From Pedobacter psychrophilus (GTDB taxonomy: Bacteria; Bacteroidota; Bacteroidia; Sphingobacteriales; Sphingobacteriaceae), in contig NZ_LWHJ01000032.1 in the NCBI RefSeq assembly GCF_001652725.1, forward strand, positions 92,158-156,157: a stretch of 64,000 nucleotides of DNA. The letters run 5' to 3'. Made by a program: the position numbers and the translations under genes. Shown piece by piece: positions 1 to 64,000 of the stretch (position 1 is its first letter; each line of letters opens with the position of its first letter). The notes below the pieces were generated by a model that did not search any database, was not told the origin of the DNA, and worked only from the letters and a program-made list of their open reading frames with translations.

Positions 1-347
1 TTTCTCGCATCCACTAAAATAATAGCTAAATCCGCATTTGAAGCACCAGTAACCATATTTCTGGTATACTGAATATGCCCTGGAGTATCTGCAATAATGA
101 ACTTTCTTTTTTCTGTTTGAAAGTATTTATAAGCAACATCAATCGTAATTCCTTGCTCACGTTCTGCCTTTAAACCATCCGTTAAAATGGCTAAATCAAC
201 CGTTCCGTCGTCATTTTTTCTGTTCGATTTTTGGATAGCTTCCAGTTGGTCGGCTAAAACAGAATCAGTATCGTACAAAAGCCTTCCAATCAAAGTGCTT
301 TTTCCATCATCCACACTTCCTGCGGTTAAAAATTTTAATATATCCAT
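1..347 (-). CDS. cysN: Sulfate adenylyltransferase large subunit CysN, N-terminal part (cut by window edge)
   Basis: Only the first 115 codons are inside the window; the gene continues beyond position 1. The product starts [18 protein letters not shown], the P-loop of a translation-factor-like GTPase, and later carries [13 protein letters not shown] (G3 motif). This is the GTPase subunit that, with CysD, makes adenylyl sulfate (APS) from sulfate and ATP in the cytoplasm. Its ATG overlaps the cysD stop codon by one base (TAATG), so the two are almost certainly translationally coupled and stoichiometric. A C-terminal APS-kinase fusion, seen in some CysN proteins, cannot be judged here. Confidence 0.95.
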
Positions 348-1237
348 TAAAAATATCCTCCTTTTTTACGGTCTTCCATGGCTGCTTCAGAAACTTTATC
401 ATCCATTCTAGCACCACGCTCACTTATTTTTGATTGCGAAATCTCCAAAATAATATCATCTATTTCTGTTTTTTCCGATTCTACAGCTGCAGTACAAGTC
501 ATATCACCAACGGTACGGAAACGCACACTTTTTGTATAGATTTTATCATCAGCATCCATATTTAAAAACTCATGAGCCGCCATCCAAACCCCATTTCGCT
601 CAATAACTTCACGATGATGAGAATAATAAATAGAAGGAATTTCTATATTTTCTCTTTTGATATAGTTCCAAACATCCAACTCCGTCCAGTTGCTAATCGG
701 GAAAACCCTTACATTTTCTCCTTTATGGATTTTTCCATTAAAGGTGTTCCAAAGTTCTGGACGTTGGCGCTTTGGATCCCATTGTCCAAATTCATCACGA
801 ACAGAAAATATCCTTTCTTTTGCCCTTGCTTTTTCCTCGTCTCTTCTTGCGCCGCCAATACAGGCATCAAACTGATTTTTTTCAATGACTTCTAAAAGAG
901 AAACAGTTTGCAAAGCATTTCTGCTGGCATTTTTACCTTTTTGCTCTATCGCTCTTCCACTATCAATAGCATCTTGTACATGCCCAATAATTAATTTCTC
1001 GCCAAGTTTTTGAACCAGTTGATCTCTAAATTCAATCACTTCAGGGAAATTATGGCCAGTATCAACATGTACCAACGGAAAAGGAAACTTTCCCGGACGA
1101 AAGGCTTTTTCTGCCAAACGAACCAATGTGATAGAATCTTTTCCTCCCGAAAAAAGCAAAGCTGGCTTCTCAAACTGTCCTGCTACCTCCCTTAAAATCG
1201 CTATGGCTTCCGCCTCTAGTTGATCTAAATAATCCAT
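347..1237 (-). CDS. cysD: Sulfate adenylyltransferase subunit 2, CysD
   Basis: The 296-residue protein is full length for CysD. It carries the PP-loop ATP pyrophosphatase motif SGGKDS at residues 30-35, the family hallmarks [16 protein letters not shown] and [18 protein letters not shown], and the C-terminal GGYF ending typical of CysD. It catalyses APS formation with the CysN GTPase. It is fifth in the sulfate assimilation operon, 133 bases downstream of the APS reductase gene and overlapping cysN by one base. The start ATG at 1237 gives the expected [13 protein letters not shown]-terminus. Confidence 0.97.
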
Positions 1238-1370
1238 TTTTTTTATAATAGTATCAAGTATTTAGTGTCAAGTATCAAGATTTTGCAATCTGATAAGCAC
1301 TATAATACTTTTATAAATTTATTTTAAAACATCCAATCTTAAGACTCCAGTCCTCAGACTCCCGACTCTC
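1238..1370. repeat. Intergenic stretch with degenerate short repeats (cysH-cysD gap)
   Basis: On the plus strand this gap contains near-tandem copies of GTATCAAG / GTGTCAAGTATCAAG at about 1250-1280 and a second imperfect set around GACTCCAGTCCTCAGACTCC at about 1338-1365. No ORF or clear hairpin terminator is visible, so cysD is probably read from the same transcript as cysH. The repeats resemble the slippage-prone intergenic filler common in Bacteroidota. No function is assigned. Confidence 0.4.
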
Positions 1371-2093
1371 TTAAGGTTTAAAAACTTCCTCATGTGCGCT
1401 GGTTTCATGTAATCCACACTCTTTTTTACTCGCATCTTCCCACCACCAGCGTCCTGCTCTAAAATCTTCGCCAGGTTGCACCGCTCTTGTGCAAGGTTGG
1501 CAACCAATACTTGGAAAGCCTTTGTCATGCAACGGATTATATGGCACATTTTTCTCTTTCACATAAGCCTTCACGTCTTCTAAAGTCCAGTTAAAAATAG
1601 GATGAACTTTTATCAATTGATGCGCTTCATCCCATTCTACCCAATCCATATCTTCACGGTTTGCAGATTGCTCTGCTCTAATTCCGGTAATCCAAACTTT
1701 TTGCCCAGCCAAAGCTCTATTTAAAGGCTCAACTTTTCTAATTCCACAACATTCTTTTCTATTCTCTACAGATTCATAAAAGCTACTTGGTCCTTTTTTA
1801 GTCACTATCGCTTCCAGCTTTTCTTTATCGGGATAAAAGGCATGAATTGGCTTTTTATACCTTTCTAAAGTACGGTTCCAAGTGTAATAAGTTTCTGTAA
1901 ACAACCTGCCGGTTTCTAAAGTGAAGACTTTGATGTTTAAATCGGCAGTAAAAATCATATCAGATAATACTTGGTCTTCCCATCCAAAACTGGTAGAAAA
2001 AATCAAATCTTCTTTAAAATATGAAACAATAAAAGCCAAAACCTCTTGAGGTGATTTATCTTTTAATGCGTCTTTTAATTGTTTTATATCCAT
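1371..2093 (-). CDS. cysH: Assimilatory adenylyl-sulfate (APS) reductase, CysH family
   Basis: The 240-residue protein belongs to the PAPS/APS reductase family (PP-loop fold), with STSFGWEDQ near residue 34 and ITGIRAEQSANR near 135. Two cysteine pairs are present: C115-C116 in KECCGIRK and C198-x2-C201 in GCQPC. This CC...CxxC pattern binds a [4Fe-4S] cluster and marks the enzyme as reducing APS directly rather than PAPS. Consistent with this, no separate APS kinase gene is seen in the visible operon. The catalytic Cys lies in KKECGLH near the C-terminus. Product: sulfite plus AMP, with thioredoxin as reductant. The gene sits between a dispersed repeat (2111-2204) and cysD. Confidence 0.95.
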   Translation of the reverse strand: MDIKQLKDALKDKSPQEVLAFIVSYFKEDLIFSTSFGWEDQVLSDMIFTADLNIKVFTLETGRLFTETYYTWNRTLERYKKPIHAFYPDKEKLEAIVTKKGPSSFYESVENRKECCGIRKVEPLNRALAGQKVWITGIRAEQSANREDMDWVEWDEAHQLIKVHPIFNWTLEDVKAYVKEKNVPYNPLHDKGFPSIGCQPCTRAVQPGEDFRAGRWWWEDASKKECGLHETSAHEEVFKP

Positions 2094-2110
2094 TTTTATT
2101 TTAATGATTT

Positions 2111-2204
2111 GGGCGTTTTAACACGCTATCCGCTATATCTTTTTTTGCTATTTGCTAAATGGTTAGTGCAAAAAAAGGATGCCACTTCTATCGTTAACGC
2201 AAAA
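2111..2204 (+). repeat. Dispersed structured repeat, family A, copy 1
   Basis: The element starts GGGCGTTTTAACACGC and ends ATCGTTAACGCAAAA. Its termini are complementary (GCGTT / AACGC), and internally ATCTTTTTTTGC pairs with GCAAAAAAAGGAT, giving a long hairpin. A nearly identical copy is at 18212-18307 and a diverged, inverted one at 24721-24831. This copy lies inside the sulfate operon, between the TSUP-fusion gene and cysH. Elements of this general form (GGGCGTT...AACGC) recur, to my recollection, in Sphingobacteriaceae intergenic regions. The function is unknown. Confidence 0.75.
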
Positions 2205-2227
2205 CCTTTTATCCTCAAGTATAATAA

Positions 2228-3745
2228 TTAAAAAGCCATTAAAAACTTACCAATGCTGCGCAAACTTACTAAAATAACAATGATCGAAACTGCTACCATA
2301 ATGGTTTTTGCTGATATTTTATTCGATATTCTTGCAGCGATTGGTGATGCAATTGCACTTCCCAAAACCAAACCAGCAACGGCGTACCAATGTAATCCGT
2401 TTAGCATCGTCACAAAAGTTAAAGAACTCATTAGCGCAATAAAAAAACGACTTAATTTTACAGTTCCTAAGGAGTAACGGGCATTTCTTCCTCCGGCAAT
2501 TAATGAAGACAAAACAATCGATCCCCAGCCGCCACCACCAACTGCGTCTATAAAACCTCCTGTAAAACCCAAAACACCTATTTTTTTAATTTTTGGACCA
2601 GCTTTGGCATTTTTTAATTTTAAAACGCCAGATTTTTTTAAAATCACGAAACCTAAAATTAAAGTATAAAGCGAAATTAAAGGTTTAGTATAATGTGCGT
2701 ATTCTTCTAATGATGATAATAAAAAAGCTCCTAAAACAGCTCCGATAATTCCGGGAATCAGCAATAGTTTTAATAATTTTTTGTTGATGTTTCCCATTCT
2801 ATAATGCATCCAACCGGCAATTCCATTACTTAAAATTTCTGAAATATGAACCGCTGTACTTGCAGAAGCGGGTGGAATTCCCATTGATAGAGAAAATGTG
2901 GTAGAGGTTACTCCATAAGACATTCCTATTGCTCCATCTATCATTGCGAAGATAAATCCTGCTATTAAAAACCAATAAAATTGTGGATTAACACCAGCAA
3001 CATAATTACGGAAAACAGGTTCTTCTTTCCATAATACATAAAAGATGATAGCCGCAAAAACCACCACAAAACTCCAAATGATATAACTTAAGGTTGCTGG
3101 CTTTAAATTTTTATCTGGTTGTTTTTCAGAAACTAAACTTGCAGTCGCCTGGTTTAACGCTTTTACTTTATCGCTAAAATCGCCTTTAAGGGTTAATCTT
3201 AATTTATTGATTTGTTCTAAAGTATCATCAATTTCATTAGGAATGTTTTCGTTTAAAACTTCTTTAATGCGTTTTGCAACCGTGGGCGATTTTCCGTTGG
3301 TTGAAATAGCGATTTTTAAATTTCCCTTTTTTACGATGGAACCTAAATAAAAATCACAAAGTTCTGGAGTATCTGCTACATTTAAAAGCAAGCCTTTTTC
3401 TTTTGCTATTTTTCTGATATATTCATGAAGTTCACGGTTATCAGTAGCTAAAATTACGAGTTCAATATCGTTTAAATCCTCATCCTGAAATTTGCGTTCT
3501 ATTATATTAACCGATGGATGGTGGATGACTAATTCCTTCAACTCCGGTAAAAAACGATCAGCAACTACATTTACTTTGGCTTTTGGAGAATTGCCCAATA
3601 AAGCACTTAATTTCTCTAAACCTACATTTCCACCACCAACTAATAAAGTTTGAAAGTTTTGTAGCTTTAAGAAAACGGGAAATAATTCGTTTCCATTTCC
3701 TTCATCTATGATTTTATCATCGTTATTCTGTGTCAACAAACTCAT
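2228..3745 (-). CDS. Precorrin-2 dehydrogenase (CysG N-terminal type) fused to a TSUP (TauE/SafE) transporter
   Basis: This 505-residue fusion has two parts. Residues about 20-215 match the NAD-dependent precorrin-2 dehydrogenase/sirohydrochlorin ferrochelatase module of CysG/Met8, with the Rossmann glycine motif LLVGGGNVGLEK near residue 35 and KIAISTNGKSPTVAKRIKE in the middle. Residues about 222-505 are hydrophobic, with roughly eight membrane segments, and match TSUP permeases (GAIGMSYGVTST and GGFIDAVGGGGWGSIV). The soluble half would complete siroheme synthesis for the adjacent sulfite reductase; the membrane half probably moves sulfate or sulfite. The start overlaps the 3' end of the methyltransferase gene by 23 bases. 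Confidence 0.9.
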   Translation of the reverse strand: MSLLTQNNDDKIIDEGNGNELFPVFLKLQNFQTLLVGGGNVGLEKLSALLGNSPKAKVNVVADRFLPELKELVIHHPSVNIIERKFQDEDLNDIELVILATDNRELHEYIRKIAKEKGLLLNVADTPELCDFYLGSIVKKGNLKIAISTNGKSPTVAKRIKEVLNENIPNEIDDTLEQINKLRLTLKGDFSDKVKALNQATASLVSEKQPDKNLKPATLSYIIWSFVVVFAAIIFYVLWKEEPVFRNYVAGVNPQFYWFLIAGFIFAMIDGAIGMSYGVTSTTFSLSMGIPPASASTAVHISEILSNGIAGWMHYRMGNINKKLLKLLLIPGIIGAVLGAFLLSSLEEYAHYTKPLISLYTLILGFVILKKSGVLKLKNAKAGPKIKKIGVLGFTGGFIDAVGGGGWGSIVLSSLIAGGRNARYSLGTVKLSRFFIALMSSLTFVTMLNGLHWYAVAGLVLGSAIASPIAARISNKISAKTIMVAVSIIVILVSLRSIGKFLMAF

Positions 3746-4490
3746 AAGATGATAAAATAGGTTGAAAAGTTGGATGCAGACTAACTACTTCTCCAATTAC
3801 GATTATCGCAGGAGCACCAATTTTGTTCTCCTCAATTTGTTCTACAATGGTATTCATTACTCCAACTGCAGCCTTTTCTTTTGGGGTCGAACCATTTTGT
3901 ATGATAGCAACAGGCAATCGGCCTAAGCCATTATTTTTATAAATCTCAACAATTTCTTTAATTTTATTTACGCCCATTAAAATTACAACCGTTGCTTTTG
4001 TTTTTACGGCAACCTTTAAATCGTTAGAGATTTCTCCGTTTGCTTTTGTACCGGTAATTACCCAAAAACTCTCGCTTAAACCACGATGTGTTAAAGGAAT
4101 GCCTTGCAAAGCAGGAACGGAAATTGAGCTAGAGATTCCAGGAATTACTTCTGTTTGGATGTTGTAAGAATGCGCAAAATCAATCTCTTCATAACCTCTT
4201 CCAAAAACGAAAGGGTCGCCACCTTTTAAACGGACAACGTATCCATATCTTAAAGCACTATCCACTAAAAGTTGGTTAATTTCTTGTTGTTTTAAAGAAT
4301 GTTGTCCAGCTCTTTTACCTACAAATATTTTGATGGAATTTTCTGGAGCCATTTCTAACAAGGCTTCATTTACCAAAGCATCGTACAATACAACCTCGGC
4401 TTTAGCCAAAGCTTTTGCACCTTTTATGCTAATTAATTCTGCATCGCCGGGACCGGCACCAATTAAAGTTATTTTAGGTTCTAGTACCAT
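3723..4490 (-). CDS. cobA: Uroporphyrinogen-III C-methyltransferase (SUMT)
   Basis: The 255-residue SAM-dependent tetrapyrrole methylase is full length for the single-domain SUMT/CobA enzyme. Visible signatures are LIGAGPGDAELISIKG at the N-terminus, VRLKGGDPFVFGRGYEE near residue 90 and GIPLTHRG near 130. It converts uroporphyrinogen III to precorrin-2, the substrate of the neighbouring fused dehydrogenase, so the two genes together supply siroheme to the sulfite reductase encoded one base upstream. Tight spacing on both sides argues for one operon. Confidence 0.95.
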   Translation of the reverse strand: MVLEPKITLIGAGPGDAELISIKGAKALAKAEVVLYDALVNEALLEMAPENSIKIFVGKRAGQHSLKQQEINQLLVDSALRYGYVVRLKGGDPFVFGRGYEEIDFAHSYNIQTEVIPGISSSISVPALQGIPLTHRGLSESFWVITGTKANGEISNDLKVAVKTKATVVILMGVNKIKEIVEIYKNNGLGRLPVAIIQNGSTPKEKAAVGVMNTIVEQIEENKIGAPAIIVIGEVVSLHPTFQPILSSYEFVDTE

Positions 4491-4491
4491 T

Positions 4492-6588
4492 TTATGCTAA
4501 TTCTTGGTTTGGCCTAAAAGCTTTTACCTTGTTTAAAAAATCATTTGCTTCTGCTAAATAAGCTTCAGCGAAAGCGGGAGAAGGCTCATTTTTATTGATT
4601 TGTAGCACTAAATCACTAAAACTTTTAATGCCAAACTCTTCAGCAAATTCTTCATCAAACTTGTTTATAACACCTGTTTGTGTACTTTGGTTAATGCCTT
4701 TATCTAATAATAATGCTTTTGCTCCGCTAACCATTGTGTTGTAAGTGTGATAAATTGCATCTGCCCAAGCTTTATTATCGTAAGCTTCATTAGCCCAACC
4801 AAATTTCTCTTCTGCTTCGTAAATTAATGTGGCTACTAAATCAATTACAACTCCGGCACATTCGCCCACACCAATTGCGGTAACAAAGGTTTCTTCATGT
4901 CCCCAATCCACAAATTCATCATCTTTAACATCCGACTGGTCTGCGATTGGTTTTAATAATTGATAGAAATAATCTTTCCCTAATTCATCGTAATAAGCAT
5001 GAAAATTTTGATAGAAATTACCTTTAATTTTATAATCATCCAAAATAGCTCTCAAAACGTGAGGTGCTCTTTTAGAGGGAACTTTTAAAACTTTATCAGC
5101 AGCCCTGCCAATACCATCGCCAACAATTCCTCCTCCTAATAAAACCTGAACAGAAGGCATTACTTTACCGTCAACTTTCATAGAACTTCCATGGAAACCA
5201 ATGTGGGCTAAACCATGTTGACCACAACTATTCATGCAGCCACTAATTTTTATTTTTATTTCTTTGTCTGCTACAAAATCAGGATATTCCTCGTAGATAA
5301 CTGATTCTAAAACTCTTGATAGTTCCATAGAATTAGAAATTCCCAAATTACAAGTATCTGTTCCGGGGCAAGTGGTTACATCGGCAACGCCATCAAAACC
5401 TGGTGCAGCTAATTTTAATTCATCCAAAGCCAAGAAAAGATTTGGTAAAACTTCTGGTCTAACAAACTTCAATAGTAAACCTTGGTTAATAGTTATCCTG
5501 ATTTCATCAGCAACCAAATCTTTAATAGCAGCCACAAAAGCTCTAGCCTGATTAGTTGGAATATCTCCGGTTTGCACTTTTATATAAACACCAAAAAAAC
5601 CAGCTTGCTTTTGCTCAAAAATATTAGTTGCTTTCCATAAATCATAAGCCAATTGCTTTTCTTTAGGAATGGCTAAAGTTTCAACTTTAATTTCTGAAGC
5701 TTGAGGTTGAATAATTGAATCACGATTGATTTTAAATGTTTTTGATTTGTTGGCAATTTGTTCCTCGGCAACCAATCTAATCACTTCTTCAATCCCCAAC
5801 TTGTTCACTAAAAACTTTAACCGAGCTTTATTTCTGTTGTTTCTTTCACCGTATCGGTCAAAAACCCTTAACACAGATTCTGAAAATGGAATTATTAAAT
5901 CTTCATGCAAAAATTCATGAACAACATGTGCTAATGAAGGCTGCGCTCCCAAACCACCGCCTAAAACAACCTTAAATCCTCTCACTTCTTCACCGTTTTC
6001 TTGTTTGATTTTTGGGATAAAACCTAAATCATGAATAAAAGAAAAAGCTGTATCTGCTTCGCTAGAAGAAAAAGCAATTTTAATTTTTCTGCCCATTTCT
6101 TGGCAGATTGGATTTCTTAAAAAATACTCGAAAAAAGCCTGAGCATAAGGCGAAACATCAAAGGGTTCTGTAGGGTCAATTCCTGCAGTTGGGGAAGCGG
6201 TTACGTTTCTTACGGTATTGCCGCAAGCTTCGCGTAAAGTAATATCATCTTTTTCAAGCTCCGACCAAAGTTGAGGTGTTCTATCTAAACTTACGTAATG
6301 GATTTGTATATCCTGACGGGTAGTTAAATGCAGATTTGAAGATGCATATTCATCAGAAACGTCAGCTATTTTAAGGATTTGCTTAAAAGTTATTTTTCCA
6401 TAAGGCAATTTAATACGCACCATTTGAACCCCAGCCTGGCGTTGGCCATAAACGCCACGAGCCAAACGTAGACTTCTAAACTTTTCTTCGTGGATTTTAC
6501 CTTCATGAAAAGCCCTAATCTTTTTTTCAAGATCAATGATATCTTGCTCTACTAATGGATTTTCTAATTCTGTTCTAAAACTTTGCAT
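4492..6588 (-). CDS. Siroheme [4Fe-4S] sulfite/nitrite reductase with C-terminal HEPN-like domain
   Basis: The 698-residue cytoplasmic protein contains the two-repeat nitrite/sulfite reductase core. The siroheme-cluster ligands are TCPGTDTC (about C407 and C413) and GCMNSC (about C451 and C455). It should reduce sulfite to sulfide in this sulfate-assimilation context; ferredoxin-dependent nitrite reductase is the alternative by homology. Residues about 560-690 are beyond the usual core and helical (FVTAIGVGECAGVV, then a helical repeat with YNTMVSGAKALLLDKG), resembling HEPN domains. It is the first structural gene of the operon; its ATG lies only 12 bases after the U-tract of the attenuator terminator. 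Confidence 0.92.
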   Translation of the reverse strand: MQSFRTELENPLVEQDIIDLEKKIRAFHEGKIHEEKFRSLRLARGVYGQRQAGVQMVRIKLPYGKITFKQILKIADVSDEYASSNLHLTTRQDIQIHYVSLDRTPQLWSELEKDDITLREACGNTVRNVTASPTAGIDPTEPFDVSPYAQAFFEYFLRNPICQEMGRKIKIAFSSSEADTAFSFIHDLGFIPKIKQENGEEVRGFKVVLGGGLGAQPSLAHVVHEFLHEDLIIPFSESVLRVFDRYGERNNRNKARLKFLVNKLGIEEVIRLVAEEQIANKSKTFKINRDSIIQPQASEIKVETLAIPKEKQLAYDLWKATNIFEQKQAGFFGVYIKVQTGDIPTNQARAFVAAIKDLVADEIRITINQGLLLKFVRPEVLPNLFLALDELKLAAPGFDGVADVTTCPGTDTCNLGISNSMELSRVLESVIYEEYPDFVADKEIKIKISGCMNSCGQHGLAHIGFHGSSMKVDGKVMPSVQVLLGGGIVGDGIGRAADKVLKVPSKRAPHVLRAILDDYKIKGNFYQNFHAYYDELGKDYFYQLLKPIADQSDVKDDEFVDWGHEETFVTAIGVGECAGVVIDLVATLIYEAEEKFGWANEAYDNKAWADAIYHTYNTMVSGAKALLLDKGINQSTQTGVINKFDEEFAEEFGIKSFSDLVLQINKNEPSPAFAEAYLAEANDFLNKVKAFRPNQELA

Positions 6589-6600
6589 ACATTTTTAATA

Positions 6601-6628
6601 AAAAAACCCCTTCTAAATTTTGAAGAGG
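6601..6628 (-). terminator. Intrinsic terminator immediately upstream of the sulfite reductase gene
   Basis: Read on the minus strand, CCTCTTC (6628-6622) pairs with GAAGGGG (6613-6607) across an 8-base loop, giving 7 bp with one G-U, followed by seven U. It sits between the leader ORF stop (6655) and the sulfite reductase ATG (6588), where it can only act as an attenuator. The 5' arm (CUCUUC) can alternatively pair with GGGGAG at 6676-6671 inside the leader ORF, a plausible antiterminator. Confidence 0.85.
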
Positions 6629-6654
6629 CTTAATTAACACACATTAAAATAGGT

Positions 6655-6747
6655 TTATTTTGGTGCAACACTCCCCGTATTATCTTTGTTTAACTGCATA
6701 CAGCAGCAACTTTTTGTTTTGCTTTTAAATGAAAATGAAATTCTCAT
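6655..6747 (-). CDS. Cysteine-rich leader peptide of the sulfate assimilation operon (30 aa)
   Basis: This short ORF encodes a 30-residue peptide beginning MRISFSFKSKTKS, then Cys-Cys-Cys at residues 14-16 (TGC TGC TGT, 6708-6700), and ending MQLNKDNTGSVAPK. Tandem codons for the end product of the pathway, followed by a terminator directly before the first structural gene, are the classic layout of ribosome-mediated attenuation as in trp or his leaders. Low charged Cys-tRNA would stall the ribosome at 6708-6700, leaving GGGGAG (6676-6671) free to capture the terminator arm. The ATG is only four bases after a TATATTTG promoter box, so translation may be leaderless. An alternative start at codon 17 would exclude the Cys run. 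Confidence 0.75.
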   Translation of the reverse strand: MRISFSFKSKTKSCCCMQLNKDNTGSVAPK

Positions 6748-6751
6748 GCGA

Positions 6752-6759
6752 CAAATATA
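6752..6759 (-). promoter_or_regulatory. Candidate -7 promoter box TATATTTG for the cys operon
   Basis: On the minus strand TATATTTG (6759-6752) matches the Bacteroidota -7 consensus TAnnTTTG. It is followed by TCGC and then the leader-peptide ATG. No convincing TTTG -33 element is seen 19-21 bases upstream, which may indicate an activator-dependent promoter. The expected transcription start falls at or next to the ATG. Confidence 0.5.
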
Positions 6760-6871
6760 TATAAAGTCTATGTATTTAGTAGATTTAATTTAAAAAAGTT
6801 TAAAAAAGATATAATCAATTGTTATTTACAATATTAATGAGGTTTTATTGAGTGAAATAATATTTAAATAT

Positions 6872-7816
6872 TTACAAGATGACTTCTTTTCCCTGTTCAG
6901 GAAAAACAATATTTAAATGAAGAAGATTATTGGCTTTAACTTCTTTCTTAATTTCTTCGATATGATTACCAAATGGTTTGATATGAGTAATCACAACATT
7001 CAAATTTTTTAAGGCGTTTGCTCCTGTATACTTGCTCAAATGTTGCATTTCTTCCATCAATAAATTAGGAGTTAAATGTCCAAAAAGTTGTTTTTCTGAT
7101 TGTGAATTAGGAAAAGAAACTTCTATCATTATCGCTTTTAGCTGATGGCTTTTAATGAGCGGTGCAACAGTTTTCCAGAGACTATCCAATTTTTGGGATT
7201 GCTCAATTCTATCAGCTCCGGTATCTCCTAAATAAAGCAGATAACTTTCCTTTGAGCGAACTAAAAAAGCAGTGCTTTCATAAGGTTTTCCATGACTTAA
7301 AGGAAAAGGCTTCATAAACATTTGCGTGTTTTCTAAAGGGATTTCTTTCCCTTTTTCTAACGTTACATAATGATATTTGCTTAATGCGGGTTTCTCTCCT
7401 TGGTTGGCAAAATTTGCCCAACTTTCCCAACTAAAATAATGCTTTTTAAAAACATCAATTATATAGGGCATCGCATAAATTGGTTTTGGGCTATCATCAG
7501 GGGCATTTAAAACAAGCCCAGCTAGATGATCTAAATGGCCATGAGAAATAAGATAACCTTTTATGCTATCTCTTAAAATTTGTTCGGCATCTCCTTTAAA
7601 AACATGATTATCGATTGCTTTTTGGATAGCGAAATGAAGCGTTCCTGCATCCAAGCAAACATATTGGTTTTGTCCGTCAGGAGCAACCATATAGGCAGAA
7701 AGATTATCTTCATGACTGCCGCCCATAACACCTAATGGAATTATTTTAAAGTTTTGAGCAAAAATTAGTTCAGATGAACTGCTTAAAATAAATAATAAAA
7801 ATAATCGCTTAATCAT
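6872..7816 (-). CDS. Exported class II 3',5'-cyclic-AMP phosphodiesterase (metallo-beta-lactamase fold)
   Basis: The product is about 314 residues from the ATG at 7816. It carries a signal peptide (MIKRLFLLFILSSSSEL, cleavage after FAQ), the zinc motif SHGHLDHLAG, then PFPLSHGKPYESTAFLV, LGDTGADR and IEVSFPNSQSEKQLFGHLT, the pattern of class II cyclic-nucleotide phosphodiesterases (yeast PDE1 / Vibrio CpdP family). It would hydrolyse cAMP to AMP in the periplasm or outside the cell. An upstream in-frame ATG at 7855 would put 13 polar residues before the signal peptide, so 7816 is preferred. That ATG overlaps the stop of a small upstream gene (ATGATTAA). Confidence 0.85.
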   Translation of the reverse strand: MIKRLFLLFILSSSSELIFAQNFKIIPLGVMGGSHEDNLSAYMVAPDGQNQYVCLDAGTLHFAIQKAIDNHVFKGDAEQILRDSIKGYLISHGHLDHLAGLVLNAPDDSPKPIYAMPYIIDVFKKHYFSWESWANFANQGEKPALSKYHYVTLEKGKEIPLENTQMFMKPFPLSHGKPYESTAFLVRSKESYLLYLGDTGADRIEQSQKLDSLWKTVAPLIKSHQLKAIMIEVSFPNSQSEKQLFGHLTPNLLMEEMQHLSKYTGANALKNLNVVITHIKPFGNHIEEIKKEVKANNLLHLNIVFPEQGKEVIL

Positions 7817-8010
7817 TTTCGGAAATTGGATTAATGAGTTTGAATTCTGGAACAAGCTTAATGTTTACTACTTTGCCATCAATATAATGACGAGTAAATT
7901 CTGCCTTATCTCCAAAGGTATATTTTCTAGTATCGGGTACTACAGATTCTTCTGTAATAAAATAGGCATGTTTATAAAAAAATTAATATGCCAATAAATG
8001 CTTTTTTCAT
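7809..8010 (-). pseudogene. Small exported protein gene, frameshifted in a T7 run
   Basis: An ATG at 8010 opens MKKAFIGILIFL, a signal-peptide-like start, then hits a stop after a run of seven T. Removing one T restores an open frame of about 65 codons through YKHAYFITEESVVPDTRKY and DKAEFTRHYIDGKVVNIK, ending at 7809 inside the phosphodiesterase start (ATGATTAA overlap). The restored protein is unrecognised. The tight overlap suggests it once was, or still is, coupled to the phosphodiesterase. The break could be a real mutation, phase variation in the homopolymer, or an assembly error. Confidence 0.45.
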
Positions 8011-8200
8011 CGATAAAGAAATGATTTAAAACAAATTTAGCAATTTGCTGCAATTAGATGATTGCCAAAAGTGTTTATAAAAAATTATAATTTCCTATTT
8101 AACTGTTTTTCCATTGCTTTAATGGCTCTTGGCCTATTTCTAAAAACTAAATTAAAAATGCTTGTCTTTTATGCTTGATAAATAATTATACACCCAACCC

Positions 8201-8231
8201 TTTGATATTTAAATTGATAGTTCTATCTTTG
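8201..8231 (+). promoter_or_regulatory. Ribosomal protein operon promoter (TTTG-N19-TATCTTTG)
   Basis: TTTG at 8201-8204 and TATCTTTG at 8224-8231 are separated by 19 bases, an exact match to the Bacteroidota housekeeping promoter. It lies 53 bases before rplM. The 14-mer TATCTTTGCAGTCC recurs at 35742 in front of the tRNA genes. Confidence 0.85.
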
Positions 8232-8283
8232 CAGTCCCTAAAATTTGGGGATATTATATAATTAATCATTTAAATTAAAGCAA
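8232..8283 (+). promoter_or_regulatory. 5' leader of rplM with small hairpin (possible L13 autoregulatory leader)
   Basis: The predicted transcript begins near CAGTCCC. TCCC (8235-8238) can pair with GGGGA (8247-8251) in a short hairpin, followed by an A/T-rich stretch up to the GTG start. L13 leader motifs have been described for Bacteroidia, and this position is right for one, but the match to that model cannot be tested by eye. Confidence 0.35.
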
Positions 8284-8727
8284 GTGAATACGTTAAGTTA
8301 CAAAACTGTCTCTGCAAATAATAAAACCGTTGACAAACAATGGGTTGTTGTTGACGCTGAAGGAGAGATTTTGGGGCGCTTGTCTTCTAACATCGCTAAG
8401 GTGATCAGAGGAAAAAACAAGCCATCGTTTACCCCACACGTAGACTGCGGCGATAATGTAATCGTTATCAATGCAGACAAGGTTAAATTGACAGGAGATA
8501 AGATGTCTGACAAGGTTTATGTTAGATATACTGGTTATCCAGGTGGTCAGCGTTTCATTACTCCAAAAGAGTTGATGCAAAAACACCCAACTCGTATTAT
8601 TGAGAAGGCTGTACGTGGGATGTTACCTAAGAACAGGTTAGGAAGAGCAATCTTCAAAAACTTGTATATCTACGCAGGAAACGAACATCCGCATGTTGCA
8701 CAAAACCCTAAAGAACTTAAATTTTAA
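8284..8727 (+). CDS. rplM: 50S ribosomal protein L13
   Basis: The 147-residue protein has the L13 signatures WVVVDAEGEILGRLSS near the N-terminus, GDNVIVINADKVKLTG in the middle and RAVRGMLPKNRLGR near 115. It is full length and is a large-subunit assembly protein. The start codon is GTG (VNTLSYKTVSA, read as Met). It heads the operon rplM-rpsI-rpsB-tsf, with rpsI starting 18 bases later, and is driven by the strong promoter at 8201-8231. Confidence 0.97.
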   Translation: MNTLSYKTVSANNKTVDKQWVVVDAEGEILGRLSSNIAKVIRGKNKPSFTPHVDCGDNVIVINADKVKLTGDKMSDKVYVRYTGYPGGQRFITPKELMQKHPTRIIEKAVRGMLPKNRLGRAIFKNLYIYAGNEHPHVAQNPKELKF

Positions 8728-8745
8728 ATTTAAAGGAGAAAAGAA

Positions 8746-9132
8746 ATGTCAGTTACTAATACTTCTGGAAGAAGAAAAACTGCAGTTGCCCGTATCTATT
8801 TAAAAGACGGCAACGGTACCATTACCGTAAACGGTAAAGATCATAAAGAATATTTCCCTACGTTGCCTTTGCAATACATTGTTAACCAAGCTTTTATTGT
8901 TGCGGAAGTAACAGGACAGTTTGATGTTAAAGTAAATGTTGCTGGTGGTGGGGTTAAAGGACAGGCTGAGGCCGTTCGTTTAGGTATTGCTAAAGCTATT
9001 GTTGAATTAGACCCAATTAGAAAACCTTCACTTAGAGCTAAAGGTATCATGACACGTGACAGCCGTATGGTTGAGCGTAAGAAACCAGGTAGAGCTAAGG
9101 CTAGAAAGAAATTCCAATTCAGTAAACGTTAA
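8746..9132 (+). CDS. rpsI: 30S ribosomal protein S9
   Basis: The 128-residue protein shows S9 motifs TSGRRKTAVARIYLKDG at the start, VNVAGGGVKGQAEAVRLGIA in the centre and the basic C-terminal tail RKKPGRAKARKKFQFSKR that reaches the ribosomal P site. It follows rplM closely, with a purine-rich AAAGGAGAAAAGAA just upstream, one of the few Shine-Dalgarno-like sequences in the window. Confidence 0.97.
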   Translation: MSVTNTSGRRKTAVARIYLKDGNGTITVNGKDHKEYFPTLPLQYIVNQAFIVAEVTGQFDVKVNVAGGGVKGQAEAVRLGIAKAIVELDPIRKPSLRAKGIMTRDSRMVERKKPGRAKARKKFQFSKR

Positions 9133-9150
9133 AATTCGGAGGACAAGACA

Positions 9151-10047
9151 ATGGCAAGAACAACTTATCAGGACTTATTGGATGCAGGTGTACATTTTGG
9201 TCACCTTACCCGCAAATGGAATCCGAAAATGGCTCAATATATTTTTATGGAGCGTAACGGAATTCACATAATCGACTTAAATAAAACTTTAACAAGAGTT
9301 GAAGAAGCAGCATCTGCTATCAAACAAATTGTTAAATCTGGTCGTAAAGTATTATTTGTTTCTACTAAGAAACAAGCTAAAGACATCGTTGCAGAATATG
9401 CAAAATCTGTAAACATGCCCTTCGTAACCGAAAGATGGTTAGGTGGTATGTTAACTAACTTTGCTACTGTTAGAAAGTCGATCAAGAAGATGACAAACAT
9501 CGACAAGATGACCAAAGATGGTACTTATGATGTACTTTCTAAAAAAGAAAAATTGATGATACAACGTGAGCGTATTAAATTAGAAAGCCTTTTAGGAGGT
9601 ATTGCTGATTTAAACCGTTTACCAGCTGCATTATTTTTAATTGATGTAAAGAAAGAGCATATCGCTGTTACTGAAGCTTTAAAGTTAAATATCCCAACTT
9701 TTGCAATGGTGGATACTAACTCTGATCCTTCTAACATTGATTTCCCAATCCCAGCTAACGATGATGCTACTAAATCTATCGCTTTAATTTCAGGAATCAT
9801 TATTGATGCCATTAAAGAAGGTTTAGAAGAACGTAAGCATGAGAAGGATGCTGAAAGCGATAAGGAAGCTGCTGCTGAAAAAGCAAAAATTGATGCGCCA
9901 GAAGCTAAAGAAGCAAAAACAGAAAGAGCACCTTCTGAAGGTGGCAAAAGAATCCGTAAAGGAGCTGATGCCTCTGAGCCAGTTGCTGTAGCTGAGCCTG
10001 TTGCTCAAGAAGCTACTGCTCCTGCTGAAGAATCAAAGGGAGAATAA
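9151..10047 (+). CDS. rpsB: 30S ribosomal protein S2 with long acidic/alanine-rich C-terminal extension
   Basis: Residues 1 to about 228 are canonical S2 (LLDAGVHFGHLTRKWNPKM, RWLGGMLTNFATVRKS, IPTFAMVDTNSDP, IDFPIPANDDATKSI). The protein then continues for about 70 residues of Glu/Lys/Ala-rich low-complexity sequence ending EESKGE, which is not part of the conserved fold and is probably disordered. The gene is third in the operon, 18 bases after rpsI, preceded by GGAGGA. Confidence 0.97.
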   Translation: MARTTYQDLLDAGVHFGHLTRKWNPKMAQYIFMERNGIHIIDLNKTLTRVEEAASAIKQIVKSGRKVLFVSTKKQAKDIVAEYAKSVNMPFVTERWLGGMLTNFATVRKSIKKMTNIDKMTKDGTYDVLSKKEKLMIQRERIKLESLLGGIADLNRLPAALFLIDVKKEHIAVTEALKLNIPTFAMVDTNSDPSNIDFPIPANDDATKSIALISGIIIDAIKEGLEERKHEKDAESDKEAAAEKAKIDAPEAKEAKTERAPSEGGKRIRKGADASEPVAVAEPVAQEATAPAEESKGE

Positions 10048-10180
10048 ACCCCTCTTTCCCCTAAAGGGGATGCCTATTATGGTGCTTTGCTATTCTAATT
10101 ATTAATTCACAAAATATTCACACCCAGTTCCTTTCTCCGCAGCTGGCGGAGGAGTTGGAAGGGTTCTAAAAATTCATAAA
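10048..10180. other. rpsB-tsf spacer with two hairpins
   Basis: This 133-base spacer holds TCCCCT-AA-AGGGGA (10057-10070) and a stronger hairpin CTCCGC-AGCTG-GCGGAG (10135-10151) that ends 30 bases before the tsf ATG. Neither is followed by a T-run, so they are unlikely to be full terminators. They may set the relative expression of tsf or be remnants of repeats. Confidence 0.5.
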
Positions 10181-11020
10181 ATGTCTACAGTACAAATTTC
10201 TGCAGCAGATGTAAACAAACTTCGTCAGCAAACTGGCGCAGGCATGATGGATTGCAAAAAAGCTTTAATGGAAGCTAACGGCGATTTTGAAGCTGCAACT
10301 GATTATTTACGTAAAAAAGGTGCTAAAGTAGCTGCTTCTCGTTCAGATAGAGATTCTAACGAAGGTGTTGTAATTGCTAAAACTACCACTGACGGTAAAA
10401 AAGGGATTATAATTGAAGTTAATTGCGAAACTGATTTCGTTGCTAAAAATGCCGATTTCGTTGCTTTTGCTCAAGCTATTGCTGATAAAGCAGTTGCGAC
10501 AAGTCCTACAACTATTGAAGAATTAGTTTCGTTAGAAATGGATGGTGCAAAAATCTCTGATTTAATCATTGATCAAACTGGTAAAATTGGCGAAAAAATT
10601 GGTGTCTCTAAATTCGAGATTGTTGAAGCTGAAAAAGTTATTGCTTACATTCATGGCAATTACCGTTTAGCTGTTTTGGTTGGTTTTAACCAAGATGGTG
10701 AGGGCTTAGACGAAGCTGGAAAAGATGTTGCTATGCAAATTGCAGCAATGAGTCCAGTTGGGGTTGATAAAGAAGATGTTGATTCTAGAATTATCGAAAA
10801 GGAATTAGAAATTGCTAAAGAGCAAATTAGAGCAGAAGGTAAGCCTGAAGCGATGATTGAAAAAATTGCTGCTGGTAAACTAAACAAATTCTACAAAGAA
10901 CAAACTTTATTAAATCAAGAATTTGTTAAGGATTCTTCTAAAGATATCCGTAAATTTTTGGACGATACTAACAAAGGCTTAACAGTTACAGCTTTTAAAA
11001 GAGTTGTTTTAGGAGCTTAG
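10181..11020 (+). CDS. tsf: Translation elongation factor Ts
   Basis: The 279-residue protein is full length for EF-Ts. The N-terminal UBA-like domain has VNKLRQQTGAGMMDCKKAL, followed by the signature EVNCETDFVAKN near residue 84 and the C-terminal KFYKEQTLLNQEFVKD. It exchanges GDP for GTP on EF-Tu. Placement after rpsB is conserved across bacteria. A strong terminator follows at 11076-11104. Confidence 0.97.
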   Translation: MSTVQISAADVNKLRQQTGAGMMDCKKALMEANGDFEAATDYLRKKGAKVAASRSDRDSNEGVVIAKTTTDGKKGIIIEVNCETDFVAKNADFVAFAQAIADKAVATSPTTIEELVSLEMDGAKISDLIIDQTGKIGEKIGVSKFEIVEAEKVIAYIHGNYRLAVLVGFNQDGEGLDEAGKDVAMQIAAMSPVGVDKEDVDSRIIEKELEIAKEQIRAEGKPEAMIEKIAAGKLNKFYKEQTLLNQEFVKDSSKDIRKFLDDTNKGLTVTAFKRVVLGA

Positions 11021-11075
11021 TTTCTAGATTTAAGAAATAAGAAGCAAGAGTTAAGACCTTGCAAACTTTATATAA

Positions 11076-11104
11076 ATCCTCACCTTTTAGGTGGGGATTT
11101 TTTG
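11076..11104 (+). terminator. Intrinsic terminator after tsf
   Basis: ATCCTCACC (11076-11084) pairs with GGTGGGGAT (11090-11098) over a TTTTA loop, with one G-U, followed by TTTTTG. It closes the rplM-tsf operon. A closely similar hairpin ends the 15264-16178 gene. Confidence 0.9.
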
Positions 11105-11125
11105 TTTATAATTTTCGCCACTAAT

Positions 11126-11204
11126 TTCACTAATCTATATCGATTTTAATCCAAACGCAGCAATCAAGAAAATCCTAGAATTCTGTAAATCAAGATTCAG
11201 ACAA
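11126..11204 (+). repeat. Dispersed repeat, family B, copy 1
   Basis: The sequence from TTCACTAATCTATATCG through AAGAAAATCCTAGAATTCTG to AAGATTCAGACAA is repeated with a few substitutions at 16300-16379; a shorter inverted relative is at 22274-22310. It follows the tsf terminator and precedes the ECF sigma gene. No reading frame crosses it. Confidence 0.75.
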
Positions 11205-11324
11205 TTTTACTAGAAATGAATTAAGAATAATAAGTTTATTTTGTTCTCAATTTATATCTCACTCTAAATTAGGGTAAGCTAATAGTAGTTCGGTATATAG
11301 TTGTACTTGTAATATTTCAATTGA

Positions 11325-11813
11325 TTGGAAAAAGAAGATTTCAAATTCTTATTTGACAGCTATTTTGATAGTATAAAGAACTATGTTTTTTATAGAGTTG
11401 GTGACATGGATATTGCAACTGATATCACCCAGGATGTATTTGTTAAAATTTGGGAAAAGCAGATGATACTCGATTTAAAAAATGCTAAATATCTTCTATA
11501 TAAAATAGCTAAGGATATGTTGATTAGTAAATATAGAAGGTTAGAAGTGGAAGCAAAATATACAAATAGAATGCAAATGCAACTTACTGAGCTAGTTATT
11601 GATACATCTTATGACTATAAACAACTACAAAATAATTATCAGATAGCATTAGTACAATTGCCAGAAAAACAACGTACTGTTTTTATGATGAGCAGGATGG
11701 AAGAATTAAAGTATGCTGAAATTGCCGAAAGGCTAGATATAAGCATTAAGACAGTTGAAAAAAGAATGTCTAATGCATTAATTTATTTAAGAAAAGTATT
11801 AAAACATGAGTAG
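11325..11813 (+). CDS. ECF-type RNA polymerase sigma-70 factor
   Basis: The 162-residue protein has sigma region 2 (YVFYRVGDMDIATDITQDVF, then IWEK) and region 4 (LPEKQRTVFMMSRMEELKYA followed by a helix-turn-helix), as in the Bacteroidota FecI-like group. The first available start after an in-frame TGA is TTG at 11325; no ATG gives a complete region 2. It overlaps the FecR gene by 8 bases, the usual sigma/anti-sigma arrangement, and should drive transcription of its own cluster in response to a substrate sensed by the receptor at 12617. Confidence 0.93.
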   Translation: MEKEDFKFLFDSYFDSIKNYVFYRVGDMDIATDITQDVFVKIWEKQMILDLKNAKYLLYKIAKDMLISKYRRLEVEAKYTNRMQMQLTELVIDTSYDYKQLQNNYQIALVQLPEKQRTVFMMSRMEELKYAEIAERLDISIKTVEKRMSNALIYLRKVLKHE

Positions 11814-12675
11814 TTTAAACGATAAGGGTTTTAATGAAGACCCTGTAAACTTCATCAATAAGCTTAAACCAATTGAAGCTAAAAGGAGTAAAGAAGCAGT
11901 ATGGTCAACGCTTGAATTGATGCTTGATAAACCTCTAAAAAAACAAGGTAATGTTATTTCTAAGAATAGTAGAAAATGGCAAATTGCGGCAAGCTTAATT
12001 TTTGTAATGCTTTTTGCATCGGTATTTGGCAGCAAATTTTATAAAAAATCGGTAAGAGCAATTGCTGGAAAACAAGAAATAGCGTTTTTACCAGATGGTT
12101 CTGAGGTGCATTTAAATTCTAAGTCTGAAATTTCTTATAACCCAATTTGGTGGAAAGTTAATAGAGAAGTTGATTTAAAAGGTGAAGCTTTTTTCAAAGT
12201 AAAAAAAGGAAAGAAATTTACAGTGGTTTCTAATATTGGCATCACTACGGTTGTTGGTACAAGTTTTAATATTTTTGCCAGAAACAATCATTATGTAGTT
12301 ACTTGCTTAACAGGAAAGGTAAAGGTGGTTTCTGTAAAAACAAAACAGGAAACATTAATTACTCCTAATCAAATGGTTAGGTTTTCTGATGATGGAAAAA
12401 TCCAATTAAATTCAAACGTTAATGCTAAATTAGCAACTTATTGGAGCGTAGGAAAGTTTGTTTTTACACAAGTTGCCTTGGATGAAGTTTTATCTGAAAT
12501 TGAATTACGTTACGGTGTAAAAATAGAAAACTTAAGTAATTCTAAAGAGTTATACACTGGAAACTTCAATAAAGAAAACGATATAGAATTAGCCCTAAAC
12601 CTAGTTTGCAAACCTTTTGGACTTGAATATAAAAAATTGCCTTCTGGGGCATACCTTATACAAAGAACACTTTAA
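11806..12675 (+). CDS. FecR-family anti-sigma factor
   Basis: The 289-residue protein has a cytoplasmic N-terminus of about 55 residues, one membrane segment (WQIAASLIFVMLFASVFG), a periplasmic FecR domain (FLPDGSEVHLNSKSEISYNP, GEAFFKVKKGKKFTV, GTSFNIFARN) and a C-terminal DUF4974-like domain (FTQVALDEVLSEIELRYGVK). It would hold the sigma factor at the membrane and release it when the STN domain of the outer-membrane receptor signals. It overlaps the sigma gene by 8 bases, and the downstream receptor gene probably begins within its 3' end. Confidence 0.93.
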   Translation: MSSLNDKGFNEDPVNFINKLKPIEAKRSKEAVWSTLELMLDKPLKKQGNVISKNSRKWQIAASLIFVMLFASVFGSKFYKKSVRAIAGKQEIAFLPDGSEVHLNSKSEISYNPIWWKVNREVDLKGEAFFKVKKGKKFTVVSNIGITTVVGTSFNIFARNNHYVVTCLTGKVKVVSVKTKQETLITPNQMVRFSDDGKIQLNSNVNAKLATYWSVGKFVFTQVALDEVLSEIELRYGVKIENLSNSKELYTGNFNKENDIELALNLVCKPFGLEYKKLPSGAYLIQRTL

Positions 12676-15181
12676 ACTAAAGGCGTTTGCCTTTATCATA
12701 ATTACACTATTATTAGCTAACGTATCTGCCTTTTCTCAAGAAAAGATACAGGTAACGGCATATAATATTGGTTTAAATAAAGTAATTACGAATCTTAGGG
12801 ATAAATATAATATTGATGTTTCTTTTAATGATGATAAATTAAATGCCTATAAAATAAATTTGCAAAAGGAATTTAGTTCATCAGATAAGGCATTAAGATA
12901 TATTTTAAAGGGATTGCCTCTTAAATTAGAATTGATAAACAACGTTTATGTTATCAGTGATTTAAAGCAAGTAAAGCAATTAAATTATATCTTAAGCGGC
13001 AATATTTCCGATGATATTAGTAACGAAACACTGCCTTTTTCTACCGTAGTCATTAATGGTTTATCCTTAATTTCCGATCAAAAGGGAAATTTTTCTTTCT
13101 CTTCTAAAACAGATAGCATTTTTAAACTGCAAGTATCTTATTTGGGATTTATGAAACTAGATACTTTGGTTGATGCCAAAAATTATTTAGTTATAAAACT
13201 AAAAAATAATAATATCCAATTAACAGAAGTGATATTAAGTTCTGCTCAAAAAGATATTGAAAGCAATACATTTTATAGTGCTGGTAATTTAAAAATTAAC
13301 CATAGTGTTGGCGAAAATTTACCTGGAGGAAGTGACAACTCCGTTTATAATCTATTGCGTTTACAGCCCGGTATTTTAGCGTCTGGCGAGCAAGCTAATG
13401 ATCTATTGATTTGGGGAAGTTATAAAGGGCAAACTAAAGTATCCTTTGATGGCTTTACTTTATTTGGAGTAAGGAATTTTAATGATAATATTGGAGCAAT
13501 TAACCCTCTTATCGCTAAGGATTTAAACATACAGAAAGGAGGTTATGGCGTTTCTCAAGGAGATAGGGTTGGGGGAATTGTTGATATTACTGGTATAGAA
13601 GGAAACACCATTAAACCTTCGCTTAAAATCGGGCTAAATAATTTAACCCTTAACGGAATTATAACTACTCCTCTTTTTAAAAATACCGCTTTAGTTATCG
13701 CCGCAAGGCAAACTTATTATAACGTATACAATCCATATCAATTAAGTGTTAATGTGCAAAACAGACAAAGAACATCTGATGTTATAGATTTTAATGTTGT
13801 TCCAAATTATGATTTTAATGATCTGAACCTTAAGTTTTCTGGAAAATCTATAACAGGAGACAATTATTATATAAGCTTATACAAAGGCAACGATGATTTT
13901 TCTTCCTTATTTAATACTATACAGGGGCGGTTTAAAATTAATGGTGATGATGAAGAGAAAAACAACCAATATGGAGGGGCGGCCAACTACAGTAAGATTT
14001 GGCAAAAGGGCTCAATATCAAATATTACACTTTCGTCATCAAGATTAAAAAACCAAAGTGATAACAACACTATTATAAATTTTAATAATAATAATCAAAA
14101 TTTTAGTACGCTTATAGATTTGCTAAACAATAATATAACAGAACAATCTGTTAAGTTAACTCATCTATTACCCATAGTTACAAATAACAATTTTTTGCTC
14201 GGTGCAGGTTATATATATGATCAAACCTTATTAACAAGGGATTCTTTAAACTTTAGAAAACTGTATGAGCAAAATAGTAGTAATAGACTATATGCATTTA
14301 TAGAAAACAATTATTTTATAAGCCCTAAACTTAAGATTACTCCAGGATTAAGAGTTGATTATGCCGGTAATTTAAACAAAGCTTATTTGCAACCAAGATT
14401 GGCAATAAAGTATCAAGTAAATAATCAATTTAAACTTTCTGGGTCTTGGGGAGTTTATAATCAATTTATTGCGTACAACGCTACTGTTGATGAACAAGGT
14501 AACCTTAAATATAATTGGACCGTTTGTGACAATAAAAAAACGCCCATATATGATGCCCAACATTGGGTTTTAGGAGCTAATTATCAAAAAAATAATTGGT
14601 CGGTTGATGGCGATTTTTATTACAGAACAACAACTGGTATTACAAAATACATTCAAACAAAAACTACTAGAACTAACTTAATAGGAAATGGTAGGGCAAT
14701 AGGACTAGATGTTTTAATCAAAAAAAATTATAAAGGAAGTACAGCCTGGGTTGGTTACACATTAAGTCAAACAACAGAACAATATCCCATTAAAATCAAC
14801 AATAAAACAATAAATAATCAGTATCAAAGGGCGCCACAAGATCAACGTCATGAAGTTAAAATTGCCACTATTATAAATTTTGCGCCATTTTATTTATCTG
14901 CTAATTATGTTTACGGTTCAGGTTTTCCAAGTACTAATCCTCTTGATAATCAAAATGATAATGTTTTGCCTTATAGCCGATTTGATACTGCTTTAAATTA
15001 TAAGTTTTATAAAAAACGGTATGGCTTAGAAACAGGGATATCTATCTTAAATCTATTCAATACACAAAATCTTAAAATCAATAATTTAGAAAGAATACCT
15101 ACCGAGCAAACAAGCACATTAAATATCTACAATCAGGCGGTTCCCTTTACGCCAACCTTATTTCTAAATATTTCATTATAA
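12617..15181 (+). CDS. TonB-dependent outer membrane receptor with STN signalling domain
   Basis: The protein is up to 854 residues. After a hydrophobic signal sequence (FIIITLLLANVSAFSQ) comes an STN domain (VTAYNIGLNKVITNLRDKY), which contacts FecR; a carboxypeptidase-regulatory-like domain (about residues 130-200); a plug (NLLRLQPGILASGEQANDLL); and a beta-barrel ending in LFLNISL. It is shorter than SusC (about 1000 residues) and no SusD gene follows. No ATG precedes the signal sequence: the TTG at 12617, or TTG at 12623, would overlap fecR by about 50-60 bases. The substrate is unknown. Confidence 0.88.
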   Translation: MDLNIKNCLLGHTLYKEHFKLKAFAFIIITLLLANVSAFSQEKIQVTAYNIGLNKVITNLRDKYNIDVSFNDDKLNAYKINLQKEFSSSDKALRYILKGLPLKLELINNVYVISDLKQVKQLNYILSGNISDDISNETLPFSTVVINGLSLISDQKGNFSFSSKTDSIFKLQVSYLGFMKLDTLVDAKNYLVIKLKNNNIQLTEVILSSAQKDIESNTFYSAGNLKINHSVGENLPGGSDNSVYNLLRLQPGILASGEQANDLLIWGSYKGQTKVSFDGFTLFGVRNFNDNIGAINPLIAKDLNIQKGGYGVSQGDRVGGIVDITGIEGNTIKPSLKIGLNNLTLNGIITTPLFKNTALVIAARQTYYNVYNPYQLSVNVQNRQRTSDVIDFNVVPNYDFNDLNLKFSGKSITGDNYYISLYKGNDDFSSLFNTIQGRFKINGDDEEKNNQYGGAANYSKIWQKGSISNITLSSSRLKNQSDNNTIINFNNNNQNFSTLIDLLNNNITEQSVKLTHLLPIVTNNNFLLGAGYIYDQTLLTRDSLNFRKLYEQNSSNRLYAFIENNYFISPKLKITPGLRVDYAGNLNKAYLQPRLAIKYQVNNQFKLSGSWGVYNQFIAYNATVDEQGNLKYNWTVCDNKKTPIYDAQHWVLGANYQKNNWSVDGDFYYRTTTGITKYIQTKTTRTNLIGNGRAIGLDVLIKKNYKGSTAWVGYTLSQTTEQYPIKINNKTINNQYQRAPQDQRHEVKIATIINFAPFYLSANYVYGSGFPSTNPLDNQNDNVLPYSRFDTALNYKFYKKRYGLETGISILNLFNTQNLKINNLERIPTEQTSTLNIYNQAVPFTPTLFLNISL

Positions 15182-15263
15182 AATTAGGGTATTCATTATT
15201 CTACACGGTTTAAATATAACCAGCAACAAGCTGGTAGCAATTATAAATTTAAACCCAGTAAAT

Positions 15264-16178
15264 ATGAAATCGTTAATTAAAAGAAATTTTCTTTTTTTAG
15301 CCTGTATGGCTTTGGCTTTTACGGCTTGTAAAAAAACTGACAGTATTGATAATTTGGATAATGCGCTTTTAGAAAATGGAGCAGTAGCAATTGCTGCAAC
15401 TGAAAGTGTAATTGGCAATTTTAATCCTCCAAAAGATTCTCTTTATGCAATTGGTGCTTGCCAAAGAGATCACAAAAGAGTGATGATTTTAGCAGCAGAT
15501 TTACGGCCTAATATAACAGCATATTTAAATGCTAATTATGCAGGTTATACTTTTATAAAAGCATTTAGTACCGCAATAAAGGGAAGCACAACAATTGATG
15601 GCTATGTTGTTGGTTTTATTTTTAATGGAAAACCTGTAGCACTAAGATTTACAGCTGAGGGAGTTTTTGTTAAAGTTTTAGAACTAAGAGAAGGTTCCGA
15701 TTTGAGAAAAAACCGTGATCATCATGATGGAGGATGTTTTGACAATAGAGATGGTAAACAAAGGGATAGTTTGGCGATCGCTAATTTATCTGCAAGTATT
15801 AAATCATATATGACTACCAATTATCCTAAAGATACTTTAAAAGGAGCTTGGTTAAATAAGGATTTAAGCATTGTTTTAGTGAGTAAAAATGTTACTTTTT
15901 TTGCTAATATTTTTAAAGTAGACGGAACTTTTATCGTTAGAAATGCAATTCCAAGTCATGGGGGACAAGATAAAGAAATACAACAAAGCGCACTTCCTGC
16001 AAATACTTTAAGTTACTTAAATACAACTTATCCAAACTACGTATTTAAAAAAGCATTTTCTGCATCAGAGAGAGGGGTTATAAAAGGTTATTTGGTAATT
16101 ATTGATGCCAACTTAACCAAATATGCTATTCTTTTTGATTCTAGTGGTGTGTTTGTTAGTGCCAAGTCGGTAAGATAA
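15264..16178 (+). CDS. PepSY-like repeat lipoprotein
   Basis: The 304-residue protein has a lipoprotein signal peptide (FLACMALAFTAC, Cys about residue 21). Three related segments of about 60 residues follow, each of the form Y-L-N-x-N/T-Y-P/A-x-Y-x-F-x-K-A-F then a beta-hairpin (TAYLNANYAGYTFIKAFS; KSYMTTNYPKDTLKGAW; LSYLNTTYPNYVFKKAFS). This matches the PepSY-like (beta-lactamase-inhibitor-like) fold. It probably faces the periplasm or cell surface and may be the partner of the STN receptor just upstream, replacing the missing SusD, but this is inference. Confidence 0.75.
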   Translation: MKSLIKRNFLFLACMALAFTACKKTDSIDNLDNALLENGAVAIAATESVIGNFNPPKDSLYAIGACQRDHKRVMILAADLRPNITAYLNANYAGYTFIKAFSTAIKGSTTIDGYVVGFIFNGKPVALRFTAEGVFVKVLELREGSDLRKNRDHHDGGCFDNRDGKQRDSLAIANLSASIKSYMTTNYPKDTLKGAWLNKDLSIVLVSKNVTFFANIFKVDGTFIVRNAIPSHGGQDKEIQQSALPANTLSYLNTTYPNYVFKKAFSASERGVIKGYLVIIDANLTKYAILFDSSGVFVSAKSVR

Positions 16179-16200
16179 TTTCAGCAATAAATTGAGTTAT

Positions 16201-16228
16201 AAAATCCTCGTCTTTAGACGGGGATTTT
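16201..16228 (+). terminator. Intrinsic terminator after the PepSY-like lipoprotein gene
   Basis: AAAATCCTCGTC pairs with GACGGGGATTTT over a TTTA loop (12 bp with one G-U). The flanking A/T tracts could allow bidirectional function. It closes the sigma/FecR/receptor cluster. Confidence 0.8.
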
Positions 16229-16299
16229 AAGTTTACAACTTTTTTTGTCACTAATTTGTCTAATAATCACAAATCTGTTTGGATATACATGGTTTAGAT

Positions 16300-16379
16300 T
16301 TCACTGATCTATATCGTTATTAATCGAAGTGCAGCAAATCAAGAAAATCCTAGAATCCTGTAAATCAAGATTCAGACAA
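16300..16379 (+). repeat. Dispersed repeat, family B, copy 2
   Basis: This is nearly identical over about 78 bases to 11126-11204, sharing TCTATATCG, AATCAAGAAAATCCTAGAAT and AAATCAAGATTCAGACAA. Like copy 1 it lies between a terminator and the next plus-strand gene (ctpA-like). Nothing else is recognised in the 16229-16464 gap. Confidence 0.75.
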
Positions 16380-16464
16380 AAAGATTCAAACATTTTTTCT
16401 CCCTCTCTTATCCTATCAATATAAATATTCCGTTCTAATTTGTAATTTAGAACATCGTATAGTT

Positions 16465-18168
16465 ATGGGAATTATAAAAAATAATATTAAACTGAGCTTA
16501 AGCATTGGTTTAATTGCAATAGCAGCACTCACCTTTTCTTTTAAAGAAGACCTTTTCCAAATATCCAAAAACCTGGATATTTTCGCTTCTGTTTATAAAG
16601 AGCTAAATATCAATTACGTAGATGAATTAAGTTCTGCTAAATTGATGCGAAATGGGATTGATGCCATGTTGGATAATTTAGATCCTTATACTGAGTTTGT
16701 ACCAGAATCTGAGATTGAGGATTACAAAATGAAATATGTAAGCACTCAATATGGAGGTATTGGGGCAGGTGTAATCCATAGAGATGGCAGGGTTTTTATC
16801 TCTGATCCTTTTGAAGGTTATCCAGCTCAAAAAGCAGATATAAGAGCAGGGGACGAAGTGATTTCTATCGATAATGAAAAAGTTTTAAACAAAAGTAACG
16901 ATCAAATTAGCCAGCTTTTAAAAGGCCCAAAAGAAACTCCTCTTAAAATGGTTATTTTAAGGGATGGTAAAACAATTGATAAACTTTTAAATAGAGCAGA
17001 AATTAGTCAACCTAATGTGAGTTATTCTGGAATGCTAGATGGCAATATTGGCTATATTAAATTGGATAAATTTTTAGAAAATTCTGGTCAAGAAGTTAAA
17101 GATGCGCTGGTAAATATAAATAAGAATAACCCAAAAGGGTTGATATTGGATTTGAGATATAATGGTGGCGGAATTTTGCAAGAAGCCGTAAAAATTGTTA
17201 ATCTTTTTGTAGATAGAGATGTAGAAGTTGTGGTACAAAAAGGTAAAAATCCCGAAAAAACAATTGCGTATAAAACGTACATCAACCCTTTAGATCCTCA
17301 AATTCCTTTAGTGGTTTTGGTGAATAGTCGTTCTGCATCAGCCTCTGAGATTGTGGCCGGTTCTTTACAAGATTTAGATAGAGCGGTAATAATTGGTCAG
17401 CGTAGTTTTGGAAAAGGTTTGGTACAACAAACATTTAACTTGCCTTATAACAGCCTGGTTAAAATTACTGTTGCCAAATATTATACGCCTTCCGGCAGAT
17501 GTATTCAGGCTTTAGATTACACCCATAGAAATGAAGATGGATCGGTAGATAAAATTCCTGATTCTTTAATTACAGCCTATAAAACAAAAATTGGTCGCTC
17601 TGTATATAACGGAAGCGGTATTTATCCCGATGTTTATGTAGAGCCTTATAAATTCCATCAAATTACACAGGTTTTAGTGAGCAAGTATTACGTTTTTGAT
17701 TATGCTACAGAATTTGTAAAAAAGCATCCTTCAATTGCGCCAGCCATTAATTTTCAGTTGAGTGATGCTGATTATCAAAATTTTGTTTCTTATTTAGAAG
17801 GTAAAGATTACAACTATCAAACACCAACAGAACAAACCTTAGCCAGTTTAAAAGATGATGCAATAAGTGACAAAAAGTGGGAAGAAATTAAAACAGAATA
17901 CGATAACCTAAAAGCTAAAGTTTCATACAGTAAGAAAAAAGATTTAACTGAATTTAAACCAGAAATAAAACGTGTATTAGAAAGTGAGATTACACAACGT
18001 TATTACTTTGAGAACGGAAAAGCACAACAAGCATTTCAATATGATTTAGAGCTAAAAAAGGCAAAAGATTTGTTAATTAATAATACTTTAATGGCAGCTG
18101 TTTTAAAAGGGGATGGAAATTATAAAACGATTGGTAAACCTGGAACTGTGAGTGCGCAAGCGGAGTAA
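16465..18168 (+). CDS. S41-family C-terminal processing peptidase (CtpA/Prc type)
   Basis: The 567-residue protein has an N-terminal membrane/signal segment (LSIGLIAIAALTFSF), a PDZ domain (about residues 85-165, YGGIGAGVIHRDGRVFIS), and the S41 core with YIKLDKF, DLRYNGGGILQEAV, the catalytic-serine motif NSRSASASEIVAG and the lysine motif QRSFGKGLVQQTFNL. A C-terminal helical region of about 170 residues follows. It acts as a periplasmic Ser/Lys-dyad protease on substrate C-termini. It stands alone, with a dispersed repeat on either side. Confidence 0.93.
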   Translation: MGIIKNNIKLSLSIGLIAIAALTFSFKEDLFQISKNLDIFASVYKELNINYVDELSSAKLMRNGIDAMLDNLDPYTEFVPESEIEDYKMKYVSTQYGGIGAGVIHRDGRVFISDPFEGYPAQKADIRAGDEVISIDNEKVLNKSNDQISQLLKGPKETPLKMVILRDGKTIDKLLNRAEISQPNVSYSGMLDGNIGYIKLDKFLENSGQEVKDALVNINKNNPKGLILDLRYNGGGILQEAVKIVNLFVDRDVEVVVQKGKNPEKTIAYKTYINPLDPQIPLVVLVNSRSASASEIVAGSLQDLDRAVIIGQRSFGKGLVQQTFNLPYNSLVKITVAKYYTPSGRCIQALDYTHRNEDGSVDKIPDSLITAYKTKIGRSVYNGSGIYPDVYVEPYKFHQITQVLVSKYYVFDYATEFVKKHPSIAPAINFQLSDADYQNFVSYLEGKDYNYQTPTEQTLASLKDDAISDKKWEEIKTEYDNLKAKVSYSKKKDLTEFKPEIKRVLESEITQRYYFENGKAQQAFQYDLELKKAKDLLINNTLMAAVLKGDGNYKTIGKPGTVSAQAE

Positions 18169-18211
18169 TAAAATATTTGTATAAAGGGAAAGATAAAGAA
18201 TAATATATTTT

Positions 18212-18307
18212 GGGCGTTTTAACACGCTATCCACTATATCTTTTTTGCCAATGTGCATAGTGGTTAATTGCAAAAAAGGATGCCGTTTCTATCGTTAACG
18301 CAAAAAA
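18212..18307 (+). repeat. Dispersed structured repeat, family A, copy 2
   Basis: Almost identical to 2111-2204: begins GGGCGTTTTAACACGC, contains CTATATCTTTTTTGC and TTGCAAAAAAGGATGCC, ends ATCGTTAACGCAAAAAA. It lies between two convergent genes (16465-18168 and 18396-20270). Differences from copy 1 fall mostly in the loop, which supports a conserved hairpin. Confidence 0.75.
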
Positions 18308-18349
18308 CCAAATCAGATAATGCTTGGTGATTTTAATTAACTCCGTTTA

Positions 18350-18377
18350 AAAACAAAAAAGGTGGGTAAAACCCACC
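18350..18377 (-). terminator. Intrinsic terminator after the M56/BlaR1-like gene
   Basis: On the minus strand GGTGGGT and ACCCACC form a 7-bp perfect stem with a 3-base loop (18377-18361), followed by TTTTTTGTTTTT. It is 19 bases past the stop codon of the M56 gene. Confidence 0.9.
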
Positions 18378-18395
18378 TCATTCAATTCACACTAT

Positions 18396-20270
18396 TTAAT
18401 CTTTCTTTTTTGTGGTGATTTCAATCACTCCATTTTTACCTTTTTCTCCGTATTTTATTGTAGCAGCTTCGCCTTTTAAAATATTTGAAACCTCATTTTT
18501 TACAATGTTTATTCTTTCACTACCATGATATTCCACACCATCTATAAGAAATAGAGATTTTTCAATAAAGTCATTGCTTATCGGAGGAGGAAAATTTACT
18601 TTTTTATTTATCTGAAAGAAAATAGGAACAGTATAAATTACCCTAACTTTCTCCCCGTTTTGGACTCCAGGATTCCATTTTGGAGATAATTCTAAAACTC
18701 TTTTTGCCTCTTCATCACAACCATACCCAATGCGTCTTACAATTTTAACTTCAGTTAAACTACCATCTTTTTCTACCACAAATTGAGCATAAACTCTTCC
18801 CTCAATTTTGGCATCTTTTGCTGCTTTTGGATAATTTAAATTTCCACCTAAGAATTTTCCAAAGGCTTGTAAACCTCCAGGGAATGATGGTAAAACTTCT
18901 ACGTTTTGAAAAATCGGATCTTTGCTAGATTGAGGATTTAATATTATTGCTTTCTTGTCTTCTGCCTTTGGCAAATAACCTACAATCATTACCTCGCCTA
19001 TATAATTCTTAATTATTCCTAAATCAGTTTCATTGTCTACAATCATTTTATCTCCTTGTAAAGCATAGTTCAAAATTATAGAATAATTGCTGGGTGCAAC
19101 ATTAAGTTTATCTTTAAAAAGTTCTAATGCTCTTATCCCTTCTTTTTCGAAATCAAATCCAGAAAAAGTGTTTGCCTTCACGTTATCAATGTTTCCGTCT
19201 TCGTTTACATCAAATGTTAAAGAAACTTTGGCTACATTACTATTGCTTCTTTCTATTGGCGGATATCTCAAATTTCTCCCAAGATGTTTCCTTAAATCTT
19301 TAAATACACTAGTATCTATAACTATTTCTACTATTGGTTTTTTAACTAATCCCGTAATCATTTTTTTAATATTTTTCGGTATAGACACATTTATAATCTC
19401 TTGTTTTGGCTGAACCGTTTTTGCAACTTTATCAATCATTTTATTCTCGCTTATTTTTGCAGATGAAAGTATAATTGCCAATAAAAATAATGGGGCAGAT
19501 AGACCATATTTTAGGATGGCTGCTTTTCTTGATTTTTGTTTATTTAACATTTTTATCCTCCTTTTCAATAATGATTGGTTAAAGAAATTATTGGTTAACT
19601 GATTCGGTTTTACGCCAAAACTTTTACTAAATAATAGAATGGCATATTCTTTTTTATCGCTCAATTTTACTGCTTCTTCATCGGCAATAAACTCATGGAT
19701 ATGTTTAATGGATTTTTTGTAGAGATAACAAACAGGATTAAACCAGTTGATAATTGCTAAGATTTCAAAAAAGATCACATCTGCAGAATGCAACTGTTTA
19801 GCATGTGTTAATTCATGTTTTTCTATCTCTTTTAGGTTTGTTAAATTGGGATTGATCCTGATCTTTCCAAAAAATGAAAATGCTTCTGATGAGTTTTCAC
19901 TTTTAAAAAGCTGTTTTACTTTTATCAGTTTATAAATTAATCTTAGCATTAAAACCGTAAAAACAAAAAGATAAACCAAGGTCAAATAATCGCCTAATGC
20001 CCAAGTATTATTATTAACCAGCGGACTAGCAAAACCTTGCATTATCCTCACGTTTACATTTGTCCAACCAGTTTGCACTTGCTCGGTAATAAATAAAGAT
20101 TTTACCCATTGCACCCTCGCCACTGGTATCATCATCGAAAAAAATGCGGCGCCTAATAAATACGTTCTGTTTAAATTAAAAAAGGTTTCATCCTTTAAAA
20201 AGAGCTGGTAAAAAATGTAAAATACCGCTAGGTAAAGATTGATCTGTATCAGATAATTGGCCCAATTCAT
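18396..20270 (-). CDS. BlaR1-like M56 metallopeptidase with TonB C-terminal domains
   Basis: The 624-residue protein has an N-terminal membrane module with an M56 zinc peptidase motif HELTHAKQLH (His at 152), a further membrane segment near 255-275, then a periplasmic part with two TonB-C-like domains (about 335-405 and 455-560; the second has PGGLQAFGKFLGGNLNYP and EGRVYAQFVVEKDGSLTEVK). The last about 50 residues (FLIDGVEYHG ... YGEKGKNGVIEITTKKK) resemble a TonB-receptor plug. With the BlaI-like repressor two bases upstream it forms a signal-transducing protease/repressor pair. Confidence 0.88.
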   Translation of the reverse strand: MNWANYLIQINLYLAVFYIFYQLFLKDETFFNLNRTYLLGAAFFSMMIPVARVQWVKSLFITEQVQTGWTNVNVRIMQGFASPLVNNNTWALGDYLTLVYLFVFTVLMLRLIYKLIKVKQLFKSENSSEAFSFFGKIRINPNLTNLKEIEKHELTHAKQLHSADVIFFEILAIINWFNPVCYLYKKSIKHIHEFIADEEAVKLSDKKEYAILLFSKSFGVKPNQLTNNFFNQSLLKRRIKMLNKQKSRKAAILKYGLSAPLFLLAIILSSAKISENKMIDKVAKTVQPKQEIINVSIPKNIKKMITGLVKKPIVEIVIDTSVFKDLRKHLGRNLRYPPIERSNSNVAKVSLTFDVNEDGNIDNVKANTFSGFDFEKEGIRALELFKDKLNVAPSNYSIILNYALQGDKMIVDNETDLGIIKNYIGEVMIVGYLPKAEDKKAIILNPQSSKDPIFQNVEVLPSFPGGLQAFGKFLGGNLNYPKAAKDAKIEGRVYAQFVVEKDGSLTEVKIVRRIGYGCDEEAKRVLELSPKWNPGVQNGEKVRVIYTVPIFFQINKKVNFPPPISNDFIEKSLFLIDGVEYHGSERINIVKNEVSNILKGEAATIKYGEKGKNGVIEITTKKKD

Positions 20271-20272
20271 AG

Positions 20273-20650
20273 CTATTTGTTTTTGAGTTTTTCAATCATT
20301 TTTAAAATTTCATCAGCTTCTGCCAAGTCAATTTTTTCTTTTTTAACAAAGTAAGAGAACATGCTTTCTACTGAGTTTTCAAAATAGCCGTTCATCAATT
20401 TATCGGTTGCAAAACTTTTATATTCCTCTTTACTTACAATCGGGTAATATTGGTGGCTTTTGCCAAAAGCGATGTGATCTATAAAACCTTTTGTCTCCAA
20501 AATCCTAATAAACGTAGAAACGGTGTTATAAGCCGGTTTGGGAATGGGCAATTGATCAATAATTTCTTTTACAAATGCTTTCTCCAAATCCCAAAGTATT
20601 TGCATCAGCTGCTCTTCTGCCTTTGTTAATTCTTTTATCTCTTTATCCAT
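20273..20650 (-). CDS. BlaI/MecI-family transcriptional repressor
   Basis: From the ATG at 20650 the product is 125 residues: winged-helix BlaI/MecI domain (LTKAEEQLMQILWDLEKAFV, PKPAYNTVSTFIRILETKGF) and a C-terminal dimerisation helix. An upstream ATG at 20674 would add eight hydrophobic residues not typical of the family. It is expected to repress its own operon until cleaved through the M56 protease encoded next. Two matching inverted repeats lie 30-67 bases upstream (20680-20717). Confidence 0.93.
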   Translation of the reverse strand: MDKEIKELTKAEEQLMQILWDLEKAFVKEIIDQLPIPKPAYNTVSTFIRILETKGFIDHIAFGKSHQYYPIVSKEEYKSFATDKLMNGYFENSVESMFSYFVKKEKIDLAEADEILKMIEKLKNK

Positions 20651-20679
20651 TATTTTTAAAATTGCTATAATCAAATATA

Positions 20680-20717
20680 AAACTAATATTTTAGTTTACA
20701 AACTATTTCTTTAGTTT
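20680..20717. promoter_or_regulatory. Tandem operator candidates for the BlaI-like repressor
   Basis: Site 1 is AAACTAA-TATT-TTAGTTT (20680-20697), a perfect 7-bp inverted repeat. Site 2 is AAACTAT-TTCT-TTAGTTT (20700-20717), matching at 6 of 7 positions. The centres are 20 bp apart, about two helical turns, as expected for cooperative repressor dimers on one DNA face. The position just upstream of the repressor start fits autoregulation. Confidence 0.7.
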
Positions 20718-20796
20718 ATTTTTTTGGTTGAGTATTTGTCTGCTTAAATCGATAATTAAATAATTATCTTATTACATATAGCCGATTATAAATTTT

Positions 20797-22200
20797 ATGA
20801 AAATAACCTTTCATGGTGCTGCGCAAACCGTTACCGGCAGTAAACATTTGTTAGAAACTGACAACGGAAAAAAAATTTTATTGGATTGCGGTTTGTTTCA
20901 AGGGCATGGATCCGAAACCAATAACATGAACGAAGACTTTGGTTTTGATCCAAAAACTATTGATTTTTTAGTCCTGTCCCATGCACATATAGATCATTCT
21001 GGTTTAATCCCAAGATTAGTGGCTCAGGGTTTTAAAGGTGATATCATCTGTACACCGGCAACTTACAGATTGTGTAAAATCTTATTATTAGATTCTGCAA
21101 AAATCCAGGAAAACGATATTCGTTACACTAACAAAAGAAGAGAAAAACAAGGTAAACCTTTATTTGAACCACTTTACACTACAAAAGATGCAATAACAGC
21201 CCTAACTTTTTTTAAGAGCGTAAAATATGGCATAGTTTATCAATTATTTGATGGTACAACGGTTTCTTTTGAAGATGCCGGACATATTATAGGAAGTGCC
21301 TCGGTTCATTTAAACATCAAAGAAAACGGTAAGGAGCCAGTAAAAATTTCTTTTAGTGGCGATGTTGGTAGGTATAAAGATTTAATCTTAAAAGCGCCAA
21401 ATCCATTTAGACAGGCAGATTATATTTTATTAGAATCTACTTATGGCGATAGCTTTCATGAGGATGCAAACCCAGCGGAAGATAGACTTTTGCAGATTAT
21501 TGAAGAAACCTGTATAAATAGAAAAGGGAAAGTAATTATCCCGGCTTTTAGCGTTGGCAGAACACAAGAAATTTTATACTCCTTAAATAATTTAGAATTA
21601 AAAGGAAAATTACCCGATGTTAAATATTTTGTGGATAGCCCGCTATCAGAAAAAGCGACCATAGTGGTAAAATCTTTCCCTCATAATTTTAACGATAATG
21701 TACAAGAAGTTTTAAAAGTAGATGATGATCCGTTTGATTTTAAAGGCTTGCATTTTATAGAAGATACAGAAGAATCTATTGCATTAAATAGTGATCATTC
21801 GCCAATGGTTATTATTTCTTCAAGTGGCATGGCCGAAGCTGGAAGGGTAAAACATCATATAAAAAATAACATTGAAAACCCAAATTGTACTATTTTGATG
21901 GTGGGTTATGCAGAACCTTCTTCCCTTGCGGGGAGATTGAAAAACGGTGTTAATCCTGTCGGGATTTTTGGAGATGATTATCCTGTTAACGCCAAAATAG
22001 AATCTTTACAATCTATGAGCGCACATGGAGATCAGCATGATTTATTGCATTTTTTAGCTTGTCAGGATAAAAAGCAGATTAAGAAAATATTTTTAGTTCA
22101 TGGCGATCCAAAAGTGCAATTCAATTTTAAGAAAAAACTACAAGAAGAAGGTTATGATGAGGTAGAAGTTCCATATAGACATCAGAGTTTTGAGATTTGA
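20797..22200 (+). CDS. Beta-CASP metallo-beta-lactamase-fold RNase-like hydrolase
   Basis: The 467-residue protein has all metallo-beta-lactamase motifs (LDCGLFQG, SHAHIDHSGLIPRL, AGHIIGSASVHL, SFSGDVGR) and beta-CASP motifs A to C (IIPAFSVGRTQEILYSL, SSSGMAEAGRVKHH, MSAHGDQHDLLHFL), ending with LVHGDPKVQFNFKKKL. This is the YSH1/CPSF73-like family, probably a zinc-dependent ribonuclease in the cytoplasm. It is monocistronic, starting 80 bases beyond the BlaI operators on the opposite strand. Confidence 0.92.
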   Translation: MKITFHGAAQTVTGSKHLLETDNGKKILLDCGLFQGHGSETNNMNEDFGFDPKTIDFLVLSHAHIDHSGLIPRLVAQGFKGDIICTPATYRLCKILLLDSAKIQENDIRYTNKRREKQGKPLFEPLYTTKDAITALTFFKSVKYGIVYQLFDGTTVSFEDAGHIIGSASVHLNIKENGKEPVKISFSGDVGRYKDLILKAPNPFRQADYILLESTYGDSFHEDANPAEDRLLQIIEETCINRKGKVIIPAFSVGRTQEILYSLNNLELKGKLPDVKYFVDSPLSEKATIVVKSFPHNFNDNVQEVLKVDDDPFDFKGLHFIEDTEESIALNSDHSPMVIISSSGMAEAGRVKHHIKNNIENPNCTILMVGYAEPSSLAGRLKNGVNPVGIFGDDYPVNAKIESLQSMSAHGDQHDLLHFLACQDKKQIKKIFLVHGDPKVQFNFKKKLQEEGYDEVEVPYRHQSFEI

Positions 22201-22551
22201 TTTTGTTTGTTTTACCACAACGGACACCGAGGAAATAGCATAGAGGAAACAGAGGGGTTTTGAAAGTTAATTATTTGTCTGAATCTTGATTATTAGGATT
22301 TCAGGATGATTGACGTTTATGAAGCTTATTCAGCGTAAATCAGCGAAATTTGCGGGAGAAATTTAAAGTTTTTTTGCCACTAATGCACTAATTTAACTAA
22401 TCAAAATTTAACTAATCTGAATTAACCAAATCAATCAAAAGAATCACGGTTCCTATAATTAAATTTAAGACAAATTATTTCTTCTATAAATTTGTTACTT
22501 TATAAATCATTCTAAATTAAGATATTGAACTTTCTTTAAACTCAATTTTAT
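22201..22551. repeat. Gene-free stretch with degenerate dispersed repeats, including family B copy 3
   Basis: The core 22274-22310 (TTTGTCTGAATCTTGATT ... AGGATTTCAGGATG) is the inverted, shortened counterpart of the family B repeats at 11126 and 16300. It is preceded by a purine-rich ACCGAGGAAATAGCATAGAGG stretch and followed by CGTAAATCAGCGAAATTTGCG and TAACTAATC tandem remnants. The region looks like an accretion of repeat fragments. No ORF or terminator is evident. Confidence 0.6.
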
Positions 22552-23901
22552 ATGAAATATATCAAACTCTTACTTCTACTTTTCGTTACTAATATTTGTT
22601 TTGCGCAAACGGCAATCATTAAACAAGACATCAATATCAAAAATATGGTGAATGATGTTTCTGCAAAAAATGTGGAGGCAACCGTCAGGAAGCTGGTAAG
22701 TTTTGGCACTCGCCATACTTTAAGTGATACTACGAGCAAAACTACAGGAATTGGTGCTGCAAGAAATTGGATTAAAAGTGAGTTTGAAAAATACAGCACA
22801 GAAAGCGGGGGAAGATTAAAAGTTTCTTTCGATACTTTTATACAACCTGCAGATGGTAACAGAGTTCCTAAGGACGCAACTTTAAAAAATGTGTTGGCAA
22901 CATTACCTGGCACTGATCCAACCGATGATAGGATATTTATAGTTTCAGGGCATTATGATTCCAGGGTTTCACAAGCTAACGATGCGGTTTCGAAAGCACC
23001 CGGAGCAGTAGATGATGCATCAGGAACAGCAACTGTGATGGAATTGGCAAGGGTAATGAGCAAGCAAAAATATAGTGCAACTATTATTTTTATGGCCGCT
23101 GTTGGCGAAGAACAAGGTTTATATGGTGCAACTCATTTAGCTAAAAAAGCAAAAGCAGAAGGTTGGAATGTGGTAGCCATGATTACTAATGACATTGTAG
23201 GTAATACTTATGGCGAACAAACTGATTTAAAAGATAACCGATCTGTAAGAGTTTTTAGCGAAGGTGTACCAGTAACTGAAACAAAACAAGAAGGTGGATT
23301 AAGGATTGCAGTTGGTGGCGAAAATGATAGCCCGGCGAGGGAATTTGCTAGGTATGTAAAAGAGGTTGCAGAAAGATACGTAGATCAATTAGAGGTTAAA
23401 TTGATTTACAGAAGAGACCGCTATTTACGCGGTGGCGACCATACCGCTTTTTCTCAAGAAGGTTTTGCCGCAGTGAGGTTTACAGAAATGAATGAGAATT
23501 TTAATAGACAACATCAGGATGTAAGGGTAGAAAAAGGCGTTGATTATGGAGATATGCCAGATTTTGCAGATTATAATTATATCCAAAAAGTTTGTCGAAT
23601 GAATTTATCTGTATTGGCAAATATTGCCAAAGCACCTGCTGCTCCGGTAAATGTGGGAATTGTAACTTCAGATTTAACAAATAATACTACGTTAAAATGG
23701 GAAGCTCCAAAAAGTGCTAAACCGGCTGGTTATTATATTTTAATGAGAGAAACAACATCACCTTATTGGGAGAAGAAAATTTATGTAACAGAAAACCAAG
23801 TTACTTTACCTTATTCTAAGGATAATTACTTTTTCGCGGTTCAATCTGTAGATGCAGAAGGACATGAGAGTTCAATTGTTTTTCCTAAACCGGTGAGATA
23901 G
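22552..23901 (+). CDS. Exported M28-family zinc aminopeptidase with C-terminal fibronectin-like domain
   Basis: The 449-residue protein has a signal peptide (LLLLLFVTNICFAQ). The M28 catalytic domain spans about residues 30-365, with zinc ligand and catalytic motifs SGHYDSRVSQ, GAVDDASGTATVMELARV, AVGEEQGLYGATHLAKKA, TNDIVGN and GGDHTAF. Residues about 370-449 form a beta-rich fibronectin III-like module. It is expected in the periplasm or outside, trimming peptides. The TruA-like gene begins 15 bases after its stop, so the two may be co-transcribed. Confidence 0.9.
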   Translation: MKYIKLLLLLFVTNICFAQTAIIKQDINIKNMVNDVSAKNVEATVRKLVSFGTRHTLSDTTSKTTGIGAARNWIKSEFEKYSTESGGRLKVSFDTFIQPADGNRVPKDATLKNVLATLPGTDPTDDRIFIVSGHYDSRVSQANDAVSKAPGAVDDASGTATVMELARVMSKQKYSATIIFMAAVGEEQGLYGATHLAKKAKAEGWNVVAMITNDIVGNTYGEQTDLKDNRSVRVFSEGVPVTETKQEGGLRIAVGGENDSPAREFARYVKEVAERYVDQLEVKLIYRRDRYLRGGDHTAFSQEGFAAVRFTEMNENFNRQHQDVRVEKGVDYGDMPDFADYNYIQKVCRMNLSVLANIAKAPAAPVNVGIVTSDLTNNTTLKWEAPKSAKPAGYYILMRETTSPYWEKKIYVTENQVTLPYSKDNYFFAVQSVDAEGHESSIVFPKPVR

Positions 23902-23916
23902 AATCAATTATTTTTA

Positions 23917-24720
23917 ATGAGATATTTTTTCCACATCGCATACGTTGGTGCAAATTATAATGGTTGGCAAAAAAATGGAAAAACAAATAGCGTTCAAAAA
24001 GTTATTGAAGAATGCTTAAAGCAGATTTTAAAAATTGATGTTAATATAAATGGTTGTGGCAGAACTGATGCAAAAGTTAGCGCCAGTCAGTTTTTTTTCC
24101 ATTTGGATGTTGATGTTATTTTAGATGAGGTTTTCTTTTTTAGATTGAACAAACTTTTACCATCTGATATTTCTGTATTTGATATTATTAAAATGGATGG
24201 TTTGCCTCATGCCCGGTTTGATGCCATACAAAGGAAATATGATTATTTTATCCATACCTATAAAGACCCTTTTTTAAATCCGTCCAGTTCGCTTTATTTA
24301 GGATTAAATGTTGATGTGGAAAAACTTAAATCCGCAACTGCTTTGTTGCTCAATTATAACGATTACCGCCCGTTTTGTACCGCTCCAGATAAAAACGAAC
24401 ACACTATTTGTCACATTTCTGAAGCCAAATGGTTGATGAGTAAAAGCGGAGACAGATTGAGGTTCCAGATTTCTGCCAACCGTTTTTTAGGTAAGATGAT
24501 CAGGATAATTGTAGGACAATTATTGAAAGTTGGAGAACACAAATTAACAGTAGAAGAATTTGAAAGTTATTTAATCAATTTAGAAACACCCAAAATTTTA
24601 TCTCCGGCGCATCCTCAAGGCTTATATCTATCAAAAGTTACTTATCCATATTTAGATTTAAAACCAAAAACATCTTTCTTTAACCTCAATTTTGAGGAAG
24701 ATTATTGGAGAGAAATATGA
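23917..24720 (+). CDS. Divergent TruA-family tRNA pseudouridine synthase
   Basis: The 267-residue protein has the TruA beginning FFHIAYVGANYNGWQ and the catalytic-aspartate motif GCGRTDAKVSASQF. Usual TruA has GRTDxGVHA, so this member diverges just after the Asp. Later motifs PHARFDAIQRKYDYFIHT and NRFLGKMIRIIVGQL are normal. It should isomerise uridines in tRNA (positions 38-40 in standard TruA), but the altered motif and probable presence of a standard truA elsewhere leave target choice open. The following 120 bases contain a family A repeat and no gene. Confidence 0.82.
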   Translation: MRYFFHIAYVGANYNGWQKNGKTNSVQKVIEECLKQILKIDVNINGCGRTDAKVSASQFFFHLDVDVILDEVFFFRLNKLLPSDISVFDIIKMDGLPHARFDAIQRKYDYFIHTYKDPFLNPSSSLYLGLNVDVEKLKSATALLLNYNDYRPFCTAPDKNEHTICHISEAKWLMSKSGDRLRFQISANRFLGKMIRIIVGQLLKVGEHKLTVEEFESYLINLETPKILSPAHPQGLYLSKVTYPYLDLKPKTSFFNLNFEEDYWREI

Positions 24721-24831
24721 GTTTTTTGCGTTAGGGATTACAGCGGTATACTTTTTTTCTTTTTCTGAAAAAGAGATTTAGCGGAAAGCCCGACATCATT
24801 TGCCCAATTAGGCAAATGATGTAACGCCCAA
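24721..24831 (-). repeat. Dispersed structured repeat, family A, copy 3 (inverted, diverged)
   Basis: On the minus strand it begins GGGCGTTACATCATTTG and ends TAATCCCTAACGCAAAAAAC, keeping the GCGTT/AACGC ends and the CCGCTAAATCTCTTTTTC core. An added perfect 12-bp hairpin, ACATCATTTGCC / GGCAAATGATGT, replaces the loop seen in copies 1 and 2. It lies between convergent genes, where it could act as a bidirectional transcript boundary. Confidence 0.7.
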
Positions 24832-24841
24832 ATATTATTTT

Positions 24842-27589
24842 TTAATCTCTTCTAAATTCTCTTCTTTCGCCACCAATATTATCTGGTACCGTTGTGTTGC
24901 CGCCAGCAAATTTTGATATATTGAAAGTAAAGCTTAGCATAAAATATCTTGATAATCTGTTGCTTTGAGATAAAATGGTTGAAGTACTTGTAGCCGTATA
25001 AGAAAGACTGGTGCTTTGGTCTAATAAATCAAATGCTTGTAATTTTAAGCTCCCCTTTTTACCCTTAAAAAATTGCTTTTCTAAATAAGTATTGATAATA
25101 AATGGGTTAGTGCTAATGCTATTAAAACCGCTATTAAATGTTTTATCTAAAGTAGTTCCCCAAATCCAACTCTTTAAGAAATATATTTTAGAATCTAAAC
25201 TGGTTGAATAAGAATTAACTTCAGAATTGGCTCTAGTATTAATGGTATTATTGTTTCTATTATAAGTATAGGTTGCAGAAGGTTCAACATCAAACCATTC
25301 TGTAGGGTTAATTTGAATTCCTAATCTTTGGCTTATAATTAAGTTTTTACCTGTATTAGAGACATTATCTACAAATGATATGTTATTGTTATAAAAAGCA
25401 GATCCTCTTAATCTAACAACATATTTTTTATCTGAAAAAGGCTTAGAAAACGCGTAAAAACCATTTAAGGTATAATAACCATCGGCATTTACATAAGTGG
25501 TATTTTGTAATACGGTACGATCATTAGCTACAGGATAATTGGTAACGCTTGTTACAATTTTATCGTTAGTGAAATTATAAGATAAATTAGTGAATAATAC
25601 ATTGCCACTGGCAAAATCAAAATTGTTGTAACGAATGCTTGCGCTATTGGTAAATTCTGGCAATAAGTTGCTGTTACCGGTTACATAATATTGTGCGTTA
25701 GATTTATCGATAATTGGTTGTAGCTGATTATAGCTAGGCTGATTTGACCTTCCGTTATAATTGAAACTTAACTCCCTGGTTCTGGAAAATTTATAACTAA
25801 ATCTTGCATTTGGAAAAATATTGGTAACTATCCTATCAGGATTATTTGTGCCCGTTAATGTTGCAGGTTGTACCGCAAAACCTAAACTGTAATTATATTT
25901 TTTTTCGTTTACACGATAATTTGCTCCAAATCGGTTAGTAATATAATCAGAAACATATTGATTACTTTGGTTTGTATCAAATATTGGATCTTGTCCAAAT
26001 ATGTTACTATTAAATACTCGTCTATCATTATCTGCCCTCGCAAAACCATAAGCATAGTTAAATTCTAAATTTTTAGTCTTGGTTAAAGGCTCTGTATATG
26101 ACAAGCGCAATCTTACGTTATCATTTTTATTATCGCCATTGATGATTTGATTTTGATATTTTTCTAACTGAGTTGTTTGAGTATTGTATACATTATATAA
26201 ATAATCCTGGTCTAGGTTAGTGCTAGTAGAATTGAAAGATCCCTCAAAAGATAAATTTCTCGCCTGTGCACCAAATCTATGGTTGTATAAAAATTCCACC
26301 CCGTAATTAGGATTAGAATTTTCAGAATTATTTAAAGAATTTCCGTAGGTGTTTGTATTAGGACTTTGGTTAGTAAAATTTGAAATGTAACCAGAATTAT
26401 TTGTTCCAAATGAAAGATTTGGTGTTAATTTTAAATAATTTAAACTATCAATTTTGTATTCTAGGTTAAAGTTGAACCTGTGTGTATTATTTTTAGTTTC
26501 TGAATTATCTAAAGTATTGTTATTTAAAACCACACCACCACCTAGTAAAGTATTTAGATTGGTACTATTTGTATTGTTATCTCTATTCGCAAAGCTATAA
26601 CTGCCATAAGCTGTAATTTTTGGTCCCCATACGTCCCGGTAGTTAAAACCTATTGAATTTACATTGGTTAAACCATCATTACCTCCGCCGCCGCCTCCAA
26701 AATTACCTCCGCCTCTTCTGCCACTGCCACCGCCACCTGTTGCTCCTTGTGTTAAGCTGAAAACATTTGCATTGGTATTATTAAAATTCCCTAAAACGGC
26801 TAATTGTTGATCATTATCAAAAGAAGCTGCAAAAACAGAACCTTGATAACGTTCTTTATCTCCGCCACCAACAACTCCCCTTGCTAAATATCCTTTGTTT
26901 TTATCTTTTCTGATGGTAAAGTTTAATATTTTATCAGGATCACCATCTTTAACACCGGTAATATTTGCCTGATCACCGTAATCATCTATAATTTGAACTT
27001 TTTCAATCACGTCTGCAGGTAATTGTTGAGTTGCAGTTTTTACATCACCACCAAAAAAATCTTTTCCGTTAATACGGATTTTTGTAATTGCTTTACCTTG
27101 TGCAGTTACATTGCCATCTCTATCTACTTCAATTCCAGGTAATTTTTTTAATAAATCTTCTGCTAAAGCATTCTCTTTAAGTTTATATGCTCCTGCTCGG
27201 TATTCTAAAGTATCTTCTTTTACGGTTACGTCTGGCGTTCCGTTTACTACAACCTCATTTAAAACCCTGCTATCATTCTTTAGAATAATTGGGTCTAAAA
27301 CAATTCTTGTAGCTTTTGCATCATTTAAATATCTTCTTTTTATGGGTTGATATCCCAATGCAGTTATCGTTATTACAAACTCAGATGATTTTATGTTATT
27401 GAAAACGAAAATCCCATCTAAATTGGTTATTGCAGATGTAGTGTCTTTTACGGAAACTAATTTAACAGCTGCGCTAATAACAGGATTATCCAAAGAATCT
27501 TTAACAACTCCGCTAACTTCTAATTTTGTTTGTGCCTTTAATCCTTGTAAAGCCAAAAGGCAAATTAGAAGTAAGTATATTTTTTTCAT
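24842..27589 (-). CDS. Outer membrane beta-barrel protein (TonB-receptor-like) with Gly-rich insert
   Basis: From the ATG at 27589 the product is 915 residues, with signal peptide KKIYLLLICLLALQGLKAQ, a carboxypeptidase-regulatory-like domain (about 25-110), a plug-like domain (DLLKKLPGIEVDRDGNVTAQG, ITKIRINGKDFFGGDV) and a C-terminal barrel (FMLSFTFNISKF near the end). A segment near residue 300 is almost pure Gly/Arg/Asn (RRGGGNFGGGGGGNDG). An earlier ATG (27649) adds 20 residues that would bury the signal peptide. It lies in a likely operon with the CBM9-like protein upstream; the substrate is unknown. Confidence 0.87.
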   Translation of the reverse strand: MKKIYLLLICLLALQGLKAQTKLEVSGVVKDSLDNPVISAAVKLVSVKDTTSAITNLDGIFVFNNIKSSEFVITITALGYQPIKRRYLNDAKATRIVLDPIILKNDSRVLNEVVVNGTPDVTVKEDTLEYRAGAYKLKENALAEDLLKKLPGIEVDRDGNVTAQGKAITKIRINGKDFFGGDVKTATQQLPADVIEKVQIIDDYGDQANITGVKDGDPDKILNFTIRKDKNKGYLARGVVGGGDKERYQGSVFAASFDNDQQLAVLGNFNNTNANVFSLTQGATGGGGSGRRGGGNFGGGGGGNDGLTNVNSIGFNYRDVWGPKITAYGSYSFANRDNNTNSTNLNTLLGGGVVLNNNTLDNSETKNNTHRFNFNLEYKIDSLNYLKLTPNLSFGTNNSGYISNFTNQSPNTNTYGNSLNNSENSNPNYGVEFLYNHRFGAQARNLSFEGSFNSTSTNLDQDYLYNVYNTQTTQLEKYQNQIINGDNKNDNVRLRLSYTEPLTKTKNLEFNYAYGFARADNDRRVFNSNIFGQDPIFDTNQSNQYVSDYITNRFGANYRVNEKKYNYSLGFAVQPATLTGTNNPDRIVTNIFPNARFSYKFSRTRELSFNYNGRSNQPSYNQLQPIIDKSNAQYYVTGNSNLLPEFTNSASIRYNNFDFASGNVLFTNLSYNFTNDKIVTSVTNYPVANDRTVLQNTTYVNADGYYTLNGFYAFSKPFSDKKYVVRLRGSAFYNNNISFVDNVSNTGKNLIISQRLGIQINPTEWFDVEPSATYTYNRNNNTINTRANSEVNSYSTSLDSKIYFLKSWIWGTTLDKTFNSGFNSISTNPFIINTYLEKQFFKGKKGSLKLQAFDLLDQSTSLSYTATSTSTILSQSNRLSRYFMLSFTFNISKFAGGNTTVPDNIGGERREFRRD

Positions 27590-27670
27590 TATTATTTTTT
27601 TAAATATTTTATGATTGATTATTGCAAAACTGAATATTTGTTTTAACATAATATTCAGTTAGCCAAAATG

Positions 27671-28513
27671 TTACTTAACTAATTTAGCTTTAACCCAGAA
27701 ATCAGTTGGAGAAAATAAGGACATGTAATCAGAACCACCCTGAGCCCCAGTTCTAGCTCCACCACCAAAATTACCGCTACCACCACTGCTGCTTCTAACT
27801 CCATCTCCACCCATTCCTCCGCCAAAGCCACCGCCTCCGCCACCCATTTCGGGCATTTCAATTCCATTGAGTTTAATATTAATCGCAAATTCATTTGCAT
27901 TAGCAGCATCTAAGCCAACTAATTTTAATGGAACGGCTAACTCATAAATCAATGCGTTCTTATCATTATAATTAATACCTGTTTTAATACCATAAGTATT
28001 ATAGATAGAAATACTTTCTACTGTAATATCGCTAAAACCAGTAACCTTAATTTCTTTTAAACCAGTCAGAGTTTTTTGTCTAATTTCGGTTCTTTCTTTC
28101 GCTCTTTCTTCAGGTGTTTTTTGAGTAGTATTTTCGCTATTTCTATTACCGCGGTTTCTCATTTCAGCCATCATAGCTGTGCGGTCTACAATTGGAAAGG
28201 TAATAGCTGAAACGGCTTTTTTCTTCCCTGTTGCATTTACAGAAACGCTTACACCACCCGCCATAATTTTATTTCCTTCCATTTGCTTATTCGCTTTCAA
28301 AAAAACATAAAGATTGTTTTGATCATGAGTAAAGGCGTAATTAAGTTTAGTTGTTTTATCGTAATTGACTAAGGAATCTGAGAACTCTAAAAGTTTACCA
28401 TCAATTTTTATGGTTGCATTAGAGGTTGGTATTTCAATAACATCTTGTGCCATTAGATTGGTAGTAAACAATAAAACAGATAGAAGTGAAATATAAAAGG
28501 ATAAAATTTTCAT
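27671..28513 (-). CDS. Exported CBM9-like protein with Gly-rich C-terminus
   Basis: The 280-residue protein has a signal peptide (SFYISLLSVLLFTTNLMAQ). Residues about 25-220 follow the pattern of CBM9-like (DOMON-related) domains: a start TIKIDGKLLEFSDS, then AFTHDQNNLYVFLKANK and LIYELAVPLKLVG. Residues about 222-262 are Gly/Ser-rich (GGGGGGFGGGMGGDG). The function is unknown; the fold suggests ligand or cell-surface binding. It is 81 bases before the barrel-protein gene on the same strand, and both carry unusual glycine-rich stretches. Confidence 0.7.
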   Translation of the reverse strand: MKILSFYISLLSVLLFTTNLMAQDVIEIPTSNATIKIDGKLLEFSDSLVNYDKTTKLNYAFTHDQNNLYVFLKANKQMEGNKIMAGGVSVSVNATGKKKAVSAITFPIVDRTAMMAEMRNRGNRNSENTTQKTPEERAKERTEIRQKTLTGLKEIKVTGFSDITVESISIYNTYGIKTGINYNDKNALIYELAVPLKLVGLDAANANEFAINIKLNGIEMPEMGGGGGGFGGGMGGDGVRSSSGGSGNFGGGARTGAQGGSDYMSLFSPTDFWVKAKLVK

Positions 28514-28620
28514 TTTGTATTAATTTAGAATGTAATGATAGCGTGTTTATTGATTAATTAAGATTGTTTTATACCTAACCATCATATTTGTAGCTGAAAG
28601 GCTTTTATATAGAGATTAGA

Positions 28621-29334
28621 TTATAGATTTTTATTATTGATATGTTGTATTAATGAATCTCTATAATGATCAGAAACAGAAATTTCTTTGTTGGGAAGTA
28701 TAACATGATTTCGTTTAAAAGCAATCATGTGGTTTAGGGATACAATAAAAGATTTATGAATTCTTAAAAAATCATTTACAGGCAATTTCTCTTCTAGATA
28801 TCGCATACTTAAGCGGGTAATAATTGGCTTATCATTTCCTAATAAATAAATTTTTATATAATCCTTTAAAGCTTCAATGTATTCTATATCTTCTATTTTT
28901 ATCTTGATATTGGCATAATCTTCATTAACAAAAAGATAATCATTTTTGATGTTTTGAGAATTTTCATTCTGATAGGTTAAGTTATAAAGATCATATGCCT
29001 TATTTGCCGCTTTTAGAAACCTATCAAAAGGGACAGGTTTTAATAAATAATCTAGAACATCTAAATCAAAACCATCTAATGCATATTTTTCATAAGCTGT
29101 AACCAAAATTACCATTGGTGGTTTAGCCAATGTTTTTAATAATTGTAAACCGCTTATTCCCGGCATTTGTATGTCTAAAAATATCAGGTCGATTTTTTCA
29201 TTTTTGATGATTTCTAATGCTCCAATACCGTTTTTGCACAAGCCTTTTAAATTTAAAAAAGGAACCTGATTTATATTGTCCTCCATTAACTCACGAGCCA
29301 GTTTCTCGTCGTCAATTACTAAGCAATTAATCAT
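28621..29334 (-). CDS. LytTR-family response regulator
   Basis: The 237-residue protein has an N-terminal receiver ([14 protein letters not shown], phospho-acceptor Asp in [34 protein letters not shown]) and a C-terminal LytTR DNA-binding domain ([35 protein letters not shown]). The ATG at 29334 overlaps the kinase stop by 8 bases (ATGATTAA); an ATG two codons earlier (29340) is also possible. It is the partner of the kinase and probably controls the adjacent CBM9-like/barrel genes. Confidence 0.95.
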
Positions 29335-30352
29335 TTGCATCTAATTTAAGATTAACAATATATTTACCATCTTGGTTTGATATGGTTAACTTATAATTGT
29401 TTTCATAAAGTAAGTCTAATCTTCGCTTTACATTAATTAAACCAATCCCAGAACTATCGTCTTTACTTTCGCTGATGTCTGCAATATCATTCTCAACTAA
29501 AAAATTTAATGTTTTATCTACCGCTGTAAGTTTGATTTTGATAGTTGGGTTTTCTAAAGATCCCATGCCATGTTTAAAAGCATTTTCTACAAACGGAATC
29601 AATAACATAGGTTCTAAATCAAAATTCTCAATGTTGCCTTCTACCGTAAATATAATGATTACATCATCTCCAAATCTTAATTTTTGAAGATCTATATAAC
29701 CGTTTAAATATTTTAATTCTTGAGATAAGTTAATTTTACCTTGATTTCCCTCATACAGCATATATCTCAATAAATTACTTAATTGTATCAATGCCGGCTC
29801 CATTTTATCACTTTTTTTACGAGCCAAAGAAACCAGGTTATTAAGCACATTAAACATAAAATGAGGACTTATCTGCGATCTTAAAAAGCTCAACTCAGTT
29901 TTAAGGTTTTCTGTTTCCTTATCCTTGTTTAACTTTCTGGATTTTAAATTATCGATAATAATCCGGTAGCTACAACTGGTAACTATAATAAAAATATAAG
30001 ATATAAAATTGGCGAAAAACGGTCTTCCCCATTTCCTTTTAATTGGAAACAGTTGTTGATCTACATATTTTGATAAGAACCAAACTATTATTAATGATAA
30101 TGCAATCACCAATAGATAAATTAGAACACCTTTCTTTTTTAGAATTGAAGGGAAAAAATAATATGCATTAGCATAGAATATAATCGCCAGTATGGTATTA
30201 TTAATTAGCGACCTGTAAATATAATAATCAGAAAAATTACTTGATGGGCCATTATACCTAAACAAAAAAGAAGGAAGGATTAATAATACCCAAAATACAG
30301 TGTTAATTACTATCAACTGAAAGCTATACCCTTTATTATTTATGCTGTTCAT
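29327..30352 (-). CDS. LytS/YehU-type sensor histidine kinase
   Basis: The 341-residue protein has four predicted membrane segments in the first 140 residues, a short linker helix, the His_kinase motif [20 protein letters not shown] (phospho-acceptor His) and a HATPase core ([31 protein letters not shown]). No large periplasmic sensor is present, so the signal is probably within the membrane. It overlaps the LytTR regulator gene. The divergent intergenic region upstream holds a strong hairpin (30487-30523). Confidence 0.95.
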
Positions 30353-30486
30353 TTATAAATTTATCTTTTTATGTAGGATAACACATTAGCAAATGAAAAC
30401 ATTATCATTTTTAAAACGATAAAATTTAGCTAAGCTTGGTATATAAATATACAAAAGAGGAATTGAGTGCTATAAGGTAAAAATAA

Positions 30487-30650
30487 AAATGCCCGTTCTC
30501 ACGTTCTGAGATCGGGCATTTTACACAATAAAACTTAGAAAAGATTAATAAACCCAATTTTACAATTTAAGTTAAAATCTTCCTTTTGGCAATCAGCACA
30601 ACTGCCATGAAATCTTGTACGGAAAACTTTTAATTAGGTTATATTTTCTT
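30487..30650 (-). ncRNA. Candidate small or leader RNA ending in a strong terminator
   Basis: On the minus strand a two-part stem, AAAATGCCCG / CGGGCATTTT with an inner TCTCA / TGAGA (30523-30487), is followed by TATTTTT, a textbook terminator. No minus-strand gene lies upstream of it, because the next gene (30752) reads the other way. A transcript must therefore begin inside 30524-30751. The sequence just upstream can fold (GGCA ... TGCC around 30585-30607, flanked by TTTTCC / GGAAGA). It contains no convincing protein gene, only a 13-codon ORF starting MAVVLIAKRK. It could be a small RNA or an attenuated leader for the kinase. Confidence 0.45.
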
Positions 30651-30751
30651 TAATAAATTATTAAAAATTTTATTACGATAGAATTTTTAATTTAATATTT
30701 AGGTAACCAAACATTTACTTTATCGTATGAGCATTAATAAATTGTGAAGAT

Positions 30752-31132
30752 ATGATTTCAACCAGCTTAGATAGTCTCAATAAAAAAAAGCATTTCAATA
30801 CAGACCGTATGTTTCGATATCTAGGTCAGGATATAGAAACAGCCAAAGAAATACTAAATATGGTTTTAATAGAACTAGAAGTTTCTCTAAAAACATTTGA
30901 AGATTATATTTTTACAAATAATTTAAATGGAATAAAATCAACCGCACATAAATTAATTGGTACATCATCTTCTGTTGGCCTAATAGAATTAAGTAATATT
31001 GCCAGAAAGTTTGAAAGTGAACCAGAGTTTGATCCAATTTTAATAAATATTTATTTTTCGAAAATAAAAAAGGAAGTTAATTTTGTGGTTCAGTTAATCA
31101 ATAATTTTTTAAGATATCCTTCGTTTTCATAA
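30752..31132 (+). CDS. Stand-alone Hpt (histidine phosphotransfer) domain protein
   Basis: The 126-residue all-helical protein carries the Hpt signature TAHKLIGTSSSVGLIELSNI, with the phospho-accepting His in AHK. Flanking helices cover the rest (MFRYLGQDIETAKEILNMV). It probably relays phosphate between the receiver of the hybrid kinase 99 bases downstream and another regulator. The hybrid kinase has its own C-terminal Hpt domain, so the two may compete or act in series. Confidence 0.85.
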   Translation: MISTSLDSLNKKKHFNTDRMFRYLGQDIETAKEILNMVLIELEVSLKTFEDYIFTNNLNGIKSTAHKLIGTSSSVGLIELSNIARKFESEPEFDPILINIYFSKIKKEVNFVVQLINNFLRYPSFS

Positions 31133-31231
31133 TTAAAGTTTCTAAATATGTAATTTTTAGGTTTCCCATATTTAAGCAGCTATTATTGTTTTAAGCTTTA
31201 AATATCGGTTAATTCCTCATTATTTATTAAG

Positions 31232-34200
31232 ATGCAGACAGGTCCAGAATCTTCTTTAGAAGAAAAAAGATTAGCAGCTTTAAAAAGCTATCAAATTTTA
31301 GATACCCTCCCAAAAGAAACATTTGATAGATTTACTAAACTCGCATCCATCATTTGTAACACCCCAATTTCTTTAGTTTCTTTAATTGATGAGGATAGGC
31401 AATGGTTTAAATCTAAAGTAGGTTTAGATGTAAATCAAACCCCAAGAGACATCGCTTTTTGCCATCATTCTATTTTAGGGCAAGATATTATGGAGGTGCA
31501 AGATGCCACTAAAGATTTTCGTTTTAAAAACAATCCCTTAGTTACTTCAGACCCTAATATTAAATTTTATGCAGGTTATCCTTTAAAAGATTCTAATGGT
31601 TATAATTTAGGGACAATTTGCGTTATTGATAGGGTTCCTCGGAAACTAGATGATCATCAAAAAGAAGCTTTAAAAATCTTGGGAGATGCGGTAGTAGATT
31701 TAATTGCCCAGCAAAGAAAAGTTCAAGAAACAGAAAATTTTAACGAACTTTTTAAAATATCTAAAGATATTATATGTGTTTTTGATTATGATGGCATTTT
31801 CCGAAATGTTAATCCTGCTTTTGGGAAGCTATTATCATATCAAGAAGATTATATTTTAAATCGTTCTATCTATGATTTTATTCATCCAGATGATTTATCA
31901 GCAACCAAAAATAAATTACAAAGTTTAGCTAAAGGAAATAAGACCGTTGTTTTTACTAACAGATTAAAAGGTAAAGACGATAGTTATAAAATATTACAAT
32001 GGGCAGCAACGCCAGAACCTTCTAGTCAATTGTTTTTTGCAATTGCCCGCGATATTACCACAGAAAAAGAAAAAGAGATTTTAATAGAACGTTCTGAAGC
32101 TAGACTTAGGGCATTTTTTGAAAATTCATCCGGATTTATGTGCACCCATAACTTAGCCGGTAAAATTTTGACCATTAATTCTGCAGGAGCAAAAAGCCTG
32201 GGTTATGAGACTGAAGAATTAGTTGGCCATTTTTTACATGAAGTTGTTCCTGAATCAAGGAAGCAAGCTTTGCAAATGTATCTTGAAGGTATTGTAACGC
32301 AAGGTAAAATGCAAGGTTTAATGTACACTAAACATAAAAAAGGGAATGTATTAACATGGTTATTTAATAATGTTTTAGAAACGGATGCTAATGGCGATAA
32401 ATATGTAATTGGCAACGCTGTTGATATTACAGAAAGACACCAGTTAGAAGCAGATTTAAAGCGAACAAAAGAGATGTTGGAGACAACAAATGAGGTAGCA
32501 AAAATTGGAGCGTGGGAAGCAGATATGGTCAGCCAAAATATTTATTGGTCTAACGTTACAAAAGAAATTCATGAGGTTGAGGAAGATTTTATTCCTTCCC
32601 TGGAGTCTGGAATTTCATTTTACACTAAAGAACATCAAGAAATTATATTAAATGCTTTTAATGAAGCTAAAGATTTGGGAATCCCTTTTGATCTAGAATT
32701 ACAGATTAAAACTAAAAAAGGAAAGTATATTTGGATACGTTCTATTGGGAAAACAGAATTCATAAAAGGAAAATGTGTGCGAATTTATGGTACTTTCCAG
32801 GATATTAATGAAAATTATTTACATAGAAGCGATTTAAAAAAGGCCAAATTAATAGCCGATCAAGCAAATAGCGCTAAGTCAGAATTTTTAGCCAGTATGA
32901 GCCATGAAATACGGACACCGTTAAATGGCGTTATCGGTTTTACTGATTTGGTTTTAAAAACCACGCTTAATCAAACTCAGCAGCAATACCTTAATATTGT
33001 AAACCAATCTGCAAATTCTTTGCTGGTTATTATTAACGATATTTTAGATTTCTCTAAAATTGAAGCAGGCAAACTAGAGTTAGACATAGAAAAGTCTGAT
33101 CTTTTTGAATTGAGTAGTCAAGCTTCAGATATCATTACTTACCAAGCTCAAAATAAAGGATTAGAAGTTCTCTTAAACATAGATCCAAAGCTGCCCAGGT
33201 TTGTTTTTATAGACAATATCCGTTTAAAGCAAGTTTTGGTAAACTTATTAGGCAATGCTGTCAAGTTTACTGAATCTGGAGAGATTGAACTTAAAATATA
33301 TGCAGATAGTAATATAAATGATAGCGAGATAGACTTTCATTTTGAAGTAAGAGATACAGGTATCGGAATACAATCTGATAAACAAAATAAAATATTTGAG
33401 GCTTTCTCTCAAGAAGACGCCTCAACCACCAAAAAATATGGAGGTACAGGCTTAGGCCTCACTATTTCTAATAAGCTTTTGGGCTTAATGGGCAGTAAGC
33501 TTCAATTAAAAAGCAGAGTAGGGCAGGGAAGCACTTTTTATTTCAAGATTAGGCTTAAAGCCGAGGAAGGGAATTCACTTTCAACCAGCGATCTTTCGCA
33601 TATCAAAAATGTTTTAGTTGTTGATGATAATGAAAATAACCGGATCATTCTAAGACAAATGTTATTATTAAAAAACATTAAAGTTACAGAAGCAAAAAAC
33701 GGATTAGAAGCTTTGCAGTTATTAACCGAAGGGAAAGGTTATGATGTGATTTTAATGGATTATCATATGCCATTTATGGATGGTTTAGAAACCATAGAAA
33801 AAATCAGAAATAATTTTAACATCAATGCAGAAGAACAACCCATTATGTTACTGCATAGTTCTTCTGATGATGAAAAAATAATTAATATCTGTGAAAAAAA
33901 TGGGGTAAGGATTAGGATGGTTAAACCGATAAAAATGCAGGATTTGTTTAACAAATTAACAAAGATCAACAAACCACATGAACCTGAAATTAAACAAGGT
34001 GAAACTTCTAATAATTTAAACAATCAATTATATAAAATTTTAGTTGCCGAGGATAATATAGTAAATAAGCTTTTAGCAAAAACAGTAATAGAAAGGATTT
34101 TACCTAATGCTATAGTATATGAGGTTAATAATGGCTTAGAAGCAGTTAATCAATATAAATTGATAAAGTTTGATTTGATTTTAATGGATTTGCAAATGCC

Positions 34201-34783
34201 GGAAATGAATGGCTATGAAGCAACTCAAAATATCCGTATCATAGAAGAAAAACAAACCCGAACACCTATTATCGCCTTAACAGCAGGGAACATTTTAGGA
34301 GAAAAAGAAAAATGCCTGGCAATTGGTATGGACGATTTTGTGGCAAAGCCCTTTGTAGAAAAAGATTTAAATGATTTATTCTCTAAATGGTTAATTAATA
34401 AAGAAGCTATACCATCTTCCCCAATTCAAAAAGAAATACCAGTTCGCTTTAATAGAGATAAGGTAAGAGATTTTATGGGTAATGATACAGACACCATAAA
34501 AATTGTTTTAAATCTTACCATTAAAGAAATACAAAGTGCAGATGACAACTTTAAAAAGCTAATTTCAGATCCCAATCCTAATTTAATGGCTATTAAAGCA
34601 TTAGGTCATAAATTGTATGGTACTGCAGCTGGTACCGGATTAGAGATATTATCAGCAATGGCTAGACAAATAGAATGGTTAGAAAAGGCAGATAATAATG
34701 AGCTTAAAAAATTATATAAAGAAGTGAGTAAAGAGATTGAGCTTTGTAAAGATTTAATTCATAGCGAATTAGCTAGTTTTTAA
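31232..34783 (+). CDS. Hybrid sensor histidine kinase: GAF-PAS-PAS-PAS-HisKA-HATPase-REC-REC-Hpt
   Basis: The 1183-residue protein appears cytoplasmic, with no signal or membrane segment. Order: GAF (about 20-165, FDRFTKLASIICNTPISLVS, FCHHSIL), three PAS domains (about 170-530), HisKA with SMSHEIRTPLNGVIGF (His 558), HATPase (ANQSANS, NLLGNAVKFTESG, DTGIGI, GGTGLGLTISNKL), first receiver (VLVVDDNENN, Asp 843), second receiver (ILVAEDNIVNK, Asp 986) and Hpt (KALGHKLYGTAAGTG, His 1126). A phosphorelay can therefore run inside one chain. It follows the separate Hpt gene and converges on era. Confidence 0.95.
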   Translation: MQTGPESSLEEKRLAALKSYQILDTLPKETFDRFTKLASIICNTPISLVSLIDEDRQWFKSKVGLDVNQTPRDIAFCHHSILGQDIMEVQDATKDFRFKNNPLVTSDPNIKFYAGYPLKDSNGYNLGTICVIDRVPRKLDDHQKEALKILGDAVVDLIAQQRKVQETENFNELFKISKDIICVFDYDGIFRNVNPAFGKLLSYQEDYILNRSIYDFIHPDDLSATKNKLQSLAKGNKTVVFTNRLKGKDDSYKILQWAATPEPSSQLFFAIARDITTEKEKEILIERSEARLRAFFENSSGFMCTHNLAGKILTINSAGAKSLGYETEELVGHFLHEVVPESRKQALQMYLEGIVTQGKMQGLMYTKHKKGNVLTWLFNNVLETDANGDKYVIGNAVDITERHQLEADLKRTKEMLETTNEVAKIGAWEADMVSQNIYWSNVTKEIHEVEEDFIPSLESGISFYTKEHQEIILNAFNEAKDLGIPFDLELQIKTKKGKYIWIRSIGKTEFIKGKCVRIYGTFQDINENYLHRSDLKKAKLIADQANSAKSEFLASMSHEIRTPLNGVIGFTDLVLKTTLNQTQQQYLNIVNQSANSLLVIINDILDFSKIEAGKLELDIEKSDLFELSSQASDIITYQAQNKGLEVLLNIDPKLPRFVFIDNIRLKQVLVNLLGNAVKFTESGEIELKIYADSNINDSEIDFHFEVRDTGIGIQSDKQNKIFEAFSQEDASTTKKYGGTGLGLTISNKLLGLMGSKLQLKSRVGQGSTFYFKIRLKAEEGNSLSTSDLSHIKNVLVVDDNENNRIILRQMLLLKNIKVTEAKNGLEALQLLTEGKGYDVILMDYHMPFMDGLETIEKIRNNFNINAEEQPIMLLHSSSDDEKIINICEKNGVRIRMVKPIKMQDLFNKLTKINKPHEPEIKQGETSNNLNNQLYKILVAEDNIVNKLLAKTVIERILPNAIVYEVNNGLEAVNQYKLIKFDLILMDLQMPEMNGYEATQNIRIIEEKQTRTPIIALTAGNILGEKEKCLAIGMDDFVAKPFVEKDLNDLFSKWLINKEAIPSSPIQKEIPVRFNRDKVRDFMGNDTDTIKIVLNLTIKEIQSADDNFKKLISDPNPNLMAIKALGHKLYGTAAGTGLEILSAMARQIEWLEKADNNELKKLYKEVSKEIELCKDLIHSELASF

Positions 34784-34818
34784 GTAACTATCTTTTTACC
34801 CACTTAACCAACTTATAA

Positions 34819-35697
34819 TTACTCGCTGTACCCAAAATTCTTTAAATAATTATCACGGTTTCTCCAATCAGGAATGACCTTTACAAACATCTCTAGAAAA
34901 ACCTTTTTCTGTAAAAAAGTCTCCATGTCTTCGCGGGCGTAAGTACCAACTTTTTTCAACATAATACCACCAGCTCCAATAATTATATTCTTTTGAGAAT
35001 CACGCTCTACAATAATTTCGGCGGAGATTTTAATAATTTTTTTATCTTCTTTAAAAGCAGTAACAATAATTTCTGTGCTATATGGAATTTCCTTTTTATA
35101 AAATTTAAAAATCTTCTCTCTAATCATTTCAGAAACAAAAAACCTTTGGCTTCTATCAGTCAGTTCGTCTTTTTCATAATAAGCAGGGTGCTCTGGCAAA
35201 TTTTCTAATATGAAAGACATGATGGGTTGTAAGTTATAATCATGCAGAGCAGATACGCCAACTATACCTTCAGGATTTAATTTTTCTTTCCAATAGATTA
35301 TCTTTTCTTCAATTAAATTATTTTGCGATTCGTCTATTTTATTAATTACCACTAAAACTTTTGCAGTAGTCTTTTTAAGCTTTTCCAATACATCCTCTTC
35401 ATCTTGCTTTTCATTAATATCAGTAACAAAAATCAATATGTCTGCATCAACTAAAGAGCTATCCACAAAACTCATCATGTTTTCTTGTAATTTGTAGGCT
35501 GGTTTGATGATTCCAGGAGTATCAGAGAAAACAATTTGGTAATTTTCTTCATTCACGATACCCAAAATGCGGTGACGTGTAGTTTGAGCTTTTGGAGTAA
35601 TGATGGCCATTTTTTCGCCAACTAACTGATTCATAAGGGTTGATTTCCCTGCGTTTGGCTTACCAATAATACTTACAAAACCTGCTTTATGTGCCAT
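34819..35697 (-). CDS. era: GTPase Era
   Basis: The protein is 292 residues from the ATG at 35697 (MAHKAGFVSIIGKPNAGKST). G-motifs are GKPNAGKS, DTPGI and NKID, and the C-terminal KH domain holds IIVERDSQKNIIIGAGG. It binds 16S rRNA and assists 30S assembly at the membrane. A longer frame back to 35808 has no family resemblance and overlaps the tRNA promoter, so 35697 is chosen. It converges with the hybrid kinase gene, with only 35 bases between stops. Confidence 0.96.
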   Translation of the reverse strand: MAHKAGFVSIIGKPNAGKSTLMNQLVGEKMAIITPKAQTTRHRILGIVNEENYQIVFSDTPGIIKPAYKLQENMMSFVDSSLVDADILIFVTDINEKQDEEDVLEKLKKTTAKVLVVINKIDESQNNLIEEKIIYWKEKLNPEGIVGVSALHDYNLQPIMSFILENLPEHPAYYEKDELTDRSQRFFVSEMIREKIFKFYKKEIPYSTEIIVTAFKEDKKIIKISAEIIVERDSQKNIIIGAGGIMLKKVGTYAREDMETFLQKKVFLEMFVKVIPDWRNRDNYLKNFGYSE

Positions 35698-35717
35698 TAA
35701 ATTTTTTTTAAATTTTA

Positions 35718-35749
35718 TTTGGAGTACAAAGAAACGAATTATATCTTTG
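35718..35749 (+). promoter_or_regulatory. Promoter of the tRNA-fMet/tRNA-Glu genes (TTTG-N20-TATCTTTG)
   Basis: TTTG (35718-35721) and TATCTTTG (35742-35749) are 20 bases apart. The 14 bases TATCTTTGCAGTCC are identical to the ribosomal operon promoter at 8224-8237. It lies 101 bases before the first tRNA and diverges from era. Confidence 0.8.
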
Positions 35750-35849
35750 CAGTCCAATTCAGGGAAATCATTTATTTCTGAAAAGGCAACAAAAGATGAA
35801 TTCAGCAAGTGTTTTCTTCTTAAAATTGAAAAACAATAACAAAATATAG

Positions 35850-35922
<73 letters not shown>

Positions 35923-35956
35923 CCTAAAGGAGTTTGAAAGACAACTCTTTTTTTAT

Positions 35957-36028
35957 GGCCCGTTCGTCTAGGGGTTAGGACGTTAGATTTTCATTCTAGA
36001 AACAGGGGTTCGATTCCCCTACGGGCTA
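35957..36028 (+). tRNA. tRNA-Glu (TTC)
   Basis: The acceptor GGCCCGT pairs with ACGGGCT (one G-T), the anticodon loop is TTTTCAT with TTC anticodon, and the T-arm is CAGGGGTTCGATTCCCCTA. It is 34 bases after the initiator tRNA and shares its promoter. The integrase of the mobile element starts about 250 bases downstream, but no duplicate of the tRNA 3' end is seen at the element's other side. Confidence 0.95.
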
Positions 36029-36052
36029 CTTAGAACAATATCAAAAATGCTT

Positions 36053-36087
36053 AAAAGCCTGCAAATCAAATGATTGCAGGCTTTTTT
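36053..36087 (+). terminator. Terminator of the tRNA operon
   Basis: AAAAGCCTGCAA pairs with TTGCAGGCTTTT around an ATCAAATGA loop, followed by TTTTTTCG. It is 25 bases past tRNA-Glu. Confidence 0.9.
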
Positions 36088-36127
36088 CGTTTAATGAATA
36101 TGCCAAAATATTCAACTTTTACCACTA

Positions 36128-36180
36128 TTCTGGTGAGTAATCAGTGAGTCATCGGCATTGAAAATAAGTACTCACCAGAA
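36128..36180. repeat. Perfect 12-bp inverted repeat upstream of the integrase (candidate recombination or control site)
   Basis: TTCTGGTGAGTA (36128-36139) and TACTCACCAGAA (36169-36180) are exact inverted copies 29 bases apart. The left arm runs into a direct repeat, GTGAGTAATCA / GTGAGTCATCG. The location between the chromosomal tRNA terminator and the integrase start (36280) suits an attachment-site arm region or integrase operator. The exact att core is not identifiable. Confidence 0.55.
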
Positions 36181-36279
36181 GCATAGCAACATACTGATTT
36201 ACAGCATGTTCGTTCACTAAACATCTTGATTGGAAATGGCTACAAATGTATATTTGTTAACCTTTAAAATTGAGTTATT

Positions 36280-37497
36280 ATGCTAACTAGTTTTCAAGTG
36301 CTTTTTTATCTTAAAAAGCCAAAATCTTATTTGTCTGGTCCAATGCCTATTTATTTAAGAATTAGTGTTGATGGCAAGAGGTCAGAAATTTCTATAGGAC
36401 GTACCTGTTTACCTTCACACTGGAATTCTCATAGCGGAAGAAGTAAAGGCAATAAAGAGGACGTTAGACTATTGAATGCCTATTTGGATAGTTTGCACAC
36501 CAAATTGAACATCGCCCATCAAGTGCTTGTTGAAAGCGGAAAAGATGTTACTGTTGAGTTTTTAAGATGTGCCATTTCTGGGAAAAGAGAAAAATCTAAA
36601 ATGCTGTTGGAGATTTTTGAAGAACATAATAGAAAAGTGGAAGCACTTTTGGGAAATGGTTTTGAACCCAACACTTTAAAAGGGTACAAAACCACTGTCA
36701 AACATCTATGCTCATTTATTAAACTCAATTACAATAATGATGACCTTCCTATTAGCAAATTGGATCACGAATTTATTGTGGATTTTGAATTTTATTTAAG
36801 AAGTTCCTGTAGAATAAGTTTGGTTTCAGCGGCAAAATATATTAAGAATCTTAAAAAGATAGTTAACAGTTGTATTGCTCATGACTGGATACCTAAAAAT
36901 CCATTTGCCAATTATAAATCCAAAGCAAAAGCCGGTGAGAGAGTTTATTTAAGTCAGAATGAACTTACCAATATTTATGAAAAACAGTTCACCATTGAAA
37001 GATTGGCTCAGGTCAAGGATATTTTTTTATTCTGCTGTTATACTGGCTTAGCTTATGCCGACATTAAAAAATTGAGGAGACAGGAAATTGGATTAGGTAT
37101 AGATGGAGGTTTTTGGATTTTCACAAAAAGAAAAAAGACGGATACTTCAACAAGAGTTCCTTTATTAGAGATTGCCGTTGAAATCTTAAATAAATATAAG
37201 AATCATCCGCATTGCGAAACGGAAGGCACATTGTTACCTGTATTGAGCAATCAAAAAATGAATGCTTATTTAAAAGAGATAGCCGACCTTTGTGGTATAA
37301 CTAAGATATTAACATTTCACATTGCCAGACATACTTTTGCTACAACCGTAACCCTGAGCAATGGAGTGCCAATAGAAACGGTTTCAAAAATGCTAGGTCA
37401 TACCAATATTAAGACTACTCAGCATTATGCTAAAATCTTAGATATCAAAGTGAGTAACGATATGTTGGCATTAAGAGGGAAGCTCGCCAGTAAATAG
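36280..37497 (+). CDS. Tyrosine recombinase/integrase of an integrative mobilizable element
   Basis: The 405-residue protein has the N-terminal Arm-binding domain of Bacteroidota integrases (FYLKKPKSYLSGPMPIYLRI), a SAM-like core-binding domain (about 110-200) and a C-terminal catalytic domain with TFHIARHTFATT (His and Arg, about 346-350), MLGHTNIKTTQHYAKI (His and nucleophile Tyr, about 373-381). The first catalytic Arg position reads CYTGLAYADIKKL, lacking Arg, as in CTnDOT-type integrases. It would insert and excise the element 36.1-41.5 kb. Confidence 0.95.
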   Translation: MLTSFQVLFYLKKPKSYLSGPMPIYLRISVDGKRSEISIGRTCLPSHWNSHSGRSKGNKEDVRLLNAYLDSLHTKLNIAHQVLVESGKDVTVEFLRCAISGKREKSKMLLEIFEEHNRKVEALLGNGFEPNTLKGYKTTVKHLCSFIKLNYNNDDLPISKLDHEFIVDFEFYLRSSCRISLVSAAKYIKNLKKIVNSCIAHDWIPKNPFANYKSKAKAGERVYLSQNELTNIYEKQFTIERLAQVKDIFLFCCYTGLAYADIKKLRRQEIGLGIDGGFWIFTKRKKTDTSTRVPLLEIAVEILNKYKNHPHCETEGTLLPVLSNQKMNAYLKEIADLCGITKILTFHIARHTFATTVTLSNGVPIETVSKMLGHTNIKTTQHYAKILDIKVSNDMLALRGKLASK

Positions 37498-37506
37498 TGA
37501 CAAATC

Positions 37507-37539
37507 ATTCCTCAATTCGCGATTCGCGAATTGAGGAAT
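37507..37539. terminator. 33-bp near-perfect palindrome after the integrase gene
   Basis: ATTCCTCAATTCGCGA (37507-37522) and TCGCGAATTGAGGAAT (37524-37539) are exact inverted copies around a single base. With TTTTAC following, it can act as a terminator for the integrase. Its near-zero spacer also makes it look like a protein-binding palindrome. Confidence 0.6.
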
Positions 37540-37643
37540 TTTACACTTACCTCTGGAACCAGAACTATTCTTTCTAAATTATATAACTAGTTGATTTAAA
37601 AAATACCCTAACGTGATTTAAACCACCTTTGAGCTGGTGGTTA

Positions 37644-38135
37644 TCAAAGTCCACCAAGCTTTCGTGACCGTTTCTTCGCAGTTTTTTCTTCCTTCTTTTG
37701 CAAGCTTTCAATATCTCCTAAATCTTTTGCCCTGCCAGTGGCTTGCTTGTTCTTGATAAAATCATTGGCGCTAATGAAAGCAATTTTCAAATCATCCACC
37801 TCGGTTTCCAGTTTTTGTAAATAAGCTTCGTCAAAATCTACTCCCGATATCGAATTGAGTATATCAATACGTAAAGGTGCGTAACCGAGTTGTGTTACAT
37901 AATTTTCCTGTAGAAAATCTTCCTTTTTAAGTCCAAGTGCGCCAAATCCAAAATCGTTGATCACCTTGACCATTTTTGAAGCATTCTCTTCATCTGGTTT
38001 TATCCATATATCCAAGTCACCCGTATGCCTAGGTCTTCCATGCAGGGAAAGGGCGTGAGCTCCCACAACCATATATTTAACGTTATGGTCATTCAACAAC
38101 TGCACAAAATCTACAAAATCCTGTTCGAAAATCAT
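37644..38135 (-). CDS. Nucleotidyltransferase-like protein (DUF6036/AbiEii-type), putative toxin-antitoxin component
   Basis: From the ATG at 38135 the product is 163 residues. It has a minimal nucleotidyltransferase pattern: KYMVVGAHALSLHGRPRHTG followed by DLDIWIKPDEENA (catalytic DxD), then LRIDILNSISGVDF (third acidic strand), then a basic tail. Such proteins occur in toxin-antitoxin and abortive-infection pairs, acting by transferring nucleotides to tRNA or proteins. The start overlaps the stop of the upstream small gene by 4 bases (ATGA), and the two form a compact cargo unit inside the mobile element. Confidence 0.75.
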   Translation of the reverse strand: MIFEQDFVDFVQLLNDHNVKYMVVGAHALSLHGRPRHTGDLDIWIKPDEENASKMVKVINDFGFGALGLKKEDFLQENYVTQLGYAPLRIDILNSISGVDFDEAYLQKLETEVDDLKIAFISANDFIKNKQATGRAKDLGDIESLQKKEEKTAKKRSRKLGGL

Positions 38136-38332
38136 ATTTTTCTCCGCATGACTGTTTTCTCCATCTGGCTTGGAAATTCGCCAATAAGCCAAATATAATA
38201 CTCATGCCTCAATCTCGTCAATTCAGCTATTCTAGCTGAGGCAGGTTGACTCAACCAAAATTGCACATCTAAGGAATCCTCATCTTCCATTTTCACTTTA
38301 TTGGCGACCATCTGCATTTTACGCTCTTTCAT
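38132..38332 (-). CDS. Small partner protein of the nucleotidyltransferase (putative toxin-antitoxin partner)
   Basis: The 66-residue protein has a basic start, an acidic stretch MEDEDSLDV and a helical body (FWLSQPASARIAELTRLRHE, then YYIWLIGEFPSQMEKTVMRR). No domain is recognised. To my recollection, small proteins with this WLS-x-P-A-x-x-R-I-A-E-x-T-R-L-R pattern often precede nucleotidyltransferase genes in Bacteroidota. An internal ATG (MEDEDS) is an alternative start. A perfect 11-bp inverted repeat 30 bases upstream may be its operator. Confidence 0.65.
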   Translation of the reverse strand: MKERKMQMVANKVKMEDEDSLDVQFWLSQPASARIAELTRLRHEYYIWLIGEFPSQMEKTVMRRKI

Positions 38333-38361
38333 TGGGCTTGTCTATCTCCTTAATTCGTATT

Positions 38362-38392
38362 AATAAAGATAACAAATTCGTTTATCTTTATT
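38362..38392. promoter_or_regulatory. Inverted repeat upstream of the putative toxin-antitoxin pair
   Basis: AATAAAGATAA (38362-38372) and TTATCTTTATT (38382-38392) form an exact 11-bp inverted repeat with a 9-base spacer, 30 bases before the first gene of the pair. It is a candidate autoregulatory operator. The A/T-rich composition means chance occurrence is not excluded. Confidence 0.4.
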
Positions 38393-38482
38393 TAGTTTGT
38401 AACAGATTAGGAAATAGAAGAAGTTATAATTTCTAACTATTTCACGAGCTTTTAAAAACAATCCTTTTCTTCCACTCAAAAT

Positions 38483-39491
38483 TTAACGTGACCATCCCTT
38501 ACGTTTATACTTTTTCTTACGCTTGATTTTGAATTCATTATTTATTCCGTTTGATCTATATTCCACTCTTGTTAAATCAAATAATAAAGTTTGAATTTGT
38601 TCTTTAATGTTTCCGATTAGATGTATTTGGTCCTCAGTTTTATGTTGATGTCCAGGCTTTTCAAATTCATGGAAATTAATTCTATCTTTCTGTGTTTTCC
38701 ATGTTCCCGATTGCTCTTGAATTAGCTGTCTTTTCAGTTCCAGTACCTTTTCAATCTTTGCCAATGAGAATCCCACCTCGCTTCCTTTTGTTTTCACTTT
38801 CTTATCATCAACAAAAGAAAATTCCACGTCCCTTGATAATCTGATAACCCAGAGCATTCATCTGCTTCTCAAATTCTGGGTAACTCACTGATTTCTCCAA
38901 CGAATTTCTGATGTTACTTTTTAAACTTTCCTTTCTGCTGTCATTCCTTGGAATTCTTCTTTCGCTAGGTGGGAGAAAAGCCCTCGGACTCAACACTTCC
39001 TGTAAACCATATTGTTTCTCCAGCTTTCTACACAAAGCCGACATCCTTTTGTAGCTGTTCCCATCTTTTGCTGCCTTGCCATCAAAGCCGACCCGGTTGG
39101 CTGCGATATGGATATGTTTTTCTTTCGTGTCCTTGTGGAGGACGCAGATGTATTGATGGTCGCCTACTCCAAACTCCTCGGCGACTGCTCTTCCAATCTC
39201 GGAAAGTTGAGTTTTGCTCAGGTTTTCTCCGGGAGCTAAACGGAGCGAAAGATGCAACACCGGCTTCTCGCACCTCCTGCTCAGTTTCTGAACATCCCTA
39301 AACTGGCTCGCCAATTCCTTTTTGTTGCCAAAGCACTGGTTGTAAAAAAGCACCTCCGCCCGATTCTGATGCTGGAGTTTTTCCTCCTCTGACAGCTTCT
39401 CTTTCTGCTCCTTGGTCAGTTCCCTTTTATCTTCCAGACAATAACTGATACAATGGTAAGCTGATTTCCCTTTGGAGACATGACCTATCAT
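38483..39491 (-). pseudogene. Relaxase/mobilization protein (MobA-like), split by a frameshift
   Basis: The 5' part (39491-38808, 227 residues) has relaxase motifs: the N-terminal GHVSKGKSAYHCISYCLEDK, then HLSLRLAPGENLS and the metal-binding histidines in HKDTKEKHIHIAANRV. It ends early at IIKGRGIFFC-stop. The next frame resumes at once with FVDDKKVKTKGSEVGFSLAK and runs to 38483. Deleting one T in the ATTTTC or TTTTG run near 38816-38826 rejoins both into one protein of about 335 residues. Catalytic residues are all in the 5' part, so a truncated nickase might still work. The break may be real or a sequence error. Confidence 0.85.
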
Positions 39492-39859
39492 TTCAGTTTA
39501 TTTTTAATCAAGATTGCCAGTCCGTTTAATTCGCGGGACTGAACATTCAGGAATGCTCTTTCTACCGGATTGAGCTGTTCCTCACTGTTCCTTTTTTTTG
39601 CTATCTGGTTCAGGTTTGCCGCCAAGTGATTGAGCGTCCCTGTCATGGATAGTATTTCTTTACTTAGGGCTTTGTTCTGTTGATTGATTTTTCCCGTAAG
39701 TCCCAGTTCCCTTAAATATTCCGAAGTGTTCAATTGGATAGATTTTGCCTTGCCTTCGATTACCTTTTTTTCATACAAAGTGCATTTGATAGTGATATAG
39801 CATTCCTTTTTAATTTTCTTTCTCGGACGTCCTCCCTTATTTCTTTTATCCTCTTCCAT
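39488..39859 (-). CDS. mobC: MobC-like relaxosome protein
   Basis: The 123-residue basic protein is of the plasmid mobilization MobC family: an N-terminal RGRPRKKIKK-like segment (NKGGRPRKKIKKECYITIK), a ribbon-helix-helix region, LREL near 50 and the typical end LNQIAKKRNSEEQLNPVERA. It binds oriT DNA and helps the relaxase to nick. It overlaps the relaxase start by 4 bases (ATGA). The inverted-repeat cluster at 39909-39998 lies directly upstream. Confidence 0.9.
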   Translation of the reverse strand: MEEDKRNKGGRPRKKIKKECYITIKCTLYEKKVIEGKAKSIQLNTSEYLRELGLTGKINQQNKALSKEILSMTGTLNHLAANLNQIAKKRNSEEQLNPVERAFLNVQSRELNGLAILIKNKLK

Positions 39860-39908
39860 AAGCTTATCATTGTCTTAAAATTTTTGAATGCGATAGCATG
39901 AGAAAATC

Positions 39909-39998
39909 TTTTCCTTCATCCCTAAAATGCAATTAAGGGATGAAGGAAAACCGGCGTTTTGGTGCAACCAAAACATAGCTGGCTACCTGTAAACCGGC
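39909..39998. other. Candidate origin of transfer (oriT): clustered inverted and direct repeats
   Basis: Between the mobC start and the next gene are TTTTCCTTCATCCCT / AGGGATGAAGGAAAA (39909-39923 and 39936-39950, 15-bp perfect arms), then GTTTTGGT-GCA-ACCAAAAC (39956-39974, 8-bp arms), and direct repeats AACCGGC at about 39949 and 39992. Transfer origins in Bacteroidota mobilizable elements usually sit just upstream of mobC/mobA and contain such repeats. The nick site cannot be assigned. Confidence 0.6.
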
Positions 39999-40010
39999 AA
40001 AAAAGATTTC

Positions 40011-40307
40011 TTAAAAATCAGTGTTTAAAAGACTATCATTAATTACAATCTGACTTCCTTTAAAATGGTCATAAGAAGGTTCATAATCTATATAGCCAAA
40101 GGACACCAGTTCACGAATGCATTTGTGGTACGTGGCTGTTGATTTGATTTTGCTGAGTTTCATTAGTTGCCTTCGAGATACCCGAAAAGGGGTACTGAAC
40201 CTGCTCCGCTCCCAAAGGGAGAACATGGAGATGTAAAGACAAAGGTGGGAAGGCTGAAGACGGTTGTCCTGAGTAATAGGAATCAGAAATTGAGTTAAAC
40301 TATGCAT
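40011..40307 (-). CDS. Winged-helix DNA-binding protein of the mobile element
   Basis: From the ATG at 40307 the product is 98 residues. It has a helix-turn-helix-like stretch (FRVSRRQLMKLSKIKSTATY, then KCIRELVSFGYIDYEP) resembling replication-initiator or regulator winged helices found between the excisionase-like and mob genes in Bacteroidota mobile elements. The upstream ATG (40334) would overlap the preceding gene by 35 bases. Its specific role (control of excision or of mob genes, or replication) is not determined. Confidence 0.65.
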   Translation of the reverse strand: MHSLTQFLIPITQDNRLQPSHLCLYISMFSLWERSRFSTPFRVSRRQLMKLSKIKSTATYHKCIRELVSFGYIDYEPSYDHFKGSQIVINDSLLNTDF

Positions 40308-40569
40308 TGTTGCCTCCTTCCAAAAGTGAATCAATATCTGCCGATTTGTAATACATCGTTCCTCCGATTTTTGTGTATCGGAGTGTTCCGTTTATTCGAA
40401 GATTCTGTAAAGTTCCGGGGGAGATGTTCAGAAGCTTTCTTACTTCTGTACTCTTGAGCCATTGCTTAGATTGGGACGGGCTATTAGATTTGACCAATTT
40501 AGCGATCTCTGAGATGAGTTCGGATTTGAACAAAACTAAATCTTCTTTGGTGATGATTTCTACTGACAT
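40300..40569 (-). CDS. Helix-turn-helix (HTH_17/excisionase-like) protein
   Basis: The 89-residue protein has the MerR/excisionase-type DNA-binding domain in its second half (WLKSTEVRKLLNISPGTLQN, then LRYTKIGGTMYYKSADIDSL). This family acts as recombination directionality factor or regulator in mobile elements. It overlaps the next gene by a few bases, so the two are probably co-translated. Confidence 0.85.
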   Translation of the reverse strand: MSVEIITKEDLVLFKSELISEIAKLVKSNSPSQSKQWLKSTEVRKLLNISPGTLQNLRINGTLRYTKIGGTMYYKSADIDSLLEGGNNA

Positions 40570-40740
40570 AGGTAATATGTTTTTAGATGAACAGATACCA
40601 GAAGAAAGTAATGAAGCTTAATATATGCTAAACCTTTCTTCTGGATAACGATACAAAAGTCAATAGGAAAGAAGGGTTTTGAATGACCAACGGAGGCGTT
40701 TGGTCATGTGTGGTGAGTGAACAGGGGATGTTTCTGTTTT

Positions 40741-41265
40741 TTATTTCTTGTTTGGAATGATTTGGAAAATCTTATCATCATCAGCAACCTCTGAACCTTT
40801 GATGAGTTTGGTGTTTTTGGTAGCAGGAAAATAATTTCTGGCTGTATTTATTGGGATTTCTTTCTCTCCATGTAGGAAATATTTCGAGAGCATTTTATAC
40901 CATGAGCTCTGTGTTTGTGAGCGGAAAAGCTTTTTGTTATCAGGTAAAGTCAGTTCCTGTAGTTGCTTGAAAAGGTCGATAACAGTGGCTAATTTCCCTT
41001 CCGTGATACTGATTTTTTCAGCAGATTCATATTGGTTCAACTCCTTGATTTGAGATTCCAACGCTTCTATTTTTATCCTTAAATTTTGAACCTGTTCTTC
41101 TTTTTCAGCTAGTAGAATCTCTAAGGATTTAGAGTGGTTCCATCGGTCTATAGTGTGAAGGAATCCCAAAAATTGATTACATTTTCTTAATGATTCTTTG
41201 TTTAAAACATGCCGTGAACCAAAAGGAGTTTGGTGTTTATAATAGTTGATTCTAATGGTTGTCAT
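40741..41265 (-). CDS. Unknown mobile-element protein with coiled coil
   Basis: From the ATG at 41265 the product is 174 residues. The central part (about 45-95) is strongly heptad-like (LLAEKEEQVQNLRIKIEALE), indicating a coiled coil. The C-terminal half is mixed (FRSQTQSSWYKMLSKYFLHG, INTARNYFPAT). No family is recognised. It overlaps the 3' end of the 41252-41491 gene by 14 bases, so the pair is translationally coupled. A longer start at 41304 is less likely because it would overlap that gene by 53 bases. Confidence 0.6.
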   Translation of the reverse strand: MTTIRINYYKHQTPFGSRHVLNKESLRKCNQFLGFLHTIDRWNHSKSLEILLAEKEEQVQNLRIKIEALESQIKELNQYESAEKISITEGKLATVIDLFKQLQELTLPDNKKLFRSQTQSSWYKMLSKYFLHGEKEIPINTARNYFPATKNTKLIKGSEVADDDKIFQIIPNKK

Positions 41266-41491
41266 CGTAAACATAGCTGAAAAAATCTTTTTCTTCACCT
41301 GCATTTTCTTTTAAAAAGTATTCTAAATGATATTGATAGAATGCTGGATATTCATTTTCATTCAGTTCATAAAGTTTTAGAAAGAAGAAGTTGTCAGCAT
41401 GTGATTTATAAAAAGTAAACGGCCTTCCTAGTTCAAATCTATGAGGCGAAAAGTTGAAGGGGTTGCGGAGTTTGAAGTAAACTAGTTTCAT
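41252..41491 (-). CDS. Unknown small mobile-element protein
   Basis: The 79-residue protein is rich in Phe and Tyr (FKLRNPFNFSPHRFELGRPF, then YPAFYQYHLEYFLKENAGEE). There is no signal peptide and no recognised domain. It is the first gene of a two-gene unit with the coiled-coil protein and is the last gene that can be assigned to the mobile element; the right boundary of the element should lie between here and 41597. Confidence 0.55.
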   Translation of the reverse strand: MKLVYFKLRNPFNFSPHRFELGRPFTFYKSHADNFFFLKLYELNENEYPAFYQYHLEYFLKENAGEEKDFFSYVYDDNH

Positions 41492-41596
41492 AAGAAATAG
41501 ATATTAACTACCTATTTTCTTATGAAAATTTTCAAATGCGAATGCGGTAGCTTGGAAACTAATTTATAGAAAATCTGTGGTAAAATAAAATGATCT

Positions 41597-42364
41597 TTAC
41601 TTGAAATAATTAGCAATAGCTAATTTCTGTTCTTTGATTCCTTCTGCAGCTAATTGTGCTACTTTTCTAGCCCCTTCTACACATAAGTGACTGTCATCTT
41701 TCTTTCCATCTGGCAATTTTGTAAACTTACCCGGTTCTATATACAAAAATAGTTTTTTCGATTCTTCTGGACCAGAATCTTCTACCAATTTCCAAGTTTT
41801 TGCATAAAGATCTATTAAAGGAATATTCATTTCTTTGGCAACTTCCCTTGCTACTACAACATAGTCGCCATAGGTGTCAATTAATTTACCCTGTTTGTCA
41901 AATTTCCTTTTCACTATAGAAGTAAATAAAATAGGAATAGCTCCTTTTTCTTGAGATTCTTTGATATATCGTATTAAATTTTCTCTATAAGAACTTCTTG
42001 GTGCCGCAAATCTTACTGAGTCTGTTTTCTGATCGTTTCCACCAAACATAATAAATACATAATCTCCAGGGTTAATTTTGTTCAAAACCTCTACCCAAAA
42101 CCCATCATCTCTAAAACTTTTTGTACTTCTCCCGCTCCTTGCTGCATTATCGATAATGACATCATTAGTAACAAATTCTCCCATCATTTGCATCCATCCT
42201 CTAATTGGATAATTGGGTCCTCCAAATTTAGAGAGGTAACTTTCCGGAAAATCACACATGGTAGAATCTCCTATAGAATGAATAGTTATTTTCTTGTTAT
42301 TTAATGTAAAAGCACTTATAAGTGTGGCAATTGAAAACAAAAAAAATATTTTAAATCGAGTCAT
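41597..42364 (-). CDS. SGNH/GDSL esterase, rhamnogalacturonan acetylesterase-like (CE12 type), paralogue 1
   Basis: The 255-residue protein has a signal peptide (FKIFFLFSIATLISAF). SGNH blocks are HSIGDSTMCDFP (nucleophile Ser), AARSGRSTKSF (Gly), FIMFGGNDQK (Asn) and KKDDSHLCVEGA (Asp and His). It should deacetylate rhamnogalacturonan or related pectic chains outside the cytoplasm. It lies four bases downstream of a homologous gene and is divergent from the SusC/SusD locus. Confidence 0.9.
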   Translation of the reverse strand: MTRFKIFFLFSIATLISAFTLNNKKITIHSIGDSTMCDFPESYLSKFGGPNYPIRGWMQMMGEFVTNDVIIDNAARSGRSTKSFRDDGFWVEVLNKINPGDYVFIMFGGNDQKTDSVRFAAPRSSYRENLIRYIKESQEKGAIPILFTSIVKRKFDKQGKLIDTYGDYVVVAREVAKEMNIPLIDLYAKTWKLVEDSGPEESKKLFLYIEPGKFTKLPDGKKDDSHLCVEGARKVAQLAAEGIKEQKLAIANYFK

Positions 42365-42368
42365 AATT

Positions 42369-43115
42369 TTATTTTAATAGATTTTTGACAAGCGGAGAAT
42401 TGATTTCCTTTAAACCTTCAACTGCCAATTCTGCGACTTTAGTAGCACCAAACTCACATAGATGAGTGTCGTCTTTCTTTCCATCTGGTAATTTTGATGT
42501 TACACCAGGTTGCACATATAAAAATAATTTTTTAGATTCTTCTGGACCATATTTCTCAATCATTTGAGTTGTAGTTTTATTTAAATCAACTAATGGTATA
42601 TTCATCTCTTTAGCCAAATCTCTAATGACAGAAACATATTCAGAATGGGTATCTTTTAATTTCCCATTTGAATCAAAAGTTCTTCTTGCAATCGAAGTAA
42701 ACAAAATTGGATGAGCTCCTTTTGATAATACCTCACTCACATAATTTTTAATATTTTCTTTAAAAGATGTTTGCGGGTCTGTATGCCTTAAAGAATCAGG
42801 TTTTTCGTCATTATGGCCAAATTGTATAAATACATAATCATCAGCTTTAATACGAGTTATCGCTTTATTCCATAAACCTTCATCTCTATAAGATTTAGAA
42901 CTTCTTCCGCTAGCTGCTAGATTATTTATTACGGTTTGGTCATTGAAAAAAATATTAATCATTTGCATCCATCCTCTTCCTGGATAATTATTTTCAGTAG
43001 ACGCATTATACATAGTAGAATCTCCAATTGAATAGATGGTTTTTTTATCACTATTTTTAAAAGCCATTATTATAACTATAATGGGAATAATGAATAGAAT
43101 CTTTCTTTTTGTCAT
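42369..43115 (-). CDS. SGNH/GDSL esterase, rhamnogalacturonan acetylesterase-like (CE12 type), paralogue 2
   Basis: The 248-residue protein has an N-terminal hydrophobic segment (ILFIIPIIVIIMAF) and SGNH blocks YSIGDSTMYN, LAASGRSSKSY, FIQFGHNDEKPDS and KKDDTHLCEFGA. It is collinear with the downstream paralogue and clearly related throughout (shared KEMNIPL and PEESKKLFLY), so the pair arose by tandem duplication. It is the first gene of a two-gene unit that diverges from susC, with the palindrome 43198-43243 between. Confidence 0.9.
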   Translation of the reverse strand: MTKRKILFIIPIIVIIMAFKNSDKKTIYSIGDSTMYNASTENNYPGRGWMQMINIFFNDQTVINNLAASGRSSKSYRDEGLWNKAITRIKADDYVFIQFGHNDEKPDSLRHTDPQTSFKENIKNYVSEVLSKGAHPILFTSIARRTFDSNGKLKDTHSEYVSVIRDLAKEMNIPLVDLNKTTTQMIEKYGPEESKKLFLYVQPGVTSKLPDGKKDDTHLCEFGATKVAELAVEGLKEINSPLVKNLLK

Positions 43116-43197
43116 TAGTTTAAATAATTAAGGTTTAAAAATGTAAGTACTAAAATACTTTTTAAAAGCTTTTAAATCAGCTTTTGTAGTGTTTTTT

Positions 43198-43243
43198 TTA
43201 ATGGTAGCGTTCTCGATAAAAGTTTCGAGAACGCTACCATTAA
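43198..43243. promoter_or_regulatory. 19-bp perfect palindrome, candidate LacI-family operator in the divergent susC promoter region
   Basis: TTAATGGTAGCGTTCTCGA (43198-43216) is repeated exactly inverted at 43225-43243 with an 8-base spacer. It contains CGTTCTCG (43208-43215) and CGAGAACG (43226-43233), the half-site also seen at 54512-54537 and 62189-62214. It lies between the esterase pair and susC, so it could control both. A hairpin role in RNA is the alternative. Confidence 0.65.
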
Positions 43244-43397
43244 TTTTTCATAGCAATTAAATCATTTCGTCGTCAGAAAAATGTAACCTTGTTTTAGCGA
43301 ATTAGTGAAATTAAATCATTTTTCAAATGTATTAATGATTGTTAGGTCTCATAAAATGAATATTAAACTCTTAAGTACTAAAAATTAACATACTATT

Positions 43398-46300
43398 ATG
43401 ATGAGAAAATTACTTAAACTATTTATCCTGTTTTTATTGTTTAATCATTCTAATCTTTTAGCTCAAAATATAATCATAAAAGGAAGTGTAATTAGCAATC
43501 TTGATAAACAACCATTAATTGGAGCAAGTGTAGGTATAAAAGGGACTACAAAAGGTACGATAACTGATGATAAAGGTAATTATACTTTAAGTATCCCAAC
43601 TAAAGATGTTTCTAAAACCATTTTAATCGCTAGATATATAGGTTTTATAGCAGCAGAAATTAGCGTAGCTAATAAAACTATTGTGAATTTCAGTTTAATT
43701 GAAGATGCACTGCAATTGAAAGAGGTAGTTGCTATCGGTTACGCTACCATTGGTCGTAAAGATTTAACAGGGGCTGTATCTTCCATAAATGCTAAGCAGT
43801 TGAAAGATATTCCATTAAGCTCTGCAGCTGAAGCGTTGACAGGTAGACTGGCGGGTGTGCAAGTTACAAGTTCTGAGGGAGCTCCTGGAGCAGAAGTACA
43901 AATAAAGATTAGGGGTGGCGGTTCTATTACTCAAGATAATTCGCCTTTGTATATCATTGATGGAATTCAAGTAGAAGATGGATTGAATAATATTTCTCCA
44001 CAAGATATTGAGTCAATTGATGTTCTAAAAGACGCCTCTTCAACCTCAATTTATGGAGCAAGGGGAGCAAATGGTGTTATTATCATAACTACTAAAGGAG
44101 GTAAAGATGCAAAGCCTCAGGTTACTTACAGTAATATCTTAGGGATAAAAAGTCTTTCAAAAAAGCTTGATGTAATGAATCCTTATGAATACGTGGTAAG
44201 ACAATATGAAAAATCTAGAGGATTAACAAATACAGAATCTAGTTTTCAGACCCGATATGGAACCTGGGCAGATATAGAACAATATAAAAATGTTCCTTTT
44301 ATTGATTGGCAAGAGCAAACTTTTGGTAATGATGCCTTTATGCAAACCCATAATTTTGGTATTAACGGAGGGAATAAGATAAGTCAATATAATTTAAGTT
44401 TAACAAGTAACAATGAAGACGGAATAATGATAAATTCTAGTTTAAAGCGCAAACTAGTAAATTTTAGATTCGATACACAAGTAAGTGAGGGTTTGAAGGC
44501 GGGTTTTAATGTTCGATTTAGTGATCAAGATATTGGTGGTTCAGGAACCTCAAATGATGGTTCATCTACATTAAACACACTTAGGCACACTATTAAATTT
44601 AGACCGCTTGAGGCAGGAGGAATAAGTTTGGATGAGGATGATGAGCAATATTATTCAGATACTAATACAGGTAATGCAATTGGGATTATAAATCCTATCC
44701 AATTAAGTAATGCCTTATTTAGAAACAGGTCTGCTAGGGTCATTAATTTGAATGGCTATGCAAATTACAAATTTGACAAGCATTTTTCTTTTAGAAGTAC
44801 TTTAGGTATAAATTATAACAATCAACTTCTAGAAAACTTTGAAGACGGTATTACCTCTAGAGCAAGAATAGTGGGAGCAAATTTACCAATTGTGGGAGTG
44901 TTGCAAACAGATTTAAACACATTATTGAACTCAAATGTACTAACCTATAATTTTACTAAATCTAAGAAACATAAACTAGATATTTTACTGGGAAATGAGC
45001 TATATAATATAACTAGCAATACAGAAGATAACCAACTAAGATATTTTCCAGCAAATATTTCCTCTGAGAAAGCTTTAGGTCAGTTGAATTTAGGAACCAT
45101 ATTCCCTGGCTATCCTATAACGAATAAAGCAGAGTCTAAGACAGTATCTTTCTTTGGAAGATCAAATTATTCATTTAATCAGAAGTACCTTGCCAGCCTA
45201 AGTTTAAGAGCAGATGCTTCTTCAAGGTTTTCTGAGGAAAATAGATGGGGTTATTTTCCATCTGGTGCCTTTGCCTGGCGAATCTCTGAAGAAAAATTTC
45301 TAGAAGATATTCCTATTATTTCTGATTTAAAATTGAGACTCAGTTATGGCTCTGCAGGAAATGACAGAATATCAGACTATTTATATCAAAACATCTATAC
45401 AGCAAGCGCTCGTTATGCATTAAATGAACAAATAATCCCGGCTTATGCAGCAGCAAATTTGGCGAATAAAAATTTAGTTTGGGAAACCACTATTTCTAAA
45501 AACATCGGATTAGATATTTCATTATGGAAAGATAAAGTTCAGTTAACTGTTGATGCCTATAAAAACAAGGTAAATAACTTATTGATTAACGTTCCAATTC
45601 CATCTACTACAGGTTATAATACTCAACTTCAAAATATTGGAAATACATCGAATAAAGGTTTAGAGTTTCAATTAAGTGCAGTAACTATAAATAAGAAAAA
45701 TTTTAGTTGGAATAATACATTTAACATCTCATTTAATAGAAATAAGATTGAGAAATTGGCTAATAATCAATCTTCTTATTTTGAGAATTCTGGATTTGGA
45801 ATTTCAGGACAACCTGCAGATTATATTGTAAAAGTAGGAGAGCCTGTAGGTACAATGTATGGTTATGTTAATGATGGCTTTTATAAAACAGATGATTTTA
45901 ACTATGACCCCGCTACTTCTATATATACTCTTAAAGCTAATGTGCCCAATGCCGCAGGAGTGATTGGCACCCCTCAACCAGGATGGATGAAATTAAAAGA
46001 TTTAGATGGAAATAATATTATAAATGAAAACGATAAAACAATAATAGGTAATGCTAATCCTAAATTTATTGGTGGTCTAAATCAGCAGTTTGTATATAAA
46101 AATTTTGATATGAGTGTTTTCGTAAATTTTGTTTTTGGAAATGATGTTTACAATGCAAATAAAATTGAATTTACTAACGGATATAGTAGTTACACAAATT
46201 CTTTAAGTATTGTAAATAATAGATGGAAAACTATCGATCAAAATGGAAACCTTGTTCAACAACTAATAACTGTTGGGGGACAACAGGTTGTTACAGGTGC

Positions 46301-46646
46301 AGCACCAGATGTATTAAATTCAATTAATAAAGATGCTTCAACCTGGATTCCAATTAGCGGAGTAGGTGCATGGTTTCCAACATCTTGGGCTATAGAAGAT
46401 GGATCTTTTTTAAGGATTAACAACATCACTTTTGGTTATACACTACCAACCAAAATAGTGAAGCATATAGGGATTAACAAGATGCGTCTTTATGGAACAG
46501 TAAATAATCTTGCAGTAATCACCGGATATTCTGGTTATGATCCAGAAGTTAATACTAGAAGAAGTGTTCCAGTTACTCCAGGCGTAGATTATTCCGCTTA
46601 TCCAAGAAATAAAACTTTTATTGTTGGACTTAATTTATCATTATAA
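43398..46646 (+). CDS. SusC/RagA-family TonB-dependent outer membrane transporter
   Basis: The 1082-residue protein has a signal peptide (LFILFLLFNHSNLLAQ), a carboxypeptidase-regulatory-like domain (about 25-105, GASVGIKGTTKGTITDDKGN), a plug domain (KDLTGAVSSINAKQLKDIPL, SIDVLKDASSTSIYGARGAN with GVIIITTKGG) and a 22-strand barrel ending FIVGLNLSL. It imports oligosaccharides with the SusD lipoprotein encoded 11 bases downstream. The substrate is inferred to be pectic from the neighbouring esterases and PL1 lyase. There is no STN domain or ECF/FecR pair here, which fits control by the LacI regulator. Confidence 0.96.
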   Translation: MMRKLLKLFILFLLFNHSNLLAQNIIIKGSVISNLDKQPLIGASVGIKGTTKGTITDDKGNYTLSIPTKDVSKTILIARYIGFIAAEISVANKTIVNFSLIEDALQLKEVVAIGYATIGRKDLTGAVSSINAKQLKDIPLSSAAEALTGRLAGVQVTSSEGAPGAEVQIKIRGGGSITQDNSPLYIIDGIQVEDGLNNISPQDIESIDVLKDASSTSIYGARGANGVIIITTKGGKDAKPQVTYSNILGIKSLSKKLDVMNPYEYVVRQYEKSRGLTNTESSFQTRYGTWADIEQYKNVPFIDWQEQTFGNDAFMQTHNFGINGGNKISQYNLSLTSNNEDGIMINSSLKRKLVNFRFDTQVSEGLKAGFNVRFSDQDIGGSGTSNDGSSTLNTLRHTIKFRPLEAGGISLDEDDEQYYSDTNTGNAIGIINPIQLSNALFRNRSARVINLNGYANYKFDKHFSFRSTLGINYNNQLLENFEDGITSRARIVGANLPIVGVLQTDLNTLLNSNVLTYNFTKSKKHKLDILLGNELYNITSNTEDNQLRYFPANISSEKALGQLNLGTIFPGYPITNKAESKTVSFFGRSNYSFNQKYLASLSLRADASSRFSEENRWGYFPSGAFAWRISEEKFLEDIPIISDLKLRLSYGSAGNDRISDYLYQNIYTASARYALNEQIIPAYAAANLANKNLVWETTISKNIGLDISLWKDKVQLTVDAYKNKVNNLLINVPIPSTTGYNTQLQNIGNTSNKGLEFQLSAVTINKKNFSWNNTFNISFNRNKIEKLANNQSSYFENSGFGISGQPADYIVKVGEPVGTMYGYVNDGFYKTDDFNYDPATSIYTLKANVPNAAGVIGTPQPGWMKLKDLDGNNIINENDKTIIGNANPKFIGGLNQQFVYKNFDMSVFVNFVFGNDVYNANKIEFTNGYSSYTNSLSIVNNRWKTIDQNGNLVQQLITVGGQQVVTGAAPDVLNSINKDASTWIPISGVGAWFPTSWAIEDGSFLRINNITFGYTLPTKIVKHIGINKMRLYGTVNNLAVITGYSGYDPEVNTRRSVPVTPGVDYSAYPRNKTFIVGLNLSL

Positions 46647-46657
46647 AACTTATTATC

Positions 46658-48418
46658 ATGAAAAAAAGATTGCTATATATAATTATTGCTTTGAGTGGTA
46701 TTTTAGGAATTGCTTCGTGTGAGAAATACTTGAATTTAGCACCTCCTTCAGCTTTTGATGAAAACTATGTTTTTAGTAACGTTCCTAACGCAACAAGCGC
46801 AGTTTTAGGTGCTTACGATCGTCTAGCTGGCCTTCAAGCATATGGAAGCAGATTAAGTTTAATTTATCCTTACGATTCGGACGAAATGGTAGGAGTTTTA
46901 AATGGGACTAGTCCAGATAATAGTTCTAGAGATTTTTCGAGGTATAACCTTCAACCCTCAAATGCACAATTAACCTTACCCTTTGAGCAACTTTATGCTG
47001 GTGTTGAACGGGCAAATATTTGCATTAAAAATATTCCTTCTATGGAATTATATAAGAATGGAACCACTCAACAACAAACAAGCCTAAAAAGACTTTATGG
47101 AGAGTCATTGACCCTAAGAGCTCAATTTTACTTAGAATTAGTTAGAAACTGGGGAGATATTCCAGCTCCTTTTAAACCAGCAATAGATTTAGATAATGTT
47201 TTCCTTGAAAAAACTGATAGAGATAGTATTTATGATAAAATATTAGATGATTTAGCTGTTGCTTCTGAATTATTACCTTGGAGAACAACTGTCCCATCTG
47301 ATGAAAGAATAACAAAAGGTGCTGCTAAAGCTTTAAGGGCAAGGATTGCATTATATAGAGCCGGTTATTCTTTAAGAAGAGATTCTCGAATAATGGAACG
47401 CAGACCAGATTCTTTAAAGTACTATAAAATTGTAAGAGATGAATGTGCGGACTTGATGGACCACAGGGATCAACATACACTTAATCCTAATATTCAGGCC
47501 GTTTTCAAGGAAGGTATAGATTCTTATAAAATTGATCCTTACGGAGAAGTAATGTTTGAAGTAGCAATGGCAAGAGAAACAGATAGTAATATTGGATATT
47601 ACGATGGTCCACGGTTTTATGTACCTGGTAATACAGCTTTACTCGGAAACGGACAGATTAGAATAGTTCCAACATATTTTTATGCTTTTGATTCGCTTGA
47701 CACAAGAAGGGATGTTACTACAGCCCCCTATTATAATTCCCCAGAATATTATAAAAATGTTCAAACTTTAGTTAACATGACTAGTGGCAAGTTTAGATCT
47801 GATTGGATCACGCCACGCTTAAGTTCTTCCATACAAGCTACGGGTATTAACTGGCCATTAATTAGGTTTTCAGATGTATTATTAATGTTTGCCGAGGCAG
47901 AGAATGTAATTAATAATGGTCCAACAGCTAAAGCAATAACTGCATTTGAGGAAATCAGGAAAAGAGCTTTTGGTGGAAATGTATCTTTAATTGGGGTTAC
48001 GCCAACAACTAAAGATGGCTTTTTTAAAGCTTTAGTAAATGAGAGATTTTTTGAGTTTGGAGGAGAAGGGATTAGAAAATATGATTTAATCAGATGGAAT
48101 TTAATAAATCAAAAGATTTTAGAAACTAGGGCCAATCTTACAAAAATGAGGTTGAGACAGGCACCATATAATAATCTTCCCCAATATATTTATTATAAAC
48201 CATCCTTATCAACGGTAGTTATCGCGGGTTCTTTATACAAACCCACCCCTATTGTTGCCCCGGTTGGTTTTACTAGGGTAAATTGGATAATATCTCTTAC
48301 TGATGTCTTTATTACCAATGTAGCTCAATTATTTCAACCTAACAAAAACGAATTATTACCATTACCGCAATCAGCCATTGATTCAAATCCAAAATTAAAA
48401 CAAGATTATGGATACTAG
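46658..48418 (+). CDS. SusD/RagB-family nutrient-binding outer membrane lipoprotein
   Basis: The 586-residue protein has a lipoprotein signal (IIIALSGILGIASC), with Cys about residue 21. It is SusD-like throughout: YLNLAPPSAFDENYVF at the start, GESLTLRAQFYLELVRNWGD in the TPR-like region, RFSDVLLMFAEAENV and ERFFEFGGEGIRKYDLIRWN, and the C-terminal LPLPQSAIDSNPKLKQDYGY. It captures glycans at the cell surface and caps the SusC barrel. Confidence 0.96.
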   Translation: MKKRLLYIIIALSGILGIASCEKYLNLAPPSAFDENYVFSNVPNATSAVLGAYDRLAGLQAYGSRLSLIYPYDSDEMVGVLNGTSPDNSSRDFSRYNLQPSNAQLTLPFEQLYAGVERANICIKNIPSMELYKNGTTQQQTSLKRLYGESLTLRAQFYLELVRNWGDIPAPFKPAIDLDNVFLEKTDRDSIYDKILDDLAVASELLPWRTTVPSDERITKGAAKALRARIALYRAGYSLRRDSRIMERRPDSLKYYKIVRDECADLMDHRDQHTLNPNIQAVFKEGIDSYKIDPYGEVMFEVAMARETDSNIGYYDGPRFYVPGNTALLGNGQIRIVPTYFYAFDSLDTRRDVTTAPYYNSPEYYKNVQTLVNMTSGKFRSDWITPRLSSSIQATGINWPLIRFSDVLLMFAEAENVINNGPTAKAITAFEEIRKRAFGGNVSLIGVTPTTKDGFFKALVNERFFEFGGEGIRKYDLIRWNLINQKILETRANLTKMRLRQAPYNNLPQYIYYKPSLSTVVIAGSLYKPTPIVAPVGFTRVNWIISLTDVFITNVAQLFQPNKNELLPLPQSAIDSNPKLKQDYGY

Positions 48419-48515
48419 AGAAAAGGTCAAAAAATATAAAATCAGAATATAAACTCTTGAAAGTTTAAATAATTACTTCCTTAAAAATAGAATATAAATA
48501 TTTTAAATAGCAATT

Positions 48516-51500
48516 ATGATTAAAAAACTACTCGTATTTACAGTTTGGTGTTGCTTCATAACAAAATTTTTATCAGCACAAACTGTTGCAGAAGCCAATT
48601 GGGCATTAACAGCTAATCAGAATGCTTCGGTAAGTGGGAATATAACTGCTTTAAGCCAGGCTTTGGCGGGATTAAATATTCAGGATTATATTTCTGGAGG
48701 TATCAGAACAATACCTACAAGCGGTTCTTGGCCAGCCCAAAGCAATTTAGATGCTAGCAGGTATTTGCAATATACTGTAAAACCTACCAGTGGCAATGTG
48801 CTTAATATCAGTTCAATAAATGCATCTCTTAGTTTTAATGGCTCTGGTACAGGAAGGGCGATTTTATCTTGGTCAACAGATAAAGTAAATTTCACCCAAA
48901 TTAGTAGCACCATTACGCTTAATTCATCATCTACACCAACTGTTTATACGTTTAATAGTCTTAATATAAACGTTCAAGAAGCTGATACCCTTTATTTAAG
49001 AATCTATCCCTGGACAACGGGACTAGTTGCTGGTAAATATTTGATAACTAAAGCCATTAAAATTTCAGGCAAAACATTCCCCGCTGCCAATGTAACTTGG
49101 CCCCTAATAGCAAATCAAATGGCTACAACAGTTGGTAATATTTATGCCAGTTCACAGTTTCTAAAAAATTTAACAATAAATAACTATCTCTCTAGTAATG
49201 GCGGTCAGCGTATAATTGCTACAGGCAATACCTGGCCAAACGAGTCTGTACCAAATATTAACAGATATATACAGTATAAGGTTTCACCAACCGCCCCTAA
49301 TCAAATGCGGGTGAGTGAAATTAATGTTCCGCTAAGTTTTAATTCTGCGTCTAATGCCAAAGCAAAAATTGCTTACGCAGTTGATACAACCAGCTTTACC
49401 TCCTTAGTTAATGAGCTTGCTTTGGCATCAGGCACTGTACCAGTTAACCATAAATTCAGTAATTTAAATATTACAGTGCCTATTGGGCAGTCGCTTTATA
49501 TTCGGATCTATCCATGGACAAATGGTGAAATAGCAAATAAGTATTTAGTATCTAAAAATGTTTCTATTAAAATGGATACTGAAGTTTCACAACAAATAGC
49601 TTTTCCAAGTGCAGAAGGGGGTGGAAAAAATGCATTAGGAGGCAGAGGTGGGAGTATTTATTATGTAACTAATTTAAATAATTCTGGAGCGGGAAGTTTA
49701 AGAGATGCGGTAAGCGCTGGAAATCGCACCGTTCTTTTTAAAGTATCAGGCACTATATATTTAGATAGTACTATTAGCATTCAGCATGATAATATTACTA
49801 TAGCTGGGCAAACTGCTCCAGGAGATGGAATTTGTTTGGCAAATTATGGTTTAGGAATACGAGCTAATCATGTGATTGTAAGATTTCTTAGGTCAAGACC
49901 TGGAGATGTAATAACTGACCCCCGCGATTCATCTAAATTGGTGGATGCGATGTATAATAATTTTGGCTCGCCAATAACTAATCCTTATAAAAACATTATT
50001 GTTGATCATTGTTCATTAAGTTGGTCTACAGATGAAACAGGCTCTTTTTATGCCATTTCTAATTTCACATTACAATGGAGTATTTTAAGTGAAAGTCTTT
50101 ATTTAGCGACACATCCAAAACCTACACCACATGGTTATGGAGGAATATGGGGCGGCCAAAATGCCTCTTTCCACCATAATCTGATAGCTAGTCATTATAA
50201 CAGAAATCCGCGTTTTTCAGGAAGTCAAAATAGCGGGCAGCCAGAGCTAGAATACGTTGATTTTAGAAATAATGTGGTTTTTAACTGGTATGGTAGTACT
50301 TATGGTGGTATTGGCGGACATCAGAATATGGTGAACAATTATTACAAAAGTGGTCCTGCCACAGCTGCTACTTTTAGAAAAAAGAAGATATTAGATTATA
50401 GTAACAATACCACTATTCAGCATGGGAAGTTTTTTATTACTGGTAATTATGTGAATGGTTTTGCTGACGTAACTGCGAATAATTGGTTAGGTGTTGAAAT
50501 AGATGCTCCAATACCAATTGATTCCATTAAAGTAACCAGTCCATTTTACATTACTCCAATAATTACCCAAACTGCAACAGATGCTTACAATTCTGTATTA
50601 AATAATGGGGGTGCCACATTACCAAGAAGAGATACTGTTGATAGAAGAATTATTAAAGAAACTACTACTGGCATAGCAACTTATGCAGATGCGAGTTTTA
50701 ATGTATCGGGTATGGTTAGTCCATCTGGAATCATAAATAGTCAAACAACTGTTGGAGGTTGGCCAACATTAAGCAGTACTACTTATGCCAAAGATACGGA
50801 TGGTGATGGACTACCAGATTGGTGGGAAGCTATGAGAAATGGAGGGGGCGTTGATTCTACCTCTTTAAATAGAAATTCTTTTGATTTAGATGGATATACT
50901 TTATTAGAAAATTATATCAATAACATTCCTTCTCCAGATACGCAGGTCTCTTTTACCAATCTGTCAGGTATTCGAGTAAACACAGATTCTGCTAGTATCT
51001 CTTTTAATATTAATTGGGCTAAAGATCAGTTTAATCTAGGTCTTTATAGATCATATGACAATGTTACTTTCACAAAGATTAAGAATGTAGATGCCAATAT
51101 TAATAGCACCAATTATTCTTTTTTAGATGATAATGCTACAACATCAGCAGTATATTATAAAATTGGGAGCAAAAGAATTGATAATTCTGGAGTTGTTTTT
51201 TACAGTAATGTAGTTGAAGTTCCTAGTACAGAGCAATCTGTTTTATTTCAAGAATTAATTTCATTTAGTGCTTCAAAACCAAGCATTTCTACTGGTATGG
51301 TTATATTGAGTTGGGAGATAGGAGAAACCAATACTATTAAATGGTTTGATTTAGAAAGGAAATCAGATAGTGGGGATTTTAATTATATAAAAGGAATTTA
51401 TTCTGGCGATAGTAAAAAATACAGCATTACAGATTATCCAAACTTATCAGAACCTAATTATTACAGGTTAAAAATCAATAAAACTAACGGCGAAAAATTA

Positions 51501-51779
51501 TATAGCAATATTTTAGCTGTTAATAAATTGCATATAGAGGAATTAAAAGTTTTTCCTAATCCGGCTCAAAATATCCTCTGGATAAATTATCCCAAAGTTG
51601 TTTCTACATCTATTATATTTATTTATAGCATAGATGGAAAGCTATTAAACCAGTCGATTTTAGAGACTGGGAGTACTCAAACTACTTTTAATATTACAAA
51701 TCTTGCAACAGGAACCTATACACTCGTCTATTTAAATTCTTCCAAAAAATTAACTACAAACTTTATTAAAACAAACTAA
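48516..51779 (+). CDS. PL1-family pectate lyase with two N-terminal repeated domains and T9SS sorting signal
   Basis: The 1087-residue protein has a signal peptide to about residue 21 and two related domains of about 160 residues (about 29-187 and 193-352), each running from W-x-L-x-x-N-Q to YLRIYPWT-type and KYL-x-x-K motifs. A PL1 beta-helix follows from about 360 to 690 (GRGGSIYYVTNLNNSGAGSL, ITIAGQTAPGDGICLANYGL, IIVDHCSLSWSTDETGS), then a DTDGDGLPDWWE calcium-binding-like motif, a beta-rich region and a type IX secretion C-terminal domain (VFPNPAQNILWI, about 1007). It should cleave polygalacturonate at the cell surface. The N-terminal domains are probably carbohydrate-binding. Confidence 0.9.
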   Translation: MIKKLLVFTVWCCFITKFLSAQTVAEANWALTANQNASVSGNITALSQALAGLNIQDYISGGIRTIPTSGSWPAQSNLDASRYLQYTVKPTSGNVLNISSINASLSFNGSGTGRAILSWSTDKVNFTQISSTITLNSSSTPTVYTFNSLNINVQEADTLYLRIYPWTTGLVAGKYLITKAIKISGKTFPAANVTWPLIANQMATTVGNIYASSQFLKNLTINNYLSSNGGQRIIATGNTWPNESVPNINRYIQYKVSPTAPNQMRVSEINVPLSFNSASNAKAKIAYAVDTTSFTSLVNELALASGTVPVNHKFSNLNITVPIGQSLYIRIYPWTNGEIANKYLVSKNVSIKMDTEVSQQIAFPSAEGGGKNALGGRGGSIYYVTNLNNSGAGSLRDAVSAGNRTVLFKVSGTIYLDSTISIQHDNITIAGQTAPGDGICLANYGLGIRANHVIVRFLRSRPGDVITDPRDSSKLVDAMYNNFGSPITNPYKNIIVDHCSLSWSTDETGSFYAISNFTLQWSILSESLYLATHPKPTPHGYGGIWGGQNASFHHNLIASHYNRNPRFSGSQNSGQPELEYVDFRNNVVFNWYGSTYGGIGGHQNMVNNYYKSGPATAATFRKKKILDYSNNTTIQHGKFFITGNYVNGFADVTANNWLGVEIDAPIPIDSIKVTSPFYITPIITQTATDAYNSVLNNGGATLPRRDTVDRRIIKETTTGIATYADASFNVSGMVSPSGIINSQTTVGGWPTLSSTTYAKDTDGDGLPDWWEAMRNGGGVDSTSLNRNSFDLDGYTLLENYINNIPSPDTQVSFTNLSGIRVNTDSASISFNINWAKDQFNLGLYRSYDNVTFTKIKNVDANINSTNYSFLDDNATTSAVYYKIGSKRIDNSGVVFYSNVVEVPSTEQSVLFQELISFSASKPSISTGMVILSWEIGETNTIKWFDLERKSDSGDFNYIKGIYSGDSKKYSITDYPNLSEPNYYRLKINKTNGEKLYSNILAVNKLHIEELKVFPNPAQNILWINYPKVVSTSIIFIYSIDGKLLNQSILETGSTQTTFNITNLATGTYTLVYLNSSKKLTTNFIKTN

Positions 51780-51781
51780 AT

Positions 51782-52354
51782 ATGAAACATAAGCTCAAAT
51801 TTTTCACTTGTATAATTATTAATTCGCTTTTCATTATACAGCTTTCATCGGCACAAGAAAAAGTAAAAGCCATTTGGAATTTATCTAAAAATCAGGAAGT
51901 AATTACAGAGGGCAATATTAAAGCAAGTAATCAAACATTATCTAATTTAATGGTTGCTGGTTATATTTCTAGTTCTTCCCAAAGGTTATTGCCTCTAGAT
52001 TCAAATTGGCCAAAAGAAAATATTCAAAATTCTGAAAGATATACAGAATATACTGTTAAAGCAGAAAAAGGGGATCTAAAAATATCTAGTGTTGGGATGT
52101 ATTTAAGTTTCAATTCATCTTCAGCCGGAAGAGTGAATGTTTCTTATTCTGTAGACGGAAAGCACTTTAAACCCTTGCAAGAAACCATAGAGCTTGTTAC
52201 AGGTGCATTACCAAAAGAATACAAGTTCGAAAATTTGGAGATTAAAATACCAAAAGATAAAACCTTTTATTTAAGGGTTTACCCATGGACTACAAATGTA
52301 ATAACATCTAAATATCTGGTAACTAAAGAAGTATTAATAATAGGAACACTTTAA
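51782..52354 (+). CDS. Secreted single-domain protein homologous to the pectate lyase N-terminal repeats
   Basis: The 190-residue protein has a signal peptide (IIINSLFIIQLSSAQ) and one copy of the domain found twice in the preceding lyase: AIWNLSKNQ, then AGYISSSSQRLLP, WPKENIQNSERYTEYTVK, LSFNSSSAGRVNVSYSVDG, LPKEYKFENLEIKIP, FYLRVYPWT and KYLVTKEV. No T9SS tag is present, so it may stay in the periplasm or leave by another route. The gene starts two bases after the lyase stop. It is probably a free carbohydrate-binding module; this is inference. Confidence 0.7.
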   Translation: MKHKLKFFTCIIINSLFIIQLSSAQEKVKAIWNLSKNQEVITEGNIKASNQTLSNLMVAGYISSSSQRLLPLDSNWPKENIQNSERYTEYTVKAEKGDLKISSVGMYLSFNSSSAGRVNVSYSVDGKHFKPLQETIELVTGALPKEYKFENLEIKIPKDKTFYLRVYPWTTNVITSKYLVTKEVLIIGTL

Positions 52355-52365
52355 AAAATATAAAT

Positions 52366-54264
52366 ATGAAAAAGATCATTAAAAAAATATCTGCAATCGC
52401 ATTTTTCTTAGTATTGGTGAATTTTACTTATGCTCAAGTAACAGGAGATTATCGCTCTAATGGCTCAGGAGAGTGGAACACAGTTACCAATTGGCAAACC
52501 TATTCATCTAGTACCGAATTATGGACTACGGCCACAGTTAAACCAGGAAGTAATAGAAATGTAACAATAAGAAATGGACATAATATTACATTATCTTCTA
52601 CAAATACATGCAGTAATCTTACCATTGAAAGCGGAGGAACTTTAGATGCTACAGCAAGTGCATCAATTAGGGTAGGTGGTATTGCGGGTATGAATGCCAT
52701 TCTCCAAAATAATGGAACGCTCGGTAATACAATTTCAAATTCCTTATTAATAGTAGAGGTACCTACAACAGCAGCAAGTTTAACTATACAAGGTAGTGGA
52801 ACAACTCAGGTTGCCAGATTAAGAATTCTTGGAGGAAATACACAGGCTTGTACGCTAACTGTTAATCAAAATGTAAACATTGTAGCCGAAAGCTCAGCTG
52901 CTTTTTCTGCATTTGTAAATAGTGGAAATCTTATTACAGATGACTATACCATTACAGTAAATGCTGATAAAACGGTAAAATTACTAAACCCAAATACTTA
53001 TTTCCATTCTTCTAGTAGTACAAACGCTGTCACAGGTGGAAATTATACTTATAACATAAACGGTACATTAGATTTATCAAGTACAACTGTTAATGCTAAT
53101 TTAATTCCTAACTCTTCAAATAGTTTATCTAATGTTAATTTAAATATTTCTGGTTTAGTAAAATTAGGTTCAGGACTTAATTTGGTGAATTCTGCCTCAA
53201 CGGTTAATGACGGAAAGGTGAATATAAACGTAGCAAGTGGAGGATTGATAGATGCTACCAATACAACTACAATTAATTACGGTACTAACTATTTTAAATT
53301 AGCAGGAACAGGAAAAGTTAAACGAAAAGTAGATAATACAGATGTTATATTTCCAATTGGTTTAGCATCATCTACCGAACCTAATTTTGTTACGCTTAAT
53401 AATTCTGGTACGCTAAGTAATTTCACAGTAGGGTTATCACCAACATTTACAGTTACACCAACAGAAACAAAAGTTGTAAATAGACAATGGGACATACAGC
53501 CAGAAACTGCTGGAGCAACAGCAATAATTAAATTAGGTTGGGGAACTACCGCTCAAGCTGCAGGTTTTAATCCAAATAGTCCAGTTTCAATTATTCGTTT
53601 AAATGGTGCCACTTGGGATGAGAATGCGGCTAATATTAGTGGGCCAATAGCCAATATATATTCAGCAACCTTAAACACAGGTATATCTAATTTTGGCGCT
53701 TTTTCAGTCCAAAATACTTCTACATTACCATTAAAGCTTATCAGTTTTGCGGCAAAATTAAATTCTAGTTTAACAAATCAAGTTGATCTCCGTTGGCAAA
53801 CACAAAACGAAGTTAATACAGAAAAATTTTTAATTGAAAGATCGAGAGATGGAAAAGATTTTAAGGAAATTGCATTTGTGAAATCATATAATACAAGTGG
53901 TAATCACAATTATAATTATTTAGATGTAAATCCTCTAATTGGACTATCATACTACAGATTAAAACAAATAGATTTAGATGGGAAGTTAGATTATAGTACG
54001 ATTAAGGTAATTGAAAATTACAGTCAAAATTTTGCGATTTATCCAAATCCTATTACGAGTTTAATGCAAATTACTCATCCAGAATCAAGTAAGGGTGACG
54101 TAATTCAAATTGTCAATACTTTAGGTGTCGTTGTTAAAAAAGTATTTCCAATTTATCTAAGCAATATTACAAGCATTAATCTATCAGAATTAAAATCAGG
54201 AACCTACATTGTTTATTCACAAAATAATGGGAAAATTTCTACCTCTAAATTTTTGAAAGAATAG
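52366..54264 (+). CDS. T9SS-secreted beta-helix-like surface protein
   Basis: The 632-residue protein has a signal peptide (IAFFLVLVNFTYAQ). Residues about 25-320 are Thr/Ser/Asn-rich with regularly spaced beta-strands (NVTIRNGHNITLSSTNTCSN, LTIESGGTLDATASASIRVG), suggesting a right-handed beta-helix. A beta-sandwich region follows (DLRWQTQNEVNTEKFLIERS), then a type IX sorting domain (AIYPNPITSLMQITHPESS). No catalytic motif is recognised. The position at the end of the SusC/SusD-lyase series and the terminator after it suggest a polysaccharide-binding or cell-surface role. Confidence 0.75.
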   Translation: MKKIIKKISAIAFFLVLVNFTYAQVTGDYRSNGSGEWNTVTNWQTYSSSTELWTTATVKPGSNRNVTIRNGHNITLSSTNTCSNLTIESGGTLDATASASIRVGGIAGMNAILQNNGTLGNTISNSLLIVEVPTTAASLTIQGSGTTQVARLRILGGNTQACTLTVNQNVNIVAESSAAFSAFVNSGNLITDDYTITVNADKTVKLLNPNTYFHSSSSTNAVTGGNYTYNINGTLDLSSTTVNANLIPNSSNSLSNVNLNISGLVKLGSGLNLVNSASTVNDGKVNINVASGGLIDATNTTTINYGTNYFKLAGTGKVKRKVDNTDVIFPIGLASSTEPNFVTLNNSGTLSNFTVGLSPTFTVTPTETKVVNRQWDIQPETAGATAIIKLGWGTTAQAAGFNPNSPVSIIRLNGATWDENAANISGPIANIYSATLNTGISNFGAFSVQNTSTLPLKLISFAAKLNSSLTNQVDLRWQTQNEVNTEKFLIERSRDGKDFKEIAFVKSYNTSGNHNYNYLDVNPLIGLSYYRLKQIDLDGKLDYSTIKVIENYSQNFAIYPNPITSLMQITHPESSKGDVIQIVNTLGVVVKKVFPIYLSNITSINLSELKSGTYIVYSQNNGKISTSKFLKE

Positions 54265-54293
54265 TACTAGATATTATTATTAAAAATGTTCAG

Positions 54294-54339
54294 CTCTTTT
54301 TTAGACTAAGCTTTATCTTGGTTTAAAAAAGAGTTTTTT
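54294..54339 (+). terminator. Terminator after the SusC/SusD-pectate lyase operon
   Basis: CTCTTTTTTA (54294-54303) pairs exactly with TAAAAAAGAG (54324-54333), the inner part extended by ACTAAG / CTTGGT-like pairs, followed by TTTTTT. Confidence 0.85.
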
Positions 54340-54511
54340 ACATATAGCTTTCTTTCATAAAAGTATCCCCCTTCTCACTAATATATAGCTCAATTTTTAT
54401 TGCTTTTTTAGTTAATGATTATTATAGATTTTTAAATGAAACTATATGCTATGATATGTTTATCTTTTTAATGAATAGCAGTTTAATAAATTTACATTCC
54501 TATTCGCGTGG

Positions 54512-54537
54512 CGATAACGCTGTCGGAAACGTTCTCG
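54512..54537. promoter_or_regulatory. Candidate LacI-family operator upstream of the glycosidase genes
   Basis: CGATAACG (54512-54519) precedes CGGAAACGTTCTCG (54524-54537), a 14-bp imperfect palindrome around the AACGTT core typical of LacI-family sites. The segment aligns with 62187-62215 upstream of nagB, sharing GATAACG, TCG and AACGTTCTCGCT. It is 105 bases before the 54643 gene. Confidence 0.6.
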
Positions 54538-54642
54538 CTATTTATAGCAGTTAAACCATTAATATTATTGGATAATTCATAAATTTAGACATCAAGCAAG
54601 CATTGATATGGGAGCATGCGTTAACATTATTTTAAATAGCTT

Positions 54643-55830
54643 ATGAAAATTTTAAAGTTTCTCTTTTTAACTGTAATTAGTTTACAAGTATTTGCTCAGG
54701 AAAAGGACACGAGTAAACAGGTTTTTATCGAGATACCCTCCGGAGGTATTCCTTTAGCGCAAATATTTGATTCTAAAGTTTCTGACCCAGAGCAATATGT
54801 TACTAATGCATCAAAAGTATATTACATCTGGGGTGCCTCTAAACCCAAAGTGCAAGCGGGTGTAATATCAAGTAAATATTTTCCATCAATACGTAACCCT
54901 GACAAAAAATTAACTATAGAATGGTACAAACAAAACCATCCAGATTGGATAATGTATCAGGAAGATAAGGTAACACCTGCCTACGGCTATATTTACGATT
55001 ACGGGGGTCTAACTCCGTTAGATGTTTCAAATCCAGAAGTTCAAGAATTTTATTTGAATGAGTTTATTCTACCAGCAGTTAAAAGTGGTTATAAAATGGT
55101 TGCAATGGATAATGTAGATTTAGGTAATTGGCCAAAAAGTATTGGACACTTTAAAGGGGATACTTGGATACAATTGTATACTGGTAAAAAAGATGATCCA
55201 GCTTTTCATAAATCTATGATTGATTGGATGCAGTTTTTGAGTAATAAATTAAATCCCTTAGGTATACGTGTTTCTGCAAATATTAAGGCAACAACTGCTT
55301 CGCCAAAAGTTATTTTGAAGGTTATTAATGCGGTAGATATGTGGGTTGATGAAACTGGTTTCTCACACCGGGGCGAAAATATTACTGATGAAGTTTGGAA
55401 AAAATCCTTTGCATTTTTGCGTACGATAACGCCAACAAAATCGTATGTTTCTATTAACCAAGTGAAGGGTAAAGTCGCAACAACATCTCAACAGCAAATA
55501 GAATGGATAATGGCTAACTTTTTATTATCAAGGGGGCCAAAAAGTCTTTTAGCATTAAGTGGATACGAAAAAACGACCTTGTATCATACGTTTGATTATC
55601 GAAAAGAGTTAGATATAATAATTGGCGAACCGTTAGAGAATCCAGAAGAAATTACAAAAGGTGTTTGGAGCAGAAAATATACTAAAGGTATGACACTTGT
55701 TAATCCATCATCTAAAGATTCAATTACAGTTCGATTACCTCCCGGCAAGTTTAGAATGCTTAATGGCGAATTAATAGAAAAAGAAATTACACTTAATCCA
55801 GCTTCTGGAGCAGTACTAGCCTCAAAATAA
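54643..55830 (+). CDS. Exported putative TIM-barrel glycosidase (GHL15-like)
   Basis: The 395-residue protein has a signal peptide (FLFLTVISLQVFAQ). The body resembles the hypothetical glycoside hydrolase family GHL15: YYIWGASKPKVQAGVISSKY, WYKQNHPDWIMYQEDK, PLDVSNPEVQEFYLNEFILP, then YKMVAMDNVDLGNW, where the Asp-x-Asp-like pair sits at the end of a predicted strand, and VDMWVDETGFSHRG with a candidate acidic catalytic residue. No characterised family is recognised with certainty. It starts the second operon, after the LacI-type site at 54512, and is followed after 3 bases by another barrel protein. Confidence 0.6.
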   Translation: MKILKFLFLTVISLQVFAQEKDTSKQVFIEIPSGGIPLAQIFDSKVSDPEQYVTNASKVYYIWGASKPKVQAGVISSKYFPSIRNPDKKLTIEWYKQNHPDWIMYQEDKVTPAYGYIYDYGGLTPLDVSNPEVQEFYLNEFILPAVKSGYKMVAMDNVDLGNWPKSIGHFKGDTWIQLYTGKKDDPAFHKSMIDWMQFLSNKLNPLGIRVSANIKATTASPKVILKVINAVDMWVDETGFSHRGENITDEVWKKSFAFLRTITPTKSYVSINQVKGKVATTSQQQIEWIMANFLLSRGPKSLLALSGYEKTTLYHTFDYRKELDIIIGEPLENPEEITKGVWSRKYTKGMTLVNPSSKDSITVRLPPGKFRMLNGELIEKEITLNPASGAVLASK

Positions 55831-55833
55831 ATC

Positions 55834-57909
55834 ATGATAAGATCAGTTAAATTACTTTTTTTCATTCAGCTTTTTTTAACCACAACATTATGTTTTTCTC
55901 AAGAATATAGTGAAACATTAAAGCGTCCATCATGGATTAAAGATTTTCCAATATTAATGGTGGGTAACTGGGATATTAAACCAACATTTAGAACCCGTGT
56001 TGGTGGAAATCCATTATGGCAACCCGCTGAGTATGCGGCAGAACATACTGAAGAACGTGTTAAGCAATTTAAAGCGATGGGAGCTACAATCATAATGCTA
56101 CACTTTTACAAAGGTTTTGGCTTAGAGGCAGAGAGAGAAGAACGGGAAAATGCTATTAAGTTAGCCGCTTTGTGCAAAAAAAACGGACTTAAAGTTGGTG
56201 TTTATATTGGAAGCACTTTAGCCTATGAGACCTTTTTATTAGAAACACCAAATGCTAAAGAGTGGATTGCGCCTGATTTTATGGGTTTGCCTGTAACTTA
56301 CGGTAGCCAAACTTTTCGTAAATTGGTTTACTTTCAGCATGAAGAATATAAGGCCTACATGAAACGTGTGCTCAAAATTGCTGTGGAAGATTTGAAAACG
56401 GACTTGGTGCATTTTGATAATTCATCAATTCATGGTATCCCACCGGTTTTTTATCATCCACTGGCAGCAGAAAACTTCAGAATATTTCTGAGAAAAAAAT
56501 ATACTCCAGAAATGCTTAAGAAAAGGTTTGGATTTAGTGATGTTACTTATGTAGAACCTCCAAAATATGTTAAAGCACCAAGTCGTGTGGATGATCCTTT
56601 GATGCAAGAATGGATGGATTTTAGATGCCAACAGCTTGCAGATTATTATGGTGAAATGGAAAAATATATTAGAGGACTAAATCCTGAAGTAGCAGTTGAA
56701 TGCAATCCGCATGGTTTATCAGGTAATAATACCATGATGGAGTATAGCGTAGATTTTCCACGGCTGTTATCGCATACAGATTTTTTCTGGACTGAAGGTG
56801 AGCAAACAGGTATGAACGAAAACGGTGCTTTACAATCTAAAATACGTACATTTAAAATGGCAAGGACTTTGAATAACCGAGTCTTTACTAATGTAAGTGC
56901 CAGTAAAATTAAAATGGCTGAATCTATGGCTTATAATCGCCAAGGTTTTGGTTTGATTTCCGGTACTGAAGAAATGGAAGGCGCTTTACCGGAAAAATCA
57001 TATGTTCTTACTAAAGATGAACAGGAATACATTAAATTTTTCAAAAAGAACTTTAATGATTATCGTGACGTAAATAACATAGCCGATGTTGCTGTATTGC
57101 ATTCTTACAACAGTATGGCTAATAATAGTGAACGCCCTTACGTTAGCACATTTCTTTATGAGCAAAGCCTTATCCAAGGTAAAGTTCCATTTGATGTTAT
57201 TTTTGATGAACAGCTTAAAAATCTATCTAAATACAAGGTTCTTGTACTGGCAGACCAAGAGAGTTTAAGCGATGATAAATTAGAGTTAGTTCGAAACTTT
57301 GTAAAGAATGGCGGCGGTTTAGTGGCTACAGAGCACACGTCTTTATACAATGAATGGCATTTAAGAAAAATAGCTTTTGGATTAAATGATTTGTTTAAAA
57401 TCGATCCACCAGAATGGCAAAAAAGATCTTTACCCGAAGATATTTTAAAAATCAATGTTCTAAAACATCAAGCAGGAAAAGGAAGGGTAGTTTACATTCC
57501 TGAGGTAAAACCGTCGGTTAAAAAGCCGCTATTAATTCCTGTTGCTGGGGAATATTTAAAGCTTGCATTAAATCACAATGAGTTGATTGATGCAGTAGAG
57601 TGGGCATCAGGAAATAAGCTTTCGTTACATATTGATGCACCGCAAACGGTAACTATGGAGCTAACGGAGAAAACAGATAAAAGTAAATTGATATTACATT
57701 TAGTAAATTTTGATTATCAAAAAACATCTCCTGCAGATATAAAAGTTGATGTTTTGATTACCGATAGGAAAAAGATACAACAAATAATTATGATGTCACC
57801 AGACGGAGCCCCAGATGAGAAGATGGCTTTTAAAGAAAGTGATGGACACTTAGCTTTTACTGTGCCAAAACTTGATGTTTATACGATGATAGTGATACAG
57901 CTTAAATAA
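55834..57909 (+). CDS. Exported putative glycosidase with beta-galactosidase-trimerisation-like domain (GHL6/GH42-like)
   Basis: The 691-residue protein has a signal peptide (LLFFIQLFLTTTLCFSQ). Residues about 45-330 look like a TIM barrel (MGATIIMLHFYKGFGLEAER, LKVGVYIGSTLAYETFLLE, DLVHFDNSSIHGIPP, AVECNPHGLSGNNTMMEY, DFFWTEGEQTGMNE). Residues about 405-560 form a glutamine-amidotransferase-like trimerisation fold (IADVAVLHSYNSMA, YKVLVLADQESLSDDKLELV, NGGGLVATEHTSLY), and a small beta domain ends the protein. The architecture is that of GH42-type enzymes, but catalytic glutamates are not assigned. It is co-transcribed with the 54643 gene. Confidence 0.65.
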   Translation: MIRSVKLLFFIQLFLTTTLCFSQEYSETLKRPSWIKDFPILMVGNWDIKPTFRTRVGGNPLWQPAEYAAEHTEERVKQFKAMGATIIMLHFYKGFGLEAEREERENAIKLAALCKKNGLKVGVYIGSTLAYETFLLETPNAKEWIAPDFMGLPVTYGSQTFRKLVYFQHEEYKAYMKRVLKIAVEDLKTDLVHFDNSSIHGIPPVFYHPLAAENFRIFLRKKYTPEMLKKRFGFSDVTYVEPPKYVKAPSRVDDPLMQEWMDFRCQQLADYYGEMEKYIRGLNPEVAVECNPHGLSGNNTMMEYSVDFPRLLSHTDFFWTEGEQTGMNENGALQSKIRTFKMARTLNNRVFTNVSASKIKMAESMAYNRQGFGLISGTEEMEGALPEKSYVLTKDEQEYIKFFKKNFNDYRDVNNIADVAVLHSYNSMANNSERPYVSTFLYEQSLIQGKVPFDVIFDEQLKNLSKYKVLVLADQESLSDDKLELVRNFVKNGGGLVATEHTSLYNEWHLRKIAFGLNDLFKIDPPEWQKRSLPEDILKINVLKHQAGKGRVVYIPEVKPSVKKPLLIPVAGEYLKLALNHNELIDAVEWASGNKLSLHIDAPQTVTMELTEKTDKSKLILHLVNFDYQKTSPADIKVDVLITDRKKIQQIIMMSPDGAPDEKMAFKESDGHLAFTVPKLDVYTMIVIQLK

Positions 57910-58171
57910 TAAATTGGAAATGCCCTCTTATGAAAAATCATAAATCATCTAAAAAAATAAACTACACAACATCATGGGTTTTAATCGCACCTCAATGTGT
58001 AATAAAAAAATAGCTTGTTAAAAGTAGAAAGACTTCAATTTATTCTTTAATTATCTTTTGTAAATTAATTAGAACGCTATTGCATTTTTAAGAGCAGACC
58101 ATTCTATATCTCTAAAAATTAAACAGATTAATTGTATTAATCATAAAACAAAATAAACAATACAGATAAAC

Positions 58172-59494
58172 ATGAATAAAGAAATCACAAAGGTAGATGT
58201 TACATCCTTAAACAGAAGAGACACCAATATTTCTATTTTGATAATTGGAGTATTGTTTTTTATTTTCGGATTCGTCTCTTGGGTAAACTCAATACTAATC
58301 CCATATTTTAAGATAGCTTGCGAACTTAGTAATTTTCAATCTTATTTAGTTGCCTTTGCTTTCTATATTTCTTATTTAGTAATGTCTGTTCCTTCTTCTT
58401 ACTTATTAAAGAATGTGGGTTTTAAAAAAGGAATGATGATTGGTTTTTGGGTAATGGCTTTAGGTGCATTTATGTTTTTACCTGCTGCGTACACCAGAAC
58501 TTATGAGATTTTCTTAATAGGGCTATTTACACTAGGGGCGGGTTTGGCTATTTTACAAACTGCCGCAAATCCATATATCACAGTTTTAGGACCAAAGGAA
58601 CGAGCTGCGCAACGTATCAGTATTATGGGGATTTGTAATAAAGGAGCAGGAATTTTAGCTCCCTTATTATTTGCTGCTGTGATATTAAGGTCAACAGATG
58701 GTGAATTGTTTAAGCAAATACCTTTGATGTCTCCATCAGAAAGAGAAATTGTACTTGATGAATTAATAAGGAGAGTGATTATCCCTTATGCTGTTGTAGG
58801 TGTAGTATTGTTTGGATTAGGTTTAATGGTGATTTTTTCTCCATTACCAGAGATCAATACCGAGGCTGAAAGTGAGGTTGAAGCTCAAGCAAATTCAGAC
58901 AAAAAAAGTATATTTCAATTTCCTCATTTAATTTTAGGTGCAATAGCAATATTCCTACATGTGGGGACTCAGGTAATAGCTATAGATACAATTATAGGCT
59001 ATGCAGATTCTATGGGAATTCCTTTAATGGAAGCTAAAGTTTTCCCTTCTTATACTTTAGCATTAACCATATTGGGTTATACATTAGGAATCATTTGTAT
59101 TCCTAGATTTATTAGTCAAAAAAACGCTTTACGTATATGTACGTTATTAGGTTCTTTTTTTACGATAATGATTATTTTTAGTAATGGGGAAATTAATTTA
59201 TTAGGGCATAGAGCCGATATATCTATTTGGTTTGTAGTTTTATTAGGTTTTGCTAATTCATTAGTTTGGGCAGGTATATGGCCTTTAGCACTAGATGGAT
59301 TAGGTAGATTTACCAAATTAGGTGCATCATTAATGATTATGGGTCTGTGTGGTAATGCAATTATGCCTTTGTTATATGGCTATTTCGCTGATATATTTAA
59401 TCATAGAGAAGCCTATTGGGTACTTTTTCCTTGTTATATGTTTTTGGTTTTTTATGCTTTTAAAGGGCATTTATTGAGAAAATGGGTAGCATAA
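58172..59494 (+). CDS. Sugar MFS transporter (FucP/GluP-like)
   Basis: The 440-residue inner membrane protein has twelve predicted membrane segments. Family features are FIFGFVSWVNSILIPYFKIA in helix 1, the GLAILQTAANPYITVLGPKE motif after helix 4, and GTQVIAIDTIIGYADSMG in helix 7. It is a proton-coupled sugar importer. Because the nagA gene follows 23 bases later, the cargo is probably an N-acetylated amino sugar such as GlcNAc or GalNAc. The 262 bases before it show no terminator and no clear operator, only a lone AGAACGCTA similar to part of the susC palindrome. Confidence 0.93.
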   Translation: MNKEITKVDVTSLNRRDTNISILIIGVLFFIFGFVSWVNSILIPYFKIACELSNFQSYLVAFAFYISYLVMSVPSSYLLKNVGFKKGMMIGFWVMALGAFMFLPAAYTRTYEIFLIGLFTLGAGLAILQTAANPYITVLGPKERAAQRISIMGICNKGAGILAPLLFAAVILRSTDGELFKQIPLMSPSEREIVLDELIRRVIIPYAVVGVVLFGLGLMVIFSPLPEINTEAESEVEAQANSDKKSIFQFPHLILGAIAIFLHVGTQVIAIDTIIGYADSMGIPLMEAKVFPSYTLALTILGYTLGIICIPRFISQKNALRICTLLGSFFTIMIIFSNGEINLLGHRADISIWFVVLLGFANSLVWAGIWPLALDGLGRFTKLGASLMIMGLCGNAIMPLLYGYFADIFNHREAYWVLFPCYMFLVFYAFKGHLLRKWVA

Positions 59495-59517
59495 TAGATT
59501 AAACTAAATAGAAATCG

Positions 59518-60720
59518 ATGAGCAATCAAATTAAAATCTATAATGCAAATATCATTACTCCCTTTAGATTGATTAAAGGAGGTTCTATTTTAATAAAGGA
59601 TGGTAAAATAGAGGCAGTAAATGCTGGGAATTTAGAAGTGCCTAATGCTAAAGAAATTAATGCAAATGGAGCTTATGTATCACCTGGATTTATAGACATA
59701 CATGTACACGGAGGTGGTGGTTTTGATTTTATGGATGGAAGTGTTGATGCATTTTTAAAAATTGCAGAATGTCATGCTAAATATGGGACAACTTCCTTAA
59801 CACCAACAACCTTAACCAGCGAAAAAGAAGACCTTTTAAAAACTTTAGACGATTTCGAAACTGCTCATAAAATAAATAAAAATGGTGCTCAATTTATTGG
59901 GATGCATTTAGAAGGACCTTATTTTGCCATGAGTCAGCGTGGTGCGCAAGACCCTAGATTTATTCGAAATCCAGACCCTAAAGAGTACGAAGAAGTATTG
60001 GCTTACTCAAAATCAATTGCCAGATGGAGTGCAGCTCCTGAACTAAAAGGCGCTATTGAATTTGGACGTTATTTACGATCTAAAGGTGTTTTAGCGGCTA
60101 TTGCCCATACTGATGCAATTTATGAAGAAGCATTAGAAGCGTTTGAGAATGGTTATACCTTAGCCACACATTTTTACTCTTCAATGTCGGGTGTAAGTAG
60201 AAAAAATGCACATAGATTTGCCGGAGTAATAGAAGCGGGCTATTTGATTGATGAAATGGATGTAGAGATTATTGCCGACGGAGTTCATTTACCTGCGCCT
60301 TTATTAAAACTAATTTATAAAATTAAAGGATCGGATAAAATTGCATTGATTACAGATGCGATGCGTGGTGCAGGTATGCCTCCTGGAGATAGTGTATTAG
60401 GTAATATTAATACTGGTTTAAAGGTAATTGTTGAAGATGGTGTAGCTAAATTACCAGATAGAAGTTCTTTTGCAGGAAGTGTTGCAACTGCCGATAGATT
60501 ATTGAGAACAATGATAAAAGAGGCAGATATTCCATTGATTGAAGCGATTAAAATGGCTACAGCAACTCCAGCAAGAATTATGGGGGTAGATCATAAAATA
60601 GGGTCGTTAGTTGTAGGTAAAGATGCTGATGTCATTATTTTTGATGATAATATCAATATTCAAACTACCATTATTAAAGGCAATATTGTATATCAAAACG
60701 GAGAGCAAGAAATAAATTAA
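59518..60720 (+). CDS. nagA: N-acetylglucosamine-6-phosphate deacetylase family amidohydrolase
   Basis: The 400-residue protein has the NagA pattern: GFIDIHVHGGGGFDFMDG (metal site), GTTSLTPTTLTSEKEDLL, GMHLEGPYFAMSQRGAQDP (Glu ligand), AAIAHTDAIYEEALEAFENG (His), ATHFYSSMSGVSR (His), IADGVHLPAPLLKLIY, and the catalytic ALITDAMRGAGMPPGD. It removes acetate from GlcNAc-6-P; GalNAc-6-P deacetylases (AgaA) share these motifs and are not excluded. It is cytoplasmic and paired with the transporter upstream. Confidence 0.93.
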   Translation: MSNQIKIYNANIITPFRLIKGGSILIKDGKIEAVNAGNLEVPNAKEINANGAYVSPGFIDIHVHGGGGFDFMDGSVDAFLKIAECHAKYGTTSLTPTTLTSEKEDLLKTLDDFETAHKINKNGAQFIGMHLEGPYFAMSQRGAQDPRFIRNPDPKEYEEVLAYSKSIARWSAAPELKGAIEFGRYLRSKGVLAAIAHTDAIYEEALEAFENGYTLATHFYSSMSGVSRKNAHRFAGVIEAGYLIDEMDVEIIADGVHLPAPLLKLIYKIKGSDKIALITDAMRGAGMPPGDSVLGNINTGLKVIVEDGVAKLPDRSSFAGSVATADRLLRTMIKEADIPLIEAIKMATATPARIMGVDHKIGSLVVGKDADVIIFDDNINIQTTIIKGNIVYQNGEQEIN

Positions 60721-61090
60721 ATGTAAAAGAGAATAAACAAATATTCAGTAAATAATTTTAGTGCCCCTTATTTGTATTCAAATCTTGAAATTGGAAATTG
60801 CCATGTCCAGTAAACCCCAGTATTAAGATAGTTTTAAAAACAATGAATATAGATTAACTTCTTTACCAATAAAATCTTATTTGATTCCTCTGAATCTTAA
60901 GTTAAATATATTTCTATTAATTCTAAAAGTCTTAAATGTCATAAAATGAGACTACTAAATCTTATAAAGATATAACGTTTTATTAGTTAACGCTGGAAAC
61001 AATTTATACATTAAATCTAATAAAGATCTTAAGGTTGTAAATCACAATGATATTTGATACATTCACAAACTAACATATTATTAATTTTAA
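60721..61090. other. Intergenic region before the LacI regulator; possible autoregulatory site
   Basis: No ORF or clear terminator is present. ATAACGTTTTAT (60972-60983) has the AACGTT core, and TAACGCTGGAAAC (60988-61000) matches parts of the 54512 operator (TAACGCTG, GGAAAC). These lie about 100 bases before the regulator start and may be its own weak operator. Confidence 0.35.
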
Positions 61091-62107
61091 ATGAAGCACT
61101 TCATTACCATTAAGGATATTGCTAAAGAACTTGACATTTCTGTTTCTACAGTTTCTAGAGCATTAAGGGATACCTATGATGTTAATAAAGAAACAAGAGA
61201 AAAGGTGCTAGAAATGGCTATTAAACTTAAATATAAACCAAACTTTAATGCAACTGGTTTAGCTAAAGGTAGTAGTCATAACATTGCTGTAATATTACCT
61301 TTTATTACCAATTATTATTTCTCAACTGTGATAACAGGAATACAAGAAGTAGCTTATCAAAGCGGATATAATATTGTATTATACGTTACTAATGATTCTC
61401 CTGAAAGAGAAATAGACATTATCAGCAATTTACCTATAACAAGTTTAGATGGTTTATTAGTTTCTATAGCATCAAATTCGGATTATTTTGATCATTTCGT
61501 AGAAGTAATGGCTAACGAAATACCTATTGTTTTTTTTGACCGTGTTGCCAATAATTTAGAAACCTCAAAAGTTTTGCAAGATGATTATAATGGAGCTTTT
61601 GAAGGTGTAGAGCATCTAATTGAAAATGGTTATAAAAAGATTGCCCATATTGCTGGTCCTGATACCCTTACTTTTACTCAAAATCGTTTAAGGGGTTATT
61701 TAGATGCACTTCATAAACATCAATTATCTACTAAAGAAGAGTGGATTGTTCATTCTGGTTTTTCTCAGGAAGATGGTAAAAAAGATGCTGAATTATTGAT
61801 GAGTTTAGCTGATAGGCCGGATTCCATTTTTGCCGCTAATGATAGAAAAGCCATTGGGGCTATACTTTATTTGAAAAGTAAAGGAATTAAAGTTGGTGAA
61901 GAAATGGGTGTAGTAGGGTTCACAAATGATCCGTCTTCAGAAATTATTTCACCAGCTCTCACCACTATTGCCGAGCCTGCTTTTGAAATTGGTAAGAAAA
62001 GTTGCGAACTTTTGTTAAAACATATTGAAAGAAAAAACTTTCATCCTCAAGAGATTGTTTTTCCTGGGAAACTTATTGTCAGAGAATCCAGCTCTAAAAC
62101 TATATAA
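61091..62107 (+). CDS. LacI-family transcriptional regulator
   Basis: The 338-residue protein has an N-terminal LacI helix-turn-helix and hinge (TIKDIAKELDISVSTVSRAL, YKPNFNATGLAKG) and a periplasmic-binding-protein-like effector domain (NIAVILPFITNYYFSTVITG, DGLLVSIASNSDYFDHFVEV, PDSIFAANDRKAIGAILYLK, VVGFTNDPSSEIISPALTTI). It is probably a repressor released by a sugar or sugar phosphate. Its central position and the three similar operator candidates (43198, 54512, 62189) make it the likely regulator of the whole 41.6-64 kb region. Confidence 0.94.
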   Translation: MKHFITIKDIAKELDISVSTVSRALRDTYDVNKETREKVLEMAIKLKYKPNFNATGLAKGSSHNIAVILPFITNYYFSTVITGIQEVAYQSGYNIVLYVTNDSPEREIDIISNLPITSLDGLLVSIASNSDYFDHFVEVMANEIPIVFFDRVANNLETSKVLQDDYNGAFEGVEHLIENGYKKIAHIAGPDTLTFTQNRLRGYLDALHKHQLSTKEEWIVHSGFSQEDGKKDAELLMSLADRPDSIFAANDRKAIGAILYLKSKGIKVGEEMGVVGFTNDPSSEIISPALTTIAEPAFEIGKKSCELLLKHIERKNFHPQEIVFPGKLIVRESSSKTI

Positions 62108-62582
62108 TCAATATAATCCTCTATCCATTTTTACGTTATGTGGCGTTATTTTAATTAACTAATCCCCTCTTTAGTTAATCTACTATTTCGATAACGGTAT
62201 CGATAACGTTCTCGCTTTTTAATAATTGAGAAGGTATAAAACGTATAATCCTATTTGATACATTTGACTTACGAGCTTGTTAGGGATCTTTGATGTTCAA
62301 TATTATTGGATTTCAAAAAACTACCAATTTATATAAAATTCGATTTTGCTAAAGTATTTGTTTAGAATTAATTAATCATTAATTATAGCAGCTTAAAGCG
62401 AAAGTTATGTAAAATAACAATTAGAATTTTTCGGGCTTAAAACATTAAAAGTGAAATCATTTGAGATAGATAAATCAAAATAATATATCTTTTTAAGTGA
62501 GTATTTCAGATGGTTTAGTACAAAATTTATTCTAAATAAAGATTAATTAATTATAGTTTAAAATTTAACTCAAATATATTTT
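62108..62582. other. Long untranslated region upstream of the NagB-like gene
   Basis: Apart from the operator at 62189-62214, this 475-base region is A/T-rich with no ORF, hairpin terminator or recognised riboswitch. The 368 bases between operator and start codon are unusually long for this window and may include an untranslated leader. Confidence 0.5.
62189..62214. promoter_or_regulatory. Candidate LacI-family operator upstream of the NagB-like gene
   Basis: CGATAACG occurs at 62189-62196 and again at 62201-62208, the second overlapping CGTTCTCG to give CGATAACGTTCTCG (62201-62214), a palindrome matching at 12 of 14 positions around AACGTT. It is the best-formed LacI-type site in the window, 82 bases after the regulator stop. 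Confidence 0.65.
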
Positions 62583-63338
62583 ATGAAAATTATTATTTCA
62601 GAGAATCCGCTCCAATTAGGCGAGGTTGCAGGAAAAGCTGCTGGGATCCTTATTAGGGATGCTATAGAAAAAAAAGGACAAGCTAATGTAATTCTGGCAA
62701 CTGGAACAAGTCAGTTTGAAACCATTAATCAATTGATAAAAGAAGACATTGACTGGAGCAAAGTGGTGATGTTTCATCTTGATGAATATATAAACTTACC
62801 AGTTACAGAACCTGCTAGTTTTAGAAAGTATTTAAAAGAGCGTTTTCTACAAAAAGTAAAATCATTAAAAGAAGTTTATTTAATTAATGGTGAAAATAAT
62901 GCTATTGAAGAAATAAAAAAATTACAGGCGGCCATTTCACAATATCCTATTGATGTAGCTCTAGTGGGCGTAGGAGAAAATGGTCATCTTGCTTTTAATG
63001 ATCCCCCTGCAGATTTTGATATAGAGGATGCTTATCTAGTTGTAGATTTAGATGATAAATGTCGTATGCAACAGTTTGGAGAAGGATGGTTTAAATCATT
63101 TTCTGATGTACCTAATCAAGCAATAAGTATGTCAGTAAAACAGATTATGAAGTCATCTCATATTATATGCTCTGTACCTGATGAAAGAAAGGCTCAAGCA
63201 ATTAAAGACAGCATAGAGCAGGAAGTAAGCAACATTTATCCCGCTAGTATTTTACAACTGCATCCAAATTGCACTTATTACCTAGACAAAGAATCATCAA
63301 GCTTATTAGCAAAAACATACAATTCTCAGATCGTATAG
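62583..63338 (+). CDS. nagB: NagB-like glucosamine/galactosamine-6-phosphate deaminase
   Basis: The 251-residue protein has the NagB family motifs LATGTSQFETINQLI, MFHLDEYINLPVTEPASF (catalytic Asp-Glu pair) and VGVGENGHLAFNDPPADF (GxGxNGHxAFNxP signature). It would convert hexosamine-6-phosphate to ketose-6-phosphate and ammonia, the step after NagA. It is shorter than E. coli NagB (266 residues), closer to AgaI-type enzymes, so galactosamine-6-P is a possible substrate. The operator at 62189-62214 controls it; the uxaB gene follows 230 bases later. Confidence 0.88.
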   Translation: MKIIISENPLQLGEVAGKAAGILIRDAIEKKGQANVILATGTSQFETINQLIKEDIDWSKVVMFHLDEYINLPVTEPASFRKYLKERFLQKVKSLKEVYLINGENNAIEEIKKLQAAISQYPIDVALVGVGENGHLAFNDPPADFDIEDAYLVVDLDDKCRMQQFGEGWFKSFSDVPNQAISMSVKQIMKSSHIICSVPDERKAQAIKDSIEQEVSNIYPASILQLHPNCTYYLDKESSSLLAKTYNSQIV

Positions 63339-63568
63339 TTCCTAGCAGGTCTTAGGTTTTATAGTATTAATTGTTTCATTAATTTGAGATTTTTCTCTCA
63401 TAATGAGACTATGTAGCTCAATGTCCCGCTATAGCTCAGAAATTTTTAAAAAATATTTTACTCAATTTTTATTAAGTGCATTAAAATGCAAAGTTATGGG
63501 TTGGTAAACCATAAGTTAAAAAGAATTAATGTATTGGCTTTTAAAGCAGGCACCAAATAAATAAGACC

Positions 63569-64000
63569 ATGATTTTAAATAAGAAAAACTTAAGCCTGGT
63601 TTCATCAGAAAGCTTGATAAAGCCAAAACCCAAACTATTTGATCTGCCCGAAAAAGTATTACAGTTCGGCACAGGAGTTTTACTACGTGGTTTACCAGAT
63701 TTTTTCATCGATAAAGCGAACAGACAAGGAATATTTAATGGACGTATTGTGGTAGTAAAATCTACCGATCATGGCAGTACCGATGAGTTTGATCATCAGG
63801 ATAACCTGTACACCATTTGTATCAAAGGGATAGAAAACGGTAATACCATTGAGCAAAATATAGTTTCATCAGCGATAAGCAGGGTATTAACAGCAAGTAA
63901 ACAATGGAACGAGGTCTTAGATTTCGCTGCTTCAGATTCTTTAGAGATAATCATCAGCAATACCACAGAAGTAGGTATACAATTGGTTGAAGAAGGTATC
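63569..64000 (+). CDS. uxaB: Tagaturonate reductase (UxaB-like), N-terminal part, cut by window edge
   Basis: The first 144 codons are inside the window. The product contains PEKVLQFGTGVLLRGLPDFF, the NAD-binding start of mannitol/altronate dehydrogenases, then GRIVVVKSTDHGSTDEFD and LEIIISNTTEVGIQLVEEGI, matching altronate oxidoreductase. It reduces tagaturonate to altronate in galacturonate catabolism, which fits release of galacturonate by the PL1 lyase. The remaining uronate genes presumably lie beyond the window. Confidence 0.88.
   Translation, partial: MILNKKNLSLVSSESLIKPKPKLFDLPEKVLQFGTGVLLRGLPDFFIDKANRQGIFNGRIVVVKSTDHGSTDEFDHQDNLYTICIKGIENGNTIEQNIVSSAISRVLTASKQWNEVLDFAASDSLEIIISNTTEVGIQLVEEGI

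Follow-up and report, generated by a model that had tools for sequence, protein, structure and literature searches.

Positions 6759-6600 on the minus strand of the window, i.e., the whole stretch of 64,000 nucleotides of Pedobacter psychrophilus DNA that was analysed, are predicted to form a cysteine-responsive, ribosome-mediated transcription attenuator of the sulfate-assimilation operon, a reading that we hold at a probability of about 0.85. Directly shown are the elements in the sequence, the fact that they recur in relatives, and the switch as calculated. The trp and his attenuators of enterobacteria are characterized by tandem product codons in a leader peptide, a terminator before the first gene and a ribosome whose position frees an alternative pairing; the leader in the window resembles them by its consecutive end-product codons, its intrinsic terminator and a mutually exclusive pairing found by calculation, and differs from them in being predicted leaderless, in lacking a protecting first hairpin, in its cysteine codons and in its occurrence in Bacteroidota. 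It would work like the trp form but is laid out otherwise.

The leader and the operon behind it

The leader comprises a promoter box, a short open reading frame (ORF) with three consecutive cysteine codons and a hairpin with a U-run, and is followed by genes in the same orientation:

6759-6752, minus: TATATTTG, -7 box (TAnnTTTG) of the predicted promoter, consensus and position as reported in PMC9723704
6747-6655, minus: leader ORF of 30 codons from the ATG at 6747, encoding MRISFSFKSKTKSCCCMQLNKDNTGSVAPK, predicted leaderless
6708-6700, minus: TGC TGC TGT, codons 14-16, tandem Cys codons and predicted sensor
6676-6671, minus: GGGGAG inside the leader ORF
6676-6667, minus: GGGGAGTGTT, predicted 5' strand of the antiterminator
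6657-6655, minus: TAA stop codon of the leader ORF
6631-6622, minus: AAGCCTCTTC, terminator 5' arm, which doubles as the 3' strand of the predicted antiterminator
6613-6604, minus: GAAGGGGTTT, 3' arm of the terminator
to 6600, minus: U-run after the terminator 3' arm
6588-4492, minus: sulfite reductase of 698 residues, first gene of the operon, with two NIR_SIR and two ferredoxin-like half domains (Pfam)
3723..4490, minus: tetrapyrrole methylase (PF00590), likely the uroporphyrinogen-III methyltransferase for sirohaem
2228..3745, minus: NAD-binding part of sirohaem synthase fused to a TauE/SafE sulfite exporter (domain search)
1371..2093, minus: PAPS/APS reductase domain protein, CysH-like (domain search)
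347..1237, minus: PAPS_reduct-domain protein (domain search), likely the sulfate adenylyltransferase subunit CysD

The hairpin segment of the predicted intrinsic terminator, between the leader and the first gene, has a calculated folding energy of -12.3 kcal/mol. An earlier note on this DNA had proposed the leader ORF, the Cys triplet and the GGGGAG element, all of which are present where it placed them; the terminator that it set at 6628-6601 is the core of the hairpin and U-run at 6631-6600, ahead of the ATG at 6588. No Rfam family, T-box or riboswitch included, matches positions 6600-6760 at gathering score.

With a tetrapyrrole methylase, a sirohaem-synthase/TauE fusion and two PAPS-reductase-domain proteins downstream of the sulfite reductase, the operon is thus one of sulfate assimilation. 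The C-terminal stretch of the sulfite reductase (4492-6588) resembles a HEPN domain at 21.9 bits, against a Pfam cut-off of 22. Three copies of the Flavo-1 RNA (RF01705) are found in the window, at 2115-2205 (minus), 18216-18306 (minus) and 24723-24799 (plus); the copy at 2115-2205 is internal to the sulfate operon, with the TauE/sirohaem gene on one side and the CysH-like gene on the other. In the same genome, the 330 nt checked upstream of cysE-cysK, cysS and a second cysK/cbs-like gene hold no such leader.

A scan of both strands of the 64-kb window for a promoter box followed by an ATG ORF of 8-45 codons and a terminator, outside long ORFs, returned two places, of which the sulfate-operon leader is the only one with a gene downstream. 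The other candidate, with two Cys-Cys pairs at 36224-36141 on the minus strand, was rejected: its hairpin adjoins genes for tRNA-Met and tRNA-Glu, of which it is most likely the terminator, and no gene lies close behind on the strand. These two tRNA genes, in the segment 35850-37497, are followed by a protein of 405 residues whose sequence reads like a tyrosine recombinase.

Recurrence in the Sphingobacteriaceae and in a second family

Of 201 genomes sampled from the family, 180 have the sulfite reductase gene, the genome of the window being one of them. A named collection contains 581 matching stretches, of which the best 80 were used; among these best 80 of 581, the nearest named relative of the gene is in Pedobacter cryophilus (Sphingobacteriaceae, Bacteroidota), at 81% identity. 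The upstream set was made of the best 80 of 581, 30 family loci and 40 upstreams picked by genus, not at random; its 151 entries, window included, were reduced to 134 distinct ones by dropping duplicates, judged by identity over a final 300 nt made up of 240 upstream and 60 in the gene (L134 was dropped as a duplicate), and these 134 cover part of the genera of the family. A terminator was called where a hairpin with a U-run folds at -9 kcal/mol or lower within the final 110 nt, and a leader as an ATG ORF with Cys at most 45 nt from the promoter box. The ORF of L023, for which the longest-ORF rule picks a wrong frame, was set by hand for the analyses of composition, frame, pairing and codon scan, and the class counts (92 of 105) keep the longest-ORF choice.

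A terminator is found in 105 of the 134 distinct family upstreams, and a short Cys ORF lies near the box in 92 of these 105, with Cys-Cys in 66; the other classes are Cys-x-Cys, Cys-Met or Met-Cys (15), other Cys (11), an ORF without Cys (1) and no ORF (12). The 29 upstreams without terminator include four with a Cys ORF and none with Cys-Cys, and the association between terminator and Cys ORF across the 134 is strong (Fisher p 9e-14). Dinucleotide shuffles of the leader region yield Cys-Cys in 1.5% and any Cys ORF in 29% of cases. When the set is thinned at identity cut-offs of 65-80%, the association persists, with p from 3e-5 to 2e-11; at 75%, a Cys ORF is found in 40 of 47 upstreams with a terminator versus 3 of 25 without. 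Thinning at 60% leaves just 14 groups (3/4 versus 0/10), because AT-rich unrelated pairs score near 60%. Tandem codons for the pathway product with a terminator behind them, which the earlier note had given as the mark of ribosome-mediated attenuation, recur in the relatives of the window, and so does the Cys run whose conservation across the Sphingobacteriaceae it had proposed to check: the Cys codons are kept while the rest of the peptide varies. Cys leaders with a terminator are absent from the loci of two genera, g16 (5 loci) and g17 (7 loci).

The leader peptides of the family, which range from 10 to 31 residues in the 92 leaders, have the Cys block in common and little else apart from Cys and Met. 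Cysteine makes up 12.3% of their residues, versus 4.3% in shuffles, and internal methionine, often beside the Cys block, 8.9% versus 3.3%; the 92 leaders were selected for Cys content, not for Met. As Met is enriched too, the signal may not be cysteine alone, and the leaders may sense methionine as well. Within the 92 ORFs, TGYTGY occurs 92 times in the frame of the ATG and nine times in the other two frames, and both cysteine codons are in use (146 TGT, 83 TGC).

Translation initiation in Bacteroidota is not based on Shine-Dalgarno sequences. The gap between box and ATG is 4 nt in the window and exactly 4 nt in 58 of the 92 leaders, window included; as the promoter box is reported at -12 to -5 in Flavobacterium psychrophilum (PMC9723704), such a gap places +1 on the A of the AUG. 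The mRNA of the window leader is thus likely leaderless, starting at its own AUG or within 1-2 bases of it, and the leaderless translation that had been considered possible from the window becomes a prediction for much of the set. Leaderless mRNAs are put at 5.5% in F. psychrophilum (PMC9723704), and 5' UTRs shorter than 10 nt at 3.7% in B. thetaiotaomicron (PMC7366714).

The genus of the window itself is divided. Its 16 distinct loci (L001, L002, L081-L083, L085-L088 and L090-L096) comprise eight with an ATG Cys ORF near the box, three of them with Cys-Cys (L001, L081 and L091), the leader of L082 reading Cys-Gly-Cys, and eight without such an ORF near the box (L002, L085, L086, L087, L088, L092, L095 and L096). 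Seven of the latter eight keep a detected hairpin, P. puniceum and its near kin (L002, L085-L087) among them; either the switch decays there or another signal is used. The leader of L095 departs from that of L091 in the length of one T run (7-8 T): a single T decides whether the Cys frame is open or broken, and assembly error, decay or slippage may lie behind it.

Outside the family, 40 upstreams drawn from the 55 well-matched places listed gave one Cys-Cys leader with a terminator beside the gene, L188, which belongs to a Bacteroidia family designated f5, whose many genera and large genomes might, as a guess, point to Chitinophagaceae. The sulfite reductase is matched in 29 of 80 f5 genomes searched; there are 26 near-full-length loci, of which one (L213) has no upstream DNA, so that 25 were assessed. 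An ATG ORF with 3 to 9 consecutive Cys codons is found in 21 of the 25, nine consecutive Cys codons being reached in L204 and L205. In 11 of the 25 (L191, L197, L200, L203-L207 and L209-L211), two poly-Cys ORFs stand in tandem upstream of the sulfite reductase, each with its own terminator. Only 2 of 29 f5 leaders have a TAnnTTTG box in the 80 nt that precede their ATG, and because of this rarity no leaderless start is claimed for f5. The sampled loci of a further family, f4 (by inference Flavobacteriaceae), showed no Cys-Cys leader with a terminator adjoining the sulfite reductase. In L153, L162, L166 and L189, Cys-Cys ORFs accompanied by a hairpin lie over 1 kb ahead of the sulfite reductase; having no promoter box, they were set aside, and those of L162, L166 and L189 fall inside long ORFs.

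The calculated switch and its alternatives

In the proposed mechanism, transcription would start at the leader AUG or within a base or two of it, and there would be no 5' UTR ahead of the translated leader. With Cys-tRNA scarce, the ribosome would stall at codons 14-16; the stall would let GGGGAG...GUU (6676-6667) pair with the terminator 5' arm (6631-6622), no terminator would form and the operon would be read. With ample Cys-tRNA, the ribosome would run to the stop codon and strip the GGGGAG strand away, whereupon the terminator would fold. The transcription start, the stalling, the termination and the response to cysteine are what we infer here.

The competition between the two structures was followed by folding calculation, the measure being the pairing of the terminator 5' arm elsewhere just when its loop is made. 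The modelled ribosome covers the RNA as far as 12 nt from the beginning of the A-site codon, and was placed either at the stall position, i.e., the first Cys of the longest run, or on the stop codon. In the window, the 5' arm is sequestered at 0.79 with the ribosome at the Cys stall and at 0.15 with the ribosome at the stop. The same direction prevails among the 92 leaders, where mean pairing of the arm is 0.66 at the stall and 0.33 at the stop; it falls by more than 0.02 from stall to stop in 88 of the 92 and moves the opposite way in one. The mean difference of 0.33 compares with 0.09 in shuffled leaders (20 replicates, largest 0.118). Among 14 loci grouped by hand around the window, the eight with a Cys ORF average 0.58 versus 0.28, and the difference exceeds 0.1 in five of these eight. 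In f5, 31 leaders from 20 of the 21 loci entered the calculation, L195 standing outside; a terminator is in reach of 29 of the 31, all 29 testable leaders give a higher value at the stall than at the stop (0.72 versus 0.32), and the difference of 0.41 compares with 0.10 in shuffles (largest of 20 replicates 0.14).

When the stalled ribosome is moved codon by codon along the window leader, the value stays at 0.79 as far as codon 20 and drops to 0.65 at codon 21, and from codon 22 (0.07) the antiterminator is lost; across the 92 leaders, the drop in 5' arm pairing starts 3-4 codons past the first Cys. In trp-type leaders, a protecting 1:2 hairpin makes the untranslated leader terminate. The 5' arm of the window leader is sequestered at 0.79 when no ribosome is present, the same value as with the stalled ribosome (mean of the 92 leaders, 0.54); as the ribosome-free leader forms the antiterminator, there is no protecting hairpin of the trp type. 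By this calculation, a leader that is not translated would permit read-through, so that translation itself would switch the operon off.

The antiterminator of the window is the pairing GGGGAG:CUCUUC extended by GUU:AGC. When terminator arms are permuted among leaders, the pairing becomes weaker (observed -990 versus -864, sd 22.6, 0 of 2000 permutations), a difference to which relatedness contributes; in 62 of 92 leaders, pairing with the own arm is stronger than the average over swapped arms. In tests of single leaders, only 17 of the 92 have an antiterminator duplex stronger than in shuffles at p<0.05, with p 0.09 for the window. Pair counts were made on three sets, of 31 Mucilaginibacter-like, 12 Pedobacter and 6 loci, with a 23-locus set and the group of the window standing outside. 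The 31 Mucilaginibacter-like loci are 75.2% paired, versus 25-41% when the strands are slid; their covariation score is reached by 10 of 500 shuffles and their number of double-changed pairs by 461 of 500, and one pair is present as 15 G-C and 5 A-U. The 12 Pedobacter loci are 90.6% paired versus 25-42% when slid; they show no double-changed pair and are not above their shuffles. The 6-locus set is 73.6% paired versus 43-68%, on an alignment that misaligns the stem. Covariation support for the antiterminator is modest. The competing pairing of GGGGAG with CUCUUC, which the earlier note had drawn from the letters alone, is recovered by calculation in a longer form, and so is the behaviour it had ascribed to the switch, with a Cys stall favouring the antiterminator and a ribosome at the stop codon freeing the terminator, in 88 of the 92 leaders and in the window among them; of the conservation with compensatory changes that it had proposed to look for, the Cys run and the terminator recur in relatives, and the compensatory changes are modestly shown at most.

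A hairpin before the first gene could also be constitutive, or could answer a protein or a small molecule, with the Cys ORF being incidental. The seven own-genus loci and 13 of the 105 family upstreams that keep the hairpin without an ATG Cys ORF are what would be expected from such an arrangement; it is nevertheless improbable given that a Cys ORF accompanies the terminator in 92 of 105 upstreams while Cys-Cys is found in none of the 29 without one, that the calculated difference between stall and stop beats shuffles in two families, and that no Rfam family matches here at gathering score. Still less probable is control of the operon at the level of translation, by coupling or reinitiation, or through Rho, in place of the intrinsic terminator. 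There are precedents, as the actinobacterial cys leaders are described as having no obvious terminators, with Rho proposed to act (PMC1262725), and the leaderless polycysteine ORFs of mycobacteria respond to cysteine (Canestrari et al. 2020, cited in PMC9031893); here, however, a hairpin with a U-run follows the leader in 92 family loci and 29 of 31 f5 leaders, and the competing pairing engages the very arm of that terminator.

Small Cys-rich peptides are able to bind metals, and the leader might encode a small functional protein of this sort, e.g., a metal- or thiol-binding peptide that merely precedes the operon. A peptide kept for such a function fits poorly with leaders that share little beyond Cys and Met and vary from 10 to 31 residues, and we give this idea very little credence. 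The cysteine-responsive attenuator stays the preferred reading.

Known systems, a possible second layer of control and significance

Short ORFs with runs of Cys codons before a cys operon are known from mycobacteria and other actinobacteria, and the mycobacterial ones are leaderless and respond to cysteine (Canestrari et al. 2020, cited in PMC9031893 and PMC13236596). The window shares the short ORF with a run of Cys codons in front of such an operon, but, unlike the actinobacterial leaders as portrayed in PMC1262725, it has a predicted intrinsic terminator and a competing helix; the likeness is one of layout, and no sequence relation is claimed. In comparison, the uORFC-8-2 motif described before cysS in Rhodobacterales (PMC8632094) has two Cys codons in a row, at about positions 14-15, and a terminator whose stem is followed by a U-run, and the window has its tandem Cys codons at similar positions and likewise a terminator with a U-run. 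The motif, as described there, is alphaproteobacterial, controls cysteinyl-tRNA synthetase and carries its Cys codons within a stem; the cysS gene of the window genome is without such a leader. Closer in phylogeny, F. psychrophilum is reported to show "strong clues" of leader-peptide attenuation, with short peptides before amino-acid biosynthesis operons (PMC9723704); it belongs to the same phylum as the window, and the suspected cases named in the portion of that paper at hand include no cysteine or sulfite one. Hints of leader peptides in Bacteroidota are given in PMC9723704 and PMC7366714, and leader genes in general are treated in PMC4833913. The earlier note knew of no such system in Bacteroidota, and a literature search whose scope left most subscription papers outside likewise found no cysteine attenuator there.

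The nearest upstream gene belongs to the Rrf2 family in 5 of 10 attenuator-less loci inspected (L013, L019, L020, L061 and L071; PF02082 confirmed by Pfam in L013, L019 and L071), and an Rrf2-like gene, by resemblance, lies upstream of three f4 operons. This prompted the idea that attenuator and Rrf2-family regulator replace each other, which was rejected as relatives of the regulator occur near loci with and without a terminator: among the loci L001-L110 with at least 800 nt of upstream DNA, one is found at most 1.5 kb upstream in 48 of 88 loci with a terminator and 10 of 14 without, or 58 of 102 overall. In the window genome, the best relative of the Rrf2-type gene (68% identity) is on another contig. 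The attenuator and the Rrf2-family regulator may act in layers, the regulator providing a second layer of control.

The kind of attenuator is known; what is new is the predicted leaderless, terminator-bearing form without protecting hairpin, frequent in the family of the window, together with the poly-Cys tandem form of the other. On balance, we favour the view that at least two families of Bacteroidota run sulfate assimilation by an undescribed class of terminator-bearing cysteine attenuators, which in the family of the window would take a leaderless two-state form without protecting hairpin and in the other that of poly-Cys leaders (up to nine Cys) stacked two deep, as a two-stage cysteine gate before the sulfite reductase. 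Leaderless translation of a leader peptide, combined with an intrinsic terminator behind it, would make a compact two-state switch, and the tandem poly-Cys form of f5 offers a natural test of whether stacked attenuators sharpen the response. If the prediction is true, Bacteroidota, in which attenuation has been just hinted at in the reports cited above, would have a concrete cysteine-sensing switch for a central pathway.
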